NCBI GenBank assembly: GCA_019873655.1
Contig: JAIOAU010000010.1
Span: forward strand, 1-64,000
Direction: 5' to 3'
DNA: 64,000 bases
From: Chloroflexota bacterium
Lineage (GTDB): Bacteria; Chloroflexota; Anaerolineae; Anaerolineales; Villigracilaceae
This document shows, in pieces, positions 1 through 64,000 of the stretch. Made by a program: the position numbers and the translations under genes. The notes under the pieces were generated by a model that was not told the origin of the DNA, ran no database searches, and worked only from the letters and a program-made list of their open reading frames with translations. Position 1 is the first letter of the stretch. Every line of letters starts with the position of its first letter.

Positions 1-356
1 GCCGCAAAAGATGATTTTGGGAAAGAAAGAGAGATAAAAGTTATAAAGGTTATAAAGGTTATAAGCAGTGCTTTTCTCCCCATAAGATTAGTATAGCATA
101 GGACTAATAGGGTGGAATAGGACTTATAGGACTTATAGGACTTATATGGGTTTTTTCAGTTTTGAGCTTTGACTTTTGAGTTTTGAGTTTATATCATACG
201 TTCCACGTTCTATTTTGGTGGTTAGTGGTTGGTGGTTGGCTTGCCCGCCGAAGCCTTGGCAAAGGCGGGTGGCTGGTGGCTGGTGGATTAGATTTGAGAT
301 TTGACATTTGGAATTTGAGATTTCTTTGTAATTTGGTGCTTGATGCTTGGTGCTTT
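1..356. other. Non-coding region of short degenerate repeats
   Basis: No convincing gene is visible. The stretch is a chain of short direct repeats: a 9-bp unit ttataaagg repeated almost three times at 41-65, a 9-bp unit gacttatag repeated three times at 121-147, ttttgag-like units at about 156-190, gtggttg-like units at about 219-241, atttgag-like units at about 292-323 and ggtgcttg-like units at about 335-354. A small hairpin with arms cccgcc (244-249) and ggcggg (264-269) sits in the middle. The downstream end of the lipoprotein gene at 357 abuts it. Confidence 0.6.
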
Positions 357-1598
357 TTACGGTGCTACTCCCACTTCAAAAAGAAAAATCATCAGCTGGA
401 GCTCGGGAGGGAGAGGACGAGATAAAGATTGAGTTTCAAATATGGGATTTTCGCTATTAATCTGTGCAATTCTTCCATTAATGTTATGTGCTAAAGCAAA
501 AACGTTATTATCTGTATACTCCATTCTACTCGCATCATTCCCCGGAATGCTCAAGAGGCGGCGGATAAACGGGTGGTTTTGCTGAAAAGTCTCGTCGGCG
601 TAAAGTATTGCTAAAGGAAATATTGGCGCTTGTTGTCTGAAGGCATCGTTCCAATTGACAATTGGGTCCCGAACATCAACAGGATTACCTGCATAGGCTG
701 GAATAGAGAGGAAAAATTTCCAGTTTGCCAAATTATTTGGGTCAGGATTTGACGGGTCAATTGGGTCAAAATTAGCGATGTAAAAAGCAGTATAGTTTTG
801 GCCGTTTATCTCAATATTTACAGCAAAGGGAAGGACTTTCATGGTGGCATTGTCATAGCGGAATTCTTGAGCAGATTGATCGTTGCCTTTGGCTTTGAGC
901 AGAGCAACTCTACCATCTTGACGAAGTTCAAAAAGCAGGGAGTTTCCGCCGAGGTTCTGCCAGTTTTGCCGGACAGCATCGGGGTCCATATGGAGGATGT
1001 CGGCAAGGCTTTCGCCTTTGTCCATCCGCTCAAGGATGTAGGAGAGGATAAAGCGGGTGGCATCCCCGGACTGGACGTCTTCGATGGTGAGGGTGGGGAG
1101 GTTGTCAAGGGCTTCTTCGTTGAGTTGGGGGTTGTCGGTGTTGACGCCGGTGTAGAGTTCTTGAAAATTGGGGACGACGCGGAATTCGGCGGTGTCGGGG
1201 TTCCAGAGGAGGGTGAGTTCCTGTCCGTTTTGGTCCAAAGCGCGGACGGTGTAGGGGGCAAAGGGATTGTGCTGTCGCAGGTCGTCGTGGGTGGCGAAGG
1301 AGTCAGGAAGCAGGGCGAGTTCTACCGTCTCCCGTCCACCGTCCACGGTCTGCACCGCGGAGACGAGCCATTGGCCGCTTTCGGGGTCGTAGCGGATGAG
1401 GCCGCGGGCGAAGGCGTCATCAAATTCAGAAGGATGAGGAAGTTCGGGGATAGGAGTGGGAGTGGCAGTGGCAGTGTTCAGTGGGCGGTGTTCAGTGTTC
1501 AGTGGGACGGCGGTCTGCGGTCCGTCGTCCGCGGTCGGTTTGCAAGCGGCCATCCCCGCCATCAATACAAACAGGAGCAGAAGCAAGCGCCGGGACAT
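357..1598 (-). CDS. Hypothetical secreted lipoprotein, 413 aa
   Basis: The start at 1598 is chosen because an AGGAGG ribosome-binding site lies just upstream and the product then opens with a clean lipoprotein signal: two Arg, a Leu-rich core, and the lipobox GMAAC with Cys19 as lipidation site. A longer reading from 1652 lacks such a site. A Thr/Pro-rich linker (about residues 32-52) is encoded by direct repeats of a gtgttcagtg unit at about 1467-1510. The remaining 350 residues are soluble, rich in Asn, Asp and Pro, and carry no family motif that I recognise. It probably sits on the outer face of the cytoplasmic membrane. Function unknown. Confidence 0.75.
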   Translation of the reverse strand: MSRRLLLLLFVLMAGMAACKPTADDGPQTAVPLNTEHRPLNTATATPTPIPELPHPSEFDDAFARGLIRYDPESGQWLVSAVQTVDGGRETVELALLPDSFATHDDLRQHNPFAPYTVRALDQNGQELTLLWNPDTAEFRVVPNFQELYTGVNTDNPQLNEEALDNLPTLTIEDVQSGDATRFILSYILERMDKGESLADILHMDPDAVRQNWQNLGGNSLLFELRQDGRVALLKAKGNDQSAQEFRYDNATMKVLPFAVNIEINGQNYTAFYIANFDPIDPSNPDPNNLANWKFFLSIPAYAGNPVDVRDPIVNWNDAFRQQAPIFPLAILYADETFQQNHPFIRRLLSIPGNDASRMEYTDNNVFALAHNINGRIAQINSENPIFETQSLSRPLPPELQLMIFLFEVGVAP

Positions 1599-1625
1599 TT
1601 TCCCTCCTGAACATGGACTGGGCAG

Positions 1626-1631
1626 ATTATA
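1626..1631 (-). promoter_or_regulatory. Probable -10 element for the lipoprotein gene
   Basis: A perfect TATAAT on the minus strand lies about 28 nt upstream of the start codon at 1598, with the AGGAGG site between them. No good -35 hexamer is visible at 17 nt. Confidence 0.45.
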
Positions 1632-1678
1632 CCCCGGCGAGCGTGTTTGCACGGGAGTGCTGCCAACAACGCATCCAT

Positions 1679-2476
1679 CTAGGGACGAGTAAGCCGTCCG
1701 CGAATTTGATTACAGCGTTCGCAATCTTCCTGCTGGCACAACAACGCCAGCGGATTCTGTCGGATGCAGGCGATGACCGTCTCGAAGAGCGGGCGGAGCG
1801 GCAGCGCCTGCACCCGCGCCCTTCCGATGACCGTCTGGCGGGTTTCCCCTTCCACCAGCGGGGCCACCGCCTGGAAGCCGGCCGAACAGCCGGGAAAGCC
1901 GGGACATTCGACCACCCCCTGCGGCGTCAGCGCCCAGCGGACGAACGTCCGCCGGCCGGCCAGTTTTTCGGCGCAGTGAATGCTGGTGTTGACGGTGTGA
2001 TCCACGCCCAGCAGGAGCGCCCAGCCGTCGGCCTCGGCCAGCGCCTGGAGCGGGGCCAGCGGCTCGGCCAGGGTCTGGGCGGCCAGCAGGCTTTCTGCGC
2101 CGACGCCGGTGAAGGACAGGATCGGATGAGTCGAGCGGCGGGCCTGCGGCTGACGGCGCAGAGTCTCCGGAATGACGCCGATTAAGCGGTCAACGGGCAT
2201 TTGCGGATCGAAGAATTCGGCCATCCGGTTGCGGTCGCCGCCGCTGCCATAGGTGATGCCGTTCTCCGCGGGGCCGGTCAACGGCGTGACCATCGTCTTG
2301 TAGGTGAAGGCCGGGGCGAGGACGGTCGCGAAGGTCTGCAGCAGGGCGGCGACGACCGTTTCAGCGCCGCCGTCCACCTCGCCGAAGGCGCTCAGCGACG
2401 CGTGGACGACGACCGGCGCACGTCCGAGGCCCAGGCCGCCCAGCCCATCCCTCAACTCCCGCAGCCCGACGCTCAT
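1679..2476 (-). CDS. AAC(3)-family (aminoglycoside N3-acetyltransferase-like) acetyltransferase
   Basis: The 265-aa product shows the hallmarks of the antibiotic N-acetyltransferase family, which transfers acetyl from acetyl-CoA: RRSTHPILSF at about residues 113-122, a following G-V-G turn, and the LLLGVDHTVNTSIHCAE segment at about 154-170 matching the family LLLGxxxxxxTxxHxAE block. A Cys-rich tail ends with C-x8-C-x2-C. The ATG overlaps the stop of the upstream SDR gene by 4 bp (ATGA), so the two are translationally coupled. The start was chosen on that coupling; a longer reading to 2746 overlaps the SDR gene and is unlikely. Chromosomal members of this family often do not give aminoglycoside resistance, so the substrate is unknown. 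Confidence 0.85.
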   Translation of the reverse strand: MSVGLRELRDGLGGLGLGRAPVVVHASLSAFGEVDGGAETVVAALLQTFATVLAPAFTYKTMVTPLTGPAENGITYGSGGDRNRMAEFFDPQMPVDRLIGVIPETLRRQPQARRSTHPILSFTGVGAESLLAAQTLAEPLAPLQALAEADGWALLLGVDHTVNTSIHCAEKLAGRRTFVRWALTPQGVVECPGFPGCSAGFQAVAPLVEGETRQTVIGRARVQALPLRPLFETVIACIRQNPLALLCQQEDCERCNQIRGRLTRP

Positions 2477-3060
2477 CGCCCGCAGACCTCCAGCGCCTCC
2501 TCGGCCGTCCGGGCCAGGCAAACGCGGACGCCGCGGCCGGCCAGTTCCTGCGCGGCCAGTTCGGCCAGTTTTTCCAGGCCGGCCTTGCTGGCGAAATAGG
2601 CAGCGCGGCGCTCTTCTCCTTTGGGGCGCGCCCCGAACAGGACGATGACGCCTCCTCCCTCCTGCCGCTCCATCACCCGACCGGCCGCCTGAATCAGGAG
2701 AAAGACGCCGTTCAGGTTGACGTCCAGCGTGCGCTGCCAGTCCCATTCGTCCATCTCGAACAAGGCCTTGACCGGCTCGACCTCGGCGCAGCAGACGAGG
2801 ACGTCCAGCCGCCCAAAATCGGCCAGCACCATCTGAACGAGGGCCTGGACGGGCATCGTGCGGGTCGCATCCTGGATGTAAGCCCGCGCCCTGCCGCCGG
2901 CGGCGACGATGCGCCGCACCGTCTCGTCCAGGTTGACCGGCGTCAGGTCATTGGCGGCCACTGCTGCGCCGGCGGCGGCAAACGCCTCAGCCAGGCGGCG
3001 GCCGGTCCCCTTGCCCGCGCCGGTGATCAGCACCACTTTCCCGGCCAAGGCGTCATTCAT
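2473..3060 (-). CDS. Short SDR-family oxidoreductase, probably degenerate
   Basis: A Rossmann-fold short-chain dehydrogenase of 195 aa, shorter than the usual 240-260. The dinucleotide motif TGAGKGTG is intact near residues 14-21 and the YxxxK pair appears as YFASK at about 155-159. The NNAG motif is replaced by CCAE, and the catalytic Ser expected about 13 residues before the Tyr is not there (the stretch reads VLFGARPKGEERRAA). The C-terminal substrate-binding region is also missing. Overlaps the M23 peptidase gene upstream by 8 bp and the acetyltransferase downstream by 4 bp. It may bind a nucleotide without being a normal oxidoreductase. Confidence 0.8.
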   Translation of the reverse strand: MNDALAGKVVLITGAGKGTGRRLAEAFAAAGAAVAANDLTPVNLDETVRRIVAAGGRARAYIQDATRTMPVQALVQMVLADFGRLDVLVCCAEVEPVKALFEMDEWDWQRTLDVNLNGVFLLIQAAGRVMERQEGGGVIVLFGARPKGEERRAAYFASKAGLEKLAELAAQELAGRGVRVCLARTAEEALEVCGR

Positions 3061-3763
3061 CGCCTGCCTCGCAGAGGGGAATCCCGCCGTCGCTGGTGTT
3101 GGCGTTCAGCGGCAGGCCAAGGTAGGGAGAGGGGTCGAGCGTGTTGCGAATGTCCAGTTCGTTGCGAAAACCGCCCTGGCCGTCGTCGAGCACGATGGAA
3201 AAGTGCAGGTGGACGCCGGTTGGATTGTAGGGATCGCCCGAATAGTTGCCCTGATAACCGAGCAGCGTCCCGGCCTCGATGGGCTGTTCGTACGTGCCGG
3301 GCGGGAACGCCTCAGAGATATAGGAATGACCGCTGGCGTCGGCCATGTGGGTGTAATAGACCCAAATCTGGCGGCCCGGCTGGAGGGGGTCGCTGGGGAC
3401 GCGCACGATGACCGAGGACTTCCACTCCGGCAGGCGGGTCAGGTAGCCGGGGTAGGCGGCGAAGACCGGCGTCACGCCGGCCGCCGTCCCGGCGAAGATG
3501 TCGATGCCTTGGTGGCGGTGGCCGGGACGGAACGAGTCGTCCCACAAAAAGCCGATGTAACCATCGGTGGGGAAAAGAAAGGGCGCCTCGCCGCAGCGCA
3601 CGCCGGCGCGCATTCTCCATTCGGGATGCGCCTCGGGGTTTTGCAGCCAGTCGCGCAGGCGCGTCAACTGGGCGGCGGCAGGGCGGAAGGCGCGGTAGAA
3701 ATAGAAGCCTACCCCCAGCAGAACGCCCAGGGTCAGGACGCCAAACAATAAACGTTTATTCAT
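3053..3763 (-). CDS. M23 (LytM-type) metallopeptidase, membrane-anchored
   Basis: The 236-aa product has an N-terminal membrane anchor (about residues 5-25) and a peptidase M23 domain. The zinc ligands are visible: HRHQGIDI (HxxxD type, about residues 93-100) and the HLH pair in GVHLHFSIV (about 182-190). Such enzymes cut peptide cross-bridges of peptidoglycan outside the membrane, though many act as non-lytic regulators. First gene of a three-gene minus-strand operon with overlapping junctions. There is no Shine-Dalgarno site: a TATAAT ends 7 nt before the ATG, so the message is probably leaderless. Confidence 0.88.
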   Translation of the reverse strand: MNKRLLFGVLTLGVLLGVGFYFYRAFRPAAAQLTRLRDWLQNPEAHPEWRMRAGVRCGEAPFLFPTDGYIGFLWDDSFRPGHRHQGIDIFAGTAAGVTPVFAAYPGYLTRLPEWKSSVIVRVPSDPLQPGRQIWVYYTHMADASGHSYISEAFPPGTYEQPIEAGTLLGYQGNYSGDPYNPTGVHLHFSIVLDDGQGGFRNELDIRNTLDPSPYLGLPLNANTSDGGIPLCEAGDE

Positions 3764-3770
3764 GCGTCAG

Positions 3771-3776
3771 ATTATA
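3771..3776 (-). promoter_or_regulatory. -10 element of a probably leaderless promoter (M23 operon)
   Basis: Minus-strand TATAAT separated by 7 nt from the ATG at 3763, which puts the expected transcription start at or next to the A of the start codon. No -35 hexamer is evident. Confidence 0.5.
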
Positions 3777-3907
3777 CCTTGCCTGCCTCTCGCCTCGGAT
3801 GAGGGCCGCGGGTCCGTTTCGTCTGGCGGCGGTCGAATTGCGCCTCTTTCTGCCGATTCAACCGTAGATGAAATATGAAATCTCATTCTTTCAGGAGAAA
3901 GACGCAA

Positions 3908-4639
3908 ATGAACATCAAGATTCTCAAACTCATTTCCGCAATGGCTGTCGTTTTGTTCCTGCTCAGCGCCTGCATTTCTTTGCCGCGCTCCGGCTCGGGG
4001 CGTTTGGTCACCGAAACGCGCGACGTCAGCAACTTCGACTCGGTGGATTTGAGCGGCGCGGGACAACTCGAAATCATCCAGGATGGGAGCGAATCGCTGC
4101 TCATCGAGACCAACGACTATCTCATCGAACACATCACCACCGAAGTGCGCGGCGGGACCCTCTACGTGGGCTTCGATTTCGACACCCCCATCTCGCTCTT
4201 GCCGACCGAAATAAAATTCACCCTCCATGTTCGCAATCTGGAGCAGATTTCCGTCTCGGGAGCCTGGGAGATCGCTTGCGACTCTCTGGAGGCCGACCGT
4301 CTGTCCCTCGAAATCAACGGCGCGGGCCGCGTCCGCCTGAAGGACCTTCGGGCCGAGGTCTTGAACGCCAGCCTCGGCGGCGCGGGCCAGATCGTCATCG
4401 CCGGCCAGGTCGATTCTCAGGATGTGGAGATCAACGGGGCCGGTCAATACCAGGCCGACGACCTGCAAAGCGAGACGGCAACGGTCTCGATCAGCGGCAC
4501 CGGTCAGGCGACCGTCTGGGCCAGCGAGCGGTTGACTGTGGAGACCAGCGGCGCCGGCCTGGTCGAATATTACGGCAGTCCGCAGGTCGTTTTCGACCGT
4601 TCGGGCGCAGGCGAGATTCGCAGTCTGGGCGAAAAGTAG
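3908..4639 (+). CDS. DUF2807 (GIN-domain) lipoprotein
   Basis: A 243-aa secreted protein. The signal peptide ends in a lipobox LLSAC (Cys about residue 21). The rest is a regular beta-helical repeat in which G-A-G turns recur (LSGAGQLE, INGAGRVR, LGGAGQIV, INGAGQYQ, ISGTGQAT, TSGAGLVE, RSGAGEIR), the signature of putative auto-transporter adhesin head GIN / DUF2807 domains. Start at 3908 was chosen over 3875 because AGGAGA lies 9 nt upstream and the signal peptide then begins correctly. Role unknown; the family is cell-surface associated and the fold suggests ligand or surface binding. Confidence 0.85.
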   Translation: MNIKILKLISAMAVVLFLLSACISLPRSGSGRLVTETRDVSNFDSVDLSGAGQLEIIQDGSESLLIETNDYLIEHITTEVRGGTLYVGFDFDTPISLLPTEIKFTLHVRNLEQISVSGAWEIACDSLEADRLSLEINGAGRVRLKDLRAEVLNASLGGAGQIVIAGQVDSQDVEINGAGQYQADDLQSETATVSISGTGQATVWASERLTVETSGAGLVEYYGSPQVVFDRSGAGEIRSLGEK

Positions 4640-4653
4640 TCGGGTTTTGGGCC

Positions 4654-4680
4654 AAAAAAAGACAGCCTGGAAAGGCTGTC
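4654..4680 (-). terminator. Intrinsic terminator of the HAD gene
   Basis: On the minus strand an 8-bp stem gacagcct/aggctgtc (4661-4668 and 4673-4680) is followed directly by seven T. On the plus strand there is no T-tract, so it serves the minus-strand gene. Confidence 0.8.
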
Positions 4681-4702
4681 CTGCGGTCGCAGAGCGAACG
4701 CG

Positions 4703-5380
4703 CTAGGCTTCGAGCACCTCGACCAATTCGGGCGTGGTTGCCAGAATCATGTCAGCGCCGCGGCGGCGAAGTTCCTCTTCCTCCCCAAAGCCGCACAACA
4801 CGCCGACTGTCTGGCAACCGGCCGCTTTCCCGGCGCGGATGTCCACCGTGGTATCGCCGATCATCAGGCAGTCTTCGACCGGCGTCTTCATCTTTTCGGC
4901 TGCCCACAGGATGGGATCCGGGTAGGGCTTGGTGTGAGGGCAGGTCTGGGCGGCGGCAATGCAGCAGAAAAACGGCGTCAAATCGAAGCGCTCCAGGAAG
5001 GCCATCGTCGTGCGGGTGTCGCGGGCGCTGACCACCGCCAGCGGGTAACGGGGAGCAAGCCGCTCCAGCATTTCCCGCACGCCGGGGATGAGTTGAAAGT
5101 GCTTCGGCTGCCGATGTGTGAGACGCGCCACCCGATCGGCCAGGGCAAAGATTTCGTCGTCCAGGCCGATCCGGTCGGGAATGCCGATCAGGAAATTGGC
5201 CGGGGCCTCGCTGGCCATCACCAACCGCCGGGCGACGTGCAACAAGTCTTTGCGAGGGAACAGAAAGCGGAACGGCCGCAGCAGGCGCGCCAGGCGGTGC
5301 ATCAGGACATCGTCGGTGTCGCTCAACGTGCCGTCCACGTCGAAGCACAGAGCGCGGATGCGGGAAACGTGCAAAGGCAT
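4703..5380 (-). CDS. HAD-superfamily phosphatase, phosphoglycolate-phosphatase-like
   Basis: About 225 aa with all HAD motifs: motif I DVDGTLSD near the N-terminus (nucleophile Asp and acid Asp), motif II S-A-R in VVSARDTRT, Lys in HTKPYPDP, and motif III GDTTVDIRAGKAAGC. A helical cap domain sits between motifs I and II (C1 type), as in phosphoglycolate phosphatases and beta-phosphoglucomutases. The start ATG at 5380 has GAGAGG 5 nt upstream; GTG at 5386 is the alternative. Substrate cannot be read from sequence. Single-gene unit ending in a terminator; divergent from the DUF1232 gene. Confidence 0.88.
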   Translation of the reverse strand: MPLHVSRIRALCFDVDGTLSDTDDVLMHRLARLLRPFRFLFPRKDLLHVARRLVMASEAPANFLIGIPDRIGLDDEIFALADRVARLTHRQPKHFQLIPGVREMLERLAPRYPLAVVSARDTRTTMAFLERFDLTPFFCCIAAAQTCPHTKPYPDPILWAAEKMKTPVEDCLMIGDTTVDIRAGKAAGCQTVGVLCGFGEEEELRRRGADMILATTPELVEVLEA

Positions 5381-5513
5381 GGCCACCTCTCGAAGAGACG
5401 ATTTGCTCCCATTTTACCGCCTTTCGGCCCAATCCGCCTTATAATAGGGCTTGCGGCCGTCGCCGGCCGCAGGAAAGTCGATGAGCGATTTACTGATACA
5501 CGAAGGAGTAGCC

Positions 5514-5885
5514 ATGTCTCGAAATAGAAACGAGTTGCTCGTCCCGCAAAACAACGGCTTCTTTCAGGACCTGATTCTGCGCCTGAAACTCATCTGGCGG
5601 CTGATGGGCGACCGGCGTGTGAACTTCCTCCTGAAAATTCTGCCGGTGGCCTCGCTGGTTTATCTGATCTGGCCGATCGACGCCATCAGCCTGCCGGTCA
5701 TCGGCGTGCTGGATGACGCTGCCGTGATCTGGCTGGGTTCGACGCTCTTCGTCAGTCTCTGCCCGGAAGAGGTGGTTCAGGAACATCTGAACGCCTTGCG
5801 CAAAGTCATCACCGCCTCCTGGCGGGACGCCCCGCCGACGACCGACATCGTCGAGGTCGACTCCCCCGAGGATGGCGAGGAATAG
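5514..5885 (+). CDS. DUF1232 (YkvA-like) membrane protein
   Basis: A 123-aa protein with one clear hydrophobic hairpin (about residues 40-80) carrying the DUF1232 pattern: L-K-I-L-P, then Y-L-I-W-P-I-D and a conserved G-V-L-D-D-A. The C-terminus is acidic. Start chosen at 5514 because GAAGGAG lies 6-7 nt upstream; in-frame ATGs further up at 5451 and 5481 have no such site. A TATAAT at 5440-5445 is a possible -10 for this gene. The family has no established biochemical role. Confidence 0.85.
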   Translation: MSRNRNELLVPQNNGFFQDLILRLKLIWRLMGDRRVNFLLKILPVASLVYLIWPIDAISLPVIGVLDDAAVIWLGSTLFVSLCPEEVVQEHLNALRKVITASWRDAPPTTDIVEVDSPEDGEE

Positions 5886-6008
5886 CGCCCGACCCTATAT
5901 CCGACTTATGTCATCCAATATGCGCGATTTATCGGGTAAAATGGGGATGGTTGTCACTGTCCAATCAGTCAGCGCGGCGGTACACTGGAGATGATGACGG
6001 AGGTTCAA

Positions 6009-6230
6009 ATGGCTCATAAGACCTGGGAAGTGGCGAAGGTTTGTTTCTGCGAGCACGTCGGCAAGCAGGTGGCCCTGGAGGCCGAGGTCATCTATCCCAT
6101 CGACTATTTGCCCGACCCGCCGCGCGTCCGCTCGCTGCGTTGTTCTCACGGCGTGTATTGCAACCAGATGCAGCAAGCCGCCTGCAAGTGGGCTGGCACC
6201 AACCCCGACGTGGATCCTTTCCGACAGTAA
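6009..6230 (+). CDS. Small Cys-containing hypothetical protein, 73 aa
   Basis: The start at 6009 has GGAGG 6-7 nt upstream; an earlier ATG at 5991 does not. The protein has four or five Cys (pattern C-x-C near residue 12, then C-x6-C-x7-C in the C-terminal half) and a conserved-looking RCSHGVYCNQ segment, which suggests a small metal-binding fold. I do not recognise the family. It is followed by its own terminator, which supports it being a real gene. Confidence 0.65.
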   Translation: MAHKTWEVAKVCFCEHVGKQVALEAEVIYPIDYLPDPPRVRSLRCSHGVYCNQMQQAACKWAGTNPDVDPFRQ

Positions 6231-6267
6231 TTCCCTGTTGCCGGAAAACAGAGACAGAAAAAGTAGA

Positions 6268-6300
6268 GGCTGTCCCAGAAGATGGGACAGCCCTGCTTTT
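6268..6300 (+). terminator. Intrinsic terminator after the 73-aa gene
   Basis: A 9-bp stem ggctgtccc/gggacagcc (6268-6276, 6284-6292) with a 7-nt loop, followed by ctg and a run of T (6296-6301). Confidence 0.7.
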
Positions 6301-6333
6301 TGGACAGCCTCTTGCTCCTTCGGAGACCGAGTT

Positions 6334-6364
6334 GTTTCGTCGGGGGCTAAGCCCCCGACGAAAC
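6334..6364. repeat. Near-perfect palindrome, 15-bp arms
   Basis: Two perfectly complementary 15-nt arms (gtttcgtcgggggct and agcccccgacgaaac) separated by one A, between the convergent 73-aa gene and ftsK. The plus strand continues with T-rich sequence, so it could end transcription, or it may be a REP-like element. Confidence 0.6.
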
Positions 6365-6393
6365 TTTGGGTTTTCTGTGGCTGCTTACGGTTT

Positions 6394-8712
6394 CTATTCC
6401 GCCGGCGGGGCGGCCGGGCCATAGTCCAGCACCTCGCGGACGCCCGTTCCCGGTTCGGGCGGGCCAACGATGCCCTGTTCCTCCAGCGCGTCGATCAGCC
6501 GGGCGGCGCGGGTGTAGCCGATCCGCAGCCGGCGCTGGAGCATCGAGACCGAGGCCCGGCCCTCGCGGCGCACCAGATCGATGGCCTCGGCCAGCAGCGG
6601 ATCGCCCTTGACTTCCGGTTCCATCTCGAACATCGGCACCTGCCGCAACGGGACGCCGCTGGGAGCGGGGGCGTCCACGATTCCGGCGGTCCCGGCCGCG
6701 GCGTAGGGGCTGGAAGCGCCGGCCTGCGCCCGCCAGTATTCCACCAGGCGGTTGATTTCCACGTCCGAGACGAAGACGCCCTGCAGACGCACCGGCGCGG
6801 GGGCGTCGGGGGCCTGGAAGAGCATGTCGCCGCGCCCGAGCAGACGTTCCGCGCCGGGCTGGTCGAGGATGACGCGGCTGTCGGTGTTGGAGGCCACGGC
6901 GAAGGCGATGCGGGCCGGGAAGTTGGCCTTGATGAGACCGGTCACCACGTCCACCGAGGGGCGTTGGGTGGCAATGACCATGTGAATGCCGGTGGCGCGC
7001 GCCAGTTGCGCCAGCCGGGTGATGGTGCGCTCGGTCTCGTCGGGGGCGATCATCATCAGGTCGGCCAGTTCGTCAATGACCACCACCAGTTGCGGCAACC
7101 GCTTGCCGCCCTGGGCGGCCATGCGGGCGTTGTAATCCTGAATGTTGCGCGCCCCGATTTCGGCGAACTTGTGGTAGCGGTTGTCCATCTCGCGGGTCAT
7201 CCACTGCAGCGCGCCGACGACGCGCTCGATCTCGACCACCACCGGGGCCAGCAAATGCGGCACGCCGTTGTAATTGGTCAGTTCGACGCGCTTCGGATCG
7301 ACCAGAATCAGGCGCAGATCGTCGGGGGTGTTGTGCAGCAGGAAACAGGTCAGGATGGCGTTGACGCACACCGACTTGCCCGAGCCGGTCGTCCCGGCGA
7401 TGAGCAGGTGCGGCATGTTTTCCAGGGTGGCGGCCTTGGGATGACCGGCCACGTCCTTGCCGAGGGCAAAACGCAGCGGCGAGCGCAAACGCTGGAAAAT
7501 CTCGCTCTCGACCACCTCGCGCAGGGCGACCAGCGACATTTCCTCGTTGGGCACCTCGATGCCGACGTAGCCGCGCCCCGGCACCGGCGCCTGGATGCGG
7601 ATGCGCGGCGCCGCCAGCGCCAGCGCCAGGTCATCGGCCAGCGAGGCGATCTTGCTGACCCGCACGCGCGTCTGGCCGGCGCGCGTCTCGATGAATAGCG
7701 GCTCGACCCCGAAGAGGGTCACCGTCGGGCCGCGGCTGATCTCGACCACCTGGGCGGGCGCGCCGAAGGAGGCCAGCGTCTCCTCGATCAGGCGGGCGCG
7801 TTTCTCGACGAATTCTTCGTTCACCGCCGGCGCCTGCGGTTTTTCGAGAATCTCGCTGACTTGCGGCAAAACCCACTGCATGGACGGCGCGCCGGAGACG
7901 CCAATGCGAGGCGCGGCAGACGGGGCGGAGACCGGCGGCGCTGCTCCCGCCGGTCGGTGGAAGGGAATCAAGTCTTCCGAGGGCTGAGGGGCAGGGGGGG
8001 CCTCGGCCGCCGGAGGAACAGCAGTCCGCCGGGCCTGGCGGCTTTTTTCGAGCAGCGGCCCCACCCAGGCAAACATCTCCGGCAGGCTCACGTCGAGACT
8101 GAGGGCCAGGGCAATCAACAGCCAGGCCAGCAGTAGAACGGCCGTCCCGGCGCCGCCGATGGCGTTGACCAGACTCTGCTGGAACAAAGCGCCCAGGTAG
8201 CCGCCGCCCGATCCCTGGCGGGCGCGTTCGAGGGCGGTTTCGGCCGGGCCGCTCAGGCCATGGAAGAGGATGGTCAGGTTGACGAATAACAGAATCAGGC
8301 CGACAATGCGGGAAACCGAAAGCGCTGGCAGGCGGTCGACCTGGCGGGCAATCAACCAGGCCCCCAGGCCGAGCAGCCCAAAGGGCAAAATATATACCCC
8401 CCAGCCGAACAGCGTCTTCAGCCCTCGGACCCACAGGCCCAGAAGGCCGCTGCCCCCCGAGAACAGACTCAGAAGGGTCAACAAACCGATCAGGGCCAGG
8501 AGCGCCCCGACCAGGTCCATTTTGCGCTCGGCGGACAGACCGCCCAACAGGGCGGGGCGTTCCTCTTCGCGCCGGCGCGCTGGCGGCGAGGGACGCCGCG
8601 TCGACCCGCCGCTGGCGCGCCGCGCCGACGACTTGGACGCCGCCGCGCGTCCGCCCGTTTTTGCTCTGACCGGCCGCTTCGAGGCGCGTCTTTTGGCGCG
8701 TGTGATGGGCAT
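6394..8712 (-). CDS. ftsK: DNA translocase FtsK/SpoIIIE
   Basis: The 772-aa product has a basic N-terminal stretch, four predicted membrane helices (about residues 85-245), a Pro/Ala-rich linker, then the RecA-like motor: Walker A TTGSGKS near residue 442 and Walker B VVVIDELADLM near 547. The C-terminal winged-helix gamma domain (about 700-765) ends the protein and would read chromosome-orienting sequences. FtsK pumps DNA through the closing septum to resolve chromosome termini. The start at 8712 was chosen because a promoter -10 box lies directly before it and no Shine-Dalgarno site exists; the reading to 8826 runs through the promoter. Confidence 0.93.
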   Translation of the reverse strand: MPITRAKRRASKRPVRAKTGGRAAASKSSARRASGGSTRRPSPPARRREEERPALLGGLSAERKMDLVGALLALIGLLTLLSLFSGGSGLLGLWVRGLKTLFGWGVYILPFGLLGLGAWLIARQVDRLPALSVSRIVGLILLFVNLTILFHGLSGPAETALERARQGSGGGYLGALFQQSLVNAIGGAGTAVLLLAWLLIALALSLDVSLPEMFAWVGPLLEKSRQARRTAVPPAAEAPPAPQPSEDLIPFHRPAGAAPPVSAPSAAPRIGVSGAPSMQWVLPQVSEILEKPQAPAVNEEFVEKRARLIEETLASFGAPAQVVEISRGPTVTLFGVEPLFIETRAGQTRVRVSKIASLADDLALALAAPRIRIQAPVPGRGYVGIEVPNEEMSLVALREVVESEIFQRLRSPLRFALGKDVAGHPKAATLENMPHLLIAGTTGSGKSVCVNAILTCFLLHNTPDDLRLILVDPKRVELTNYNGVPHLLAPVVVEIERVVGALQWMTREMDNRYHKFAEIGARNIQDYNARMAAQGGKRLPQLVVVIDELADLMMIAPDETERTITRLAQLARATGIHMVIATQRPSVDVVTGLIKANFPARIAFAVASNTDSRVILDQPGAERLLGRGDMLFQAPDAPAPVRLQGVFVSDVEINRLVEYWRAQAGASSPYAAAGTAGIVDAPAPSGVPLRQVPMFEMEPEVKGDPLLAEAIDLVRREGRASVSMLQRRLRIGYTRAARLIDALEEQGIVGPPEPGTGVREVLDYGPAAPPAE

Positions 8713-8718
8713 GAATTC

Positions 8719-8727
8719 ATTATAGCA
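8719..8727 (-). promoter_or_regulatory. Extended -10 promoter of ftsK, probably leaderless
   Basis: On the minus strand TGCTATAAT (an extended -10, TGn-TATAAT) ends 6 nt before the ATG at 8712. No -35 hexamer and no ribosome-binding site are visible, so translation probably begins at the first transcribed codon. Confidence 0.6.
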
Positions 8728-8782
8728 CAAATGGTCTATCTCCGTCCCGAGAATCGGCGCAATCCGCGGCTGAAGACGAGGC

Positions 8783-8902
8783 GACTCAACTTTTGCTGCG
8801 GCTGGCACGTTGCTGCTTTTCGGCATCGAATGACGCGAATTTTACGGAAAAGATTTGGAGAATTCGCGAAATTCGATGCTTTTACCTTCCAGACAATCTT
8901 TG
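8783..8902. repeat. Truncated copy of an interspersed hairpin repeat
   Basis: This 120-nt stretch matches 40675-40795 with 8 substitutions and one 1-nt gap (about 93 percent identity). It contains a long hairpin: arms 8823-8843 and 8859-8879 pair at 18 of 21 positions around a 15-nt loop. The right terminal inverted repeat found in the other copy is absent here, so this copy is truncated or diverged at its right end. It lies between ftsK and the rpoB promoter. Confidence 0.85.
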
Positions 8903-8966
8903 AGACTTCGGAGTCCGTTCCTAGCAACTCTTAAGTGCACACCGCGAAAAATTCAAAAATTGCCTC

Positions 8967-8995
8967 TTGACTCTGGATTTTCAAGTCGGTATAAT
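8967..8995 (+). promoter_or_regulatory. Sigma-70 promoter of rpoB
   Basis: TTGACT at 8967-8972 and TATAAT at 8990-8995 with the ideal 17-nt spacer. The start of transcription would be near 9002, leaving an 84-nt leader. Confidence 0.8.
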
Positions 8996-9085
8996 ACACT
9001 TTTGCGTATCTATTCCATGTTCGCCATGCAGGGCGGACAGGATTTTCGCGTTTCTCGTCGGGCAGTTGATTATCAGGAGTCAAGC

Positions 9086-13007
<3,922 letters not shown>

Positions 13008-13018
<11 letters not shown>

Positions 13019-13037
13019 AAAGCCTGTGTGATAAAAT
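13008..13037 (+). promoter_or_regulatory. Promoter of the rpsL operon
   Basis: TTGACG at 13008-13013 and TAAAAT at 13032-13037 with an 18-nt spacer. The -35 box overlaps the last codons of rpoB. It would give a leader of about 138 nt before rpsL. Confidence 0.6.
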
Positions 13038-13098
13038 TGCTTCTCGTTGCCTACAAGGGCTGATGCGTTGCACTGCCCACTACGTAGTTTGTACGTGT

Positions 13099-13129
13099 GA
13101 GGCCATCAGGCACGTCATGTGATGGCCTC
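13099..13129 (+). promoter_or_regulatory. Hairpin in the rpsL leader
   Basis: A perfect 10-bp stem, gaggccatca/tgatggcctc (13099-13108 and 13120-13129), with an 11-nt loop. No T-tract follows, so it is not a normal terminator; it may be a regulatory leader element. Confidence 0.55.
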
Positions 13130-13181
13130 GCACTTTGGAACAACCCTGATTCATTCGTGAGTACACTGTTCGGAGGCGAAG

Positions 13182-13610
13182 GTGCCAACAATCAATCAAT
13201 TGATCCGCAAAGGACGCCGGTCGAAGAAGGTGAAGAGCAAGGCCCCGGCCTTGTTGTACACCTACAATTCCTTCAAGCAGCGCCGCGTGCGTCAGGACAA
13301 GGGCGCGCCCCAGAAGCGCGGGGTGTGCACCGTCGTTCGCACGACGACCCCCAAGAAACCGAATTCGGCGTTGCGCAAGATTGCGCGCGTGCGCCTGACC
13401 AACCAGATCGAGGTCACGGCGTACATTCCCGGCGAAGGCCACCAGTTGCAGGAGCACTCGGTCGTGCTGGTGCGCGGCGGCCGCGTCAGGGACTTGCCGG
13501 GCGTGCGCTATCACATCGTGCGCGGTTCGCTGGATACGACCGGCGTCGCCAATCGGAAGCAGGGTCGCTCGAAGTATGGCGCCAAGCGTCCGAAGGAATC
13601 GGCGTCTTAG
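13182..13610 (+). CDS. rpsL: Ribosomal protein S12
   Basis: 142 aa, starting with GTG, with GGAGG 8 nt upstream. It carries the universal S12 core: [18 protein letters not shown], which reaches into the decoding centre, and the conserved [17 protein letters not shown] segment. S12 monitors codon-anticodon pairing on the 30S subunit, and the two Lys of these motifs are the known streptomycin-resistance positions (both wild type here). First gene of the str segment. Confidence 0.97.
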
Positions 13611-13631
13611 TTTCTGGGATGGAGTGTCGGA

Positions 13632-14102
13632 ATGCGTCGAGCAAAGCCTGAAAAACGTGAAATTCCTCCGGATGTGCGTTACCACAACGTCACCGTCAAT
13701 ACGATGATTCATCATATGCTCCGCCGGGGCAAGAAGAGCACGGCGACGCGCATCATGTATGACACGTTGGATCTCATCCGTCAGCGCAACGAAGGCAAGG
13801 ATCCGGTCGAGGTGTTCGAGACGGCCTTGAAGAACGTAGCCCCCGTGATGGAAGTCCGGCCGCGACGCGTGGGCGGCGCGACCTATCAAGTGCCGATGGA
13901 AGTCGCCCCGGCCCGCCGGACGACGCTGGCGATTCGCTGGATTCTCGATGCGGCGCGGGCGCGCGCGGGCAAGTCTTTTGCCGAGAAATTGGCGGATGAA
14001 TTGATGGACGCCTATAAGAACGAGGGCGCGGCCATCCGCAAACGCGAAGAGACTCACAAGATGGCGGAGGCCAACCGCGCCTTCTCCCATTACCGAATTT
14101 AG
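13632..14102 (+). CDS. rpsG: Ribosomal protein S7
   Basis: 156 aa, the usual length. The N-terminus [11 protein letters not shown] and the block containing ATYQVPMEV and R-R-x-x-LAIRW are typical of S7, which nucleates assembly of the 30S head and contacts E-site tRNA. It lies 21 nt after rpsL and 35 nt before fusA, in the normal str order. Confidence 0.97.
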
Positions 14103-14137
14103 ACCGCGGTTTCTGCACTTTAACAGGACACCTTCTG

Positions 14138-16207
14138 ATGGCCCGCGCTTTTCCGCTCGAACGGTATCGTAATATTGGGATTATTGCCCATATTGACGCC
14201 GGCAAGACGACGACGACCGAGCGGATTCTGTTCTACACGGGCAAGACCCATCGCCTGGGGTCGGTGGACGACGGAACGACCGTCACCGACTGGATGGAGC
14301 AGGAGCGCGAGCGCGGCATCACCATCGTCTCGGCCGCGGTCACTGCAGAGTGGAAGGGCTATCAAATCAATATCATCGATACGCCCGGCCACATTGACTT
14401 CACGGCCGAGGTGCAGCGTTCGCTGCGCGTCTTGGACGGCGGCGTGGTGGTCTTCGACGCCGTGCAAGGCGTAGAACCGCAGAGCGAAACCGTCTGGCGG
14501 CAGGCGGATCGCTACGGGGTGCCGCGCATCTGTTTTGCCAATAAAATGGACCGCATCGGCGCTTCGTACGAACGCACGATCGAGACGATTCGTCAGCGGC
14601 TGGGCGCGAACCCGATTGCGATGCAGATGCCCATCGGCGCGGAGGCTTCCTTCCAGGGTGTGATCGATTTGATGACGATGAAAGCGATCTACTGGGAGGA
14701 TGAATTGGGCCTGGAAATGCGCCAGGCCGACATCCCGGCCGATCTCAGAGCCGAGGCCGAGGAACGCCGCCGCACGATGGTGGAACACATTGCCGAACTG
14801 GACGACGCCTTGATCGTCAAGTACCTCGAAGGCGAAGAGATTTCCGTCGAAGAACTGAAAGCGGGTTTGCGGCGAGCGGTCATCGCCAATCGGGCTACCC
14901 CGATTTTCTGCGGCAGTTCGCTGCGCAATAAGGGCGTGCAGCCCGTGCTGGATGCCATCCTTGATTATCTGCCATCCCCTCTGGACGTCCCGGCGGTGCG
15001 CGGCGTCGACCCCCGCACCGGCGAGACAGTCGAGTTGCCCGCTCAGGACGACGCGCCGTTGAGCGCCCTGGTCTTTAAAATCGTCACCGACCCTTACGTG
15101 GGACGCCTGGCCTATTTCCGCGTCTATTCCGGGACCTTGAGTCAGGGTCAGATGGTCATGAACTCGACCAAAGGCAAGCGGGAGCGGATTGGGCGGCTGT
15201 TGCGCATGTACGCCGATCACCGCGAAGACATCACCGAGGTGCGTTCCGGCGACATCGCGGCGGCCTTGGGGTTCAAAGAAACCTTCACCGGCGATACGCT
15301 GTGCGACAACAAACTGGTCGTCCTCGAGAACATCACGTTCCCTGAGCCGGTCATCTTTGTGGCCATCGAACCCAAGACGGCCGCCGACCAGGACCGGATG
15401 AGCGAAGCCCTGCGCAAACTCTCGGAGGAAGACCCGACCTTCCGCGTCCGCACCGACGAAAACACCGGTCAGACGATCATCGCCGGAATGGGCGAGTTGC
15501 ATTTGGACGTCCTGGTCGATCGGATGATGCGCGAGTTCCGCGTCCAGGCCAACATCGGCAAGCCGCGGGTGGCGTATCACGAGTCGATCACCCAGGCCGT
15601 GCCGAAGGTCGATTACAAGTACGTCAAGCAGACCGGCGGCCACGGTCAGTATGGTCACGTGGTCATCTCGCTAGAGCCGGCCGAACCGGGCAGCGGGATC
15701 ATTTTCGAGGACAAGATCGTCGGCGGAGTCATCCCGCGCGAGTTCATCCCGGCCATCGAGAAGGGCATCCGCGAGGCGGCCGAAAGCGGAGTCATCGCCG
15801 GCTATCCGGTTGTGGATGTCAAAGTGACCTTGTTCGACGGCTCGTTCCACGAAGTCGATTCGAGCGATATGGCCTTCAAGATGGCGGCCACCTTTGCCTT
15901 CAAAGAAGGCATGCAGAAGGGCAATCCTATCCTTCTGGAGCCGATTATGAAGGTGGAGGTAGTCGTGCCGGAGGAGTACGTGGGCGATGTGATGGGCGGC
16001 CTGAACAGTCGGCGGGCCACCATTCGCGGGCTGGATATGCGGCCGGGCAACGCCCAGGCGATCAGCGCCCATGTGCCGCTGGGCGAGATGTTCGGATATG
16101 CGACCGACTTGCGCTCGACCACCCAGGGCCGCGGTGTCTTTTCGATGGAATTCGATCACTACGCGCCGGTTCCCGAATCGGTTGCGAAGCAGATTCTTCA
16201 ACTCTGA
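14138..16207 (+). CDS. fusA: Elongation factor G
   Basis: 689 aa, a complete translocation GTPase. G1 is [15 protein letters not shown] near the N-terminus, G2 has the RGITI block, G3 is DTPGHIDFT and G4 is NKMDR. Domains II to V follow, ending in [11 protein letters not shown] typical of the EF-G tail. It drives movement of tRNA and mRNA through the ribosome. GTP-binding residues are all intact. AGGA-type ribosome-binding site upstream; part of the str operon. Confidence 0.97.
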
Positions 16208-16240
16208 ATTTGTCCTGGTTCTAGAAAAGGAGAAACGGAA

Positions 16241-17440
<1,200 letters not shown>

Positions 17441-17466
17441 GCCAAAGGTAGCAGCAGGTAACGATT

Positions 17467-17775
17467 ATGACGAAGCAGAAGATTCGCATCCGCCTCAAGG
17501 CTTATGATCATCGCGTCCTCGACCAGTCTGCCAAGCGGATTGTCGAAACGGCCGAGCGCGCTGGCGCCCGCGTGGTTGGTCCGGTACCCTTGCCAACCAA
17601 GATAGAACGGTTTACAATACGGCGCTCGACCTTCATCGATAAGGACTCGCACGAGCATTTCGAGATTCGCACCCACAATCGTCTCATTGATGTTCTCGAT
17701 CCGGATTCGAAGACGATTGACATGCTGATGCGCCTCAACCTGCCGGCGGGTGTGGATATCGAGATCAAGATTTAG
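17467..17775 (+). CDS. rpsJ: Ribosomal protein S10
   Basis: 102 aa, standard length. The opening [18 protein letters not shown] and the loop segment [22 protein letters not shown] are diagnostic of S10, a 30S head protein that also serves as NusE in antitermination complexes. It follows tuf by 26 nt and precedes a 200-nt structured gap before rplC. Confidence 0.97.
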
Positions 17776-17788
17776 TGATCGTCTGTTC

Positions 17789-17940
17789 GTCTAACTGGTC
17801 TGACGGTTGGACAAGTCAGGCCAGTTAGACTGGATAGGCAACACAAGAACGGTTGCGCGCGTGGGCCTCGAGATTCCTTGCGCCGCGGCGGGCCGGTTGA
17901 CTGTGTTGCGCGGAGATGATGCAGCCTAAGCCCAGGCTGA
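17789..17940 (+). promoter_or_regulatory. Structured leader between rpsJ and rplC
   Basis: Nested inverted repeats fill this gap. A hairpin has a 10-bp outer stem gtctaactgg/ccagttagac (17789-17798, 17821-17830) with an inner ctgac/gtcag stem. A second long-range pair gcaacaca/tgtgttgc (17838-17845, 17902-17909) encloses GC-rich sequence, and a short cagcct/aggctg hairpin follows at about 17922-17939. No T-tract is present. It may be an autoregulatory leader for the S10 cluster. Confidence 0.5.
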
Positions 17941-17976
17941 CAGTCTCGCAAAATATTGTAAAGGAGAAAAGAGAGT

Positions 17977-18606
17977 ATGGTGAAAGGGCTGATTGGCAAG
18001 AAGATCGGCATGACCCAGATCTTCGACGAGGCCGGCGTGGCTGTGCCGGTGACTCTGATCGAGGCTGGGCCATGCTACGTTACGCAGGTACGCCTTCCGG
18101 AGAAGGAAGGCTACGCAGCGGTGCAACTTGGCTTTGGCGAGGTAGCGCCCAAACGCCTGACCTCCGGCGAACTGGGTCACCTCAAAAAACATGCTTTGCC
18201 CCCGCTGCGTTTTTTGCGCGAGTTTCGCCTGAAGAACACCGACTGCAAGGTCGGCGACAAGGTCACGGTGGACGTGTTCGGGGTGGGGGAACGCGTCGAT
18301 GTCGTCGGCACGTCGAAGGGCAAAGGCTTCGCCGGCGTGGTCAAGCGCTATCACTTTAGCGGCGGAATCAAGACGCACGGCGCCTCGGACCGGGTGCGGG
18401 CTCCCGGCGCGAGTTCCTCGACGACCACCCCGGGCCGCGTCTACAAGGGGACGCGGCGGGCCGGCCACATGGGCAACGCGCGCGTGACTGCCCAGGGTTT
18501 GAAAGTGGTGCTGGTGGACCCGGAGCGCAATCTGCTGGGGGTGCGCGGCGCCATTCCCGGACCCAAGGGCGGCCTGGTTTTGATCAAGGAGGCGCGCAAG
18601 CAATAG
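17977..18606 (+). CDS. rplC: Ribosomal protein L3
   Basis: 209 aa. [15 protein letters not shown] at the N-terminus and the basic loop [13 protein letters not shown] reaching the peptidyl-transferase centre are classic L3. It is among the first proteins to bind 23S rRNA during 50S assembly. AAGGAG lies 14 nt before the ATG. Begins the L3-L4-L23-L2 block after the structured leader. Confidence 0.97.
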
Positions 18607-18629
18607 GCGCGTCGGATGGGAGCATGGCT

Positions 18630-19259
18630 ATGAAGGTTGACGTTTTCAACATGAAAGGCGAGAAGGTCAAGACGGTCGAGTTACCGTCGGAAATCTTCGA
18701 GGCCCCCGTGAACATTGATTTGATGCACCAGGCTTTCGTGCGCCAGATGGCCAATGCGCGCCTGGGCACGCACAAGACCAAAACGCGCGGCGAAGTGGCC
18801 GGCGGCGGGAAGAAACCCTGGCGGCAGAAAGGCACCGGCCGCGCCCGCCAAGGGTCGACGCGCGCCGCGCAGTGGGTCGGCGGCGGCAAGATTTTTACGC
18901 CCCGGCCGCGCAAGTACACGCAGGATATGCCGCGCAAGATGCGTCAGGCGGCTTTGCGGTCGGCGCTCTCGGCCAAGGCGGCCGAGAAGAGCGTGGTGGT
19001 GGTCGATGAGTTGACGCTCGAAGAACCCAAGACCCGCTTGATGGCGCAGGCGCTCAAAGCGCTGGTCGGCGACGCCTCGGCGCTGGTGCTGGCGGCGGAA
19101 AAAGACGCGGCTTACGAAGTGGTCGCCCGCTCGACCAATAATCTGCCGGACGCCAAACTGCTGCTGGCGAATTACCTCAACATCCGCGATCTTCTCGATT
19201 ACGACAAACTCGTCATGCCGCTCAAGGCGTTGGACGTGTTGAAGTCGAACCTGGTGTAG
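18630..19259 (+). CDS. rplD: Ribosomal protein L4
   Basis: About 209 aa. The extended loop rich in Gly, Arg and Lys (KTRGEVAGGGKKPWRQKGTG) that lines the exit tunnel is clear. Two ATGs are possible: 18624 sits only 1 nt after the GGGAG site, while 18630 has the normal 7-nt spacing, so the latter is preferred. In enterobacteria L4 represses the S10 operon; whether it does here is unknown. Confidence 0.96.
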   Translation: MKVDVFNMKGEKVKTVELPSEIFEAPVNIDLMHQAFVRQMANARLGTHKTKTRGEVAGGGKKPWRQKGTGRARQGSTRAAQWVGGGKIFTPRPRKYTQDMPRKMRQAALRSALSAKAAEKSVVVVDELTLEEPKTRLMAQALKALVGDASALVLAAEKDAAYEVVARSTNNLPDAKLLLANYLNIRDLLDYDKLVMPLKALDVLKSNLV

Positions 19260-19268
19260 GAGGCTAGC

Positions 19269-19568
19269 ATGACGACGGTTTATGATGTACTCCGCCGCCC
19301 GCTGATTACCGAAAAGTCGAACTATCAGTCGGGCAAACTGCGCCAGTATACCTTCGAGGTGGACAGCAGAGCCACCCGCACGCAGGTCAAAGACGCCATT
19401 GAAACGCTGTTCGACGTCAAGGTGGCGCGCGTCAATATCATCAATACGGCCGCCAAACGCAGCCGCCGGCGCAATCGCCGTCTGCTGGTGCGCGAGCCGG
19501 GCTTCAAGAAAGCAATCGTGACCCTGGCCGAGGGTTCGACCCTCGAGATCTTCGAAGGGGTGAAGTAA
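19269..19568 (+). CDS. rplW: Ribosomal protein L23
   Basis: 99 aa. The start [15 protein letters not shown] and the [17 protein letters not shown] segment are typical. L23 lies at the tunnel exit and docks trigger factor and SRP. AGGAGG lies just before the ATG. Its stop overlaps the rplB start by one base (TAATG). Confidence 0.96.
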
Positions 19569-20404
19569 TGGCTGTCAAAAAGTACAAACCGGTGACCCCC
19601 GGTCAGCGAGGCATGACCGGTTACACCTTTGAAGAAATTACCAAGACGGAACCCGAGCGCAGCCTGATCGTGCCGCGCAAACGCAAGGGCGGCCGCAACG
19701 TCTATGGGCGCGTGACTGTCCGTCACCGCGGCGGCGGGGCGCGGGGGTTCATCCGGCTGGTGGATTTCAAGCGCGATAAGCACAACATTCCCGCCAAAGT
19801 GGCGGCCATCGAGTACGACCCCAACCGGACGGCCCGCCTGGCGCTCCTGCACTACGCCGATGGCGAGAAGCGCTACATTCTGGCGCCGCTCGGCCTGAAG
19901 GTCGGCGATACGGTTGTCTCCGGCCCGCAGGCGGAAATCCGACCGGGCAACAGCCTGCCGCTGGCCAACATCCCGGTAGGGACGATGGTGCACAACATCG
20001 AGATGAAAGAGGGCAAAGGCGGCCAGTTGGTGCGGGCAGCCGGCGGAGCAGCCCAGTTGCTGGCCAAGGAAGGCGAATACGCCCAGATCCGCATGCCCTC
20101 GGGCGAGGTGCGCCTGATTCGCCAGGTCTGCTACGCCACCATTGGTCAGATCGGCAACCTGGACCACAGCAACATCAAACTGGGCAAGGCCGGCCGCAAG
20201 ATTCACATGGGCATCCGCCCGACCGTGCGCGGGACGGCGATGAGTCCGCGCGACCATCCGCACGGCGGCGGCGAGGGCCGTCAGCCGGCGGGTATGCCGG
20301 GCCCGAAGACCCCGTGGGGCCGCCCGGCGCGCGGGTACAAGACTCGCAACAACAAACAGACCGACAAGTACATTGTGCGCCGCCGCAGCAAGTCGAAGCG
20401 CTAG
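19568..20404 (+). CDS. rplB: Ribosomal protein L2
   Basis: 278 aa, usual length. Key blocks are [12 protein letters not shown], the central [17 protein letters not shown], and the C-terminal [12 protein letters not shown] containing the His needed for peptidyl-transferase activity. Overlaps rplW by one base, so translation is coupled. Confidence 0.97.
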
Positions 20405-20430
20405 GCGTGTGAGTCAGTGAGGTAGAGAAT

Positions 20431-20715
20431 ATGTCTCGTTCGTTGAAAAAAGGTCCTTATATCGAGCCGAAACTGCTCAAGAAGATCGAGGCGATGAACC
20501 AGAAGGGCGAGAAGAAAGTCATCCGCACCTGGAGCCGCGCCAGCGTGATCTTCCCGCAGATGGTTGGGCATACGATTGCGGTCCACGACGGCCGCCGCCA
20601 TGTGCCGATTTACATCACGGAAAACATGGTCGGCCACCGCCTGGGTGAGTTTGCGCCCACGCGCACCTTCCGCGGTCACGTGGCTGCCGAGAAATCGAGC
20701 AAGGCCAAGAAGTAG
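20431..20715 (+). CDS. rpsS: Ribosomal protein S19
   Basis: 94 aa. [18 protein letters not shown] and the [18 protein letters not shown] block identify S19, which forms a complex with S13 in the 30S head near the A site. It is 26 nt after rplB in the canonical order. Confidence 0.97.
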
Positions 20716-20725
20716 GAGAGCAGCC

Positions 20726-21073
20726 ATGGCTCAAGATATTCGTGCTCAATTGCGTTTTCTGCCCATCTCTGCTCAGAAGGTGCGCCTGGTCATTGACACC
20801 GTCCGCGGTATGGATGTGGTTCAGGCGATGGAAACCTTGCGTTTCATGCCGCAGCGGGCGGCGAGGCCGGTCGCCAAGTTGCTGGCCTCGGCGGTGGCAA
20901 ACGCCGAAGAGAATTTCGGCGTCAGCCGCGACGCGCTGTTTGTCGCCAAAATCTTCGCCGACGAAGCGCCGACCCGCAAGTGGCGTCGCTTTGGGGCGCG
21001 CGGCCGCTTCAAGCCGATTTTGCGCCGTTCGTCTCATGTCACTGTCATCCTGAACGAACGCGAGGCCGCCTAG
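20726..21073 (+). CDS. rplV: Ribosomal protein L22
   Basis: 115 aa. The start at 20726 follows a GGAGAG site and gives the normal L22 N-terminus; the longer frame from 20564 overlaps rpsS. The SAQKVRLVIDTVRG and ANAEENFG motifs and the beta-hairpin ARGRFKPILRRSSH that enters the exit tunnel are present. Confidence 0.96.
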   Translation: MAQDIRAQLRFLPISAQKVRLVIDTVRGMDVVQAMETLRFMPQRAARPVAKLLASAVANAEENFGVSRDALFVAKIFADEAPTRKWRRFGARGRFKPILRRSSHVTVILNEREAA

Positions 21074-21098
21074 GCAGAGAAAGGAATGAGGAGATCTT

Positions 21099-21776
21099 AT
21101 GGGTCGTAAAGTTCATCCCGTTGGTTTTCGCCTGAACGTCAGCCGCGACTGGCAGGGCCGCTGGTTTGCCGAGCGCGCCCAGTACCGCGAACAACTGGCG
21201 CAGGACATGGCCATCCGCGACATGATTCGCAAAGAGGCCGGCCGGGCGGGCGTTTCCCGCATCGACGTCGAACGTTACCCGGGCAAGGTGAAGGTCTCGG
21301 TGCACACGGCCAAGCCGGGCATCCTGATTGGCCGCAAGGGCGAGGGCATCAAAAAGGTGCGCGTGGCCCTCGAGCAGTTGACCGGCAAGAAAATCGATCT
21401 GGACATCAAAGAGATTCAGGCTCCCGATTGCGACGCCTACCTGGTGGCGCATAACATCGCCGATCAACTCGAGCGCCGCATCAGTTACCGGCGGGCGATG
21501 AAGCGCGCCATTCAGCAGGCGATGCGTCAGGGCGCCAAGGGCATCAAGATCGAGGTCGGCGGACGGTTGGCGGGAGCCGAAATGGCCCGCAACGTCTGGC
21601 TGCGGGATGGCCGCGTGCCTCTGCAGACCCTGCGGGCGGACATTGACTTTGCCCGCGCCGAAGCCACCACCACCTACGGCCAGATTGGCGTCAAGGTGTG
21701 GATCTATCGCGGCGATATGAAGACGGAAGTCGAAGAGAAAGTTGAGGCGACCGAAGGCGTGTACGTCAGCGAATAG
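21099..21776 (+). CDS. rpsC: Ribosomal protein S3
   Basis: 225 aa. MGRKVHPVGFRL opens the protein; the KH domain carries the GRKGEGIKK loop; the C-terminal half has the RRISYRRAMKRAIQQAM helix that forms part of the mRNA entry helicase and ends with VKVWIYRGD. Complete and normal length. Confidence 0.97.
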   Translation: MGRKVHPVGFRLNVSRDWQGRWFAERAQYREQLAQDMAIRDMIRKEAGRAGVSRIDVERYPGKVKVSVHTAKPGILIGRKGEGIKKVRVALEQLTGKKIDLDIKEIQAPDCDAYLVAHNIADQLERRISYRRAMKRAIQQAMRQGAKGIKIEVGGRLAGAEMARNVWLRDGRVPLQTLRADIDFARAEATTTYGQIGVKVWIYRGDMKTEVEEKVEATEGVYVSE

Positions 21777-21803
21777 GCCGGTCGTCGAAGTGAGGAATGT
21801 GCT

Positions 21804-22235
21804 ATGTTAATGCCAAAACGCGTGAAGTATCGCAAGCAAATGCGCGGCCGCATGAAGGGCAAGGAGTCGCGCGGGGTCGAGATTGCCTTCGGCGATTACG
21901 CCCTCCAGGCGCTTGAACCGGGGTGGGTGACCGCCCGCCAGATCGAGGCGGCCCGCCGCGCCATCGTGCGCGCCATGAAGCGCCGCGGCAAGGTCTGGAT
22001 TCGCATTTTCCCAGACAAGCCCTATACCCAGAAGCCGCCCGAAACCCGCATGGGCAAGGGCAAAGGCAGCGTCGAATACTGGGTGGCGGTAGTCAAGCCG
22101 GGCCGGATCATGTTCGAGATCGGCGGTTTGCCGGAGGATGTGGCGATGGAGGCCCTCAACCTGGCCCGCTACAAGTTCTCGATTCGCACCAAGATCATTG
22201 CCCGCCATGATCTGGCGACAGGAGAGCAGGCATGA
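21804..22235 (+). CDS. rplP: Ribosomal protein L16
   Basis: 143 aa. [19 protein letters not shown] is the usual start (the common RKQHRG appears here as RKQMRG). Conserved [22 protein letters not shown] follows, the part that reaches the A-site tRNA. Stop and next start overlap as ATGA with rpmC. Confidence 0.97.
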
Positions 22236-22582
22236 AACCGGCAGAAATTCGTAAACTCTCCGTAGACGAGATCGAGGCCAAACTGGCCGACAGCCGGGAG
22301 GAGTTGATGAAACTCCGCTTTCAGCAGGTGACCGGTCAGTTGACCGATACCAGCCGTCTGCGCCTGGTGCGGCGCGATATCGCCCGTCTGCAGACCATCC
22401 TGAAAGAAATGCAGGCCGGCGGCGTGACAGCGCCCCAAACGGAGGCCGAGGAGCCGAAGCGCAAGGGCCGGGCGAAGAAGTCCGCCGACGAGGCGGAGGC
22501 CGCCCCGGTCGAGGAAAAGGCGGCTGCCAAGCCCAGGGCGCGCAAGTCGAAGGCCGCTACGGCAGAAGAAGGTGAAGCATGA
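22232..22582 (+). CDS. rpmC: Ribosomal protein L29 with a long charged tail
   Basis: 116 aa against the usual 60-70. Residues 1-65 are a normal L29 helical hairpin ([40 protein letters not shown]). Residues 66-116 are an Ala-, Glu- and Lys-rich tail of low complexity with no known fold. L29 sits at the exit tunnel beside L23, so the tail may project near the nascent-chain factors. Coupled by ATGA to genes on both sides. Confidence 0.95.
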
Positions 22583-22941
22583 ACAAGCGTCGTCGCATGA
22601 CAGGTGTCGTTACCAGCAACAAAATGACCAAGACCGTGGTGGTCGAAATCAGCCGGACGTTCCGCCATCCCTTGTACCGCAAGGTCGTCCATTTGAGCAA
22701 ACGCGTCAAGGCCCATGATGAATTGGGCTGCCAGATCGGCGACCAGGTTCAGATTGTGGAAAGCCGCCCCCTCTCGCGCGATAAGCGCTGGGTGGTCGAG
22801 AAGATCGTCAAGCGCGAGATTCGCACCGCCGACGCCGGCGTCGCCGCGGCTGAGGCCGAACTGACGCCCGAGTCCGTTGTGGAGGCGGAGGCGTCTCCGG
22901 CGGCGCAGAGCGAAGAATCTCCGATGGAGGTTCAGCCATGA
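22579..22941 (+). CDS. rpsQ: Ribosomal protein S17 with an acidic tail
   Basis: 120 aa against the usual 80-90. The OB fold is normal ([46 protein letters not shown]). The last 30 or so residues form an Ala/Glu/Ser/Pro-rich acidic tail. It is joined by 4-bp overlaps to rpmC and rplN. S17 is an early 16S rRNA-binding protein. Confidence 0.95.
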
Positions 22942-23309
22942 TTCAGAAAGAAAGCATTCTGAAAATCGCCGATAACACCGGGGCGCGGGAATTGTTGGTC
23001 ATCCACATCCTGGGCGGCTCGACCCGCCGTTATGGCCGCGTCGGCGATATCGTCATCGGGACGGTCAAATCGGCCACGCCGCAGGGCGCGGTCAAGAAGT
23101 CCGAGATCGTCAAGGCGGTCATCGTGCGCTGCGCCAAAGAGTGGCGGCGCGAGGACGGTTCCTATATCCGCTTCGATGACAACGCCGCCGTCATCCTGGA
23201 CACGGACGGCCAGAACCCGAAAGGCAGCCGCATCTTTGGCCCGGTGGCGCGTGAATTGCGCGAGAAGGGCTTCATGAAGATTGTGTCGCTGGCCCCCGAA
23301 GTTCTCTAG
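22938..23309 (+). CDS. rplN: Ribosomal protein L14
   Basis: 123 aa, standard length. [20 protein letters not shown] and the C-terminal [20 protein letters not shown] are diagnostic. L14 is at the subunit interface, where RsfS-type silencing factors bind. Starts inside the rpsQ stop (ATGA). Confidence 0.97.
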
Positions 23310-23324
23310 GCCGGAGGAGCAAGC

Positions 23325-23654
23325 ATGAAGGTCAAGATTCGCAAAGGTGATACCGTTGAGATCATCAGCGGCAAACTCGAAGACCGAGGCAAACGGGGCG
23401 AGGTGATCAAGGTCTTGCCCGACGAAGGCCGGGTGGTGGTGCAAGGCGTCAACATCCGCACCAAGCACCAGCGCCAGGTCCAGACTCAGGGTCGGACGAT
23501 CAACCCCGGCCGGATCAAATTCGAGGGCCCGCTGCACATTTCGAATGTCATGCTGGTTTGCCCGAAGTGCAATGAACCCACCCGGGTGGGCGTCCAGCGG
23601 GACGAGAGCGGCTCGCACCGCGTCTGCAAGAAATGCCAGGCGTTGATCGATTAG
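23325..23654 (+). CDS. rplX: Ribosomal protein L24
   Basis: 109 aa. The KOW motif (KGDTVEIISGKLEDRGKRGE) lies at the N-terminus; NVMLVCPKCNEPTRVG and CKKCQ add a zinc-ribbon-like CxxC pair in the C-terminal half. It initiates 50S assembly. GGAGGA lies 9 nt before the ATG. Confidence 0.96.
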   Translation: MKVKIRKGDTVEIISGKLEDRGKRGEVIKVLPDEGRVVVQGVNIRTKHQRQVQTQGRTINPGRIKFEGPLHISNVMLVCPKCNEPTRVGVQRDESGSHRVCKKCQALID

Positions 23655-23676
23655 CCGCCGGTTGGAGTGTTGACGT

Positions 23677-24222
23677 ATGAATAGATTGCAAGAACGATAC
23701 AAGAAAGAAGTGGTCCCGGCGCTGATCAAGGCGTTCGGTTACCGGAATATCATGGAAGTGCCGCGCATCGAGAAGGTGGTCGTCAACATCGGCCTGGGCG
23801 AAGCGATGGACAATCCCAAGGCCCTCGAGGCGGCGATGAACGACCTGGCGCAAATTACCGGCCAGAAACCGGTGATGACCAAGGCTCGCAAGAGCATCGC
23901 CAACTTCAAACTGCGCGAAGGCCGTGTCATCGGAACGAAGGTGACCCTGCGCGGCGAGCGCATGTGGCACTTCCTCGACCGGCTGATGAACATCGCCCTG
24001 CCGCGCGTCCGCGACTTCCGCGGCGTTTCGCCGGAGGCCTTCGACGGGCGGGGCAACTACACCCTCGGCCTGCGCGACCAGTTGATCTTCCCGGAGATCG
24101 ACTACGACAAAATCGACAAACTCAGGGGCATGGAGGTCACGGTGGTGACGACGGCCCGTTCGGATGATCACGCCCGGTTGTTGCTGCAACTGCTGGGCAT
24201 GCCGTTCAGGAAGGAAGCGTAG
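23677..24222 (+). CDS. rplE: Ribosomal protein L5
   Basis: 181 aa. [17 protein letters not shown] near the start, then [19 protein letters not shown] and the C-terminal [14 protein letters not shown] identify L5, which binds 5S rRNA and touches P-site tRNA. Normal length and position. Confidence 0.97.
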
Positions 24223-24225
24223 CCT

Positions 24226-24408
24226 ATGGCAAGCAAGTGCATGCAATATCGTGAAATGCGCCGCAAATACCCGACCCGGGTGCGCAATCGCTGCATCCGC
24301 TGCGGACGCCCGCGCGGTTACATCCGCCGCTTTGGCTTGTGCCGGATTTGCTTCCGGGAACTGGCTTTGGAAGGAAAAATCCCCGGCGTCGTGAAGTCGT
24401 CCTGGTAG
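24226..24408 (+). CDS. rpsZ: Ribosomal protein S14, zinc-binding type
   Basis: 60 aa, the short zinc form. Four Cys in CIRCG and CRIC complete the zinc site, followed by [18 protein letters not shown], the invariant tail. Only 3 nt separate it from the rplE stop. The zinc-free longer paralogue is not in this window. Confidence 0.97.
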
Positions 24409-24425
24409 CCGGGTGGAGGTAGGAT

Positions 24426-24839
24426 ATGAGCGTTTCTGATCCGATTGCAGATATGCTGACCCGCATCCGCAACGCCGTGATGACCGGTCAGACCTTGACG
24501 GCGATGCCTCATTCGAAGGTCAAGTTGGAAATTGCCAAGATTTTGAAGGAAGAAGGATACATCGAGTCCTATGAGGTCGCCGAGGGAGAACGGCCAGCCC
24601 AGAAGGTCCTGCGCCTGAAGATCAAGTACGTGGGCGAGCGCCGTCAGCGACGGCCGGTGATCACCGGGCTGGAACGCGTCAGCCGCCCGGGCCGGCGCGT
24701 CTACACCAAGAAACAGGATATCCCCTGGGTGCTGTCGGGGATGGGAATTGCCATCCTTTCGACTCCCAAGGGGATCATGACCGGCCAGCGCGCTCGTCAG
24801 TTGGGCGTGGGCGGTGAAATCCTCTGCAAGGTCTGGTAG
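24426..24839 (+). CDS. rpsH: Ribosomal protein S8
   Basis: 137 aa. [13 protein letters not shown] at the start, [18 protein letters not shown] and the ending [22 protein letters not shown] are classical S8. In E. coli S8 represses the spc operon by binding the rplE region; no comparable site was identified here. Confidence 0.97.
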
Positions 24840-24853
24840 AGAGGAGGAACACT

Positions 24854-25399
24854 GTGTCTCGTATTGGACGCATGCCTGTCGTCATCCCGTCTGGCGTACA
24901 GGTGGAATTGAACGGCACCCATGTACGGGTCAAAGGCCCGAAGGGCGAATTGCAGCGCACCTTCTCGCCTTTGATTGGGATTGCCATGGAGAATGGTCAA
25001 CTGATCATCACCCGCAGATCGGAGCGGCCCGCCGAGCGCGCCCTGCACGGCACGACCCGCGCCGTGCTGGCGAACATGATCCACGGCGTCAGCGCCGGCT
25101 TCGAGCGGGTGCTGGAGTGGGAAGGCGTCGGTTACCGCGCCGAAATGGACGGCAAGACGCTGGTGTTGTACTTGGGCTACTCGCATCCGGTCAGGGTCGA
25201 GCCGCCGGAAGGCATTTCCTTCGACGTGGATGCCCGCAACAGACAGATCTTCGTGCGCGGTTTCGACAAGGAACGGGTGGGGCAGGTGGCGGCCGACATC
25301 CGCAAGATTCGTCCGCCGGAGCCGTATCACGGCAAGGGCCTGCACTATCTTGGTGAAAAGATTCGCCGCAAGGCCGGCAAGTCTGGAAAGGCAAAGTAA
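24854..25399 (+). CDS. rplF: Ribosomal protein L6
   Basis: 181 aa, starting with GTG after a GAGGAGG site. SRIGRMPVVIPSGVQV, VKGPKGEL and the C-terminal IRKIRPPEPYHGKGLHY are diagnostic. L6 binds near the sarcin-ricin loop at the factor-binding site. Confidence 0.97.
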   Translation: MSRIGRMPVVIPSGVQVELNGTHVRVKGPKGELQRTFSPLIGIAMENGQLIITRRSERPAERALHGTTRAVLANMIHGVSAGFERVLEWEGVGYRAEMDGKTLVLYLGYSHPVRVEPPEGISFDVDARNRQIFVRGFDKERVGQVAADIRKIRPPEPYHGKGLHYLGEKIRRKAGKSGKAK

Positions 25400-25402
25400 G
25401 GT

Positions 25403-25768
25403 ATGGCTGAGCATAATCGTTCTCGCGCCCGCATCAAGCGGCATCTGCGCGTGCGCAAACACGTGAGCGGCACGCCGCAGCGGCCTCGTCTGAGTGTGTT
25501 CCGCAGCCTGTCGCAAATCTACGCCCAGGTGATTGATGATTCGGCGGGCCGCACGCTGGCCGCAGCCTCGTCGATCGACCGCGAATTGCGTGAGAAGATG
25601 AAGGGCTTGAAGAAGACCGAACAGGCGAAACTGGTGGGCCAGGCGCTGGCCGAACGCGCCGTCCGCAAGGGCATCAAAGCGGTGGTTTTCGACCGCGGCG
25701 GATTCAAGTACAGCGGCCGCGTCAAAGCGCTGGCCGACGGCGCCCGCGAAGGCGGCCTGGAGTTCTAG
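25403..25768 (+). CDS. rplR: Ribosomal protein L18
   Basis: 121 aa. [21 protein letters not shown] and the end [24 protein letters not shown] are the L18 signatures. It binds 5S rRNA with L5. It starts 3 nt after the rplF stop. Confidence 0.97.
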
Positions 25769-25788
25769 GCCCGATTGGAGAGCACACT

Positions 25789-26328
25789 ATGGATTACCAG
25801 GTAATGGAACTCGAACAACAAACCGAACAACTGGACGAGCGCGTCATCGAGATTGCGCGCGTGGCCAAAGTGGTTCAGGGCGGCCGCCGCTTCCAGTTCC
25901 GCGTGACTGTCGTCATCGGCGACAATCACGGTCAGGTCGGCGTTGGGGTGGGCAAGGCCAACGCCGTCCCCGAAGCGATGCGCAAGGCGACCGACCGCGC
26001 CCGCAAGAATATGCATCCGGTGCATTTGTCGGGCACGACCATCCCGCATCAGTCGATTGGCAAGGTCGGCGGTTCGATCATCCTGCTGAAACCGGCCTCC
26101 CCCGGTACGGGCGTGATCGCCGCCGGCGGCGTGCGCGCCGTCCTCGAAGCGGCTGGCGTGCGCGACATTCTCACCAAGTCGCTGGGGTCGTCCAACGTCT
26201 TGAACAGCGTGCAGGCCACCATGCAGGCCCTGGACGCGCTCAAGTCGCCCCAGGAAGAGGCCGCCCGGCGCGGCAAGCCGGTCGAAGAACTCCTGCCGTT
26301 CTGGGAAAGGAGAAAGAAGAATGGCTAA
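25789..26328 (+). CDS. rpsE: Ribosomal protein S5
   Basis: 179 aa. The dsRNA-binding-like motif [20 protein letters not shown] and the block [20 protein letters not shown] identify S5, which works in decoding fidelity and the mRNA entry helicase. It overlaps rpmD by 8 bp. Confidence 0.97.
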
Positions 26329-26515
26329 GAGTGGAACCAGCAAGACCATCAAGGTGACCCTGGTCAGAAGCCCCATTGGCTATTCCAAACGCCAGAAGGC
26401 GACGGTGAGGGCGCTCGGTCTGCGCCGGATGAATCAGACGGTCGAGCATCCTGACACGCCCGCCTTGCGCGGCATGCTGGATAAAGTGATTCACCTGATT
26501 CGTATCGAAGAATAG
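26321..26515 (+). CDS. rpmD: Ribosomal protein L30
   Basis: 64 aa, the short bacterial form. [42 protein letters not shown] is the L30 pattern. The start lies inside the rpsE end with GGAGA upstream. Confidence 0.96.
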
Positions 26516-26517
26516 GG

Positions 26518-26976
26518 ATGAAGATGAAACTGAACGATCTCAAACCCAATCCGGGGTCGAAGAAAGACCGCAAGCGCGTCGGCCGCGGCATCTCGGCCGG
26601 GCAGGGCAAGACCTGCGGCCGGGGCACCAAAGGCCAGGGCGCGCGCTCGGGCGAGGGCGGACGCCTGTACCGTCAGGGCGGCAACCTGCCGTTCTACCGC
26701 CGCCTGCCGTTCGTGCGCGGTTACGGCTTCACCCCGCTCTACGCTGTCGAGTACAACGAAGTCAACCTGGACCAGTTGGCCGCCTTCGAGGCGGGGGCCG
26801 AAGTCACCCCCGAGACCATGACCCAGGCCCGCCTGCTGCGCAATCCGGAAAATCCGGTGGCCATCCTGGGGCGCGGCGAGGTCAAAGTCGCCCTCAAGGT
26901 GCGCGCGCATCGCGTCAGCAAGGGCGCGCGGGCCAAAATCGAAGCGGCCGGCGGCAGCGTCGAGTTGATTTCGTAG
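26518..26976 (+). CDS. rplO: Ribosomal protein L15
   Basis: 152 aa. KLNDLKPNPGSKKDRKRVGRG and the Gly-rich GKTCGRGTKGQGARSG extension are the L15 N-terminus; the C-terminal globular domain ends normally. The first ATG is 2 nt after the rpmD stop; a second in-frame ATG lies at 26524. Confidence 0.96.
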   Translation: MKMKLNDLKPNPGSKKDRKRVGRGISAGQGKTCGRGTKGQGARSGEGGRLYRQGGNLPFYRRLPFVRGYGFTPLYAVEYNEVNLDQLAAFEAGAEVTPETMTQARLLRNPENPVAILGRGEVKVALKVRAHRVSKGARAKIEAAGGSVELIS

Positions 26977-26994
26977 TCTCACCAGGAGACCGCT

Positions 26995-28371
26995 ATGAAA
27001 ACCGCATTTTCGGGATGGCGCTACCTGTGGAAGTCGCAGGACATCCGCCGCAAGTTGCTGGTGACCCTGCTGATTCTGGTCATCTACCGCCTGGCGGCCA
27101 ATGTGCCCGTGCCGGGCATCAACCGCGAGGCCCTGGCTTCGCTGATTCAGAGTTCCAACCAGTCGGGGTTCTTCCTGGCCTTTCTGGATTTGCTGTCCGG
27201 CGGGACGATTTCGAGTTTCTCGGTGCTGGCGATGGGCGTCTATCCGTACATCACCGCCCAGATCATCATTCAGTTGCTCCTGCCGATCTTCCCTTCCTTG
27301 CAGAAAAAGTTCCAGGAAGACCCGCGCGAAGGCCGCAAATTGCAGGAACGCTGGACCTATTACCTTTCGATCCCGATGGCGGCGCTTTCGGCGATTGGCC
27401 AAATCAATATCTTCAATTCCTATTCGCGGGGCGGCCAGATTGTCGCTTTTGGGTTCACCTCGGAACTGTGGCTGCCCTCTCTCGCCGTTCTGTTGACCAT
27501 GGTCGGCGGCACGATGTTCGCCATCTGGCTGGGCGAACTCATCTCTGAGTTCGGCATTCGCGGACAGGGCCTCTCGTTGATCATCTTCGCCGGCATCGTG
27601 GCGCGCATGCCTCACAACATCGGCGTCATCTGGGCCGACGAGGCCACCCGCTGGCCGATGCTCATCACCATGCTGGTGATCATCGTGGCGACCATTTTCG
27701 TGATCGTCTACGTCCAGCAGGGACGGCGCAACGTGCCGGTCATGTACCCGGGCCGGCGGGTCGGCAACCGCATGTCCATGCCGGTCAAAGGGTCTTTGCC
27801 GCTGATGGTCAACATGGCGGGCATGATTCCGCTCATCTTTGCCGGGGCGCTGTTGCAATTGCCGTCGGTGATTTCGAGTTACTTCTTGAACCCGAACCGC
27901 TATTCCGAGCGGGTGGTTCAATTCGCGACCAGCGTCAACAACCTGTTCAACGCCAGCGGCCCGTATGACTGGGTCTACTGGTTGATCTACTTCATCTTTG
28001 TGGTCGTTTTCACCTTCTTCTACACCGATGTGCTCTTCACGCAGCAGAATTACGGTGAGAATCTGAAGAAGGTCGGCGCCCAGATCCCCGGCGTGAACCG
28101 CGGCGCCCCGACCCAGAAATACCTGAGCAAAGTCCAGCGCCGCATCACCTTCCCGGGCGCGTTCTTCCTGGGATTGGTCGCCGTGCTGCCCTACCTGATT
28201 CACCTGGCGCTCAACGCGGCCGGAATCTCCTCGCAGACCTCGTCTTCGACCATTTTCCTGGTCTCCTCGGCCGGTCTGCTGATCGTCGTCGGCGTGGTGC
28301 GCGACACCTTCCTGAACATCGACGCCGAACTCAAGTTGCACGGCTACGATGACGCGCATCTGATCAAATAG
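26995..28371 (+). CDS. secY: Protein translocase subunit SecY
   Basis: 458 aa with ten predicted membrane helices, the usual SecY topology. The plug and lateral gate regions are intact; the block PGINREAL near the N-terminus and ISEFGIRGQGLSLIIFAGI in the middle are family hallmarks. It forms the SecYEG channel for protein export and membrane insertion. AGGAGA lies 7 nt before the ATG. It is in the normal place after rplO. Confidence 0.97.
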   Translation: MKTAFSGWRYLWKSQDIRRKLLVTLLILVIYRLAANVPVPGINREALASLIQSSNQSGFFLAFLDLLSGGTISSFSVLAMGVYPYITAQIIIQLLLPIFPSLQKKFQEDPREGRKLQERWTYYLSIPMAALSAIGQINIFNSYSRGGQIVAFGFTSELWLPSLAVLLTMVGGTMFAIWLGELISEFGIRGQGLSLIIFAGIVARMPHNIGVIWADEATRWPMLITMLVIIVATIFVIVYVQQGRRNVPVMYPGRRVGNRMSMPVKGSLPLMVNMAGMIPLIFAGALLQLPSVISSYFLNPNRYSERVVQFATSVNNLFNASGPYDWVYWLIYFIFVVVFTFFYTDVLFTQQNYGENLKKVGAQIPGVNRGAPTQKYLSKVQRRITFPGAFFLGLVAVLPYLIHLALNAAGISSQTSSSTIFLVSSAGLLIVVGVVRDTFLNIDAELKLHGYDDAHLIK

Positions 28372-28377
28372 GTCGCC

Positions 28378-29028
28378 ATGCCCACCTACATTGTTCTGCT
28401 CGGCCCGCCCGGCGTGGGCAAAGGGACGCAAGCCAAAATCATCGCGGAACGCCTGAGCCTGCCGCACGTTTCTTCCGGCGACCTGTTTCGCGAGAACATT
28501 AAAAACGGCACGCCGTTGGGTCAACTGGCCCAGTCTTTCATCAACAAGGGTGAACTGGTGCCCGACGATGTCACCATCGGCATGATTCGCGAGCGCCTCT
28601 CCCGTCCAGATTGCGCTGGCGGGGCGTTGCTCGACGGTTTCCCGCGCACCACCTTCCAGGCCGAGGCGCTGGACGCCCTGCTGGCCGAATTCGGCGGCCA
28701 GGTGGATTACGTGCCCTACATCACCGCCAGCGAAGAGACCCTGGTCGAGCGTCTGAGCGGGCGCTGGACCTGCCGCGCCCAGGGGCATGTTTTTCACGAA
28801 AAGCACAACCCGCCGCGTCAGCCCGGCGTCTGCGACTTCGATGGATCGGAACTTTACCAGCGCGACGACGACCGCGCCGAGACGGTCGTGCGGCGCATCC
28901 AGGTCTATTTTCAACAGACCGAGCCGCTGATTGCCTACTACCGCGCCCGCGGCCGGCTGCACGAAATCGACGGCGCTCAGCCGATCGAAAAAGTCACCGC
29001 CGACCTGCTGGCCGTCTTGGGACGTTGA
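28378..29028 (+). CDS. adk: Adenylate kinase
   Basis: 216 aa, long (LID-containing) type. P-loop GPPGVGKGTQ at residues 8-17, LLDGFPRT in the middle, and the ATP-binding Arg residues in QRDDDRAETVVRR. It interconverts AMP and ATP with two ADP. The LID zinc site is incomplete: of the four ligand positions usual in zinc forms only two Cys remain (WTC.. and GVC..), the others being Gln and Asp. Follows secY by 6 nt. Confidence 0.95.
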   Translation: MPTYIVLLGPPGVGKGTQAKIIAERLSLPHVSSGDLFRENIKNGTPLGQLAQSFINKGELVPDDVTIGMIRERLSRPDCAGGALLDGFPRTTFQAEALDALLAEFGGQVDYVPYITASEETLVERLSGRWTCRAQGHVFHEKHNPPRQPGVCDFDGSELYQRDDDRAETVVRRIQVYFQQTEPLIAYYRARGRLHEIDGAQPIEKVTADLLAVLGR

Positions 29029-29029
29029 T

Positions 29030-29797
29030 ATGGGCTGGGAACGCGACATCCGCATCAAGACCCCCGCCGAAATCGAACGGATGCGCGCTGCCGGCCGCCT
29101 CAACGCCATGGCTTTGGCGGCGGTTCGAGAACTTTTACAACCCGGCGTCACCACCGCAGACCTCAACGCGGCTGCTGAGGAAGTCCTGCGGAAACACGGC
29201 GCTTACTCGCCCTTCAAGAACTACGGCCACCCTCCGTATCCAGCCTCCATTTGCGTCAGCATCAACGAAGAACTGGTGCACGGCATCCCCGGCAAACGCA
29301 AATTGAAGGAAGGCGACATCGTCTCGGTGGATTGCGGCACGGTGCTGGATGGGTACGTGGGCGACTCGGCTTTCACGGCCGGCGTCGGGGAGATCTCTCC
29401 CCTGGCCCGCAAATTGTTGGAAGTGACCGAGCAGGCGCTGTATGTGGGCATCGCCATGATGCGCGTCGGGAACAAGACGGGCGACGTTTCGGCGGCCATT
29501 CAGCAATTCGTCGAGGCCAACGGATTTCATGTCACCCGCCAGTACACCGGACACGGAGTCGGCCGGAGCATGCACGAGGGGCCGCAGGTGCCGAACTATG
29601 GAACGCCCGGCACCGGCATTCCTCTGCAGCCTGGCATGACCATCGCCCTCGAACCGATGGTGCTGGTCGGCACGCACCGGACCCGTGTCCTGCCTGACCA
29701 GTGGACGGTCATCTCTGCCGACCGGTCATTGACGGCCCACTTCGAACATTCGGTGGCCGTCACCGAAGGAGAACCTCTCATCCTGACTGTCCTTTGA
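29030..29797 (+). CDS. map: Methionine aminopeptidase, type I
   Basis: 255 aa. The five metal ligands can be placed: Asp in VDCGTV, Asp in YVGDSAF, His in GHGVGRSMHE, Glu in LEPMVLV and Glu in EHSVAVTEGE. It removes the initiator Met from new proteins. The ATG lies 1 nt after the adk stop. The longer frame from 28931 overlaps adk and is not used. Confidence 0.96.
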   Translation: MGWERDIRIKTPAEIERMRAAGRLNAMALAAVRELLQPGVTTADLNAAAEEVLRKHGAYSPFKNYGHPPYPASICVSINEELVHGIPGKRKLKEGDIVSVDCGTVLDGYVGDSAFTAGVGEISPLARKLLEVTEQALYVGIAMMRVGNKTGDVSAAIQQFVEANGFHVTRQYTGHGVGRSMHEGPQVPNYGTPGTGIPLQPGMTIALEPMVLVGTHRTRVLPDQWTVISADRSLTAHFEHSVAVTEGEPLILTVL

Positions 29798-29816
29798 CCG
29801 GAGCAGAAACCGCAAC

Positions 29817-29845
29817 TGGACGGAATAAGATGAAACAAGTATAAT
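29817..29845 (+). promoter_or_regulatory. Probable internal promoter before rpmJ
   Basis: TGGACG at 29817-29822 and a perfect TATAAT at 29840-29845 with a 17-nt spacer. It would drive rpmJ to the alpha-operon genes. Confidence 0.6.
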
Positions 29846-29886
29846 TCGCACTTTGGCTGCAAGACCGATAGTAGGAGAAATGCATC

Positions 29887-30000
29887 ATGAAAGTCAGTCC
29901 ATCCATTCGCAAGCGCTGTGCGAAATGCCGGATCGTGAAACGCAAGGGCATCTTGTATGTCATTTGCGAAAATCCGAAACACAAACAGCGACAAGGATAA
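29887..30000 (+). CDS. rpmJ: Ribosomal protein L36
   Basis: 37 aa: the zinc-type L36 with ligands Cys11, Cys14, Cys27 and His32 (C-x2-C-x12-C-x4-H). [14 protein letters not shown] opens the protein. AGGAG lies 11 nt before the ATG. infA, which normally lies between map and rpmJ, is missing: only 89 nt separate the two genes. Confidence 0.95.
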
Positions 30001-30006
30001 GAAACT

Positions 30007-30393
30007 ATGGCACGTATTGAAGGCGTTGACCTGCCGCGCAACAAGCGCGTCGAAGTAGGCCTGACCTACATCTATGGCATTGGGCCAACCCGCGCCCGCG
30101 AAATTCTAGGCGCGACCAAAGTAAACCCGGATACGCGCGTCAAGGATTTGACCGAAGCCGAGGTCTCGGCCATCCGCGAGTACATCGCCAAGAACTGGAA
30201 GGTCGAGGGCGATTTGCGCCGCGAGGAGCAGATGAACATCAAGCGCCTGGTCGAAATCGGCTGCTACCGCGGCCTGCGCCACCGCCGCAGCCTGCCGGTT
30301 CGCGGCCAGCGGACGCGCACCAATGCCCGCACCCGCAAAGGTCCCAAGAAGACCGTTGCCGGCCGCGGCCGCCGCAAGGGCGGGAAGAAGTAA
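30007..30393 (+). CDS. rpsM: Ribosomal protein S13
   Basis: 128 aa. [26 protein letters not shown] and the tail [21 protein letters not shown] are the S13 signatures. It forms inter-subunit bridges and touches P-site tRNA. Starts 6 nt after rpmJ. Confidence 0.97.
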
Positions 30394-30422
30394 TCCGCAT
30401 TTTCTGGAGTTAGAGAGGTCCT

Positions 30423-30824
30423 ATGCCACAGACTGTACGTTCCACGCGCCGCGGCGCGACCAAGAAAATCAAACGGACTCTGTCTTCTGGACAGGTGCAC
30501 ATCTTTGCTTCTTTCAACAACACGATTGTGACCGTCACCGACAACGAGGGCAACACGCTGTGCTGGGGCAGTTCGGGGTCGGCGGGATTCAAGGGCTCGC
30601 GCAAGAGCACGCCCTTTGCCGCCCGCCTGGCCGCCGAGCAGGCCATCAAGGCGGCGCAGGCGATGGGCATCCAGGAAGTGGATGTCATCGTCAAGGGGCC
30701 CGGCCCGGGCCGCGAGAATGCCATCCGCGCCGTCCAGGCGATGGGGTTGAAGGTCAAATCCATCTCCGACGTCACGCCGGTGCCGCACAACGGTTGCCGG
30801 CCGCCCAAGCGACGCCGCGTGTAG
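30423..30824 (+). CDS. rpsK: Ribosomal protein S11
   Basis: 133 aa. [19 protein letters not shown] and the C-terminal [18 protein letters not shown] are invariant features of S11, a platform protein of the 30S subunit near the E site. GAGAGG lies before the ATG. Confidence 0.97.
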
Positions 30825-30848
30825 TTCAGACGAGAGAGGTTAGTCAGT

Positions 30849-31499
30849 ATGGCAAAGAATACAGGGCCGGCCTGCAAATTGTGCCGGCGTGAAGGCGAAA
30901 AATTGTTTCTCAAGGGAGAGCGGTGCTTTTCTCCCAAATGCGCTTTCGAACGGCGCAGTTATGCGCCTGGTCAGCATGGCCGCACGCACAGCCGAAGCGG
31001 CGGCACGGCTACGGGGCGCGAATCCGACTACGCCAAGCAGTTGCGCGCCAAGCAGCGCGCCCGCCGCGTGTACGGAATCTACGAGCGCCAATTCCGCCGC
31101 TATTACGGCAAGGCGCTCAAGGCGCGCGGCATCACCGGTTTGGTCTTGCTGCAAACGCTCGAGTCGCGCCTGGATAACGTCATTTATCGGCTGGGATTTG
31201 CCTCCAGCCGCGCTCAGGCCCGCTTGCTGGTCACCCATGGTCACTTTACCGTCAACGGCCGCCGCACCGACGTGCCTTCGATGACCCTGCGGGTCGGTGA
31301 CGTGGTCGCCGTGCGCGAAGGTTCGTTGAAGACCACTTACTTCAAAGAACTGAGCGCGGTCGCCGAGGGGCGCACCGTCCCGGCCTGGCTGCAACGCGAT
31401 CTCAAGAACCTTTCGGGCAGCGTGCTGCGCCTGCCGGAGCGCGCCGAGATCGACGGCAATCTCAACGAGCAACTCATCGTCGAGTACTACTCGCGCTAA
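30849..31499 (+). CDS. rpsD: Ribosomal protein S4
   Basis: 216 aa. The N-terminus holds a zinc-type Cys set ([18 protein letters not shown]...C), and the S4 RNA-binding domain follows with [25 protein letters not shown]4 nucleates 30S assembly and can act as an operon repressor and antiterminator. Complete. Confidence 0.97.
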
Positions 31500-31524
31500 T
31501 CCGAGTCGATTGCTCTACTAGACG

Positions 31525-31546
31525 CGGCGCACCGTTTCGTGCGCCG
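31525..31546 (+). promoter_or_regulatory. Hairpin between rpsD and rpoA
   Basis: An 8-bp stem cggcgcac/gtgcgccg (31525-31532, 31539-31546) with loop cgtttc, just upstream of the rpoA ribosome-binding site. No T-tract; it may tune rpoA translation or RNA stability. Confidence 0.4.
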
Positions 31547-31559
31547 AAAGAGGTGAACC

Positions 31560-32525
31560 GTGGCAGTTACAAACATGGTCATGCCGAAGATCGAGCGCGA
31601 AGCCGAAGCGCGCAACTATGGCAAATTCATCGTCAGCCCGCTCGAGCGCGGCTACGGCGTCACGCTGGGCAACGCCCTGCGCCGGGTGCTGCTCTCCTCG
31701 CTGGAAGGCGCAGCGGTGACCTCCATCCGCATCGCCGACGTCTTGCACGAGTTCAGCGACATCCCCGGCGTGCGCGAGGACGTCTTGCAGGTCATGCTGC
31801 AAATCAAACAACTGCGCCTGATTCTCACCGGCGTGGATGTGACCCGCATGCACCTGGAGGTGCGCGGCGAAGGGGTGGTCACGGCGGCCGATATCATTAC
31901 CCCGCCGGAAGTGACCATCGTCAACCCTGACCTGTACCTGTTTACCGCCGACAGCCCCAAAACCCGCCTGGACATCGAATTCACGGTCGAGCGCGGGCGC
32001 GGCTACTCGCCGGCCAACGAACGCGGCCGCATGCCGATCGGCGATTTACCGGTGGACGCGATCTATAGCCCGGTCAAGCGCGTCAATTGGGAGGTCCAGG
32101 CGGCGCGCGTCGGCCAGAGCACGAACTACGACCGTCTCGTCATCGAAATCTGGACGGATGGCACCATCTCCCCGGAGAACGCGCTGAGCACCTCGGCGAA
32201 GATTCTCATCGAGCATTTGCGCTATGTGGCCGGAATCAGCGAGGACACGCTCAGCATCACGATGGAAAAAGAGATCGCCGGTTCGCGCCTGACCAGCGAG
32301 GTGGCCGAAATGCCGGTCGAATCGCTCGATCTCTCGGTGCGGGTTTTCAATTCGCTGAAACGGACCGGCATCACCACCGTCGGCGATGTGCTGGAATTGC
32401 TCGAAAAGGGCGAGCAGGCGGTCATGTCGATCCGCAACTTCGGCGAAAAGAGCCTCGACGAACTTCGCACCAAGATGCGAGAGAAGGGCTATTTGAAGGA
32501 CGAACCTAAGAAAGAGTTGGAGTGA
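31560..32525 (+). CDS. rpoA: RNA polymerase alpha subunit
   Basis: 321 aa, starting with GTG after an AGAGGTGA site. The N-terminal domain carries RNYGKFIVSPLERGYGVTLGNALRRVLLSSLEGAAVTSI, the assembly surface for beta and beta'; the C-terminal domain (from about residue 250) has the VRVFNSLKRTGITTVGDVLELL helix-hairpin-helix that binds UP elements and activators. Complete. Confidence 0.97.
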   Translation: MAVTNMVMPKIEREAEARNYGKFIVSPLERGYGVTLGNALRRVLLSSLEGAAVTSIRIADVLHEFSDIPGVREDVLQVMLQIKQLRLILTGVDVTRMHLEVRGEGVVTAADIITPPEVTIVNPDLYLFTADSPKTRLDIEFTVERGRGYSPANERGRMPIGDLPVDAIYSPVKRVNWEVQAARVGQSTNYDRLVIEIWTDGTISPENALSTSAKILIEHLRYVAGISEDTLSITMEKEIAGSRLTSEVAEMPVESLDLSVRVFNSLKRTGITTVGDVLELLEKGEQAVMSIRNFGEKSLDELRTKMREKGYLKDEPKKELE

Positions 32526-32532
32526 TGTAGCA

Positions 32533-32916
32533 ATGCGACACCAAGTGGCTGGTCATAAACTCAACCGTACCAAGGGCGCGCGCCTGGCTCTGCGCCGCAA
32601 CCTGATCAAACAATTCTTCACCTACGAGCGCATCCGCACCACCCAGGCCAAGGCGGCCGCCATTCGCGGCGAGGCCGAGAAGATGATCACCCTGGCCCGC
32701 AGCATCCAGGACGCCGATGAGGCCCAGAAGGTGGCTGCGCGCCGGCTGGTTGCGGCCCGCCTGGGCAACAACAGCAACGCGGTCATCAAGAAATTGTTCG
32801 ATGAAATCGCGCCGCGTTTTGCCGGGCGCAACGGCGGTTACACCCGCGTGCTCAAACTGGGCCCGCGCTTTGGCGACAAGGCCGAGATGGTTTTGCTCGA
32901 GTTGGTCGAAGAGTAA
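32533..32916 (+). CDS. rplQ: Ribosomal protein L17
   Basis: 127 aa. MRHQVAGHKLNRTKGARLALRRNL at the start and GGYTRVLKLGPRFGDKAEM..LELV at the end identify L17. It follows rpoA by 7 nt, as in the usual alpha operon. Confidence 0.97.
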   Translation: MRHQVAGHKLNRTKGARLALRRNLIKQFFTYERIRTTQAKAAAIRGEAEKMITLARSIQDADEAQKVAARRLVAARLGNNSNAVIKKLFDEIAPRFAGRNGGYTRVLKLGPRFGDKAEMVLLELVEE

Positions 32917-32963
32917 ACGATATCACCGTTCTTAGTCATCGGTTGTCAGTCTGATTGCTGACA

Positions 32964-33704
32964 ATGGCACGTTACCAGATTATCGTTGCGTACGACGGCA
33001 CCTGTTTCGTAGGCAGTCAGCGGCAGGGGCGCGGTCGCACCGTCCAGGGTGAACTCGAACGCGCTTTGCGCCGGATCGGCTGGAAAGGCAAGTCGATCTT
33101 GCTGGCCGGGCGCACCGACAGCGGCACCCACGCCAGCGGTCAGGCGGCGGCCTTCGACCTGGACTGGGGTCACAGCCCCGAGGATTTGCTGCAGGCTCTG
33201 AACGCCAACCTGCCGCCCGATCTGGCCGTCCGCAGCCTGCGAGCGGTGAGCGACGACTTCCATCCGCGCTTCGACGCCTCTAGCCGCCGCTACCGCTACC
33301 GCTTGTTCGCTCAGCCCATCCGCGACCCGCTGCGCGAGCGCTACGCCTGGCGCGTTTGGCCTCCCGTCGCCGACCTGACTCCCCTGGCCGACCTGTGGCC
33401 AGGCCGCCATGACTTCGCCGCCTTCGGCGCCCCGCCCCGAGCCGGAGGCAGCACTGTGCGGACGGTCTATTCCGCCTCCTGGCGGCAGAACGACGACGAA
33501 TGGCTCTTCGAAATTGAAGCCGATGCCTTCCTGTACCGCATGGTGCGCCGTCTGGTCTATCTCCAGGCGGCCGTCGGGCAGGGACGCCTGTCGGCGGAGA
33601 GTCTGCGGCGGGCGCTCGAGACCGGAGAACGGGTCCCGTTAGCCGGGCTGGCGCCGGCCTGCGGCCTGACGCTGGTCGAGGTCCGGTACGATAATCTGGC
33701 TTGA
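32964..33704 (+). CDS. truA: tRNA pseudouridine(38-40) synthase
   Basis: 246 aa. The catalytic Asp is in LLAGRTDSGTHASGQ; R-Y-R-Y and the YRMVRRLVY block near the C-terminus are family features. TruA makes pseudouridine at positions 38-40 of the tRNA anticodon arm. An upstream TTG at 32955 is an alternative start; ATG at 32964 gives the normal N-terminus MARYQIIVAYDG. Neither has a clear ribosome-binding site. Confidence 0.94.
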   Translation: MARYQIIVAYDGTCFVGSQRQGRGRTVQGELERALRRIGWKGKSILLAGRTDSGTHASGQAAAFDLDWGHSPEDLLQALNANLPPDLAVRSLRAVSDDFHPRFDASSRRYRYRLFAQPIRDPLRERYAWRVWPPVADLTPLADLWPGRHDFAAFGAPPRAGGSTVRTVYSASWRQNDDEWLFEIEADAFLYRMVRRLVYLQAAVGQGRLSAESLRRALETGERVPLAGLAPACGLTLVEVRYDNLA

Positions 33705-33732
33705 ATTAGTCTGAACGTTTGGAGAGACGAAA

Positions 33733-34173
33733 GTGTACAAATCTTACTATCCCAAGGCTGCTGAGATCCAACCCCAGTGGTTGCTGGTGGACGCCGCCGG
33801 TCAGAATCTGGGCCGCCTGGCCAGCCGAATCGCGGCGCTGTTGCTGGGCAAGCACAAGCCGACCTTCACCCCCGGCGTGGGCGTGGGCGACTATGTGGTG
33901 GTCATCAACGCCCGCCACATCACGGTGACCGGGACGCGTTCCAGCACCAAACTGACCGAGAAAATGTACTACCGCCATTCGGGATACCCGGGCGGTCTGA
34001 AGTCCATCAACCTGCGCGATTTGCTGGAGAAATATCCAGATCGCGTCATCCGGGCGGCGGTGTGGGGCATGCTTCCGCACAACAAATTCGGCCGCCAGTT
34101 GATGAAACGGCTCAAGGTCTATGGCGAGGCGGAGCATCCGCACACAGCCCAGAACCCGCAAAAGGTAGCCTAA
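33733..34173 (+). CDS. rplM: Ribosomal protein L13
   Basis: 146 aa starting with GTG after [39 protein letters not shown] and AVWGMLPHNKFGRQLMKRLKVY are the standard L13 blocks. L13 is an early 50S assembly protein. Paired with rpsI as usual. Confidence 0.97.
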   Translation: MYKSYYPKAAEIQPQWLLVDAAGQNLGRLASRIAALLLGKHKPTFTPGVGVGDYVVVINARHITVTGTRSSTKLTEKMYYRHSGYPGGLKSINLRDLLEKYPDRVIRAAVWGMLPHNKFGRQLMKRLKVYGEAEHPHTAQNPQKVA

Positions 34174-34185
34174 AGGAGCAAGGAT

Positions 34186-34581
34186 ATGTCTGTGCAGTAC
34201 TATGAAGGAATTGGCCGCCGCAAGGAAAGCGTCGCTCGCGTGCGCCTGATGAGCGGGTCGGGCAAGTTCATCGTCAACGATAAGGAAGCGCAGGCCTACT
34301 TCACCCGCCTGGGCGACATGGAGGCCATTCTGCGGCCGTTTGCCGCCGCCGGGCAGGACGCCAAGTCGTTCGATGTCACCGTCCTGGTCAAGGGCGGCGG
34401 CGTCAGCGGCCAGACCGGCGCGGTCGTGCTTGGCCTGGCGCGCGCCCTGGTCAAGATGGACCCCAATCTGGTGCCGGCCATGCGCAAATACGGCCTGTTG
34501 ACCCGCGACGCGCGCGTCAAGGAACGCAAGAAACCCGGCCTCAAGCGCGCCCGCAAGGCCCCGACCTACACGAAGCGTTAA
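34186..34581 (+). CDS. rpsI: Ribosomal protein S9
   Basis: 131 aa. YYEGIGRRKESVARVRL and the C-terminal tail KERKKPGLKRARKAPTYTKR, whose last Arg contacts P-site tRNA, are present. Last gene of the ribosomal cluster; a large terminator follows. AAGGAG upstream. Confidence 0.97.
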   Translation: MSVQYYEGIGRRKESVARVRLMSGSGKFIVNDKEAQAYFTRLGDMEAILRPFAAAGQDAKSFDVTVLVKGGGVSGQTGAVVLGLARALVKMDPNLVPAMRKYGLLTRDARVKERKKPGLKRARKAPTYTKR

Positions 34582-34613
34582 TCTGCGCCCAGCGTGCGAC
34601 GTGCGCGGTGAGG

Positions 34614-34694
34614 AACTTACCGCTGAGAAACGGCGAGCACAGGATGGAGATATGCTGTGCTTGCCGCAGGCTCTGCGGTAAGTTTTGTTCTTTT
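34614..34694 (+). terminator. Compound terminator ending the ribosomal cluster
   Basis: A 10-bp outer stem aacttaccgc/gcggtaagtt (34614-34623, 34675-34684) encloses a 12-bp inner stem (cggcgagcacag with ctgtgcttgccg, one G-U pair) and is followed directly by ttttgttctttt. Confidence 0.8.
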
Positions 34695-34715
34695 CGATGA
34701 TTCAGGGAGAAACCC

Positions 34716-36173
34716 ATGCCCGGAATTACCCTGCTCGGCCTCGGCCCCGGCGATCCCTCGCTGTTGACCCGCCAGGCCTGGGAGGCGCTCGCCTCCGCTG
34801 ATGAAATCTGGCTGCGCACCCGTCAGCATCCCGCCGTCAGCGGCCTGCCCTCGGCGGTCGAAATTCATTCGTTCGATTCCTTGTACGAAAGCGGCGAGGA
34901 CTTCGACGCCGTCTATGCCGCTATCGTCGAGAAAGTGCTCGAACTGGGCCGCCGGCCGCAGGGCGTCCTTTACGCCGTCCCCGGCGATCCCTTCGTGGCC
35001 GAGGCGACCGGCCCGGAAATTGCCCGCCGGGCGCGGACCGAGGGCCTGCCGCTGCGCATCGTCAGCGGACTTTCTTTCCTCGGGCCGGTTTTCGCCGCCC
35101 TCGGCCTCGACCCCTTCCCGCGCCTGACCCTGATGGACGCCCTGGAGTTGAGCCAGAGTCACCTGCCGCTCTTTCCGCCCGACGCCCCGGCCTTGGTCGC
35201 CCAGCTCTATTCGCGGCTGGTGGCCGCCGAAGTCAAGATGACCCTCACCGCCGTCTATCCAGACGAGCACCCTGTCCGTCTGGTCCACGCGGCCGGGACG
35301 GAGCAGGAACGAGTGGAGGATTTGCCCCTTCATGCCATAGACCACAGCCCGCACATTGGCTTGCTGACGACCTTGTACGTGCCGCCTCTTCCAGCCGGGA
35401 CTTCCTTCGAGGCCTTTCAGGAGGTGGTCGCGGCGCTGCGCGCCCCCAACGGCTGCCCCTGGGATCGACAGCAGACTCACGCCAGTCTGCGCCCCCATTT
35501 GCTCGAAGAAGCCTACGAAACGCTGGCGGCCATCGACTCGGGCGACGCGAACAAGATGGCCGAAGAATTCGGCGACTTGTTGCTGCAAATTGTGCTGCAT
35601 GCCCAGATTGCCAGCGAAGAAGGCGAATTCAGCATGGCGGAGGTGCTCAAAGGGATTCGCGATAAGATCATCCGCCGTCACCCCCACGTCTTTGGCGATG
35701 TCCACGTGGAGGGGGTGGGGGGCGTGCTGACCAACTGGGAGAAGATCAAGGCCGCCGAGCGCGCCGCAAACGGCGACGAAGAAAAGGGCCTGCTGGACGG
35801 CGTTCCGCTGGCGCTGCCGGCCCTCAGCCAGGCGCTGGAGTATCAGGAGCGCGCCGCGCGGGTCGGTTTCGACTGGCCCGAAATCGGCGGCGTGCTGGAC
35901 AAGATCGCCGAGGAGATTCAAGAAGTGCGTTCTGCCGAAGATCCCCAGGCGCTGATGGACGAATTGGGTGATCTGTTCTTTGCCCTGGTCAACCTGGCGC
36001 GCTGGAAGAAGGTCGACGCCGAGTCGGCGCTGCGGGCGGCAAACCAGCGTTTCAGACAGCGCTTTGCTTGCATCGAGCAGGAGGCCAGAAAACAGGGACG
36101 CGCATTGAACGAGATGACGATCGATGAGTTGGAAACGCTGTGGCAGGCGGCCAAAAGGAGAACCGCCGGGTGA
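34716..36173 (+). CDS. mazG: YabN-type fusion: tetrapyrrole-methylase-like domain plus MazG NTP pyrophosphohydrolase
   Basis: 485 aa. Residues 1-220 are a SAM-dependent tetrapyrrole-methylase-like domain (ITLLGLGPGDPSLLT, YAVPGDPFVAE). Two MazG modules follow: the first has GCPWDRQQTHASLRPHLLEEAYE and EEFGDLLLQI with the metal-binding Glu set; the second lies at about 370-480 with ELGDLFFAL. This is the architecture of Bacillus YabN. MazG removes non-canonical or excess nucleoside triphosphates; the methylase-like half has no proven substrate. GGGAGA lies upstream. It is separated from rpsI by the terminator. Confidence 0.94.
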   Translation: MPGITLLGLGPGDPSLLTRQAWEALASADEIWLRTRQHPAVSGLPSAVEIHSFDSLYESGEDFDAVYAAIVEKVLELGRRPQGVLYAVPGDPFVAEATGPEIARRARTEGLPLRIVSGLSFLGPVFAALGLDPFPRLTLMDALELSQSHLPLFPPDAPALVAQLYSRLVAAEVKMTLTAVYPDEHPVRLVHAAGTEQERVEDLPLHAIDHSPHIGLLTTLYVPPLPAGTSFEAFQEVVAALRAPNGCPWDRQQTHASLRPHLLEEAYETLAAIDSGDANKMAEEFGDLLLQIVLHAQIASEEGEFSMAEVLKGIRDKIIRRHPHVFGDVHVEGVGGVLTNWEKIKAAERAANGDEEKGLLDGVPLALPALSQALEYQERAARVGFDWPEIGGVLDKIAEEIQEVRSAEDPQALMDELGDLFFALVNLARWKKVDAESALRAANQRFRQRFACIEQEARKQGRALNEMTIDELETLWQAAKRRTAG

Positions 36174-36203
36174 AAATTTAAGATAAATCCCCCAGTAGTC
36201 CTC

Positions 36204-36232
36204 TTGCTTTCACCTAACAAATGTGTTAGAAT
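36204..36232 (+). promoter_or_regulatory. Promoter of nrdR
   Basis: TTGCTT at 36204-36209 and TAGAAT at 36227-36232 with a 17-nt spacer. A small palindrome ctaaca/tgttag (36214-36219, 36224-36229) lies in the spacer and could be a second operator. Confidence 0.6.
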
Positions 36233-36244
36233 CTCAAAAAGATA

Positions 36245-36291
36245 GCCCCATATTTAGGGTATTTCATAAAAAGAACCCCCATATATGGCGG
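36245..36291 (+). promoter_or_regulatory. Tandem NrdR boxes
   Basis: Two 16-bp palindrome-like sites with the ATAT core of NrdR boxes: gccccatatttagggt (36245-36260) and cccccatatatggcgg (36276-36291), start to start 31 bp, the spacing typical of NrdR box pairs. They lie just downstream of the promoter, in a place to block transcription. The second overlaps an upstream ATG at 36285, which argues against that start. Confidence 0.7.
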
Positions 36292-36326
36292 CTACATTTG
36301 TTCTAAGAACCCCGGACCCTTTCTTT

Positions 36327-36779
36327 ATGCGTTGTCCTTACTGCAATCATGATGATACCAAAGTAATCGATACCGCTCATGACAGTCATGGCGGTATTCG
36401 TCGTCGTCGGGAATGTCTGAAGTGCAAACAGCGCTTCAGCAGTTACGAACGTCCGATCCTGGCGACTCCCCTGATCATCAAGCAAGATGGGACGCGCGAG
36501 GAGTTCGACCGCGAGAAATTGATGCGCGGCATTCGCATTGCGTGCGCCAAGCGGCCGGTCTCGGCGGCCGATATCGAGCGGCTGGTCGGCGTGGTAGAGG
36601 CCGAATTGCAGAAGATGGGCAAGGCGGAGGTCTCTTCGCGGGTGGTGGGCGACTTGGTCATCGCCGGTCTCAAAGAATTGGACCAAATTGCATATATCCG
36701 CTATGCAATCGTCTATCTGCGGTTGGACGATTTGCATGCATTGCGCGACGAAATCGACCGTTTGTTGGAAGGTAAATAA
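36327..36779 (+). CDS. nrdR: Transcriptional repressor NrdR
   Basis: 150 aa. A zinc ribbon opens the protein (MRCPYCNHDDTKVID and RRRRECLKCKQRF, four Cys) and an ATP-cone follows from about residue 45 (LIIKQDGTREEFDREKLMRGI). NrdR senses ATP and dATP and represses ribonucleotide reductase genes. The start at 36327 gives the canonical N-terminus, although no Shine-Dalgarno site precedes it; an in-frame ATG at 36285 falls in an NrdR box. It stands directly upstream of nrdJ and is probably autoregulated. Confidence 0.95.
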   Translation: MRCPYCNHDDTKVIDTAHDSHGGIRRRRECLKCKQRFSSYERPILATPLIIKQDGTREEFDREKLMRGIRIACAKRPVSAADIERLVGVVEAELQKMGKAEVSSRVVGDLVIAGLKELDQIAYIRYAIVYLRLDDLHALRDEIDRLLEGK

Positions 36780-36781
36780 GC

Positions 36782-36837
36782 GAACGTGGCATGTCTGCCG
36801 GTGGCAGGCTGGACATGGAAACACGTTCTCTTTTTTT
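36782..36837 (+). terminator. Terminator or attenuator between nrdR and nrdJ
   Basis: Outer stem gaacgtg/cacgttc (36782-36788, 36822-36828), an inner catgtc/gacatg stem, then a T-rich tract with seven consecutive T. It ends or reduces read-through from nrdR into nrdJ. Confidence 0.7.
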
Positions 36838-36905
36838 CTCTGAGAGCGGATCTTTTCGCTCCGGCTTCTTGATAGCCGATTCCCCGATAAGAGGAGATAA
36901 CCATC

Positions 36906-39900
36906 ATGGCAACAACCAGCGTGACTTCTCAGCATGGTCTCTTGCCCACTCCGCCCATGCCGGAGGATTTGCCGTCGGTGGAATTGACGGAGAACGCCCG
37001 TCAGGTGTTGCTGCGCCGTTATGTCCGTCGCGGCGACGATGGCAGCCTGGTCGAGACGGTCGAGGAGATGTTCTGGCGGGTGGCCTACCATGTCGCCAAG
37101 GCCGAGGAGACGTGGGGCGGAGATGTGCTGGCGCGGGCGCGCGAATTCTATCTTCTCTTGACGTCCAAGAAATTCTTTCCCAATTCGCCCACCTTCACCG
37201 GCGCGGGGACGCCGCTGGGGCAATTGGCGGCCTGCTTTGTACTGCCGATCGCCGATGACATGGGCCGCGACCCGGCCGGTATTTTCCAGACCCTGCGCGA
37301 CGCCGCCCTCGTCCAGCAGACCGGCGGCGGGAACGGGTTCTCCTTTTCGCGGCTGCGGCCCAAGGGGGCGTTCGTCAAGTCGTCCGCCGGGCAGGCGACG
37401 GGTCCGGTCGGTTTCCTGCGGGTGTACGATCACGCCTTCGGCGAGATTGCCCAGGGGGGCACGCGGCGCGGGGCCAACATGGGCGTCCTGCGCGTCGACC
37501 ATCCCGACATCGAGGAGTTCATCACCTGCAAGACGGACGAGAACGCCATCACCAATTTCAACATCTCGGTGGGCATCACCGACGCTTTCATGCAGGCGGT
37601 CAAAGACGACGCCGACTGGGACCTGGTCTTCCCCGATATTTCGTCGCCGCGTTACCGCGGCTTTCACGGCACGCTCGAACAGGCGCGCCAGGCGGGGATT
37701 CCCATCAAGGTGTACAAGACGGTGCGGGCGCGCGACCTGTTCGAGAAGATCGTACGCCAGGCGCATCACAACGGCGAACCGGGCGTGCTCTTCCTGGACG
37801 CCGCCAACCGCGCCAACCCTGTCCCGCATCTGTACCCGCTCGAGTCGACGAATCCCTGCGTGACAGGCGAAACCTTGATTTATACGGACCGGGGGTTGTA
37901 TCGCGCCGATCAATTGGCGGCCTGGGGGGGCGCTATTCGCGTAGCCACAGACGAGCGCTTGGGCGGCCGACCGTTCCAGCAGGCAACGCATGTTTTCCCC
38001 ACCGGACGTAAGGCGGTCTATCGTCTGATGACCCGCGAAGGGTATGAACTGCGTCTGACCGAGAATCACGCGGTGATGACCAGGCGAGGCTGGATTCCTG
38101 CCGGACAACTCAAGGCTGGCGACCGTATCTATCTCTACAATCGCAAGGGCGGTTTTGGGGAGACAGGCACGCTCGAGGAAGGCCGTGTGCTGGGCTGGCT
38201 GGTTGGGGATGGAACGGTCAATGTGGTGCGGGCCGTGCTATCGTTCTTTGGCGAAGAAAAGCGTGAGTTAGCGCCTGCCTTTGCTCAGATGGTCAGCCAG
38301 ATCGTCGAGAAGCCTGGTCAGCGGCGGGCCTATCCGGTGGGGGTGGTTCATATCGAGGAGCGGGACGAGGCGCGCGTAGCCTCGGACCGTCTGCGCAGGT
38401 TCGCGCAGGAGCACGGGTTGACCGAGGATAAATTCCAGGTGCCCGCCTCGGTGTTCGCCGGCAGCGAGGCCATGCAGCGCGGCTTTTTGCAGGCGCTCTT
38501 CACTGCCGATGGCCAGGTCAATGATGGAGGCGAAAAGGGCTGTTCGGTTCGTTTGAGTTCGAGCCATCTTTCTTTGCTCAAGGATGTTCAGCGCCTCCTT
38601 CTGAACTTTGGAATTGCCAGCCGGATTTACGAGAATCGCCGGCCGGGCGGTTACCGTCCTATGCCCGACGGAAAAGGCGGGGTGAAAGAATATTTCTACC
38701 TGCCTCAGCATGAACTGGCTATCAGCCGTTCCAATTTGATTCGTTTCGCAAACGAGATCGGTTTTTTGACTTCGATCAAACAGAGCCGATTGCTGGATTA
38801 CCTTGCACGCATGACGCGAGGCCCCTACCGGGAATCCTATCTGGCGACCGTTCAGGCTGTCGAACCGGACGGCGTCGAGGAAGTCTATGACTTGCACGAG
38901 CCGGTCACACATTCGTTCGTCGCCAACGGGTTGGTGGTTCATAATTGCGGCGAACAGTGGTTGGGTCCCTACGAGAACTGCTGCCTGGGTTCGGTCAACC
39001 TGAACGAGCACTGCGGCCCCGATGGGACGGTGGACTGGGAGACGCTGCGCCAGAGCGTGGAGACGGCCACCCGTTTCCTGGACGATGTGGTGGAGGTCAA
39101 TGCCTATGTCCCGGCCGTGCCGCAGTTGAAAGAGGCTGCTCATCGGGCGCGGCGGATTGGGCTGGGCATCATGGGGCTGGCCGATTTGATGTATCACGTG
39201 GGTGTGCGCTACGGTTCGCCAGCCGGTCAGGAATTTGGCGCGCAGGTGATGGAGTTCATCCGCTATCATGCCATGCGGACCAGTATTCAACTGGCCCGCG
39301 AGCGCGGCCCCTTCCCGGCCATCAAAGGCAGCATCTACGACCGCGACGATTTGCGCTGGGAGCCGCCGCGTTCGATCGTCCCCTATACGCGCGATTGGGG
39401 CCGCCCGCCGCTCGACTGGGAGGCCGTGCGCGAGGATATCCGGAAATTCGGCATCCGCAACGCGGCGCAGACCACTGTCGCCCCGACCGGGACGATTGCC
39501 ACAGTGGCCGGTTGCGAGGGCTATGGCTGCGAGCCGGTCTTCGCGCTGGCGTATATCCGCCACGTCAACGACAAAGGCAAAGATTTGCAATTGACCTACG
39601 CCAGCCCGCGCTTCGAGGCGGCCTTGAAGCAGGCCGGCATCGACGAGAAAGCGCGGCAGGCTATCATCGAGCAGGTGATGGAGCGCGGCACCTGTCAGGG
39701 ACTGGCGGAAGTGCCCGAGGCGCTGCGGGAGGTCTTTGTGGTGGCCGGCGACATCAGCGCCGAGGAGCACGTGCGCATGCAGGCCGCATTGCAGGCTTTT
39801 GTGGACAATTCGCTTTCCAAGACGATCAACTTCCCCGAGGGCGCGACGGTGGAGGATGTGGCTCAGGCTTACATGCTGGCCTGGGAATTGGGCTGCAAGG

Positions 39901-40655
39901 GGACGACGGTCTATGTGACCGGCTCGCGCGAGAAGGTGGTGCTCGAAACCCGCGCTACCGCCCAGAAGAAGCAAAAGGCAGAGACGCCTGCCGCGCCGCC
40001 CGCGCCGGTCATCCTGCCGTTTGGGACGCCCTCTGCCGCGCCGCCCAAGCCGGTCTCGGCGGCCGAAATCGCCTCGCAAATCGCGGCCTGGCAGGAGGCC
40101 AAGAAACCGCGTTCGCGCGTCCTGCACGGACATACCTTCCAGGTCGAGACGCCGCTGGGCAAGGCCTTCGTGACCGTCAACGAGAACGGCGGCGGTCAGC
40201 CTTTCGAGGTCTTCATCAACACCTCCAAAGCAGGTTCCGAGACGGCGGCTGTCTCGGAGGCGATTGGCAGGCTGATTTCGTATATCCTTCGCTTGACCTC
40301 GCCCATTCCGCCGCGTGACCGTCTGGCCGAGGTGGTGCGCCAGTTATCGGGCATCGGCGGCGGTCGGTCGCTGGGCTTTGGCCGCAACCGCGTCCGCTCG
40401 CTGCCCGACGGGGTGGGGCAGGTGCTGGATGAATACCTGACGGGCGGCGCGTCCCACGCGGTCGGCGATCGCGCCGAGGCGAAGGAAGACGGCGGCAACG
40501 GTCACCGACCCGAACCCGCCGCCGACCTGGGGTCGGTCTCGGCGCGCCAGTCGGCGCTGCGCATGGGCGATCTCTGCCCGGAGTGCGGCGAGGCGACGAT
40601 GGTCAACGAAGAGGGCTGCCGCAAGTGTTATACGTGCGGATATAGTGAATGTTGA
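36906..40655 (+). CDS. nrdJ: Adenosylcobalamin-dependent (class II) ribonucleotide reductase, intein-containing
   Basis: The 1249-aa precursor contains a 363-residue intein (residues 318-680); the spliced enzyme would have 886 aa. It reduces ribonucleotides to deoxyribonucleotides with a radical from coenzyme B12. The N-terminal half holds [11 protein letters not shown] (redox Cys) and [16 protein letters not shown]. The active-site NPCGE motif is split by the intein: N-P end the first part and the thiyl Cys (residue 681) starts the second. [18 protein letters not shown] follows, and a C-terminal zinc-ribbon-like CPECG...[12 protein letters not shown] ends the protein. GAGGAGA lies 9 nt upstream. 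No cobalamin riboswitch is visible. Confidence 0.95.
37857..38945 (+). other. Intein with LAGLIDADG homing endonuclease in NrdJ
   Basis: 363 residues in frame. Block A starts with Cys ([10 protein letters not shown]); block B has TENHAVMT with the conserved T-x-x-H; blocks F and G are [21 protein letters not shown], ending in His-Asn, and the next residue is Cys, so all splice residues are present. Two LAGLIDADG-type motifs, [10 protein letters not shown] and [11 protein letters not shown], mark a homing endonuclease domain in the middle. Splicing should be functional because the insertion interrupts an essential active-site motif. Confidence 0.93.
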
Positions 40656-40674
40656 GCAACCTCGTCGTTGAGGT

Positions 40675-40813
40675 GATTCAACCTTTTGCTGCGGCTGGCG
40701 CGTTGCTGCTTTTCAGCATCGAATGACACGAATTTTACGAAAAAGATTCGGAGAATTCGCAAAATTCGATGCTTTTACCTTCTAGACAATCTTTGTAACG
40801 AAAAGGTTGAATC
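40675..40813. repeat. MITE-like element with 13-bp terminal inverted repeats
   Basis: A 139-bp element just after nrdJ. Its ends are perfect inverted repeats gattcaacctttt (40675-40687) and aaaaggttgaatc (40801-40813). The inside holds a long imperfect hairpin. The first 121 nt match 8783-8902 at about 93 percent. It contains no coding sequence. No clear target-site duplication was seen. Confidence 0.8.
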
Positions 40814-40830
40814 GGTTCGTTGAGAAAACT

Positions 40831-40860
40831 GGAGGCCGTTCTGAGAGGAGAACGGCCTCC
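40831..40860. terminator. Hairpin between convergent nrdJ and cyclophilin genes
   Basis: A perfect 12-bp stem ggaggccgttct/agaacggcctcc with a 6-nt loop. The minus strand continues with agttttctc, so it probably ends the minus-strand gene and may also serve nrdJ. Confidence 0.6.
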
Positions 40861-40891
40861 GGCGGTCGAATGACTATCCTTTCAGCAGGAC

Positions 40892-41596
40892 TCATTCCTC
40901 GGTGATGAGGATGGTCTCGATGACGTCGCCAGCCTGGGTGGGGGAGGCGTCGGGGTCGCGCGGCGTCAGGCCCATGAGAACGTCCATGCCCTCGATGACC
41001 TTGCCGAAGATGGTGTACGAGCCGTTCAGGCGTTCTTGCGGCGTGTAGGTGATGAAGAACTGACAGCCGTTGCGGTCGCGGCCGGAGTTGGCCATGGCCA
41101 GCATGCCCGGCTCAGCGAAGGTCAGTTCGTTGTCTTCGTTGGGGATGAAGTAGCCGGGGGTGCCTGCGCCGGTGCCGGTCGGGTCGCCGCCCTGGGCGAC
41201 GAAGCCGGGAATGACGCGGTGGAAGGTGGTGCCGTCGTAGAATCCCTGGCGGGCCAGGAAGACGAAGTTGTTGACCGTCATGGGGGCTTGAGCAGGATAG
41301 AGTTCCAGAACGATTTCTCCGCCTTTGGCCAGGACGATGGTGGCCGTGTAGCGTTTGTTCACGTCAATGGTCATTTCGGGCGGGGATGACCATTGCCTGG
41401 CATGCGCGGTCGGGCCAAGGGCGGTGGCGGTCTGATTCAGAGAAGCCCTTCGATCGGCCTGCGCCGAAAGAATCAGCCAGGCGAAAAAAGCGAGAAACAC
41501 GAAGACGATGGAGCCGATGATGAGGCGGTTGCGGGCGGCCCGCCGGGCGCGGGCGGCGCGCTGACGAGCGCGGATGGTCTGGTTCGTGACGGGCAT
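40892..41596 (-). CDS. Membrane-anchored cyclophilin-type peptidyl-prolyl isomerase
   Basis: 234 aa. A basic N-terminus is followed by one membrane helix (about residues 22-42) and a cyclophilin domain from about residue 75: FHRVIPGFVAQGGDPTGTG holds the catalytic Arg, and MANSGRDRNGCQFFIT and LNGSYTIFGKV complete the active site. It speeds cis-trans isomerisation of Xaa-Pro bonds, here outside the membrane. GGAGG lies 12 nt upstream of the start at 41596; the longer frame to 41653 runs into the promoter. Confidence 0.92.
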   Translation of the reverse strand: MPVTNQTIRARQRAARARRAARNRLIIGSIVFVFLAFFAWLILSAQADRRASLNQTATALGPTAHARQWSSPPEMTIDVNKRYTATIVLAKGGEIVLELYPAQAPMTVNNFVFLARQGFYDGTTFHRVIPGFVAQGGDPTGTGAGTPGYFIPNEDNELTFAEPGMLAMANSGRDRNGCQFFITYTPQERLNGSYTIFGKVIEGMDVLMGLTPRDPDASPTQAGDVIETILITEE

Positions 41597-41652
41597 AGGC
41601 GATTTTCCTCCATCACACTTTTCAATGTTCATTGTGGCCGAAAGGCTCTTCA

Positions 41653-41658
41653 ATTATA
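41653..41658 (-). promoter_or_regulatory. -10 element of the cyclophilin gene
   Basis: Minus-strand TATAAT about 56 nt before the start codon. No good -35 is visible. Confidence 0.45.
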
Positions 41659-41840
41659 GCGTAGTGTGTTTCGATCGTGGTCAGACAGGATGGAGGTCGA
41701 TGGCCGCTGGACGGATGCAAATGTGATGTGTGTTACACTTTTCGGCTGGCTCTTTTTCGAGTATTATTCGTGCGTTTGCGCTGCAACGGGCAAGGCGGCT
41801 GGGCAGGGAGGGCAAACGCAGTTTTTTCTGGGAGGTTTCG

Positions 41841-42788
41841 ATGAAGTTCTCGATCCCCGCTCGATCTGGAGCGGATGAATCGGACGCGTCCGTCAAACGG
41901 CTTTCCTTGAGCCGCTATTCGGCCCGCGTGGGTTTTCTGTTCATCCTGCCGTGGGTCATTGGTTTTATTTTGCTCAAGGCCATCCCGATTCTGGCGGCGC
42001 TGGTCTTTTCGTTCACCAGTTTCAATATGCTCCACCCGGAAAATATCCGCTTTGTGGGGCTGCAAAATTACCTAGCCATTTTGCACGACCGAGACGCCGG
42101 CAGCAGTCTCTTCGGTTCGATCGGTTATTTCGTCCTGGCGGTGCCGATCGAGATGATCGCCGCGCTGGGCCTGGCGGCCCTGTTCAACAGCGACTGGCTG
42201 CGCGGCAAACGCCTGCTGCGGACGCTGTTCTTCATGCCCAGCATCATTCCGGCCATGGCGATTTTTTTCATCATCTCCGGCCTGGTCAGTCCTGGCAGCG
42301 GCTGGATCAACCGCCTGATCATCGAGCCGCTCGACCTGCCGCCGCCGGCGGGCCTGTACATGCTCTTCCCGATCATCTTCGCCCTGTGGACGATTGGCCC
42401 GGGTTTTCTCATTATGCTCGGGGCGATGCAGTCCATCCCCCGAGAAATCTACGAGGCGGCGCGCGTCGACGGCGCCGGGCCGATCATGCGTTTCGTCTCG
42501 ATTACGATTCCGATGATTTCCCCGGCCATCTTTTTCAGCCTGGTCATCAACATGATCACTTCCTTCGGCGGCGTGGCCCTGCTCGACCGCGGCCTGCCTT
42601 ATAGTCAGAGCCTCTCGCCAATGGAATCCTACATCGCTTACCAGATGTTCTCTTTTCTCAACCTGGGGTATGCCAGCGCCCTGGCGTGGGTCATGTTCCT
42701 GGTCGTGATGGGCATCACCGTGGCGATCTTCCGCTCGGCGCGTTACTGGGTGCATTTCCCGGAGGAGGACGAAAATGTGGAAATTTAA
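41841..42788 (+). CDS. ABC transporter permease, MalF/sugar type
   Basis: 315 aa with six predicted membrane helices. The cytoplasmic EAA loop is clear: EIYEAARVDGAGPIMRFVSI, which contacts the ATPase. The start at 41841 is taken because GGGAGG lies 6 nt upstream; an earlier ATG at 41730 lacks it. It overlaps the next permease by 14 bp. The matching binding protein and ATPase are not in the window, so the pair relies on components elsewhere. The substrate, probably a carbohydrate, cannot be determined. Confidence 0.9.
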   Translation: MKFSIPARSGADESDASVKRLSLSRYSARVGFLFILPWVIGFILLKAIPILAALVFSFTSFNMLHPENIRFVGLQNYLAILHDRDAGSSLFGSIGYFVLAVPIEMIAALGLAALFNSDWLRGKRLLRTLFFMPSIIPAMAIFFIISGLVSPGSGWINRLIIEPLDLPPPAGLYMLFPIIFALWTIGPGFLIMLGAMQSIPREIYEAARVDGAGPIMRFVSITIPMISPAIFFSLVINMITSFGGVALLDRGLPYSQSLSPMESYIAYQMFSFLNLGYASALAWVMFLVVMGITVAIFRSARYWVHFPEEDENVEI

Positions 42789-43869
42789 ACGCCCCCGCCG
42801 GGGCGACGTCTCGACCCTGACTCTGCGCCTGTGGGATTTTACCGGCATGGCCTTGCTCAACCTGTTCGTCTGGTTGGCGGCGCTGGTCTATCTTTCGCCG
42901 CTGACGTATATGTTCATCACCTCGGTCAAGACCAGCGAACAGTTGAGCGACCCCAGCGCGCCGATTTTGCCCGCCCGTCCGGTCATGTATGAATATGAGG
43001 GCCGTTCCCGCTATGTGTATTACGTGCCGACCGAATCGGGCGAGCGCCAGTGGGCGCTGGTCGATTCGGACCGCAGCGGGGCGTTCTTCGTTGACCCGCA
43101 GAATCCGGAGGCGGGTCTGATTCGCTGGGAGGGTTCGTGGCGGACCTTGCGGCGGGTCTACGAGCCGCATTGGGAGTTCGGCAACTTCGTCACCTTGTGG
43201 GAGCGGATCGAGTACCCGCGCCTGCTGCGCAACACCCTCATCTTGGTCTTCCTGGGCGAGATCGGCGTTCTGGCGTCCTCGATTGCCGTGGCCTATGGGT
43301 TTTCGCGTTTCCCCATTCCCGGCGGCAAGTATCTGTTCCTCTTGCTGATTGCCACCATCATGGTTCCCGACAGCATCACGCTCGTGCCGACGTTTTTCAT
43401 CTACGCCAATTTGCTCGATTGGCTGCGTTCTTTTACCAACACGAGCGCCATTTACTACATTCCGCTCCTTCTTCCGCATTTCTTTGGCAGCGCCATCTAC
43501 ATTTTCCTCTTGCGGCAGAATTTCAAGGCCATTCCGCGCGACCTGGACGAGGCGGCCATGATTGACGGCGCCAGTCCGCTGCGCATTCTGATTTCGATTA
43601 TCCTGCCGCAGGCAGTTCCCACGGTGGTCACCGTCGGCCTGCTGCATTTCTTCAACGCCTGGAACGAGATGCGCATGGCCAGCCTGTTCCTGGGAGTCAG
43701 CCGGGAACGGACGATTGGGTTCAGCGCCCAGGCGTTCCAGAGTTACGGTTTCACGCCGGAATTCCTGCAAGCCAGCGCCTTGATGCTCATGATTATCCCG
43801 ATCATTGTGCTCTTCCTGGCGCAGCGTTTCTTCATGCAGGACATGGTCGTGACCGGCATAGAAAAGTGA
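42775..43869 (+). CDS. ABC transporter permease, MalG/sugar type
   Basis: 364 aa, longer than usual (about 280) because a periplasmic loop of some 90 residues (about 50-145, rich in aromatic and charged residues) sits after the first helix. The EAA loop appears as LDEAAMIDGASPLRILISIILP. It would form the heterodimeric channel with the preceding permease. The next gene starts 8 nt later in the same direction. Confidence 0.9.
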   Translation: MWKFKRPRRGDVSTLTLRLWDFTGMALLNLFVWLAALVYLSPLTYMFITSVKTSEQLSDPSAPILPARPVMYEYEGRSRYVYYVPTESGERQWALVDSDRSGAFFVDPQNPEAGLIRWEGSWRTLRRVYEPHWEFGNFVTLWERIEYPRLLRNTLILVFLGEIGVLASSIAVAYGFSRFPIPGGKYLFLLLIATIMVPDSITLVPTFFIYANLLDWLRSFTNTSAIYYIPLLLPHFFGSAIYIFLLRQNFKAIPRDLDEAAMIDGASPLRILISIILPQAVPTVVTVGLLHFFNAWNEMRMASLFLGVSRERTIGFSAQAFQSYGFTPEFLQASALMLMIIPIIVLFLAQRFFMQDMVVTGIEK

Positions 43870-43876
43870 GCCGCTG

Positions 43877-45298
43877 ATGAACAGACGCGCCTTTCGCACC
43901 ATCCTCTTTCTCTGGCTGGCCTGGGCGTTGATTCTGATCGGCTACCAGGCTTGGGCCGCCGCCCGTCTCCAGCCCCGCTTCCCCGACCTCTCTCAGGAGT
44001 GGACGGCGACTTATACCGATGTCGGCTATCAGGTCAATCGTCCGTTGCTGCTCGAACCCTTCCTGAACCATCAGGTCTGCTGGGACTCGGAATATTACAT
44101 CGGCATTGCCCTCGGCGGCTACGACGACCCGCGCATCCCGCATCTGACCCCCTTCGGGACGACCACCTATGCCATGGGCCGCATGATGGTCGGCGACCAG
44201 CCGTACGAGGGGGAGGCCATCTCGCTGGCGTATGCTTTCTTCCCCTTCTACCCGTGGATGATGTGGCTGATCTCCTGGCCGCTCAAGGTGTTGGGCCTGG
44301 GCGAGATTGCCACGGCTGCGCTGGCCGGCGTCATTGTCTCGACCCTCGGCGCGCTGGGCGGGATGTTGGCCCTCTACGACCTGACGTATGAAAAACTCGA
44401 ACATGAAGGCGCTATGCGGGCGGTCTTCTACCTGCTCATCTTCCCGACCGGCTTCTTCCTGCTCCAGGTCTATACCGAGGGATTGTTCGTCGGCCTGGCG
44501 TTTGGCTGTCTGGCGATGCTGCGGCGCGGCAAATGGCTGCCGGCTGCCCTCCTGGGCGCAGCCGCCACCCTGACGCGCGCCGTCGGCGTGGCGCTCATCA
44601 TCCCCATGGCCCTGACCTGGTTCCGCACCGGCGACTGGCTGGACGTTGACCTCGAGTGGCGGCAGATTTACTATCTCTGGAAGCATGCCCTGAGCGGAAC
44701 CTGGATAGCCATCCGCAAGTTTTTCCGCGGCCTGTTTCGCCTGCCCTCGGCGGCCTCTGAACCTTCCTGGGAGTGGCTGCGCCAGGAGATGGCGCCCATC
44801 CGTACAGTGCTGGCTTCGGCCGGCAAAATGTTCCTGGCGTTTGCGCCGCTGATCTCTTTTTTGATTTGGAAGACTTCGCGGCTGGGCCTTTCCTTCGATT
44901 TCGTCGAGATGGCTTATTTCGGGCGCGGCGTGCTGGATTTTGGGACCGCTTTCTACAACTGGTCGCTGGCCTTTGAGTACCTTTCCTCTCCCATCCCGCC
45001 CCGCGCCGCCTACTTCCTGACCGAGGTCATCGGCCTGATCATTGGCCTGGTCACCATCCTGGCCTCCATCAGGCGCTATCCAGAAATTGCCTGGTTCAGC
45101 CTGGCGGTGTTTGTCATCTCGTGGGGTAGCGGACCGGTGCAGGGCATTCAGCGCTACATCCTGGGCGCGCCGGCGGTCTTTTTCACGCTGGCCCGCTGGG
45201 GCAAACATCCGGCCTTCGATAAGGCCTGGACGATTTTCAGCGCCCTGTGGATGGGGTTCATGGCTTATTTGTTCGCCGTTGACTTCTGGGTGGCGTAG
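43877..45298 (+). CDS. PIG-V-like integral membrane mannosyltransferase
   Basis: 473 aa with ten or more predicted membrane helices. The pattern WDSEYYIGIALGGY, AFFPFYPWMMW, FPTGFFLLQVYTEGLFVGLAFG and AATLTRAVG matches the PIG-V (GPI mannosyltransferase 2-like) GT-C family; the D-S after W in the first loop is the usual catalytic Asp region. It probably transfers a lipid-linked sugar outside the membrane. Starts 8 nt after the permease stop, so it may be co-transcribed with it. Acceptor unknown. Confidence 0.82.
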   Translation: MNRRAFRTILFLWLAWALILIGYQAWAAARLQPRFPDLSQEWTATYTDVGYQVNRPLLLEPFLNHQVCWDSEYYIGIALGGYDDPRIPHLTPFGTTTYAMGRMMVGDQPYEGEAISLAYAFFPFYPWMMWLISWPLKVLGLGEIATAALAGVIVSTLGALGGMLALYDLTYEKLEHEGAMRAVFYLLIFPTGFFLLQVYTEGLFVGLAFGCLAMLRRGKWLPAALLGAAATLTRAVGVALIIPMALTWFRTGDWLDVDLEWRQIYYLWKHALSGTWIAIRKFFRGLFRLPSAASEPSWEWLRQEMAPIRTVLASAGKMFLAFAPLISFLIWKTSRLGLSFDFVEMAYFGRGVLDFGTAFYNWSLAFEYLSSPIPPRAAYFLTEVIGLIIGLVTILASIRRYPEIAWFSLAVFVISWGSGPVQGIQRYILGAPAVFFTLARWGKHPAFDKAWTIFSALWMGFMAYLFAVDFWVA

Positions 45299-45335
45299 GA
45301 AACATCGAAGTCACAAATGCCGCGAAGATTTCGTC

Positions 45336-45536
45336 AATAGACCTCTTGCATAAGTCCAACCACGCCCTGAGCGGAGCGACAAGCGGCAGCGCAGAGCGCA
45401 GTCGAAGGGCGAGTAACGAGGAAATTCAGACCATCCTGGAGAAAACGTCCTTCGACTACGCCGCGCAACCCTTCGGCAGGCTCAGGGCGTGTGGCTCCGC
45501 TCAGGACAGCGATAGTACTTTTGCAAGATGTCTAAT
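45336..45536. repeat. MITE-like element with 20-bp imperfect terminal inverted repeats
   Basis: The ends (45336-45355 and 45517-45536) are inverted repeats matching at 17 of 20 positions. Inside are further palindromes: a perfect 12-bp pair cctgagcggagc/gctccgctcagg (45366-45377, 45494-45505) and agtcgaagg/ccttcgact. No gene fits. The ends resemble terminal repeats of some transposon families, so this is probably a non-autonomous derivative. It fills most of the gap between 45299 and 45632. Confidence 0.65.
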
Positions 45537-45553
45537 AACCATCGAATCGTCAG

Positions 45554-45589
45554 AGACCCGGCCTTTCCCAGAGACCGGGTCTTTTCTTT
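45554..45589 (+). terminator. Intrinsic terminator upstream of the deoxynucleoside kinase
   Basis: An 8-bp stem agacccgg/ccgggtct (45554-45561, 45575-45582) followed by tttcttt. It insulates the kinase gene from upstream transcription. Confidence 0.6.
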
Positions 45590-45632
45590 CCAACTTCGTG
45601 TACAATTGTCTTTGTAGAGGAAGGAGATGCCT

Positions 45633-46277
45633 ATGTCCAAGCGTCTGGTCGTGGTGGCGGGCAATATCGGAGCGGGCAAGACCTCGCTGACCGAGCGCAT
45701 CGGGGCGCGGCTGGGGTGGCGCACCGATTATGAGTCCGTGGCCGATAATCCCTATCTGCCGGATTTCTACGCCGACATGCGCAGTTGGTCGTTTCACCTG
45801 CAGATTTACTTCCTCGGTCACCGCGCCGAGCAATATTTGCGGGCAGCCGCCGACCCGCGTTCGGCCATCCTCGACCGCAGCATCTATGAGGATGCTTACA
45901 TCTTCGCCCGCGCCTTGCATCACATGGGCAATCTGGCTGAGCGCGATTACCTGGCCTATCGCAAATTGTTCGACCTGGTGGTGGGCAATCTGCCGCCGCC
46001 CAATCTGCTGGTGTACCTGCGATGCCCGGTCGATGTGCTGATGGAACGCATCCGCCGCCGGGCGCGCAACATCGAGACCGGCATCTCGGCCGATTACCTG
46101 ACCCTCCTCGACACCTTCTACGACGAGTGGCTGCGTTCCTTCGACCTCTGTCCGGTGCTGACCATCCGCACCGACGACTTGGACTACGTTCATCAATCCG
46201 AGGCGCTGGACACGGTTGTCGAACGTATCCAGGCGAAACTGGGCGGCAAGGAAGAAATCGTCTTTGGGAGCGAATGA
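45633..46277 (+). CDS. Deoxynucleoside kinase
   Basis: 214 aa. P-loop VAGNIGAGKTSL at the N-terminus, the ERS-type motif as LDRSIYEDAYIFA, and a LID region RIRRRARNIE. These are features of the dNK family (deoxyadenosine/deoxyguanosine kinase type), which makes dNMPs from salvaged deoxynucleosides. ATG at 45633 is preferred because GGAG lies 6 nt upstream; the ATG at 45627 is too close to it. A TACAAT at 45601-45606 may be its -10. It is followed directly by a membrane protein gene. Confidence 0.9.
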   Translation: MSKRLVVVAGNIGAGKTSLTERIGARLGWRTDYESVADNPYLPDFYADMRSWSFHLQIYFLGHRAEQYLRAAADPRSAILDRSIYEDAYIFARALHHMGNLAERDYLAYRKLFDLVVGNLPPPNLLVYLRCPVDVLMERIRRRARNIETGISADYLTLLDTFYDEWLRSFDLCPVLTIRTDDLDYVHQSEALDTVVERIQAKLGGKEEIVFGSE

Positions 46278-46278
46278 A

Positions 46279-46881
46279 ATGAACTGGCGCAAGATCATGC
46301 TGTGGATTGCCGTTCTCTTGTTACTGGCATCCTTTGTCGCTTACGGCCTGCGGGCTGCCCAGATGGCGGTCCTGGCCCGCGACTGGTCGTCTTACAGCGA
46401 CGCCATGAAGCGGCAGGCGATCGAACTCCTTGGTCTCGACCGTCCGCTGGCCGTTCAACAGGGAACGTTTTTGGTCCTTTTCGTGGCGGCTGTTCTGGTG
46501 GGGGCAGCCTACGGAATGTACGGCTTGTCCCGGCCGGTCGTCCAGCATTCCTTGCCCGTCAAAACGATTCTGGTGCTTTCGTTGATCACCAATGTGGTCA
46601 CCACCTTGCGCGCTCTTTTGCTGGCGCCGACGCCGGTGTTTTGGCTGGCGCCCTGGTGGTTCATCATTGGCCTGGCCGTCCTGGGGCTGGCCGGCTTTGT
46701 CTTTTCACTGGCCATCTGGCAGGGACGCAAGTGGGGCATGTATGGTTTGGTCTGCTCGATGGGGCTGGCCGCGTTGTTCGACTTTCTGGGCGGAATGCCC
46801 TGGCTCAATGTCCTGTTCACCTTTTCGCTGGTGATTGTGCTCTGGCTCTTCTTGCGCCCGGTCTGGTGGCAGATGGAGTAG
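46279..46881 (+). CDS. Hypothetical membrane protein, 200 aa
   Basis: Five predicted membrane helices, no recognised family motif. It starts 1 nt after the kinase stop with GGGAG within the kinase end, so it is co-translated with the kinase. Whether it is functionally related is unknown; conserved-looking aromatic pairs near helix ends are the only visible feature. Confidence 0.75.
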   Translation: MNWRKIMLWIAVLLLLASFVAYGLRAAQMAVLARDWSSYSDAMKRQAIELLGLDRPLAVQQGTFLVLFVAAVLVGAAYGMYGLSRPVVQHSLPVKTILVLSLITNVVTTLRALLLAPTPVFWLAPWWFIIGLAVLGLAGFVFSLAIWQGRKWGMYGLVCSMGLAALFDFLGGMPWLNVLFTFSLVIVLWLFLRPVWWQME

Positions 46882-46941
46882 ATCGGGATAGAATCTCTGG
46901 AAAGCGGTTTGTCTGTGCACCGATTTGAGTGAAGCGGCGTT

Positions 46942-49596
46942 ATGTTACCGGCCATTCGTAAACGGATTCGAGCAATTCATCGATTCCTTCGCACGCCTCT
47001 GCCTACCTGGGGGCGCATAGGGGTCGTGATAGGGCTGAGTCTCCTCTACTTTTTGACCTATCAGCCGATGGTCGAGACGGTCGGTTTGAACTGGACGGCG
47101 CTGTTGAGCGCGCCGATCATCCTCGCAGGATGGTATTTTGGACCGATTGCCGGCGTTGGCGCCGCCTTGCTTGCCAATGCGATTGTCACGATTCTCCTCT
47201 TCCGCGCCTGGCCCGAGAATTTTGTTGCTCAGTTGCTCTCGATCTGGCCGGCGTATCTGGTCTTTTTGGGGAGCGGTTATGTCGCCGGCCTCTTGCGCAA
47301 CAACGCGATCGAGCGTGCCCGCGCTGCAGACGAACTGCATGCGCGCGAACGTTTTCTTTCGATCATCAACATCACTACCAAACAGATTGTTGAACGGCAA
47401 GAGCCGCGGCAGGTCTTCTATCGGCTGCTTACCCACCTGACCAATCTCTTCGTGGCGGATTACGCCTATATCACCCGATGGGATGAGGAGCGGCAACGGG
47501 TGGTTCTGGCAACTTCCACGAAAACGCTGCCGAATCTTCCCGAAGAACTGGTCTTGGAGACCGAAGAAGCGCAGGTTACCCTCTCTGCACTGCAAAGCCG
47601 ACGCGCGCTTCTCATCGAGAATGCGCCGACCTCAGGATATATCGTTGATCCGGCACCTTTCCGGAAATTGGCGCTTTCTCCGAAAACGGCGCTGGTGATT
47701 CCCTTGTTGGCTGGCCAATACAAATTCGGGGCCGTGATACTCGTTTATGAAACCCCGCGTCGCTTCACAAAAGAAGAAGTGGCCTATGCGGACCTGGCGG
47801 GCAATCAGATCGCGCTGGCGCTTTGGACGGCTCAACAAAATCTCCAATTGGAGCAAAAACTCAAAGAGACGCTGACCTTTGCCCAAGTGGCCCAACTCTT
47901 GAGCGAAACCGAGCGGGTCGGTCTCGACAAAGTCATGCAAGCCATTGTCGATTCGGCGCAGAATCTCATCCCTGGCGCCACGCAGGTAGTCTTACACCTG
48001 CTCGATGATGAACAGCAGGTCCTGGTCCCTTGCGCCGTGGCCGGCCGGGGAAAGAGGCCTGCGGGAAAACTAAAAATGCGCATCGGAGAAGGCATTGCCG
48101 GTCTGGCGATTTCGACCGGCGAAACGATTTATGTCCACGATACGATGACCGATCCGCGTTTTCTCTCGCCCGGCAAACCGGCCAAATTCCGCTCCTTGAT
48201 CGTTGCGCCCATCCAGAGCCGCGACCGGCTGGTTGGCACCATCAGCATTCAGAGCGACCGGCCGAATGCTTTTGCTCTCGATGAAACTCGCCTCATCACA
48301 ACCCTCGGTTTGCAGGCTGCTGTGGCGATCGAGAACTCCACCCTGCTCGAGACCACCCGTCGCGATCTCCAGGAGATCAATGCGCTCTATCACATCACGC
48401 AACAATTGGTCGCCTCTCTTGATCCAGATCAGTTGATGAAAGATGTGGTGGACCTGCTGGCCGAAAGTTTCGGTTACCTTTATGTGCAGATATTCACGGT
48501 CGATCCGGATAGCGGCGACCTGGTCCTGCGCCAGGGAAGCGGTCAAATTGGCGCCCGTCTGAAGGAACAAGGACACCGTCTTCCGATTGGTTCGGGCATC
48601 ATCGGCCATACCGCCGAGATCGGCGAGCCGTTCTTTACGAATAACGTGGATGATGTGGTATTTTTCCTGCGCAACCCCCTCATGCCGGAAACGCAATCGG
48701 AATTGAGCGTTCCGATCAAAATCGAGGGCCAAGTGGTGGGCGTGCTGGATATTCAGCAGGCGCCGCCGGCGCGCCTGACTGCCCGCGATATGCAACTCAT
48801 GACCACCGTGGCCGACCAACTGGCGGTTGCTTTGCAGAAGGCCAATCTCTATACGAATTTGCAGAATGCTCTGCGCCAGGAACAGGCAACCCGCCTGCAG
48901 TTGATTCACAGCGAACGGCTGGCTGTGGTCGGTCGGCTGCTGGCCTCCGTTTCGCACGAATTGAGCAACCCGATGCAGGCCATCCAAAATGCGCTTTATT
49001 TGCTCAAGGAAGAGCGGGGAATTTCCCCGCAAGGGCGGCAGGATTTGGAAATCGTCCTCTCGGAGGCCGAGCGGATGGCCGTTATGCTGGAACGTTTGCG
49101 CGCCGCCTATCGGCCCGGCCGCGAGACGAATTTTCAGCCGGTGCAGGTCAACGACATCATCGAAACCGTCCATGCCCTGACGGCCACGCTGTTGCGCCAC
49201 AGCGCCATTTCCTTCGAGTTTCATCCCGATCCTGCTCTGCCGGAGATTCCTGCTTTGGCTGACCAACTGCGCCAGGTCTTCCTCAACCTCTTTGTCAACG
49301 CCGTGGACGCCATGAAAACCGGCGGGCGGCTCACCGTTGCGACGCGTCTGCTTTCTGAACACCGGGAAATCCTGGTTGAGATTTCCGATACAGGCCCTGG
49401 CATCCCTGAGGACATCTTGCCTCGAATTTTCGAACCCTTCGTAACAGGTAAAGAAAAAGGCTCTGGCCTTGGGTTGTTCGTTTCTCATGAGATTGTCATG
49501 AGACATCAGGGCCGTATTCAGGCGGAGAATAATCCGAACGGCGGCGCGGTCTTTCGCGTTTGGCTGCCGTTAGAAAGGGGAGGAGAGGAGGCATGA
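46942..49596 (+). CDS. GAF-rich sensor histidine kinase
   Basis: 884 aa. Membrane helices fill about residues 25-120, with a short linker, followed by three GAF domains (about 145-300, 325-475, 495-645). The kinase core has the H-box SHELSNPMQAIQNAL with His672, an N-box NLFVNAVDAM, G1 DTGPGIPEDI and G2 GSGLGLF. It is predicted to sense a membrane or cytoplasmic signal through the GAFs and phosphorylate the response regulator encoded 4 bp inside its end (ATGA overlap). The third GAF closely resembles those of the later genes in the locus. The ribosome-binding site is weak. Confidence 0.92.
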   Translation: MLPAIRKRIRAIHRFLRTPLPTWGRIGVVIGLSLLYFLTYQPMVETVGLNWTALLSAPIILAGWYFGPIAGVGAALLANAIVTILLFRAWPENFVAQLLSIWPAYLVFLGSGYVAGLLRNNAIERARAADELHARERFLSIINITTKQIVERQEPRQVFYRLLTHLTNLFVADYAYITRWDEERQRVVLATSTKTLPNLPEELVLETEEAQVTLSALQSRRALLIENAPTSGYIVDPAPFRKLALSPKTALVIPLLAGQYKFGAVILVYETPRRFTKEEVAYADLAGNQIALALWTAQQNLQLEQKLKETLTFAQVAQLLSETERVGLDKVMQAIVDSAQNLIPGATQVVLHLLDDEQQVLVPCAVAGRGKRPAGKLKMRIGEGIAGLAISTGETIYVHDTMTDPRFLSPGKPAKFRSLIVAPIQSRDRLVGTISIQSDRPNAFALDETRLITTLGLQAAVAIENSTLLETTRRDLQEINALYHITQQLVASLDPDQLMKDVVDLLAESFGYLYVQIFTVDPDSGDLVLRQGSGQIGARLKEQGHRLPIGSGIIGHTAEIGEPFFTNNVDDVVFFLRNPLMPETQSELSVPIKIEGQVVGVLDIQQAPPARLTARDMQLMTTVADQLAVALQKANLYTNLQNALRQEQATRLQLIHSERLAVVGRLLASVSHELSNPMQAIQNALYLLKEERGISPQGRQDLEIVLSEAERMAVMLERLRAAYRPGRETNFQPVQVNDIIETVHALTATLLRHSAISFEFHPDPALPEIPALADQLRQVFLNLFVNAVDAMKTGGRLTVATRLLSEHREILVEISDTGPGIPEDILPRIFEPFVTGKEKGSGLGLFVSHEIVMRHQGRIQAENNPNGGAVFRVWLPLERGGEEA

Positions 49597-50393
49597 ACCC
49601 ATCGGGAAAGATTCTGATCATTGACGACGAACTGAGTTTGCGTCAGACGCTCACCCGTATCCTGCGGCAGGCTGGTTTTGAAGTCACCAGCGCCGAAAGC
49701 GGAGAGCAGGGTTTAGCCTTCCTGCAGACCACCGAATTCGACCTGGTTTATCTGGACATCCGCATGCCGGGCATGGGGGGCTTGGACGTGTTGCAGGCCA
49801 TTCACGAGTCCCGTCCGGCGCTGCCGGTGGTGCTCTTTACCGCCCAGCCCGACCTGAGTTCTGCCCTCGAGGCGTTGCGGCGCGGCGCCAGCGACTACCT
49901 CTTGAAGCCTTTGCGGCCGGAGGTCATCATCGAGAGGACGCGCGCCATCCTCGCGGCCCAATCCCGCGAACGCCGCAAGCGCGAAATCCAGGCCCAAATC
50001 GAGGCCTTGCAGGCCGAACTCAAGAGCCTGGAAGAAGGATCGGCGGCTAACGCTTCCGTCGAGCGCGGCTTCCCTGCCGCCGAACGCTTCCTCAAACGCG
50101 GCGACCTGGTGCTCGACCTGCATACCCGCCGCCTGTCGATCGGCGACCGGCTCATTAACCTGCCTCCTACCTCTTTCGATTATTTGGTCGTCCTTGCCCG
50201 CCACGCTCCGCAGGTGGTGGATTACCAGACGCTGGTTGCCGAGGCGCAGGGCTATCAGGCCGAGGGGCGCGAAGCCCAAGAACTGGCCAAATGGCATATC
50301 CATCACATCCGCCAGGCAATCGAGCCGGATGCGCGTACGCCCACCTATCTTTTCAACGTGCGCGGCGTCGGATACCGGCTGATTGCCGACTGA
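49593..50393 (+). CDS. Response regulator, receiver plus OmpR-like winged helix
   Basis: 266 aa. The receiver domain has the acidic pair in LIIDDE, phospho-acceptor Asp55 in LDIRMPG, Thr in LFTAQPD and Lys in YLLKPLRP. A 40-residue coiled segment (about 120-155) links it to a C-terminal winged helix of the OmpR type (DLVLDLHTRRLSIGDRLINL, TYLFNVRGVGYRL). It should be the partner of the upstream kinase and act as a DNA-binding regulator. GGAGAGGAGG lies upstream of 49593. Confidence 0.92.
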   Translation: MNPSGKILIIDDELSLRQTLTRILRQAGFEVTSAESGEQGLAFLQTTEFDLVYLDIRMPGMGGLDVLQAIHESRPALPVVLFTAQPDLSSALEALRRGASDYLLKPLRPEVIIERTRAILAAQSRERRKREIQAQIEALQAELKSLEEGSAANASVERGFPAAERFLKRGDLVLDLHTRRLSIGDRLINLPPTSFDYLVVLARHAPQVVDYQTLVAEAQGYQAEGREAQELAKWHIHHIRQAIEPDARTPTYLFNVRGVGYRLIAD

Positions 50394-50414
50394 CTCTCAC
50401 CGTTGTTTTGACAG

Positions 50415-50454
50415 GAACCCGTTCCTCGACAAAGGAACGGGTTCTTGTTCTTTC
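50415..50454 (+). terminator. Intrinsic terminator after the response regulator
   Basis: A 12-bp stem gaacccgttcct/aggaacgggttc (50415-50426, 50433-50444) followed by ttgttcttt. Confidence 0.8.
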
Positions 50455-50523
50455 AACTTTTGCCAACCAATCCCTGTCTCTTCCTATCCGATGACAAACC
50501 GGCTTCGAGAGAAAATATAACCG

Positions 50524-52245
50524 ATGCAAAACTCATTCTCTTCCTCGACATCTCCTCGATTCCGTGTTCTGATTGTGGATGACCATCCCCATACAGCCGC
50601 CACCCTGGCGCGGGCGATTGCCTCTCTTGGGCCAAGCATCGAGGTGATTGCCGCGGAGAGCGGCGAAGCCGCCTTGAAACTCGTGCAGGACAAGGGGGTG
50701 GATATCCTCATCACCGACATGGTGATGCCGGGCATCAACGGATTGGAACTGATCGAAAAACTGCAGTCCCATCCGGCTGGCCGCCCGGCGTTCAATGTGC
50801 TGATCACTGCTTTCGACGTCCCCGGCTTGAAAGAGACCGCCCGCCGTTTGAAAGTCAGCGAGGTCTTGATCAAACCCGTCCGGCCGGAGCATCTTCGCCA
50901 GTTCGTGTCCAGAGCCATTGAAGGCCTGGGACATGCTCTTCCCCCTCAACCTTCGGAGGCCAAGACGCCGCTCAAGATTTTGATCGCCGATGACCTGCCC
51001 GATAATGTGGCGCTATTGAAGCGGTATTTGGAGAACGAGGGATATGTATGCCTCACGGCAGCGGATGGCGACCAGGTCCTGGCCCAAATGCGCAGCGAGC
51101 AGCCGGACCTGGTGCTGCTGGACGTCAACATGCCGGTCAAGGACGGATTCGAGGCCCTTCAGGAGATTCGCTCCGACCCGGCGATCGGTCATATCCCGGT
51201 CATCATTCTGACGGCCGCCCGCCTCGACCCGGTGGACATGCAATCGGCCCTCAACATGGGCGCTGACGACTACGTCACCAAGCCCTTCGATCGCCGCGAA
51301 CTCCTCGCCCGCATTCGGACGCGTCTGCGCGTCAAGGAGGCCGAAGACCTGCTCCGCCGCCGCAACCGGGAACTCAGCCTGTTGCCCGAGATCGGTCGCG
51401 AACTCAGCGCCCGCCTGGACATGGACGAACTGACCGATGTCATTCTGCGCCGCACCGTGGAAACCCTGGGGGCGCTGCTCGGGCACATCTGCGTCCTGGC
51501 GACGCGGCCTCCGCTTCACAAGACCTATCGCTTTCTTGCCGGCAACGGGTCGCAAGTGGAGATCCCCGAAGCGTTTCTGGATGAGATTCTCGAGCAAAGC
51601 GAAAAATCTCGTCAGGGGTTCATTTTCGACGATGTTCTCAAGGATGAACGCTGGCAGGCGGGGGTGGAGAACCCCATCCGCTCGATTGTGGTCGTTCCCA
51701 TGCTCGGCCGTTTCAGTTTCCTGGGCGCGCTCGTCCTTGCTCATGAACGGGAGAGGTATTTCGAAGTCGAACACGAATTGTTGTTGCAAGCCATTGCCAG
51801 TCAGGCGGCCATCGCCTTGGAAAACATACAACTCCATGCCAGCCTATTCGGCGACCAACTCGATGCCTTGTTATTCATGAGGGGCCGCTTTCATGCAGTC
51901 CTGCTGATTGACGAGAACAATGGCCTTCGTTGGGCTTACTCGACGCGGCAAGACCTGGTTATCGATTCCCGGCTGGTGGATCAGACGTTCAAAACCTCCG
52001 ACGGTTATGTCCCCCTGAGCCGCTTGTTCGAGGAAGCGCGGGCCAGCGGCAATGCCCTTGCGGGCGCGATGGACTGGCCGGATGGGCGCGCTTTCCGTGC
52101 TTTGATCCTGCCTTCCGAAGGAGATCAAGTGCTGATTCTCTTGAAAGAGTCGTTCCCGGAGGAAGAGAAGTTCGACCGTGAAAAAGGCATTGCCGATTCT
52201 GGCTTCTCTCACTCCCTCGATGATGCTTCTGCTATCCGCACCTGA
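50524..52245 (+). CDS. Double-receiver, GAF-containing signalling protein
   Basis: 573 aa. Receiver 1 covers about residues 12-135 with phospho-Asp65 (LITDMVMPG), receiver 2 about 150-270 with Asp200 (LLDVNMPVKDG). A helical linker leads to a GAF domain (about 285-440), and the C-terminal 130 residues are a small alpha/beta module, perhaps Roadblock-like or another sensor, that I cannot assign. No kinase, cyclase or DNA-binding output is visible. It could act as a phosphate-collecting scaffold between the kinases of this locus. The ribosome-binding site is poor. Confidence 0.85.
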   Translation: MQNSFSSSTSPRFRVLIVDDHPHTAATLARAIASLGPSIEVIAAESGEAALKLVQDKGVDILITDMVMPGINGLELIEKLQSHPAGRPAFNVLITAFDVPGLKETARRLKVSEVLIKPVRPEHLRQFVSRAIEGLGHALPPQPSEAKTPLKILIADDLPDNVALLKRYLENEGYVCLTAADGDQVLAQMRSEQPDLVLLDVNMPVKDGFEALQEIRSDPAIGHIPVIILTAARLDPVDMQSALNMGADDYVTKPFDRRELLARIRTRLRVKEAEDLLRRRNRELSLLPEIGRELSARLDMDELTDVILRRTVETLGALLGHICVLATRPPLHKTYRFLAGNGSQVEIPEAFLDEILEQSEKSRQGFIFDDVLKDERWQAGVENPIRSIVVVPMLGRFSFLGALVLAHERERYFEVEHELLLQAIASQAAIALENIQLHASLFGDQLDALLFMRGRFHAVLLIDENNGLRWAYSTRQDLVIDSRLVDQTFKTSDGYVPLSRLFEEARASGNALAGAMDWPDGRAFRALILPSEGDQVLILLKESFPEEEKFDREKGIADSGFSHSLDDASAIRT

Positions 52246-52309
52246 ATATAGACGATTCTTTCGTTCTTTCGCTCGGACCGTTATTTCTGGATAAGAAAAG
52301 GAGAAAAAC

Positions 52310-53284
52310 ATGTTGCTCAAACGTTTCGCGCTCTTGCTGCTTGTCCTTGGCCTCTTGCTCTCTGGCTGTCAAAGTGAGCCGCAGACCAAAACATACACCA
52401 TCGCTGTCATGGTCGAACTTCCCTGGCTGGAAGGAATCTACCATTACTTCAAAGAAGCCATGACGGAGATGGGGTATGTGGAGGGCGTCAATGTTACCTA
52501 CATCTACGAACCTACCTTTGGGCCTGACCAGGCTGCTTTTAACCAGGAAGCCGAACGCTTGATGGCGTACGATCCCGATCTGTTCTTCACGGTGGGTACG
52601 ATGACCACCCGGGCCGCCAAAGAAGCGGTGACGGGAACGGATATCCCGGTTGTGTTCACGCCAGTCATCAATGTGATGAACGAGGGCCTTGTGGACAGCC
52701 TTTCTCGTCCTGGCGGCAATGTGACCGGCGTCCAAATCATCGACCAGTCGCCGAAAGGCTTGGAATGGGCGATTCGGATAGTTCCCGACGCACAAAACGT
52801 GTATATCCCTCATAATCCGGCGGATCCGATCACGGCCGGGATTATGGAGGGCCTTCTGGAGGCGATTCCTGCTCTGGGGGTCAATTTGCTGCCCAGCGAG
52901 GTCGCCACGGTAGAGGAAATGGTCTCCAGGGTGGCGACTTTGCCGGAGCACACGATCATTTATGTCGTTTCGCCCATTTCCAGCCTGGAGGGCGGAGTCG
53001 AACAACTCGGTCAGGCCGCCCTGCAATACAGAGTTCCTCTGATCACTTGCAACCGGGATATTAATGAGCCGCCTTTTTCGATTGCCAACTATTCGGTCTC
53101 GACTCGAGAGGAGGCCAGGCAGGGCGCCCGTATGGTAGACCGGATTCTGCGAGGCGCGAACCCGGCTGATACGCCGGTCGAAACCGCGGAATACTTCCTG
53201 ACGATTCACCTTGGACATGCGGAACAGATCGGCCTTCAGATTCCCGATTCGGTGTTGAATCAGGCCAACGAAATCATTCGCTAG
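52310..53284 (+). CDS. ABC-type substrate-binding lipoprotein (TrpX-like, ABC_sub_bind family)
   Basis: 324 aa with a lipoprotein signal ending at LLSGC. The body follows the ABC_sub_bind pattern: GIYHYFKEAMTEMGY, FFTVGTMTTRAAKEA, DIPVVFTPVINVMNEGLVDSLSRPGGNVTGV, ending with an H-L-G-H-A-E-Q-I-G-L-Q-I-P segment. Family members whose ligand is known bind aromatic or other amino acids. No permease or ATPase of this kind is in the window, so it more likely hands its ligand to the sensor encoded next. AAGGAG lies upstream. Confidence 0.88.
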   Translation: MLLKRFALLLLVLGLLLSGCQSEPQTKTYTIAVMVELPWLEGIYHYFKEAMTEMGYVEGVNVTYIYEPTFGPDQAAFNQEAERLMAYDPDLFFTVGTMTTRAAKEAVTGTDIPVVFTPVINVMNEGLVDSLSRPGGNVTGVQIIDQSPKGLEWAIRIVPDAQNVYIPHNPADPITAGIMEGLLEAIPALGVNLLPSEVATVEEMVSRVATLPEHTIIYVVSPISSLEGGVEQLGQAALQYRVPLITCNRDINEPPFSIANYSVSTREEARQGARMVDRILRGANPADTPVETAEYFLTIHLGHAEQIGLQIPDSVLNQANEIIR

Positions 53285-53292
53285 ATCAACCT

Positions 53293-53329
53293 CCTCGGCT
53301 TCCAGAAAGCCATTTTCTGGAAGCCGAGG
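53293..53329 (+). terminator. Perfect 16-bp hairpin after the lipoprotein gene
   Basis: Arms 53293-53308 and 53314-53329 are fully complementary with a 5-nt loop. No T-tract follows, so it may act as an RNA-stabilising or partial termination structure between the lipoprotein and the sensor gene. Confidence 0.6.
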
Positions 53330-53401
53330 CCTAGTCGGGAATGGATAACGAAGTCTCTCTCGATAGACTATGAAGGATTGTACTGAGAAGCAAGGAGTTG
53401 G

Positions 53402-55135
53402 ATGATTATGAGAAAAAGTTTGCGCATTCGATTGGCGGTCTACTTCATTGCGCTGGTGTTGGTCCCATTGCTCGTTGTGGGGGCGATCGGCACCTGGCAG
53501 ACCTATCGGACGCAAAGCCGTCAGGCGCTGGAGGCGCAAAATCAAACTGCCCAGCGCGTTTCCGAACAGGTCAAGAGTTTCATCCAGGAACGAGAGAATG
53601 AACTTCGCATTCTTACGGATGTCAGCGGCTTCGCGTTCGCTTCTCGCGATCAGCAGTCGGACATGCTCTCGACCCTCTTCTCCAGGCAAATCGTCTATGA
53701 GGAACTTATCCTGGTGAACAGCGCCGGCAGAGAATTGATTTATCTTTCCAGAAACAGAATCATTCCCGACGACGAATTGTCTCGCCGTGTTGGGATGGAT
53801 GAATACGAACAGCCGCGTTCCACCGGCCAAACGTATTTCAGCCCGGTCTCCTTCGATCCTGCAACGGGCGAGCCCTCTATGATGATTGCTGTCCCGGTCC
53901 AGGATTTGCGTTCTGGCAATCTCCTCTATGTGCTGATTGCCAAATTCCGTTTCAAACCGGTGTGGGACATCATGGCTCAGGCCGATGTGATTGGCAGCAG
54001 CGTGGTTTACATGACCGATAACAACTTCTACGTTGTTGCTCATCCCAACCCCTCTGTCGTTCTGCAGAGAACGCAAGTCAATCCACCGCCTGTCAACTCT
54101 TTTACCACGGGTTTGAGCGGCGGCAATGTTGCCATGGCGCGCGTCGAAATTCGCTTCAACCAGCAGGTATTCCATGTGTTTGCCGAACAACCTGCTGCTG
54201 AAGCCCTCTCGCTGGCCATCAACAACATTATCCTTACTGCAAGCGCTACCCTGGCAGCCATGATTTTGGCTGTTGTCGTGGGCGTGCTTGCGGCGCGCCA
54301 GATTACCACTCCCATCGGCGAACTTGCCGAGGCGGCGCGCCTCATTACCGCTGGCGATTTGACGCGCGAGGCGCGCGTGGCTTCTCAAGACGAAATCGGT
54401 TTCCTCGCCAACGCGTTCAACAGCATGACGGTGCAGTTGCGCGGCCTGATCGAGAACCTGGAACAGCGCGTCGCCGACCGCACCAAGGCTCTGGCTACCT
54501 CCACCGAGGTCAGCCGCCGCCTGTCCACCATTCTGGATGAGAAGCAATTGGTGAAAGAAGTGGTCGAGCAGGTGAAAAACGCTTTCAATTACTACCATGC
54601 TCACATTTACTTTTTCGATGAAGCGGGCGAGGAACTCATCATGGCAGGCGGCACGGGCGAGGCCGGGCAGACGATGCTGGCGCGCGGCCACAAGATTCCC
54701 AAAGGCAAGGGCCTGGTCGGCCGCGCCGCCGAGACCAATATGCCGGTCCTGGTTCCGGATACCGCCCAGGACCCAGACTGGCTGCCCAACCCTCTCTTGC
54801 CCGAGACGAAGTCCGAGGTGGCTGTTCCCATTTCGATTGGTGAACAGGTGCTGGGAGTCTTGGATGTACAGCAAAATATCGTCAACGGCTTGACGAACGA
54901 CGATGTCAGTCTGTTGCAGTCCATCGCCAACCAGGTGGCCATTGCCGCCCGCAACGCTCGTTCCTTCACAGAAGCCCAGCGGCGCGCCGAACGCGAGGCC
55001 TTGATAGCCTCGATTAGTCAGAAAATCAGCGAGGCCACCACCGTGGATAAGGCCTTGCAGGTAGCCGTCCGCGAACTGGGACAGGCGCTCGGGGCGCAGA
55101 GTACACGCGTGACCCTTCGCGCCAGCAAGTCTTGA
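53402..55135 (+). CDS. dCACHE-HAMP-GAF sensor without a kinase
   Basis: 577 aa. Two membrane helices (about residues 9-30 and 280-300) flank an extracellular dCACHE-type domain with R-x-Y-like ligand pocket positions and two lobes. A HAMP domain follows ([23 protein letters not shown]), then a GAF domain (about 375-540) with the locus-specific [18 protein letters not shown] motif, and a short helix. There is no histidine kinase, methyl-accepting or cyclase domain. dCACHE domains often bind amino acids. It probably signals by interaction with the kinases nearby. Confidence 0.88.
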
Positions 55136-55186
55136 TGTTGAAAATCTGAGAAGCACCAACCTTGTCAACCAAAAAGGAGAGATGAA

Positions 55187-55711
55187 ATGAACAAGTATGT
55201 GAAAATCGTTCTCGTCGCCCTAGCCTTTGGCGCAATTGCTTTGGGCATCGTTTTGGCTGGTTTCACCATTCCGCTCAGCACAGGCATCGTCACCGACCCG
55301 CGCGAAATCTTTGTGACGATCGGCGCGGCCCTCACTGGGCCTATCGGGGCGCTCATCATTGGCTTCATGGCGGGCATTGCCGAGCCGGGCGGCATTCCCC
55401 TGGCCAGTCTGTTGGCTCACCTGGCAGGGACCCTGTGGATGGGCTTTGCCTACAAAAAACTCGTCTATGAGCGCACCACGAAATTGCCGATGCGCCTGCT
55501 GGGATGGGCCTTGCTGGTGCTCGTGTATTACTACCTTATTGTGATCCCCGGTTTTATCGTTGGCCTTACGCTCTTCTATGGCCTCGAGTCTCCCTGGCAG
55601 GTTTTGCTGGAAAGTTATCCTGCGGCCACGCCCGAAGCGTTGATCACGACCGCCGTTACCACGCTGGCTTTTCTGGCGCTGTCCAAGCAGGTGCAGAAGC
55701 CCCTTTGGTGA
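55187..55711 (+). CDS. Small integral membrane protein, LytS-5TM/ECF-S-like
   Basis: 174 aa with five predicted membrane helices. The segment DPREIFVTIGAALTGPIGALIIGFMAGIAEPGG resembles the Gly-rich repeats of 5TM sensor domains of LytS type and of ECF transporter S components. AAGGAGAG lies 7 nt upstream. It stands between a sensor and a kinase gene and may form a membrane sensor subunit. The assignment is tentative. Confidence 0.7.
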   Translation: MNKYVKIVLVALAFGAIALGIVLAGFTIPLSTGIVTDPREIFVTIGAALTGPIGALIIGFMAGIAEPGGIPLASLLAHLAGTLWMGFAYKKLVYERTTKLPMRLLGWALLVLVYYYLIVIPGFIVGLTLFYGLESPWQVLLESYPAATPEALITTAVTTLAFLALSKQVQKPLW

Positions 55712-55828
55712 GTTCCAGGCGCTGTGTCTTTGCTCGCCATGAGCGCGGAGACTTGTCCACCCTCCCTGTAAAGCCGCGCCGGTCAAATCCAGGGATTTGC
55801 TAACGTAACGAAAAAGTAGGTGCCTGTT

Positions 55829-58800
55829 ATGAGCCAATTTCGCAGCCCCATTGTGTGGCGACTCATCCTGTGGTTTTTCCTGCTTTCGCTGGTGCCGGTT
55901 GCCATCGTGCTGATTTTCGTTCAGCGAGATGTGCAAGCCTCGGTGCTCGAGCTCCAGGCTCGCGATGCTCGCAGTCTGGCGCATTTGCTCGCCGACAGAA
56001 TCGTCGCCGAACCAGGGGCTATGCAGACCATCGTTCAAGAATTTACCGCGCCAGGTAGAACGGTGTTCGTCTTGGGAGCAGATGGGACCTATCTGGCCCA
56101 TTCGGACAGCGAGAGAGTTGGACAGAAGGCCAGCAGCGATTTTGCCGACCCCGAAACTCTCGACCAAATTCTCTCCAGTCCAGAACTCGCCGCCAATGTG
56201 GAACAAACCCAGCAATTGGTCGTTTCGCTCCAGAGGGGGGATATTTTCCTGGTCATTCTCGAAAACACCAATCCGACCATCAGCGCGCTGCAGGAACTGT
56301 CGGGCAAAGTCACCTTGCGGCTGATTTTTAGCCTCGTTATCACGTCTCTGGTAGGCGGCGCGGCGGTGCTCACGGTTCTGAATCCCCTGGTCAAATTGTC
56401 GGCCTTTGCCAATCAGTTGGGCGAAAACCTGAACGCGCCCCTCGACAAGAGCGAGTTCGAGGGCGAAATTGCCGCCCTGGCGAACAGCCTGACGGCCATG
56501 GCCGAGCGATTGCGGCAATCGTTCAGCAACCTCGAGCAGCGCGTCGCCGACCGCACTCACGACCTCGAACTGGCGTCCGAAGTGGGCCGGACGATCACCC
56601 AGAAGGTCGCCGATCTCGACGCCATGCTGAGCGAGGCGGTGGAATTGATTCGCGCCCGCTTTGGCCTGTACTACACGCAAATTTACCTACTCGACCCTAG
56701 CCGCCGCGCCCTTGTCCTGCGCGCCGGCACCGGCGAGGTGGGCAAACAACTCTTGAGCCGCGGCCACCGCCTGGCTGTCGGCCCCGGCTCCCTCAACGGG
56801 CGCGCCGTTGCCGAAAACCGGGCCATCATCGTGGCCGATACCGCCGAGAGCGAAAGTTTCCTGCCCAATCCGCTCCTTCCCAACACCCGTTCCGAAATGG
56901 TGGTGCCGCTGGTGATTGCCGATGAAGTCATCGGTGTGCTCGACATGCAGTCCGAAATTCCTGGCGCCTTGAATGAAACCAACCTGCCCGCTTTCACCGT
57001 TCTGGCCGGGCAACTGGCGGTGGCGCTCCAGAACGCCCGTTTGTTTGCTGAAAGCCGTCAGGTGAGAGAGGAACTCGAAGACAACATCCGCCGCTTTACC
57101 GAGGCGGGCTGGCAGGAATTCCTGGACGGCATCGAACACAGTATGAGTCTCGGCTACGCCTTCGATCAAGACAAACTGATCGAGTTGACGCCCGAGGAAG
57201 AAGACCCTGCTCCCGACGCCCTGCACGTTCCCATTACGGTCGGCGGGGCGACCATCGGCGCTCTTCAGGTCGCCGGTGAAAATCGGGACTGGACGCCCGA
57301 TGAAGCCGAGGTCGTCCAGTCGGCGGCCCGCCAACTGGGCCAGCACATCGAGAGCCTGCGTCTGCTGGCCCGCGCCGAACGCTACCGGGTCGAGGCGGAA
57401 GAAGCCGTCCGCCGCCTGACGCGCGAAGGCTGGGAAGCCTACATGAAAGCCCGCCGCGAAATGGGCTGGGGCTATGTCTTCGACCTCAACAAGGTGCAGC
57501 CGCTCGCTGAGCAGGATGGCAACGGTTCGAAACCGGCCCTCAAGCGCTCCCTGACCGTGCGGAACGAACCCGTCGGCGAACTGGCCGTGGAGACCGGCGC
57601 GATTTCCGACGAAACGACTCAAATCCTGGAGTCCGTCGCCCAACGATTGAGCATTCATCTGGAAAATTTGCGCCTCTCCGAACAAAACGAACGGCGCGCC
57701 TATAACCTGGCCACCGTTGCGGCGGTCAGCACCACCGCTTCGACCGTGCTCGACCCCGACGCTTTGCTGCAATCTGTCGTTGACCTTGCCAAGACTCGCT
57801 TTGGCCTCTATCACGCTCACATTTACTTGGTGGACGAGAGTTGGAACACTTTGATGCTCTCTGCCGGGGCGGGCGAGGTCGGGCGGCAATTGGTCGCTCA
57901 ACGGCATGCCATTCCGCTCGACGCCGAACGCTCGCTGGTGGCGCGCGCGGCCCGCGAGCGCGCCGCCGTCATCGTCAACGATGTGCGCGCCGAGCCGGAT
58001 TTCCTGCCCAACCCGCTGCTCCCCGAAACCCGCTCGGAAATGGCCGTCCCCATGATCGTCGGCGATAAAGTCCTGGGCGTGTTCGACGTGCAGTCGGACT
58101 TACTCGATCACTTCACCGAAGAGGATGCCAATATCTACACCACCCTGGCCTCGCAGGTCGGCGTCGCCTTGCAGAACGCCCGTCTGTACGCCGCCCAGAC
58201 GGCCACCGTCGCCCAGTTGCGTGAACTCGACCGCCTCAAGTCCTCCTTCCTGGCCAACATGTCGCACGAACTGCGCACGCCGCTCAACTCGATTCTCGGT
58301 TTTGCCGATGTCATCCTCGAAGGATTGGACGGCCCGCTGACGGAGAACATGACCACCGACCTGAAACTCATCCAGAAGAACGGCCAGCACCTGCTCCACC
58401 TCATCAACGACGTGCTCGACATGGCCAAGATCGAAGCCGGCCGCATGAACCTGGTCGTCGAACGCTTCTCCCTCTACGAAATCCTTGAGGAAGTGACCAG
58501 CATCACCTCTCCCCTGGCCAGCGAGAAGAATCTGGCCCTCTACATCGAACCCGATACGGACAAGACCGTCGAAGTCACCGCCGACCGGACGCGCCTGCGT
58601 CAGGTGATGCTCAACCTGGTCAACAACGCCATCAAATTCACCGAACAGGGCAGCATTGCCATCTCTGCCCGGCGCCAGGACGACCACGTTCTGATTCGGG
58701 TCAAAGATACCGGCATCGGCATCGCTCCGCACCAGATCGAGGCCATCTTCCAGGAATTCGTCCAGGTGGACACGTCCACCACCCGCAAAGTGGGCGGCAC

Positions 58801-58957
58801 CGGCCTGGGCCTGCCTATCAGCCGACGGTTGATCGAAATGCACGGCGGCAAACTGTGGGCCGAGAGCACCGGCGTCCCCGGCGAAGGTTCGACCTTCTAC
58901 GTCCTCCTGCCCCTCGAGGCCCGCATCAGCGAGCCGCAGGAGAAAATGGAGAAGTAA
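55829..58957 (+). CDS. Hybrid-architecture GAF sensor histidine kinase
   Basis: 1042 aa. TM1 about residues 9-31, an extracellular segment of about 130 residues, TM2 about 165-185, HAMP-like coil, GAF 1 (about 255-405), two related weak GAF-like modules (about 410-520 and 525-635), GAF 2 (about 645-800), then the kinase core: H-box SHELRTPLNSILGF with His813, NLVNNAIKFTE, DTGIGIAP and GTGLGLPIS. ATG at 55829 has AGGTG at proper spacing; GTG at 55820 is an alternative. It ends 1 nt before the threonine-synthase-receiver gene, its likely partner. Confidence 0.92.
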   Translation: MSQFRSPIVWRLILWFFLLSLVPVAIVLIFVQRDVQASVLELQARDARSLAHLLADRIVAEPGAMQTIVQEFTAPGRTVFVLGADGTYLAHSDSERVGQKASSDFADPETLDQILSSPELAANVEQTQQLVVSLQRGDIFLVILENTNPTISALQELSGKVTLRLIFSLVITSLVGGAAVLTVLNPLVKLSAFANQLGENLNAPLDKSEFEGEIAALANSLTAMAERLRQSFSNLEQRVADRTHDLELASEVGRTITQKVADLDAMLSEAVELIRARFGLYYTQIYLLDPSRRALVLRAGTGEVGKQLLSRGHRLAVGPGSLNGRAVAENRAIIVADTAESESFLPNPLLPNTRSEMVVPLVIADEVIGVLDMQSEIPGALNETNLPAFTVLAGQLAVALQNARLFAESRQVREELEDNIRRFTEAGWQEFLDGIEHSMSLGYAFDQDKLIELTPEEEDPAPDALHVPITVGGATIGALQVAGENRDWTPDEAEVVQSAARQLGQHIESLRLLARAERYRVEAEEAVRRLTREGWEAYMKARREMGWGYVFDLNKVQPLAEQDGNGSKPALKRSLTVRNEPVGELAVETGAISDETTQILESVAQRLSIHLENLRLSEQNERRAYNLATVAAVSTTASTVLDPDALLQSVVDLAKTRFGLYHAHIYLVDESWNTLMLSAGAGEVGRQLVAQRHAIPLDAERSLVARAARERAAVIVNDVRAEPDFLPNPLLPETRSEMAVPMIVGDKVLGVFDVQSDLLDHFTEEDANIYTTLASQVGVALQNARLYAAQTATVAQLRELDRLKSSFLANMSHELRTPLNSILGFADVILEGLDGPLTENMTTDLKLIQKNGQHLLHLINDVLDMAKIEAGRMNLVVERFSLYEILEEVTSITSPLASEKNLALYIEPDTDKTVEVTADRTRLRQVMLNLVNNAIKFTEQGSIAISARRQDDHVLIRVKDTGIGIAPHQIEAIFQEFVQVDTSTTRKVGGTGLGLPISRRLIEMHGGKLWAESTGVPGEGSTFYVLLPLEARISEPQEKMEK

Positions 58958-58958
58958 G

Positions 58959-60623
58959 ATGGCCTGGCCGAACTTTCTGCAATGCGCCGTTTGCGGCCAT
59001 CAGCAGCCCTACGAACCCTTCGTTCCGGCAGTCTGCCAGGCGTGCGGCGCTCAGTGGCTGCTGCCCAACTATGATTTCAAGGCGTTCAAACGCGAGATTT
59101 TGCGCGGCCTGCCCGGCCGCCCCTCCAATCTCTGGCGCTACCAGGATGTTTTGCCTCTCAAGAATCCGGCCGCTCTGGACCTCTATCCGGCCGGCGGAAC
59201 CCCGCTCTGGCTCTCGCAGCGTTTTGCCCCCGCCCTGGGCCACAGCCGCGTCTACATCAAGGACGAGCGCTTCGGGCCGACCAGTTCGTTCAAGGACCGT
59301 CAGGCGGCTGTGGCGGTGGCGGCCATGAGCGAGGGCGGGGTGCGCGAAGCGGTCATCGCCTCGACCGGCAACGCCGCGGTCGCCTACGCCGCGGCCTGCG
59401 CCCGGGCGGGGATCAAGTTGTGGGTCTTCATGACCAGCCTGGTGCCCCAGGAGAAACTGCGCGAGGCGGCTCTCTTCGGGGCCGAGGTCATCCGCGTCAG
59501 CGGCAACTACGACCAGACCAAGCAGATCGCCGCCCAGTTCGCTCAACGCCGACACCTGCTGCTCGACCGCGGCGCCAGTTCGGTGCCGGCCCGCGAGTCG
59601 ATGAAGACCATCGCTTATGAGATCGTCGAACAACTCGGCTGGCGCGCCCCCGATTGGTACATCCAGGCCGTCAGCGGTGGGCTGGGGCCGCTGGGCGTCT
59701 ATCAGGGCTTCAAAGAACTGTTCGATATGGGCCTGATTGAACGCATCCCCAAACTGGCCATCGTCCAGGCCGAGGGGTGCTCGCCGATGGTGCAGGCGTT
59801 CAAGGCCGGGAAAGAGGTCGCCGATCCGGTGGTGCCCGACACCTGCATCATTATTCTCTCGACCGGTGATCCCGGCAAAACGTACACTTACTTGTGGAAC
59901 ATTATCCAACAACATGGCGGCGCGATGGAATCGGTGACCGACGCCGAAGCCTTTGCCGCCATGCGTTCGCTGGCCAAGAGCGAGGGCATGGCCGTCGAAC
60001 CGGCGGCGGCGGTGGCTTTTGCCGGTCTTGAAAAAATGGTCAAGAACGGTACAATTGGCGCCGACGAGACGGTGGTCGTCAATTGCAGCGGACACACCTT
60101 CCCGGTCGAAAAACACGTCCTGGGCGAGCAATTCGCCGTAGATGTTCACTTGAGCGAAGGCCAGACTCCCGCCCCGCGCGAGGGCCTGTTGGCCGCCCTC
60201 GAAAATCTGGACGAAAAGACCACCACCGTCCTGGTGGTGGATGACAACGATGACGACGCCCTGCTCATCCGCCGTCTGTTGGAGGGGCGCAAGGCCTACC
60301 GTGTGCAGCATGCCAGGGATGGTTGGGAAGGCCTGGCCCAGGCCCGCCAGACCTTGCCCGACCTGATCGTTACCGACCTGATGATGCCGGGCATTGATGG
60401 GTTCGGTCTGGTGGAAGAATTGAAACTCGACCCGCGTACGAAAGACATACCCATCGTCGTGGTCAGCGCCAAAGACATCACCCCAGAAGAACGGGCGCGG
60501 CTGAATGGTTACATCGAGGCTGTTTACCAGAAGAGTTCTCTGACTCCGCGCAAGTTTGTAGAACAGGTCGTGCAAGTGATCGAAGAGGAGAAGGGAACAA
60601 AGGAGAACGCTCATGGGATATAA
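58959..60623 (+). CDS. Threonine-synthase-like PLP enzyme fused to a response-regulator receiver
   Basis: 554 aa. An N-terminal zinc ribbon (CAVCG and CQACG) precedes a fold-type II PLP domain (about 70-405) with Lys112 in SSFKDRQAA as the Schiff-base Lys, the STGNAAVAYAAA substrate loop and the SGGLGPLGVYQG phosphate-binding loop. A receiver domain follows (about 420-545): DD in LVVDDNDDD, phospho-Asp473 in VTDLMMPGIDG, Ser in VVSAKD and Lys in VYQKSS, all in place. I know of no described enzyme of this architecture. It overlaps the next receiver gene by 11 bp and starts 1 nt after the kinase stop, so phosphorylation by that kinase is likely. Confidence 0.9.
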   Translation: MAWPNFLQCAVCGHQQPYEPFVPAVCQACGAQWLLPNYDFKAFKREILRGLPGRPSNLWRYQDVLPLKNPAALDLYPAGGTPLWLSQRFAPALGHSRVYIKDERFGPTSSFKDRQAAVAVAAMSEGGVREAVIASTGNAAVAYAAACARAGIKLWVFMTSLVPQEKLREAALFGAEVIRVSGNYDQTKQIAAQFAQRRHLLLDRGASSVPARESMKTIAYEIVEQLGWRAPDWYIQAVSGGLGPLGVYQGFKELFDMGLIERIPKLAIVQAEGCSPMVQAFKAGKEVADPVVPDTCIIILSTGDPGKTYTYLWNIIQQHGGAMESVTDAEAFAAMRSLAKSEGMAVEPAAAVAFAGLEKMVKNGTIGADETVVVNCSGHTFPVEKHVLGEQFAVDVHLSEGQTPAPREGLLAALENLDEKTTTVLVVDDNDDDALLIRRLLEGRKAYRVQHARDGWEGLAQARQTLPDLIVTDLMMPGIDGFGLVEELKLDPRTKDIPIVVVSAKDITPEERARLNGYIEAVYQKSSLTPRKFVEQVVQVIEEEKGTKENAHGI

Positions 60624-61014
60624 CATTCTCTATATAGAAGATAACCCGGATAATATGATCCTCGTCAAGCGCACCCTGGAGGCGCGCGGTTATAAAATGT
60701 TCGAGGCGGCCAACGGGACCGAAGGCCTTGCCATTGCCGAAAAAGAGGATATCGATCTCATTCTGCTGGACATTAACTTGCCCGACATCGATGGCTACGA
60801 GGTGGCCCGCCGTTTACGGAGCAATCCCGTCAAACCCAGCCTGATTCACGTGCCGATCATTGCCATCACGGCCAACGCCCTCAAAGGGGATGCCGAGAAA
60901 GCGCTGGCTGCCGGGTGTGATGTTTACATGTCGAAGCCGATCAACATCCACGAATTGTGGGCGCGCGTGGAAGGATTTGTGCCTTCTCCCAAGAGCAGTA
61001 CTGGTTCGGTGTGA
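60613..61014 (+). CDS. Single-domain response regulator (DivK-like)
   Basis: 133 aa: one receiver domain with DN in YIEDNPDN, phospho-acceptor Asp53 (LLDINLPDIDG), Thr in AITANALKGD and Lys in YMSKPINI. No output domain. It can move phosphate between partners or act by protein contact. It starts inside the end of the synthase-receiver gene and has AGGAG upstream. Confidence 0.92.
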   Translation: MGYNILYIEDNPDNMILVKRTLEARGYKMFEAANGTEGLAIAEKEDIDLILLDINLPDIDGYEVARRLRSNPVKPSLIHVPIIAITANALKGDAEKALAAGCDVYMSKPINIHELWARVEGFVPSPKSSTGSV

Positions 61015-61034
61015 GACCAGCAGGACACGCCTAC

Positions 61035-62225
61035 ATGACCAAGCAACAAACTGCCCGGGTAGCGTTTTCCTATATTACTAGTATTTCGTGTTCCGCTTGT
61101 GGAAAATTCTATCCGGTGACGCAAGTCAATACCTATTGCCCGGATTGTCAGGCGCCTCTCCTGTCGCATTATGACCTGGAAGCCGTGCGCCGCTGCGTGG
61201 ACAGAGAGGAAATCCGCAGCCGGCGGCGCGGCATGTGGCGCTGGCACGAATTGCTCCCCGTTCAGCAGCCCGAAAACGTGGTGACCCTCGGCGAGGGGGA
61301 TACGCCTCTCTTGCCTCTTCCCAACCTGGGACGGTATCTCGGTCTATCCCGCTTGTTCGTCAAAGATGAAAGCAGCAACCCCACCGGCAGTTTCAAAGCC
61401 CGCGGTCTGGCCGCTGCCGTGTCCAAAGCCAGGGAATTGGGGATTCAGAAGGTCATCATCCCTACGGCGGGAAACGCCGGAGGGGCGATGGCAGCCTACG
61501 CCGCCCGCGCTGGAATCAGGGCCTACATCTTCATGCCCAAGGATACGCCGCATGCCAACGTCGAGGAAAGCCGCATGGCGGGGGCGGAGGTCATGTTGAT
61601 TGACGGTCTGATCAGCGAAGCCGCAGGTATGGCCGGCGAAAAGGCCCGTCAGGAAGGCTGGTTCGACCTTTCTACCTTCAAAGAACCGTACCGGGTGGAG
61701 GGCAAGAAAATCATGGGCTATGAACTGGCCGAAGATTTCGACTGGACCCTGCCCGATGTGATTCTCTATCCCACCGGCGGCGGCACCGGCCTGGTAGGAA
61801 TGTGGAAGGCCTTTGCCGAACTCGAAGCGCTGGGCTGGCTCAACCATCCGAGACGCCCGCGCATGGTGGTCGTCCAGGCCGAGGGCTGCGCGCCGATCGT
61901 CAAGGCTTTTCAAGCGCGTCAGTCGTTTTGTGATTTCTGGCTGAACGCCCACACGATTGCCGCCGGCCTGCGCGTCCCGAAGAGTTTCGCGGACCATCTC
62001 ATTCTGGCCGACGTCTATGAAAGCGACGGCATGGCGGTTGCCGTCAGCGATGAGGAGATTCTCAAAGCCCAGCGTCTGCTGGGGCGCGAGGAGGGCATTT
62101 TTGCGGCTCCAGAAGGAGCGGCCACCCTCGCCGCTCTCGAGAAGTTACTCGATATGAAGTGGATCGATGCGTCCGAACGCATTGTCCTTTTCAATACCGG
62201 TTCTGGCCTAAAATATTTGCCCTGA
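61035..62225 (+). CDS. thrC: Threonine synthase (second copy)
   Basis: 396 aa. A zinc ribbon (CSACG and CPDC) opens the chain; the PLP Lys121 is in NPTGSFKARG; TAGNAGGAMAAYAARAG is the substrate loop and PTGGGTGLVGMWKAF the phosphate loop. It would convert O-phosphohomoserine to threonine. It shares the zinc ribbon and fold with the fused paralogue upstream but little close identity. It follows the receiver gene by 20 nt. The start at 61035 has only a weak site; the longer frame from 60957 overlaps the receiver gene. Confidence 0.9.
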   Translation: MTKQQTARVAFSYITSISCSACGKFYPVTQVNTYCPDCQAPLLSHYDLEAVRRCVDREEIRSRRRGMWRWHELLPVQQPENVVTLGEGDTPLLPLPNLGRYLGLSRLFVKDESSNPTGSFKARGLAAAVSKARELGIQKVIIPTAGNAGGAMAAYAARAGIRAYIFMPKDTPHANVEESRMAGAEVMLIDGLISEAAGMAGEKARQEGWFDLSTFKEPYRVEGKKIMGYELAEDFDWTLPDVILYPTGGGTGLVGMWKAFAELEALGWLNHPRRPRMVVVQAEGCAPIVKAFQARQSFCDFWLNAHTIAAGLRVPKSFADHLILADVYESDGMAVAVSDEEILKAQRLLGREEGIFAAPEGAATLAALEKLLDMKWIDASERIVLFNTGSGLKYLP

Positions 62226-62246
62226 TCAACGGGTTCGAAGAAGTAA

Positions 62247-62280
62247 AAATCTGGCTGTCAGCCGGCAGCCAGATTTTTTT
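62247..62280. terminator. Bidirectional terminator between thrC and the sigma gene
   Basis: An 11-bp stem aaatctggctg/cagccagattt with an 8-nt loop and seven T on the plus strand; the minus strand also continues with T. It serves both convergent genes. Confidence 0.85.
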
Positions 62281-62301
62281 CGGGACAGTCCCCAGGTTTT
62301 C

Positions 62302-63480
62302 TCACAGGTATTCCTTGAGTTGCCGCGCCCGCCGCGGATGGCGCAGACGCCGCAGGGCTTTGCCCTCGATCTGACGGATGCGCTCGCGCGTCAGGCCGAA
62401 CTTTTCGCCCACCTCTTCCAGCGTGTAGGCTGTCCCATCGTCCAGGCCGAAGCGCAGACGCAGGACGCGCGCTTCGCGCGGCGAGAGCGTGCCCAGGATT
62501 TCGTCGATCTTTTCTTTCAACATGTTCTGGTAGGCGCTCTGCAAGGGGGTCGGGCTGAGTTCATCTTCGATGAATTGTCCCAGTTCTGCGTCCTCATCTT
62601 CTCCCACCGGACTTTCGAGCGAAAGCGGTTGCCACGAGACTTTGGTAATCCATTGCACCTTCTTCAAATCCAGTCCCATCTCTTCGGCCAGTTCCTCGGC
62701 GGTCGGCACACGTCCCAGGCGTTGTTCCAGGTTGTGCGTGGCTCGATACACCTGGCGGATGCGGTCGGTCATGTGGACCGGGATGCGGATGGTGCGGGCT
62801 TGGTCGGCGATGGCGCGCGTGATGGTCTGACGAATCCACCAGGTGGCGTAGGTCGAAAAGCGGAAGCCGCGATGGACATCGTATTTTTCGACCGCTTTCA
62901 TCAGCCCCAGATTGCCTTCTTGAATCAAGTCCAGGAACGGAACGCCGCGCCCGATGTAGCGCTTGGCCACACTGACGACCAGGCGGGTATTGGCCTTGAT
63001 GAGGTGGTCGCGGGCCAACAGCCCATCCTGAACCAAAGCCTCCAGGCGGGCGCGTTCGGGGGAACGGCGCCGGTTGGGCAAGCGCATGAGCGCGGCTTTG
63101 GCTTTGCGTCCCTCCTCGATGCGGACGGCCAATTCATATTCTTCTTCCGCTTTGAGCAGCGGGACGCGCGACATTTCGCGTAGATATAGGCCTACGGCGT
63201 CATCGCTGGCCATCGAAGCGCCGTTTGGCTCCAGCCAGGAGTCCAGCCCTGGTTCCACCAGTCCATCCATGACCGCCAGGTCATAGCGGTCGGAGTCCAA
63301 AATGTCCACTCCCCGATTACGCAGGGCCAGCATGATGACCGTCAAATGTTCGGCGTCATTCCCCACATCTGGATAGATATCCAGCAAATCGTCGGTCGTG
63401 AGATATCCTTGCATCGAGGCTTTTTCCAGGAGCATGTGCATGACTTCTTTGTGTTTTCGGCGCCGTTCAGAGAGTGTCAT
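62302..63480 (-). CDS. rpoD: RNA polymerase primary sigma factor (RpoD/SigA)
   Basis: 392 aa. A region 1.1-like helical segment at the N-terminus, region 1.2 (DDAVGLYLREMSRVPLL), region 2 with DLIQEGNLGLMKAVEKYD and STYATWWIRQTI (core binding and -10 recognition), region 3, and region 4 with LTRERIRQIEGKALRRLRHP (-35 recognition). The start at 63480 has AGGAGGATCACG directly upstream; the longer frame to 63615 lacks it. It is of the size and motif content of the essential housekeeping factor. The promoters found in the window fit its specificity. Confidence 0.94.
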   Translation of the reverse strand: MTLSERRRKHKEVMHMLLEKASMQGYLTTDDLLDIYPDVGNDAEHLTVIMLALRNRGVDILDSDRYDLAVMDGLVEPGLDSWLEPNGASMASDDAVGLYLREMSRVPLLKAEEEYELAVRIEEGRKAKAALMRLPNRRRSPERARLEALVQDGLLARDHLIKANTRLVVSVAKRYIGRGVPFLDLIQEGNLGLMKAVEKYDVHRGFRFSTYATWWIRQTITRAIADQARTIRIPVHMTDRIRQVYRATHNLEQRLGRVPTAEELAEEMGLDLKKVQWITKVSWQPLSLESPVGEDEDAELGQFIEDELSPTPLQSAYQNMLKEKIDEILGTLSPREARVLRLRFGLDDGTAYTLEEVGEKFGLTRERIRQIEGKALRRLRHPRRARQLKEYL

Positions 63481-63503
63481 CGTGATCCTCCTGGAAGCGT
63501 GGC

Positions 63504-64000
63504 TCAACCGAGCAATTCTTTGAGCGCCGAGAAAGGCGAGTCGGCGCCCGAGGAAGAGTGGCCGCAATCGACCTCGTTCAGGTTCGCCCCACAGACGGGG
63601 CATAGACCTTTGCAATCGGGTTTGCAGATCGGGTTGATGGGGAATTCGAGAAAAGCGTACTCGCGCAGGAGCGGCGCGAGGTCAATTTGACCGGTTTCGG
63701 GCACCAGTAAATTGGACTCGGTGATCGAGCGGCGGTCGAAGGCGTACAGGTCGGTAAATTCCCAGTGCAGGGGCTGTTGATACTCTGTCAGGCAGCGGAC
63801 GCATTCGAGCGTCACGCTGCCGTGAAAATCCGCCTGGAGCAAAAGACCCTGCGGCGTACGGCTGAAGCGCGCGATGCCGCTAAAGTCCGCCAGCGTCAAA
63901 TCGTCCCCCAGTTGCATGCGCTCATAATCGAACGCAAAATCGCGGTTGGTGCCGATGACCGCGCTGATCAGGAAACCCACATTGAGTCGTAGGGGGTGAT
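63504..64000 (-). CDS. DUF177 (YceD-like) protein, 5' end outside the window
   Basis: The reading frame continues to the window edge without a start; the visible part opens in frame with a segment reading PLRLNVGFLIS, typical of DUF177 N-termini. A central CVRCLTEY (paired Cys) and the C-terminal C-K-P-D-C-K-G-L-C-P-V-C-G block with the family Cys set are present. In many bacteria the gene precedes rpmF and plays a part in 23S rRNA or ribosome metabolism; here the sigma gene follows after 23 nt, so they may be co-transcribed. A GTG at 63980 is not taken as start because the family motif extends upstream of it. Confidence 0.85.
   Translation of the reverse strand, partial: HPLRLNVGFLISAVIGTNRDFAFDYERMQLGDDLTLADFSGIARFSRTPQGLLLQADFHGSVTLECVRCLTEYQQPLHWEFTDLYAFDRRSITESNLLVPETGQIDLAPLLREYAFLEFPINPICKPDCKGLCPVCGANLNEVDCGHSSSGADSPFSALKELLG

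Follow-up and report, generated by a model that had tools for sequence, protein, structure and literature searches.

A threonine-synthase-like PLP enzyme fused to a receiver domain is conserved in Chloroflexota and may form a phosphorylation-gated output of two-component systems

Two-component regulation is not confined to DNA-binding outputs, and response regulators with enzymatic output, such as CheB and PleD, tie a receiver to an enzyme. Control of PLP enzymes by an attached domain is also familiar: a C-terminal ACT domain controls the threonine deaminase IlvA, and CBS domains control cystathionine beta-synthase. Another example of a PLP fold within a regulatory protein is found in the MocR/GabR regulators, in which a DNA-binding wHTH domain is joined to an aminotransferase-fold sensor. 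Response regulators with enzymatic output domains constitute class vii in PMC5847659, whose section 14 presents the fusion of receiver (REC) domains to standard metabolic enzymes as a known trend in bacteria and ascribes a narrow distribution to the archaeal fusions of this kind. Receivers on metabolic enzymes are, according to that section, already known, and an output of the PALP family was not found in the literature searched. Likewise, no protein combining PALP or threonine synthase with a receiver was found there.

The protein described here is encoded in a 64,000-nucleotide stretch of a Chloroflexota contig (the whole of the DNA analysed, hereafter the window) by an open reading frame of 554 codons uninterrupted by stops (58959..60623, + strand). 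It resembles the enzymatic-output response regulators in that a receiver is tied to an enzyme whose activity is predicted to be set by phosphorylation, and it differs from them in that its enzyme part belongs to the fold-type-II PLP enzymes of amino-acid type and the receiver is C-terminal. The nearest working analogues are IlvA and cystathionine beta-synthase, which also consist of a PALP catalytic core followed by a C-terminal regulatory domain, although their input is a ligand-binding domain and that of the fused protein is a phospho-acceptor domain. Pfam detects PALP at residues 78-378 (59190..60092, +; 248 bits against a cut-off of 35) and Response_reg at residues 424-508 (61 bits against 30.2), and no further family at E 0.001. 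The sequence-only reading had described a PLP enzyme part with Lys112 and a complete C-terminal receiver, and both descriptions hold. K112, the predicted Schiff-base lysine according to the family motif, lies in SFKDRQ (59292..59294, +), and the receiver, which Pfam, alignment and AlphaFold place at about residues 423-540 (60225..60578, +), has D428/D429, the expected phospho-acceptor D473 (60375..60377, +), S503 and K525. N-terminal to the PALP core stands a zinc-ribbon-like cluster of C9, C12, C26 and C29 (58983..59045, +) which presumably binds zinc. AlphaFold, run on a 40-row alignment (mean pLDDT 78.4, pTM 0.67), predicts two folded parts joined by a linker of about 40 residues (379-420; 60093..60218, +) with pLDDT below 50. 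Comparison of this model with the PDB, a search that effectively covered the PALP part and barely tested the receiver part, returned threonine synthases (Z 34-40; 2.1-2.7 A) along with one chain, labelled cysteate synthase in one place and CapA2 in another, at Z 37 and 3.0 A. The protein shares with the threonine synthases (TIGR00260, NF006050; PDB 1uim, 2zsj, 2d1f, 6cgq, 1e5x) the fold, the SFKD motif, the STGN loop and the N-terminal Cys stretch, which falls within the NF006050 alignment; unlike them, it has a C-terminal receiver, and its substrate and C-terminal motifs mostly differ. With cysteate synthase (TIGR03844; PDB 9k3c) it shares the fold and a near-full-length alignment including the N-terminal Cys stretch, although it scores far below the cut-off (125.4 against 324.9) and the 398-position TIGR03844 model has no receiver. 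An antisense open frame of 566 aa (58926-60626, - strand) spans the whole fused gene and is probably a shadow of the coding strand.

The joining of two genes by a sequencing frameshift, named in the sequence-only reading as one of two results that would refute the fusion, was looked for and not seen, and stops between the two domains, also looked for, were absent from all 84 distinct homologous loci read. A frameshift or chimera is ruled out by these 84 distinct fused proteins, by the recurrence of the fusion in related genomes and by a second full-length fused copy on another contig of the window's genome, 51% identical to the first. The second copy directly follows a hybrid kinase of 1836 aa (L009:12328-17835, - strand) with seven GAF matches, HisKA, HATPase_c and two terminal receivers, and is followed after 25 nt by a gene for an EamA transporter (Pfam EamA; L009:9666-10616, - strand). 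The fusion as first observed is confirmed by the open frame, the second copy and the 84 homologues. The window's own genome and 60 relatives were searched at E 1e-60; of these 61, 50 gave a match, and every one of the 50 has a full-length fused match, which in one genome is split into two pieces of a single frame. A single match reaching into both domains occurs in 77 of the 249 genomes of the class sample and in 36 of the 350 of the phylum sample; in the latter, fused proteins score above 500 bits and PALP-only proteins below 240, with nothing in the gap between. Outside the window's class, fused matches are limited to the families f90 (six genomes) and f79 (one genome). Herpetosiphon giganteus DSM 589 carries a fused copy, among the matches listed, in a scan whose patterns favour close relatives, and one f90 genome holds the same fused protein as this species. 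In comparison with the archaeal fusions of receivers and enzymes, narrow in distribution according to the part of PMC5847659 that treats them, the fused PALP-REC protein spans the order, the class and Herpetosiphon. These data support a real fusion, conserved widely, in which both the PLP enzyme and the receiver appear competent. Outside Chloroflexota, four other phyla were sampled at E 1e-72 and gave no fusion (0/201, 0/198, 0/249 and 0/199 genomes), zeros that carry no weight without a positive genome, and among plasmid records 27 gave a match, none of which covers 80% of the query. Unfused relatives, with 43-50% identity, were found in 4 of the 244 genomes of the Planktothrix-phylum (cyanobacterial) sample (L205-L208). 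One related frame of 525 aa (G052, L214:8897-10474, + strand) matches only residues 4-226 and could be either a degraded copy or an artefact of assembly.

The residues expected of both domains are retained throughout this set. From the returned loci 88 proteins were extracted, of which 84 are distinct after removal of the duplicates L044, L046, L050 and L151; fragments were excluded from the counts (G052:C1, covering residues 4-227 only, G161, G188, G108, G141, split in one frame, and G081:C682). Being the best-scoring loci, the 84 over-represent close relatives of the window copy, so that counts over them are not independent events. A fold-type-II PLP enzyme is indicated by the PALP profile together with K112 and N138, both present in 84/84, as are S/T377 and the four cysteines C9, C12, C26 and C29; a receiver is indicated by the REC match together with position 428, which is D in 74 and E in 10 proteins, and D429, D473, S/T503 and K525, again in 84/84. 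The mean pairwise identity is only 61% in the PALP part, 50% in the linker and 53% in the receiver, so the active-site residues are held while the rest drifts, and from these alignments the keeping of both residue sets in every homologue is judged to exceed chance. A tree was built from 63 PALP domains, with 35 drawn from the set of 84 fused proteins, the four unfused ones of the Planktothrix phylum and 24 threonine-synthase-like proteins. In it the 35 fused domains form one side of a branch with SH-aLRT 96, obtained by a quick method without bootstrap, and the four unfused Planktothrix-phylum domains adjoin this branch. The Herpetosiphon copy is placed inside type A (defined below), among members of the window's class, and may reflect a transfer.

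The genes around the fusion are those of a signalling locus. Directly upstream lies the gene of a putative partner histidine kinase of 1045 aa with HAMP, GAF repeats, HisKA and HATPase_c (55820..58957, +; Pfam); its TAA stop occupies 58955-58957 and the fused gene begins with ATG at 58959, a gap of 1 nt that agrees with what had been noted earlier. Downstream, the gene of a stand-alone receiver (60613..61014, +; Pfam) starts within the fused gene, sharing its last 11 nt, and is followed by a threonine synthase gene (61035..62225, +) whose product reaches 580 bits in the NF006050 profile search against a cut-off of 303; its start was taken as the ATG at 61035, the list of open reading frames beginning at GTG 60957. 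These genes belong to a run of ten on the same strand (46942-62225, +), mostly signalling genes, with the threonine synthase as the last. The run also includes, from 46942 onwards, a GAF histidine kinase, a regulator with Trans_reg_C and a REC-REC-GAF protein, together with an ABC_sub_bind protein (52310-53281, +), a dCache-HAMP-GAF membrane sensor (53402..55135, +) and a 5TM-5TMR_LYT membrane protein (55187..55711, +), the last three assigned by Pfam. Elsewhere, the fused gene is again found mostly amid signalling genes in the loci examined. The 84 loci were sorted, according to their length and their similarity in percent identity to the window protein, into type A (41), a tandem-REC type (15) and type B (28); the tandem type encodes PALP-REC-REC proteins of 683-713 aa, its 15 loci lying among L124-L143, and in L134 and L138 the second receiver lacks one residue of the acidic pair. 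These three recurring architectures offer built-in comparisons.

The sequence-only reading had proposed to check whether a kinase is a constant neighbour, and it is one in most loci and not in all. Within 1,500 nt upstream, in neighbourhoods whose genes were called mechanically, a histidine kinase core is encoded in 75 of the 84 fused loci (type A 41/41, tandem-REC 11/15, type B 23/28), the kinase frame ending at most 231 nt from the fused start. No kinase core was detected in that flank in the other 9/84, one of which (L133) lies at a contig edge. The eight kinase-less loci with a full flank, namely L144, L145, L157 and L158 of one genus, L128, L137 and L141 of another, and L143, mean that the kinase may sometimes be encoded elsewhere or be dispensable. 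For comparison, the 600 nt upstream of 22 unfused threonine-synthase-like genes from this phylum were inspected as a control: a kinase core alone was present at 56/84 fused genes and 0/22 unfused relatives, and a kinase core or a receiver at 75/84 and 0/22, respectively. Two rows were excluded from this control: the window's own threonine synthase (L003), preceded by the receiver that belongs to its cluster, and a gene of Variovorax (L052), preceded by neither element; with both restored, the control gives 1/24 for a receiver and 0/24 for a kinase core. This comparison supports a genetic tie between the fused gene and a histidine kinase.

Taken on sequence and predicted structure, the fused protein is rather likely to be a response regulator in which phosphorylation gates the output, a PLP enzyme derived from threonine synthase. 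The HAMP/GAF part of the upstream kinase would sense a signal and bring about autophosphorylation, the phosphate would pass to D473 of the C-terminal receiver, and the phosphorylated receiver would raise or lower the activity of the PLP enzyme tethered to it via the flexible linker of about 40 residues. The enzyme would most likely act on a related phospho- or acyl-amino acid, because it combines descent from threonine synthases with an active site of its own, and the adjoining stand-alone receiver probably shares or drains the phosphate of the kinase. If phosphorylation gates the enzyme in this manner, sensor kinases would steer small-molecule chemistry directly, without a transcription step.

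The main rival to an enzymatic output, by analogy with the aminotransferase-fold sensors of MocR/GabR, is that the PLP domain is itself a sensor, whose occupancy by an amino acid or PLP would set the uptake or retention of phosphate by the receiver and so feed metabolite status into the kinase network. This is considered unlikely, although the setting of the fused gene among signalling genes would suit it, as would the separate, stronger threonine synthase in 7/7 of the other genomes checked and the receiver sequences encoded downstream (41/41 type-A loci, 15/15 of the tandem type and 4/28 of type B), since such adjacent receivers in type A and the tandem type could carry the output. Unlike the MocR/GabR regulators, the fused protein has no recognised domain other than PALP and Response_reg (Pfam, E 0.001). 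The intact catalytic residues fit an output better than an input: K112, N138 and S/T377 are kept in every homologue and a pure sensor need not keep them. In addition, the EamA-like transporter gene found downstream of 17 of the 28 type-B genes fits a product.

Less probable again is the proposal of the sequence-only reading, in which the protein is a true threonine synthase, acting on phosphohomoserine, and the kinase steers the flux through it. It is true that the fused proteins match threonine synthase families best, that the window protein just passes TIGR00260 (169.2 against a cut-off of 167.1), that a threonine-synthase-like gene lies downstream in 15/41 type-A loci, and that the best other TIGR00260 match of the window's genome is the neighbour at 61035, with 186 bits; the fused enzyme may therefore have a role in threonine metabolism. 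However, the window protein misses NF006050 (251 bits against 303), its paralogue in the same genome falls under both cut-offs (154.1 for TIGR00260 and 249.6 for NF006050), and 7/7 other fused-bearing genomes checked have, apart from the fused gene, a match to TIGR00260 that reaches 297 bits or more, the fused enzyme being the sole candidate threonine synthase in none of the eight examined with the window's own. The active site differs as well: the stretch N-S-x-N...E-G-Q-K-T of five solved threonine synthases, which we take to have a role in phosphate binding, is mostly replaced by D-x-G...E-[SA]-M-K-T in the fused proteins, with D203 in 82/84 and G205 in 84/84. The N-S-x-N stretch alone is not decisive, because the neighbour at 61035, which passes NF006050, also departs from it. 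The fused proteins further have the glycine loop S-G-G-x-G-P-x-G and the end C-[ST]-G-H-T, where the unfused genes shown have T-G-x-G in 23/24, the remaining one being cut off. Steering of threonine synthesis by the kinase is not borne out by these results, and the housekeeping role in threonine synthesis probably does not fall to the fused enzyme, given the missed NF006050 cut-off and the separate, stronger match in the seven other genomes; a specialised reaction is likely. The label 'threonine synthase' on fused proteins is consequently doubtful. The four proteins of the cyanobacterial phylum are a lead to the reaction, as they carry much of this signature without a receiver: they have D-x-G...E-[SA]-M-K-T and the glycine loop as in the fused proteins, and end in S-G-H-T (two) or S-G-R (two). 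The neighbourhoods of the unfused relatives, of which the first 60 residues per neighbour were considered, gave nothing conclusive as a clue to the reaction.

Least probable of all, a receiver serving solely as a docking or phosphate-sink module on a constitutively active enzyme would suit the further receiver beside the fused gene in 41/41 type-A loci and the branch that the enzyme's receiver shares with the final receiver of each of six hybrid kinases, but would leave unexplained why both sites are intact in one polypeptide in 84/84 homologues. That branch comes from a tree of 85 receivers, in which the receivers of the fused enzymes and the final receivers found in six type-B hybrid kinases fall together at SH-aLRT 96, on few columns and with one of the six kinase receivers on a long branch. 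The last receiver of the 1836-aa kinase that precedes the second copy in the window's genome lies on this same branch, and four further type-B kinases (L171, L178, L179 and L180) have their only detected receivers in the other group. That the enzyme's receiver shares an origin with the final receiver of some type-B kinases is suggested by this arrangement and not settled by it.

As regards the proposed phosphorylation-gated enzyme, type B provides a further element, in that the transporter gene following it may point to export of a product. In a more speculative extension, to which we give little confidence, these loci would represent a widespread two-component class of Chloroflexota that acts through neither transcription nor a nucleotide second messenger. 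Its output would instead be an amino-acid-derived molecule made by a phosphorylation-gated PLP enzyme and, in type B, exported via the co-encoded EamA protein. If the export reading of type B were true, the module would convert the signal that it senses straight into a small molecule released from the cell. A separate observation concerns one type-B locus, in which a gene for an S-adenosyl methyltransferase (Methyltransf_19; L180:4305-5141, + strand) and two similar genes upstream of it lie just before the kinase of the fused locus.
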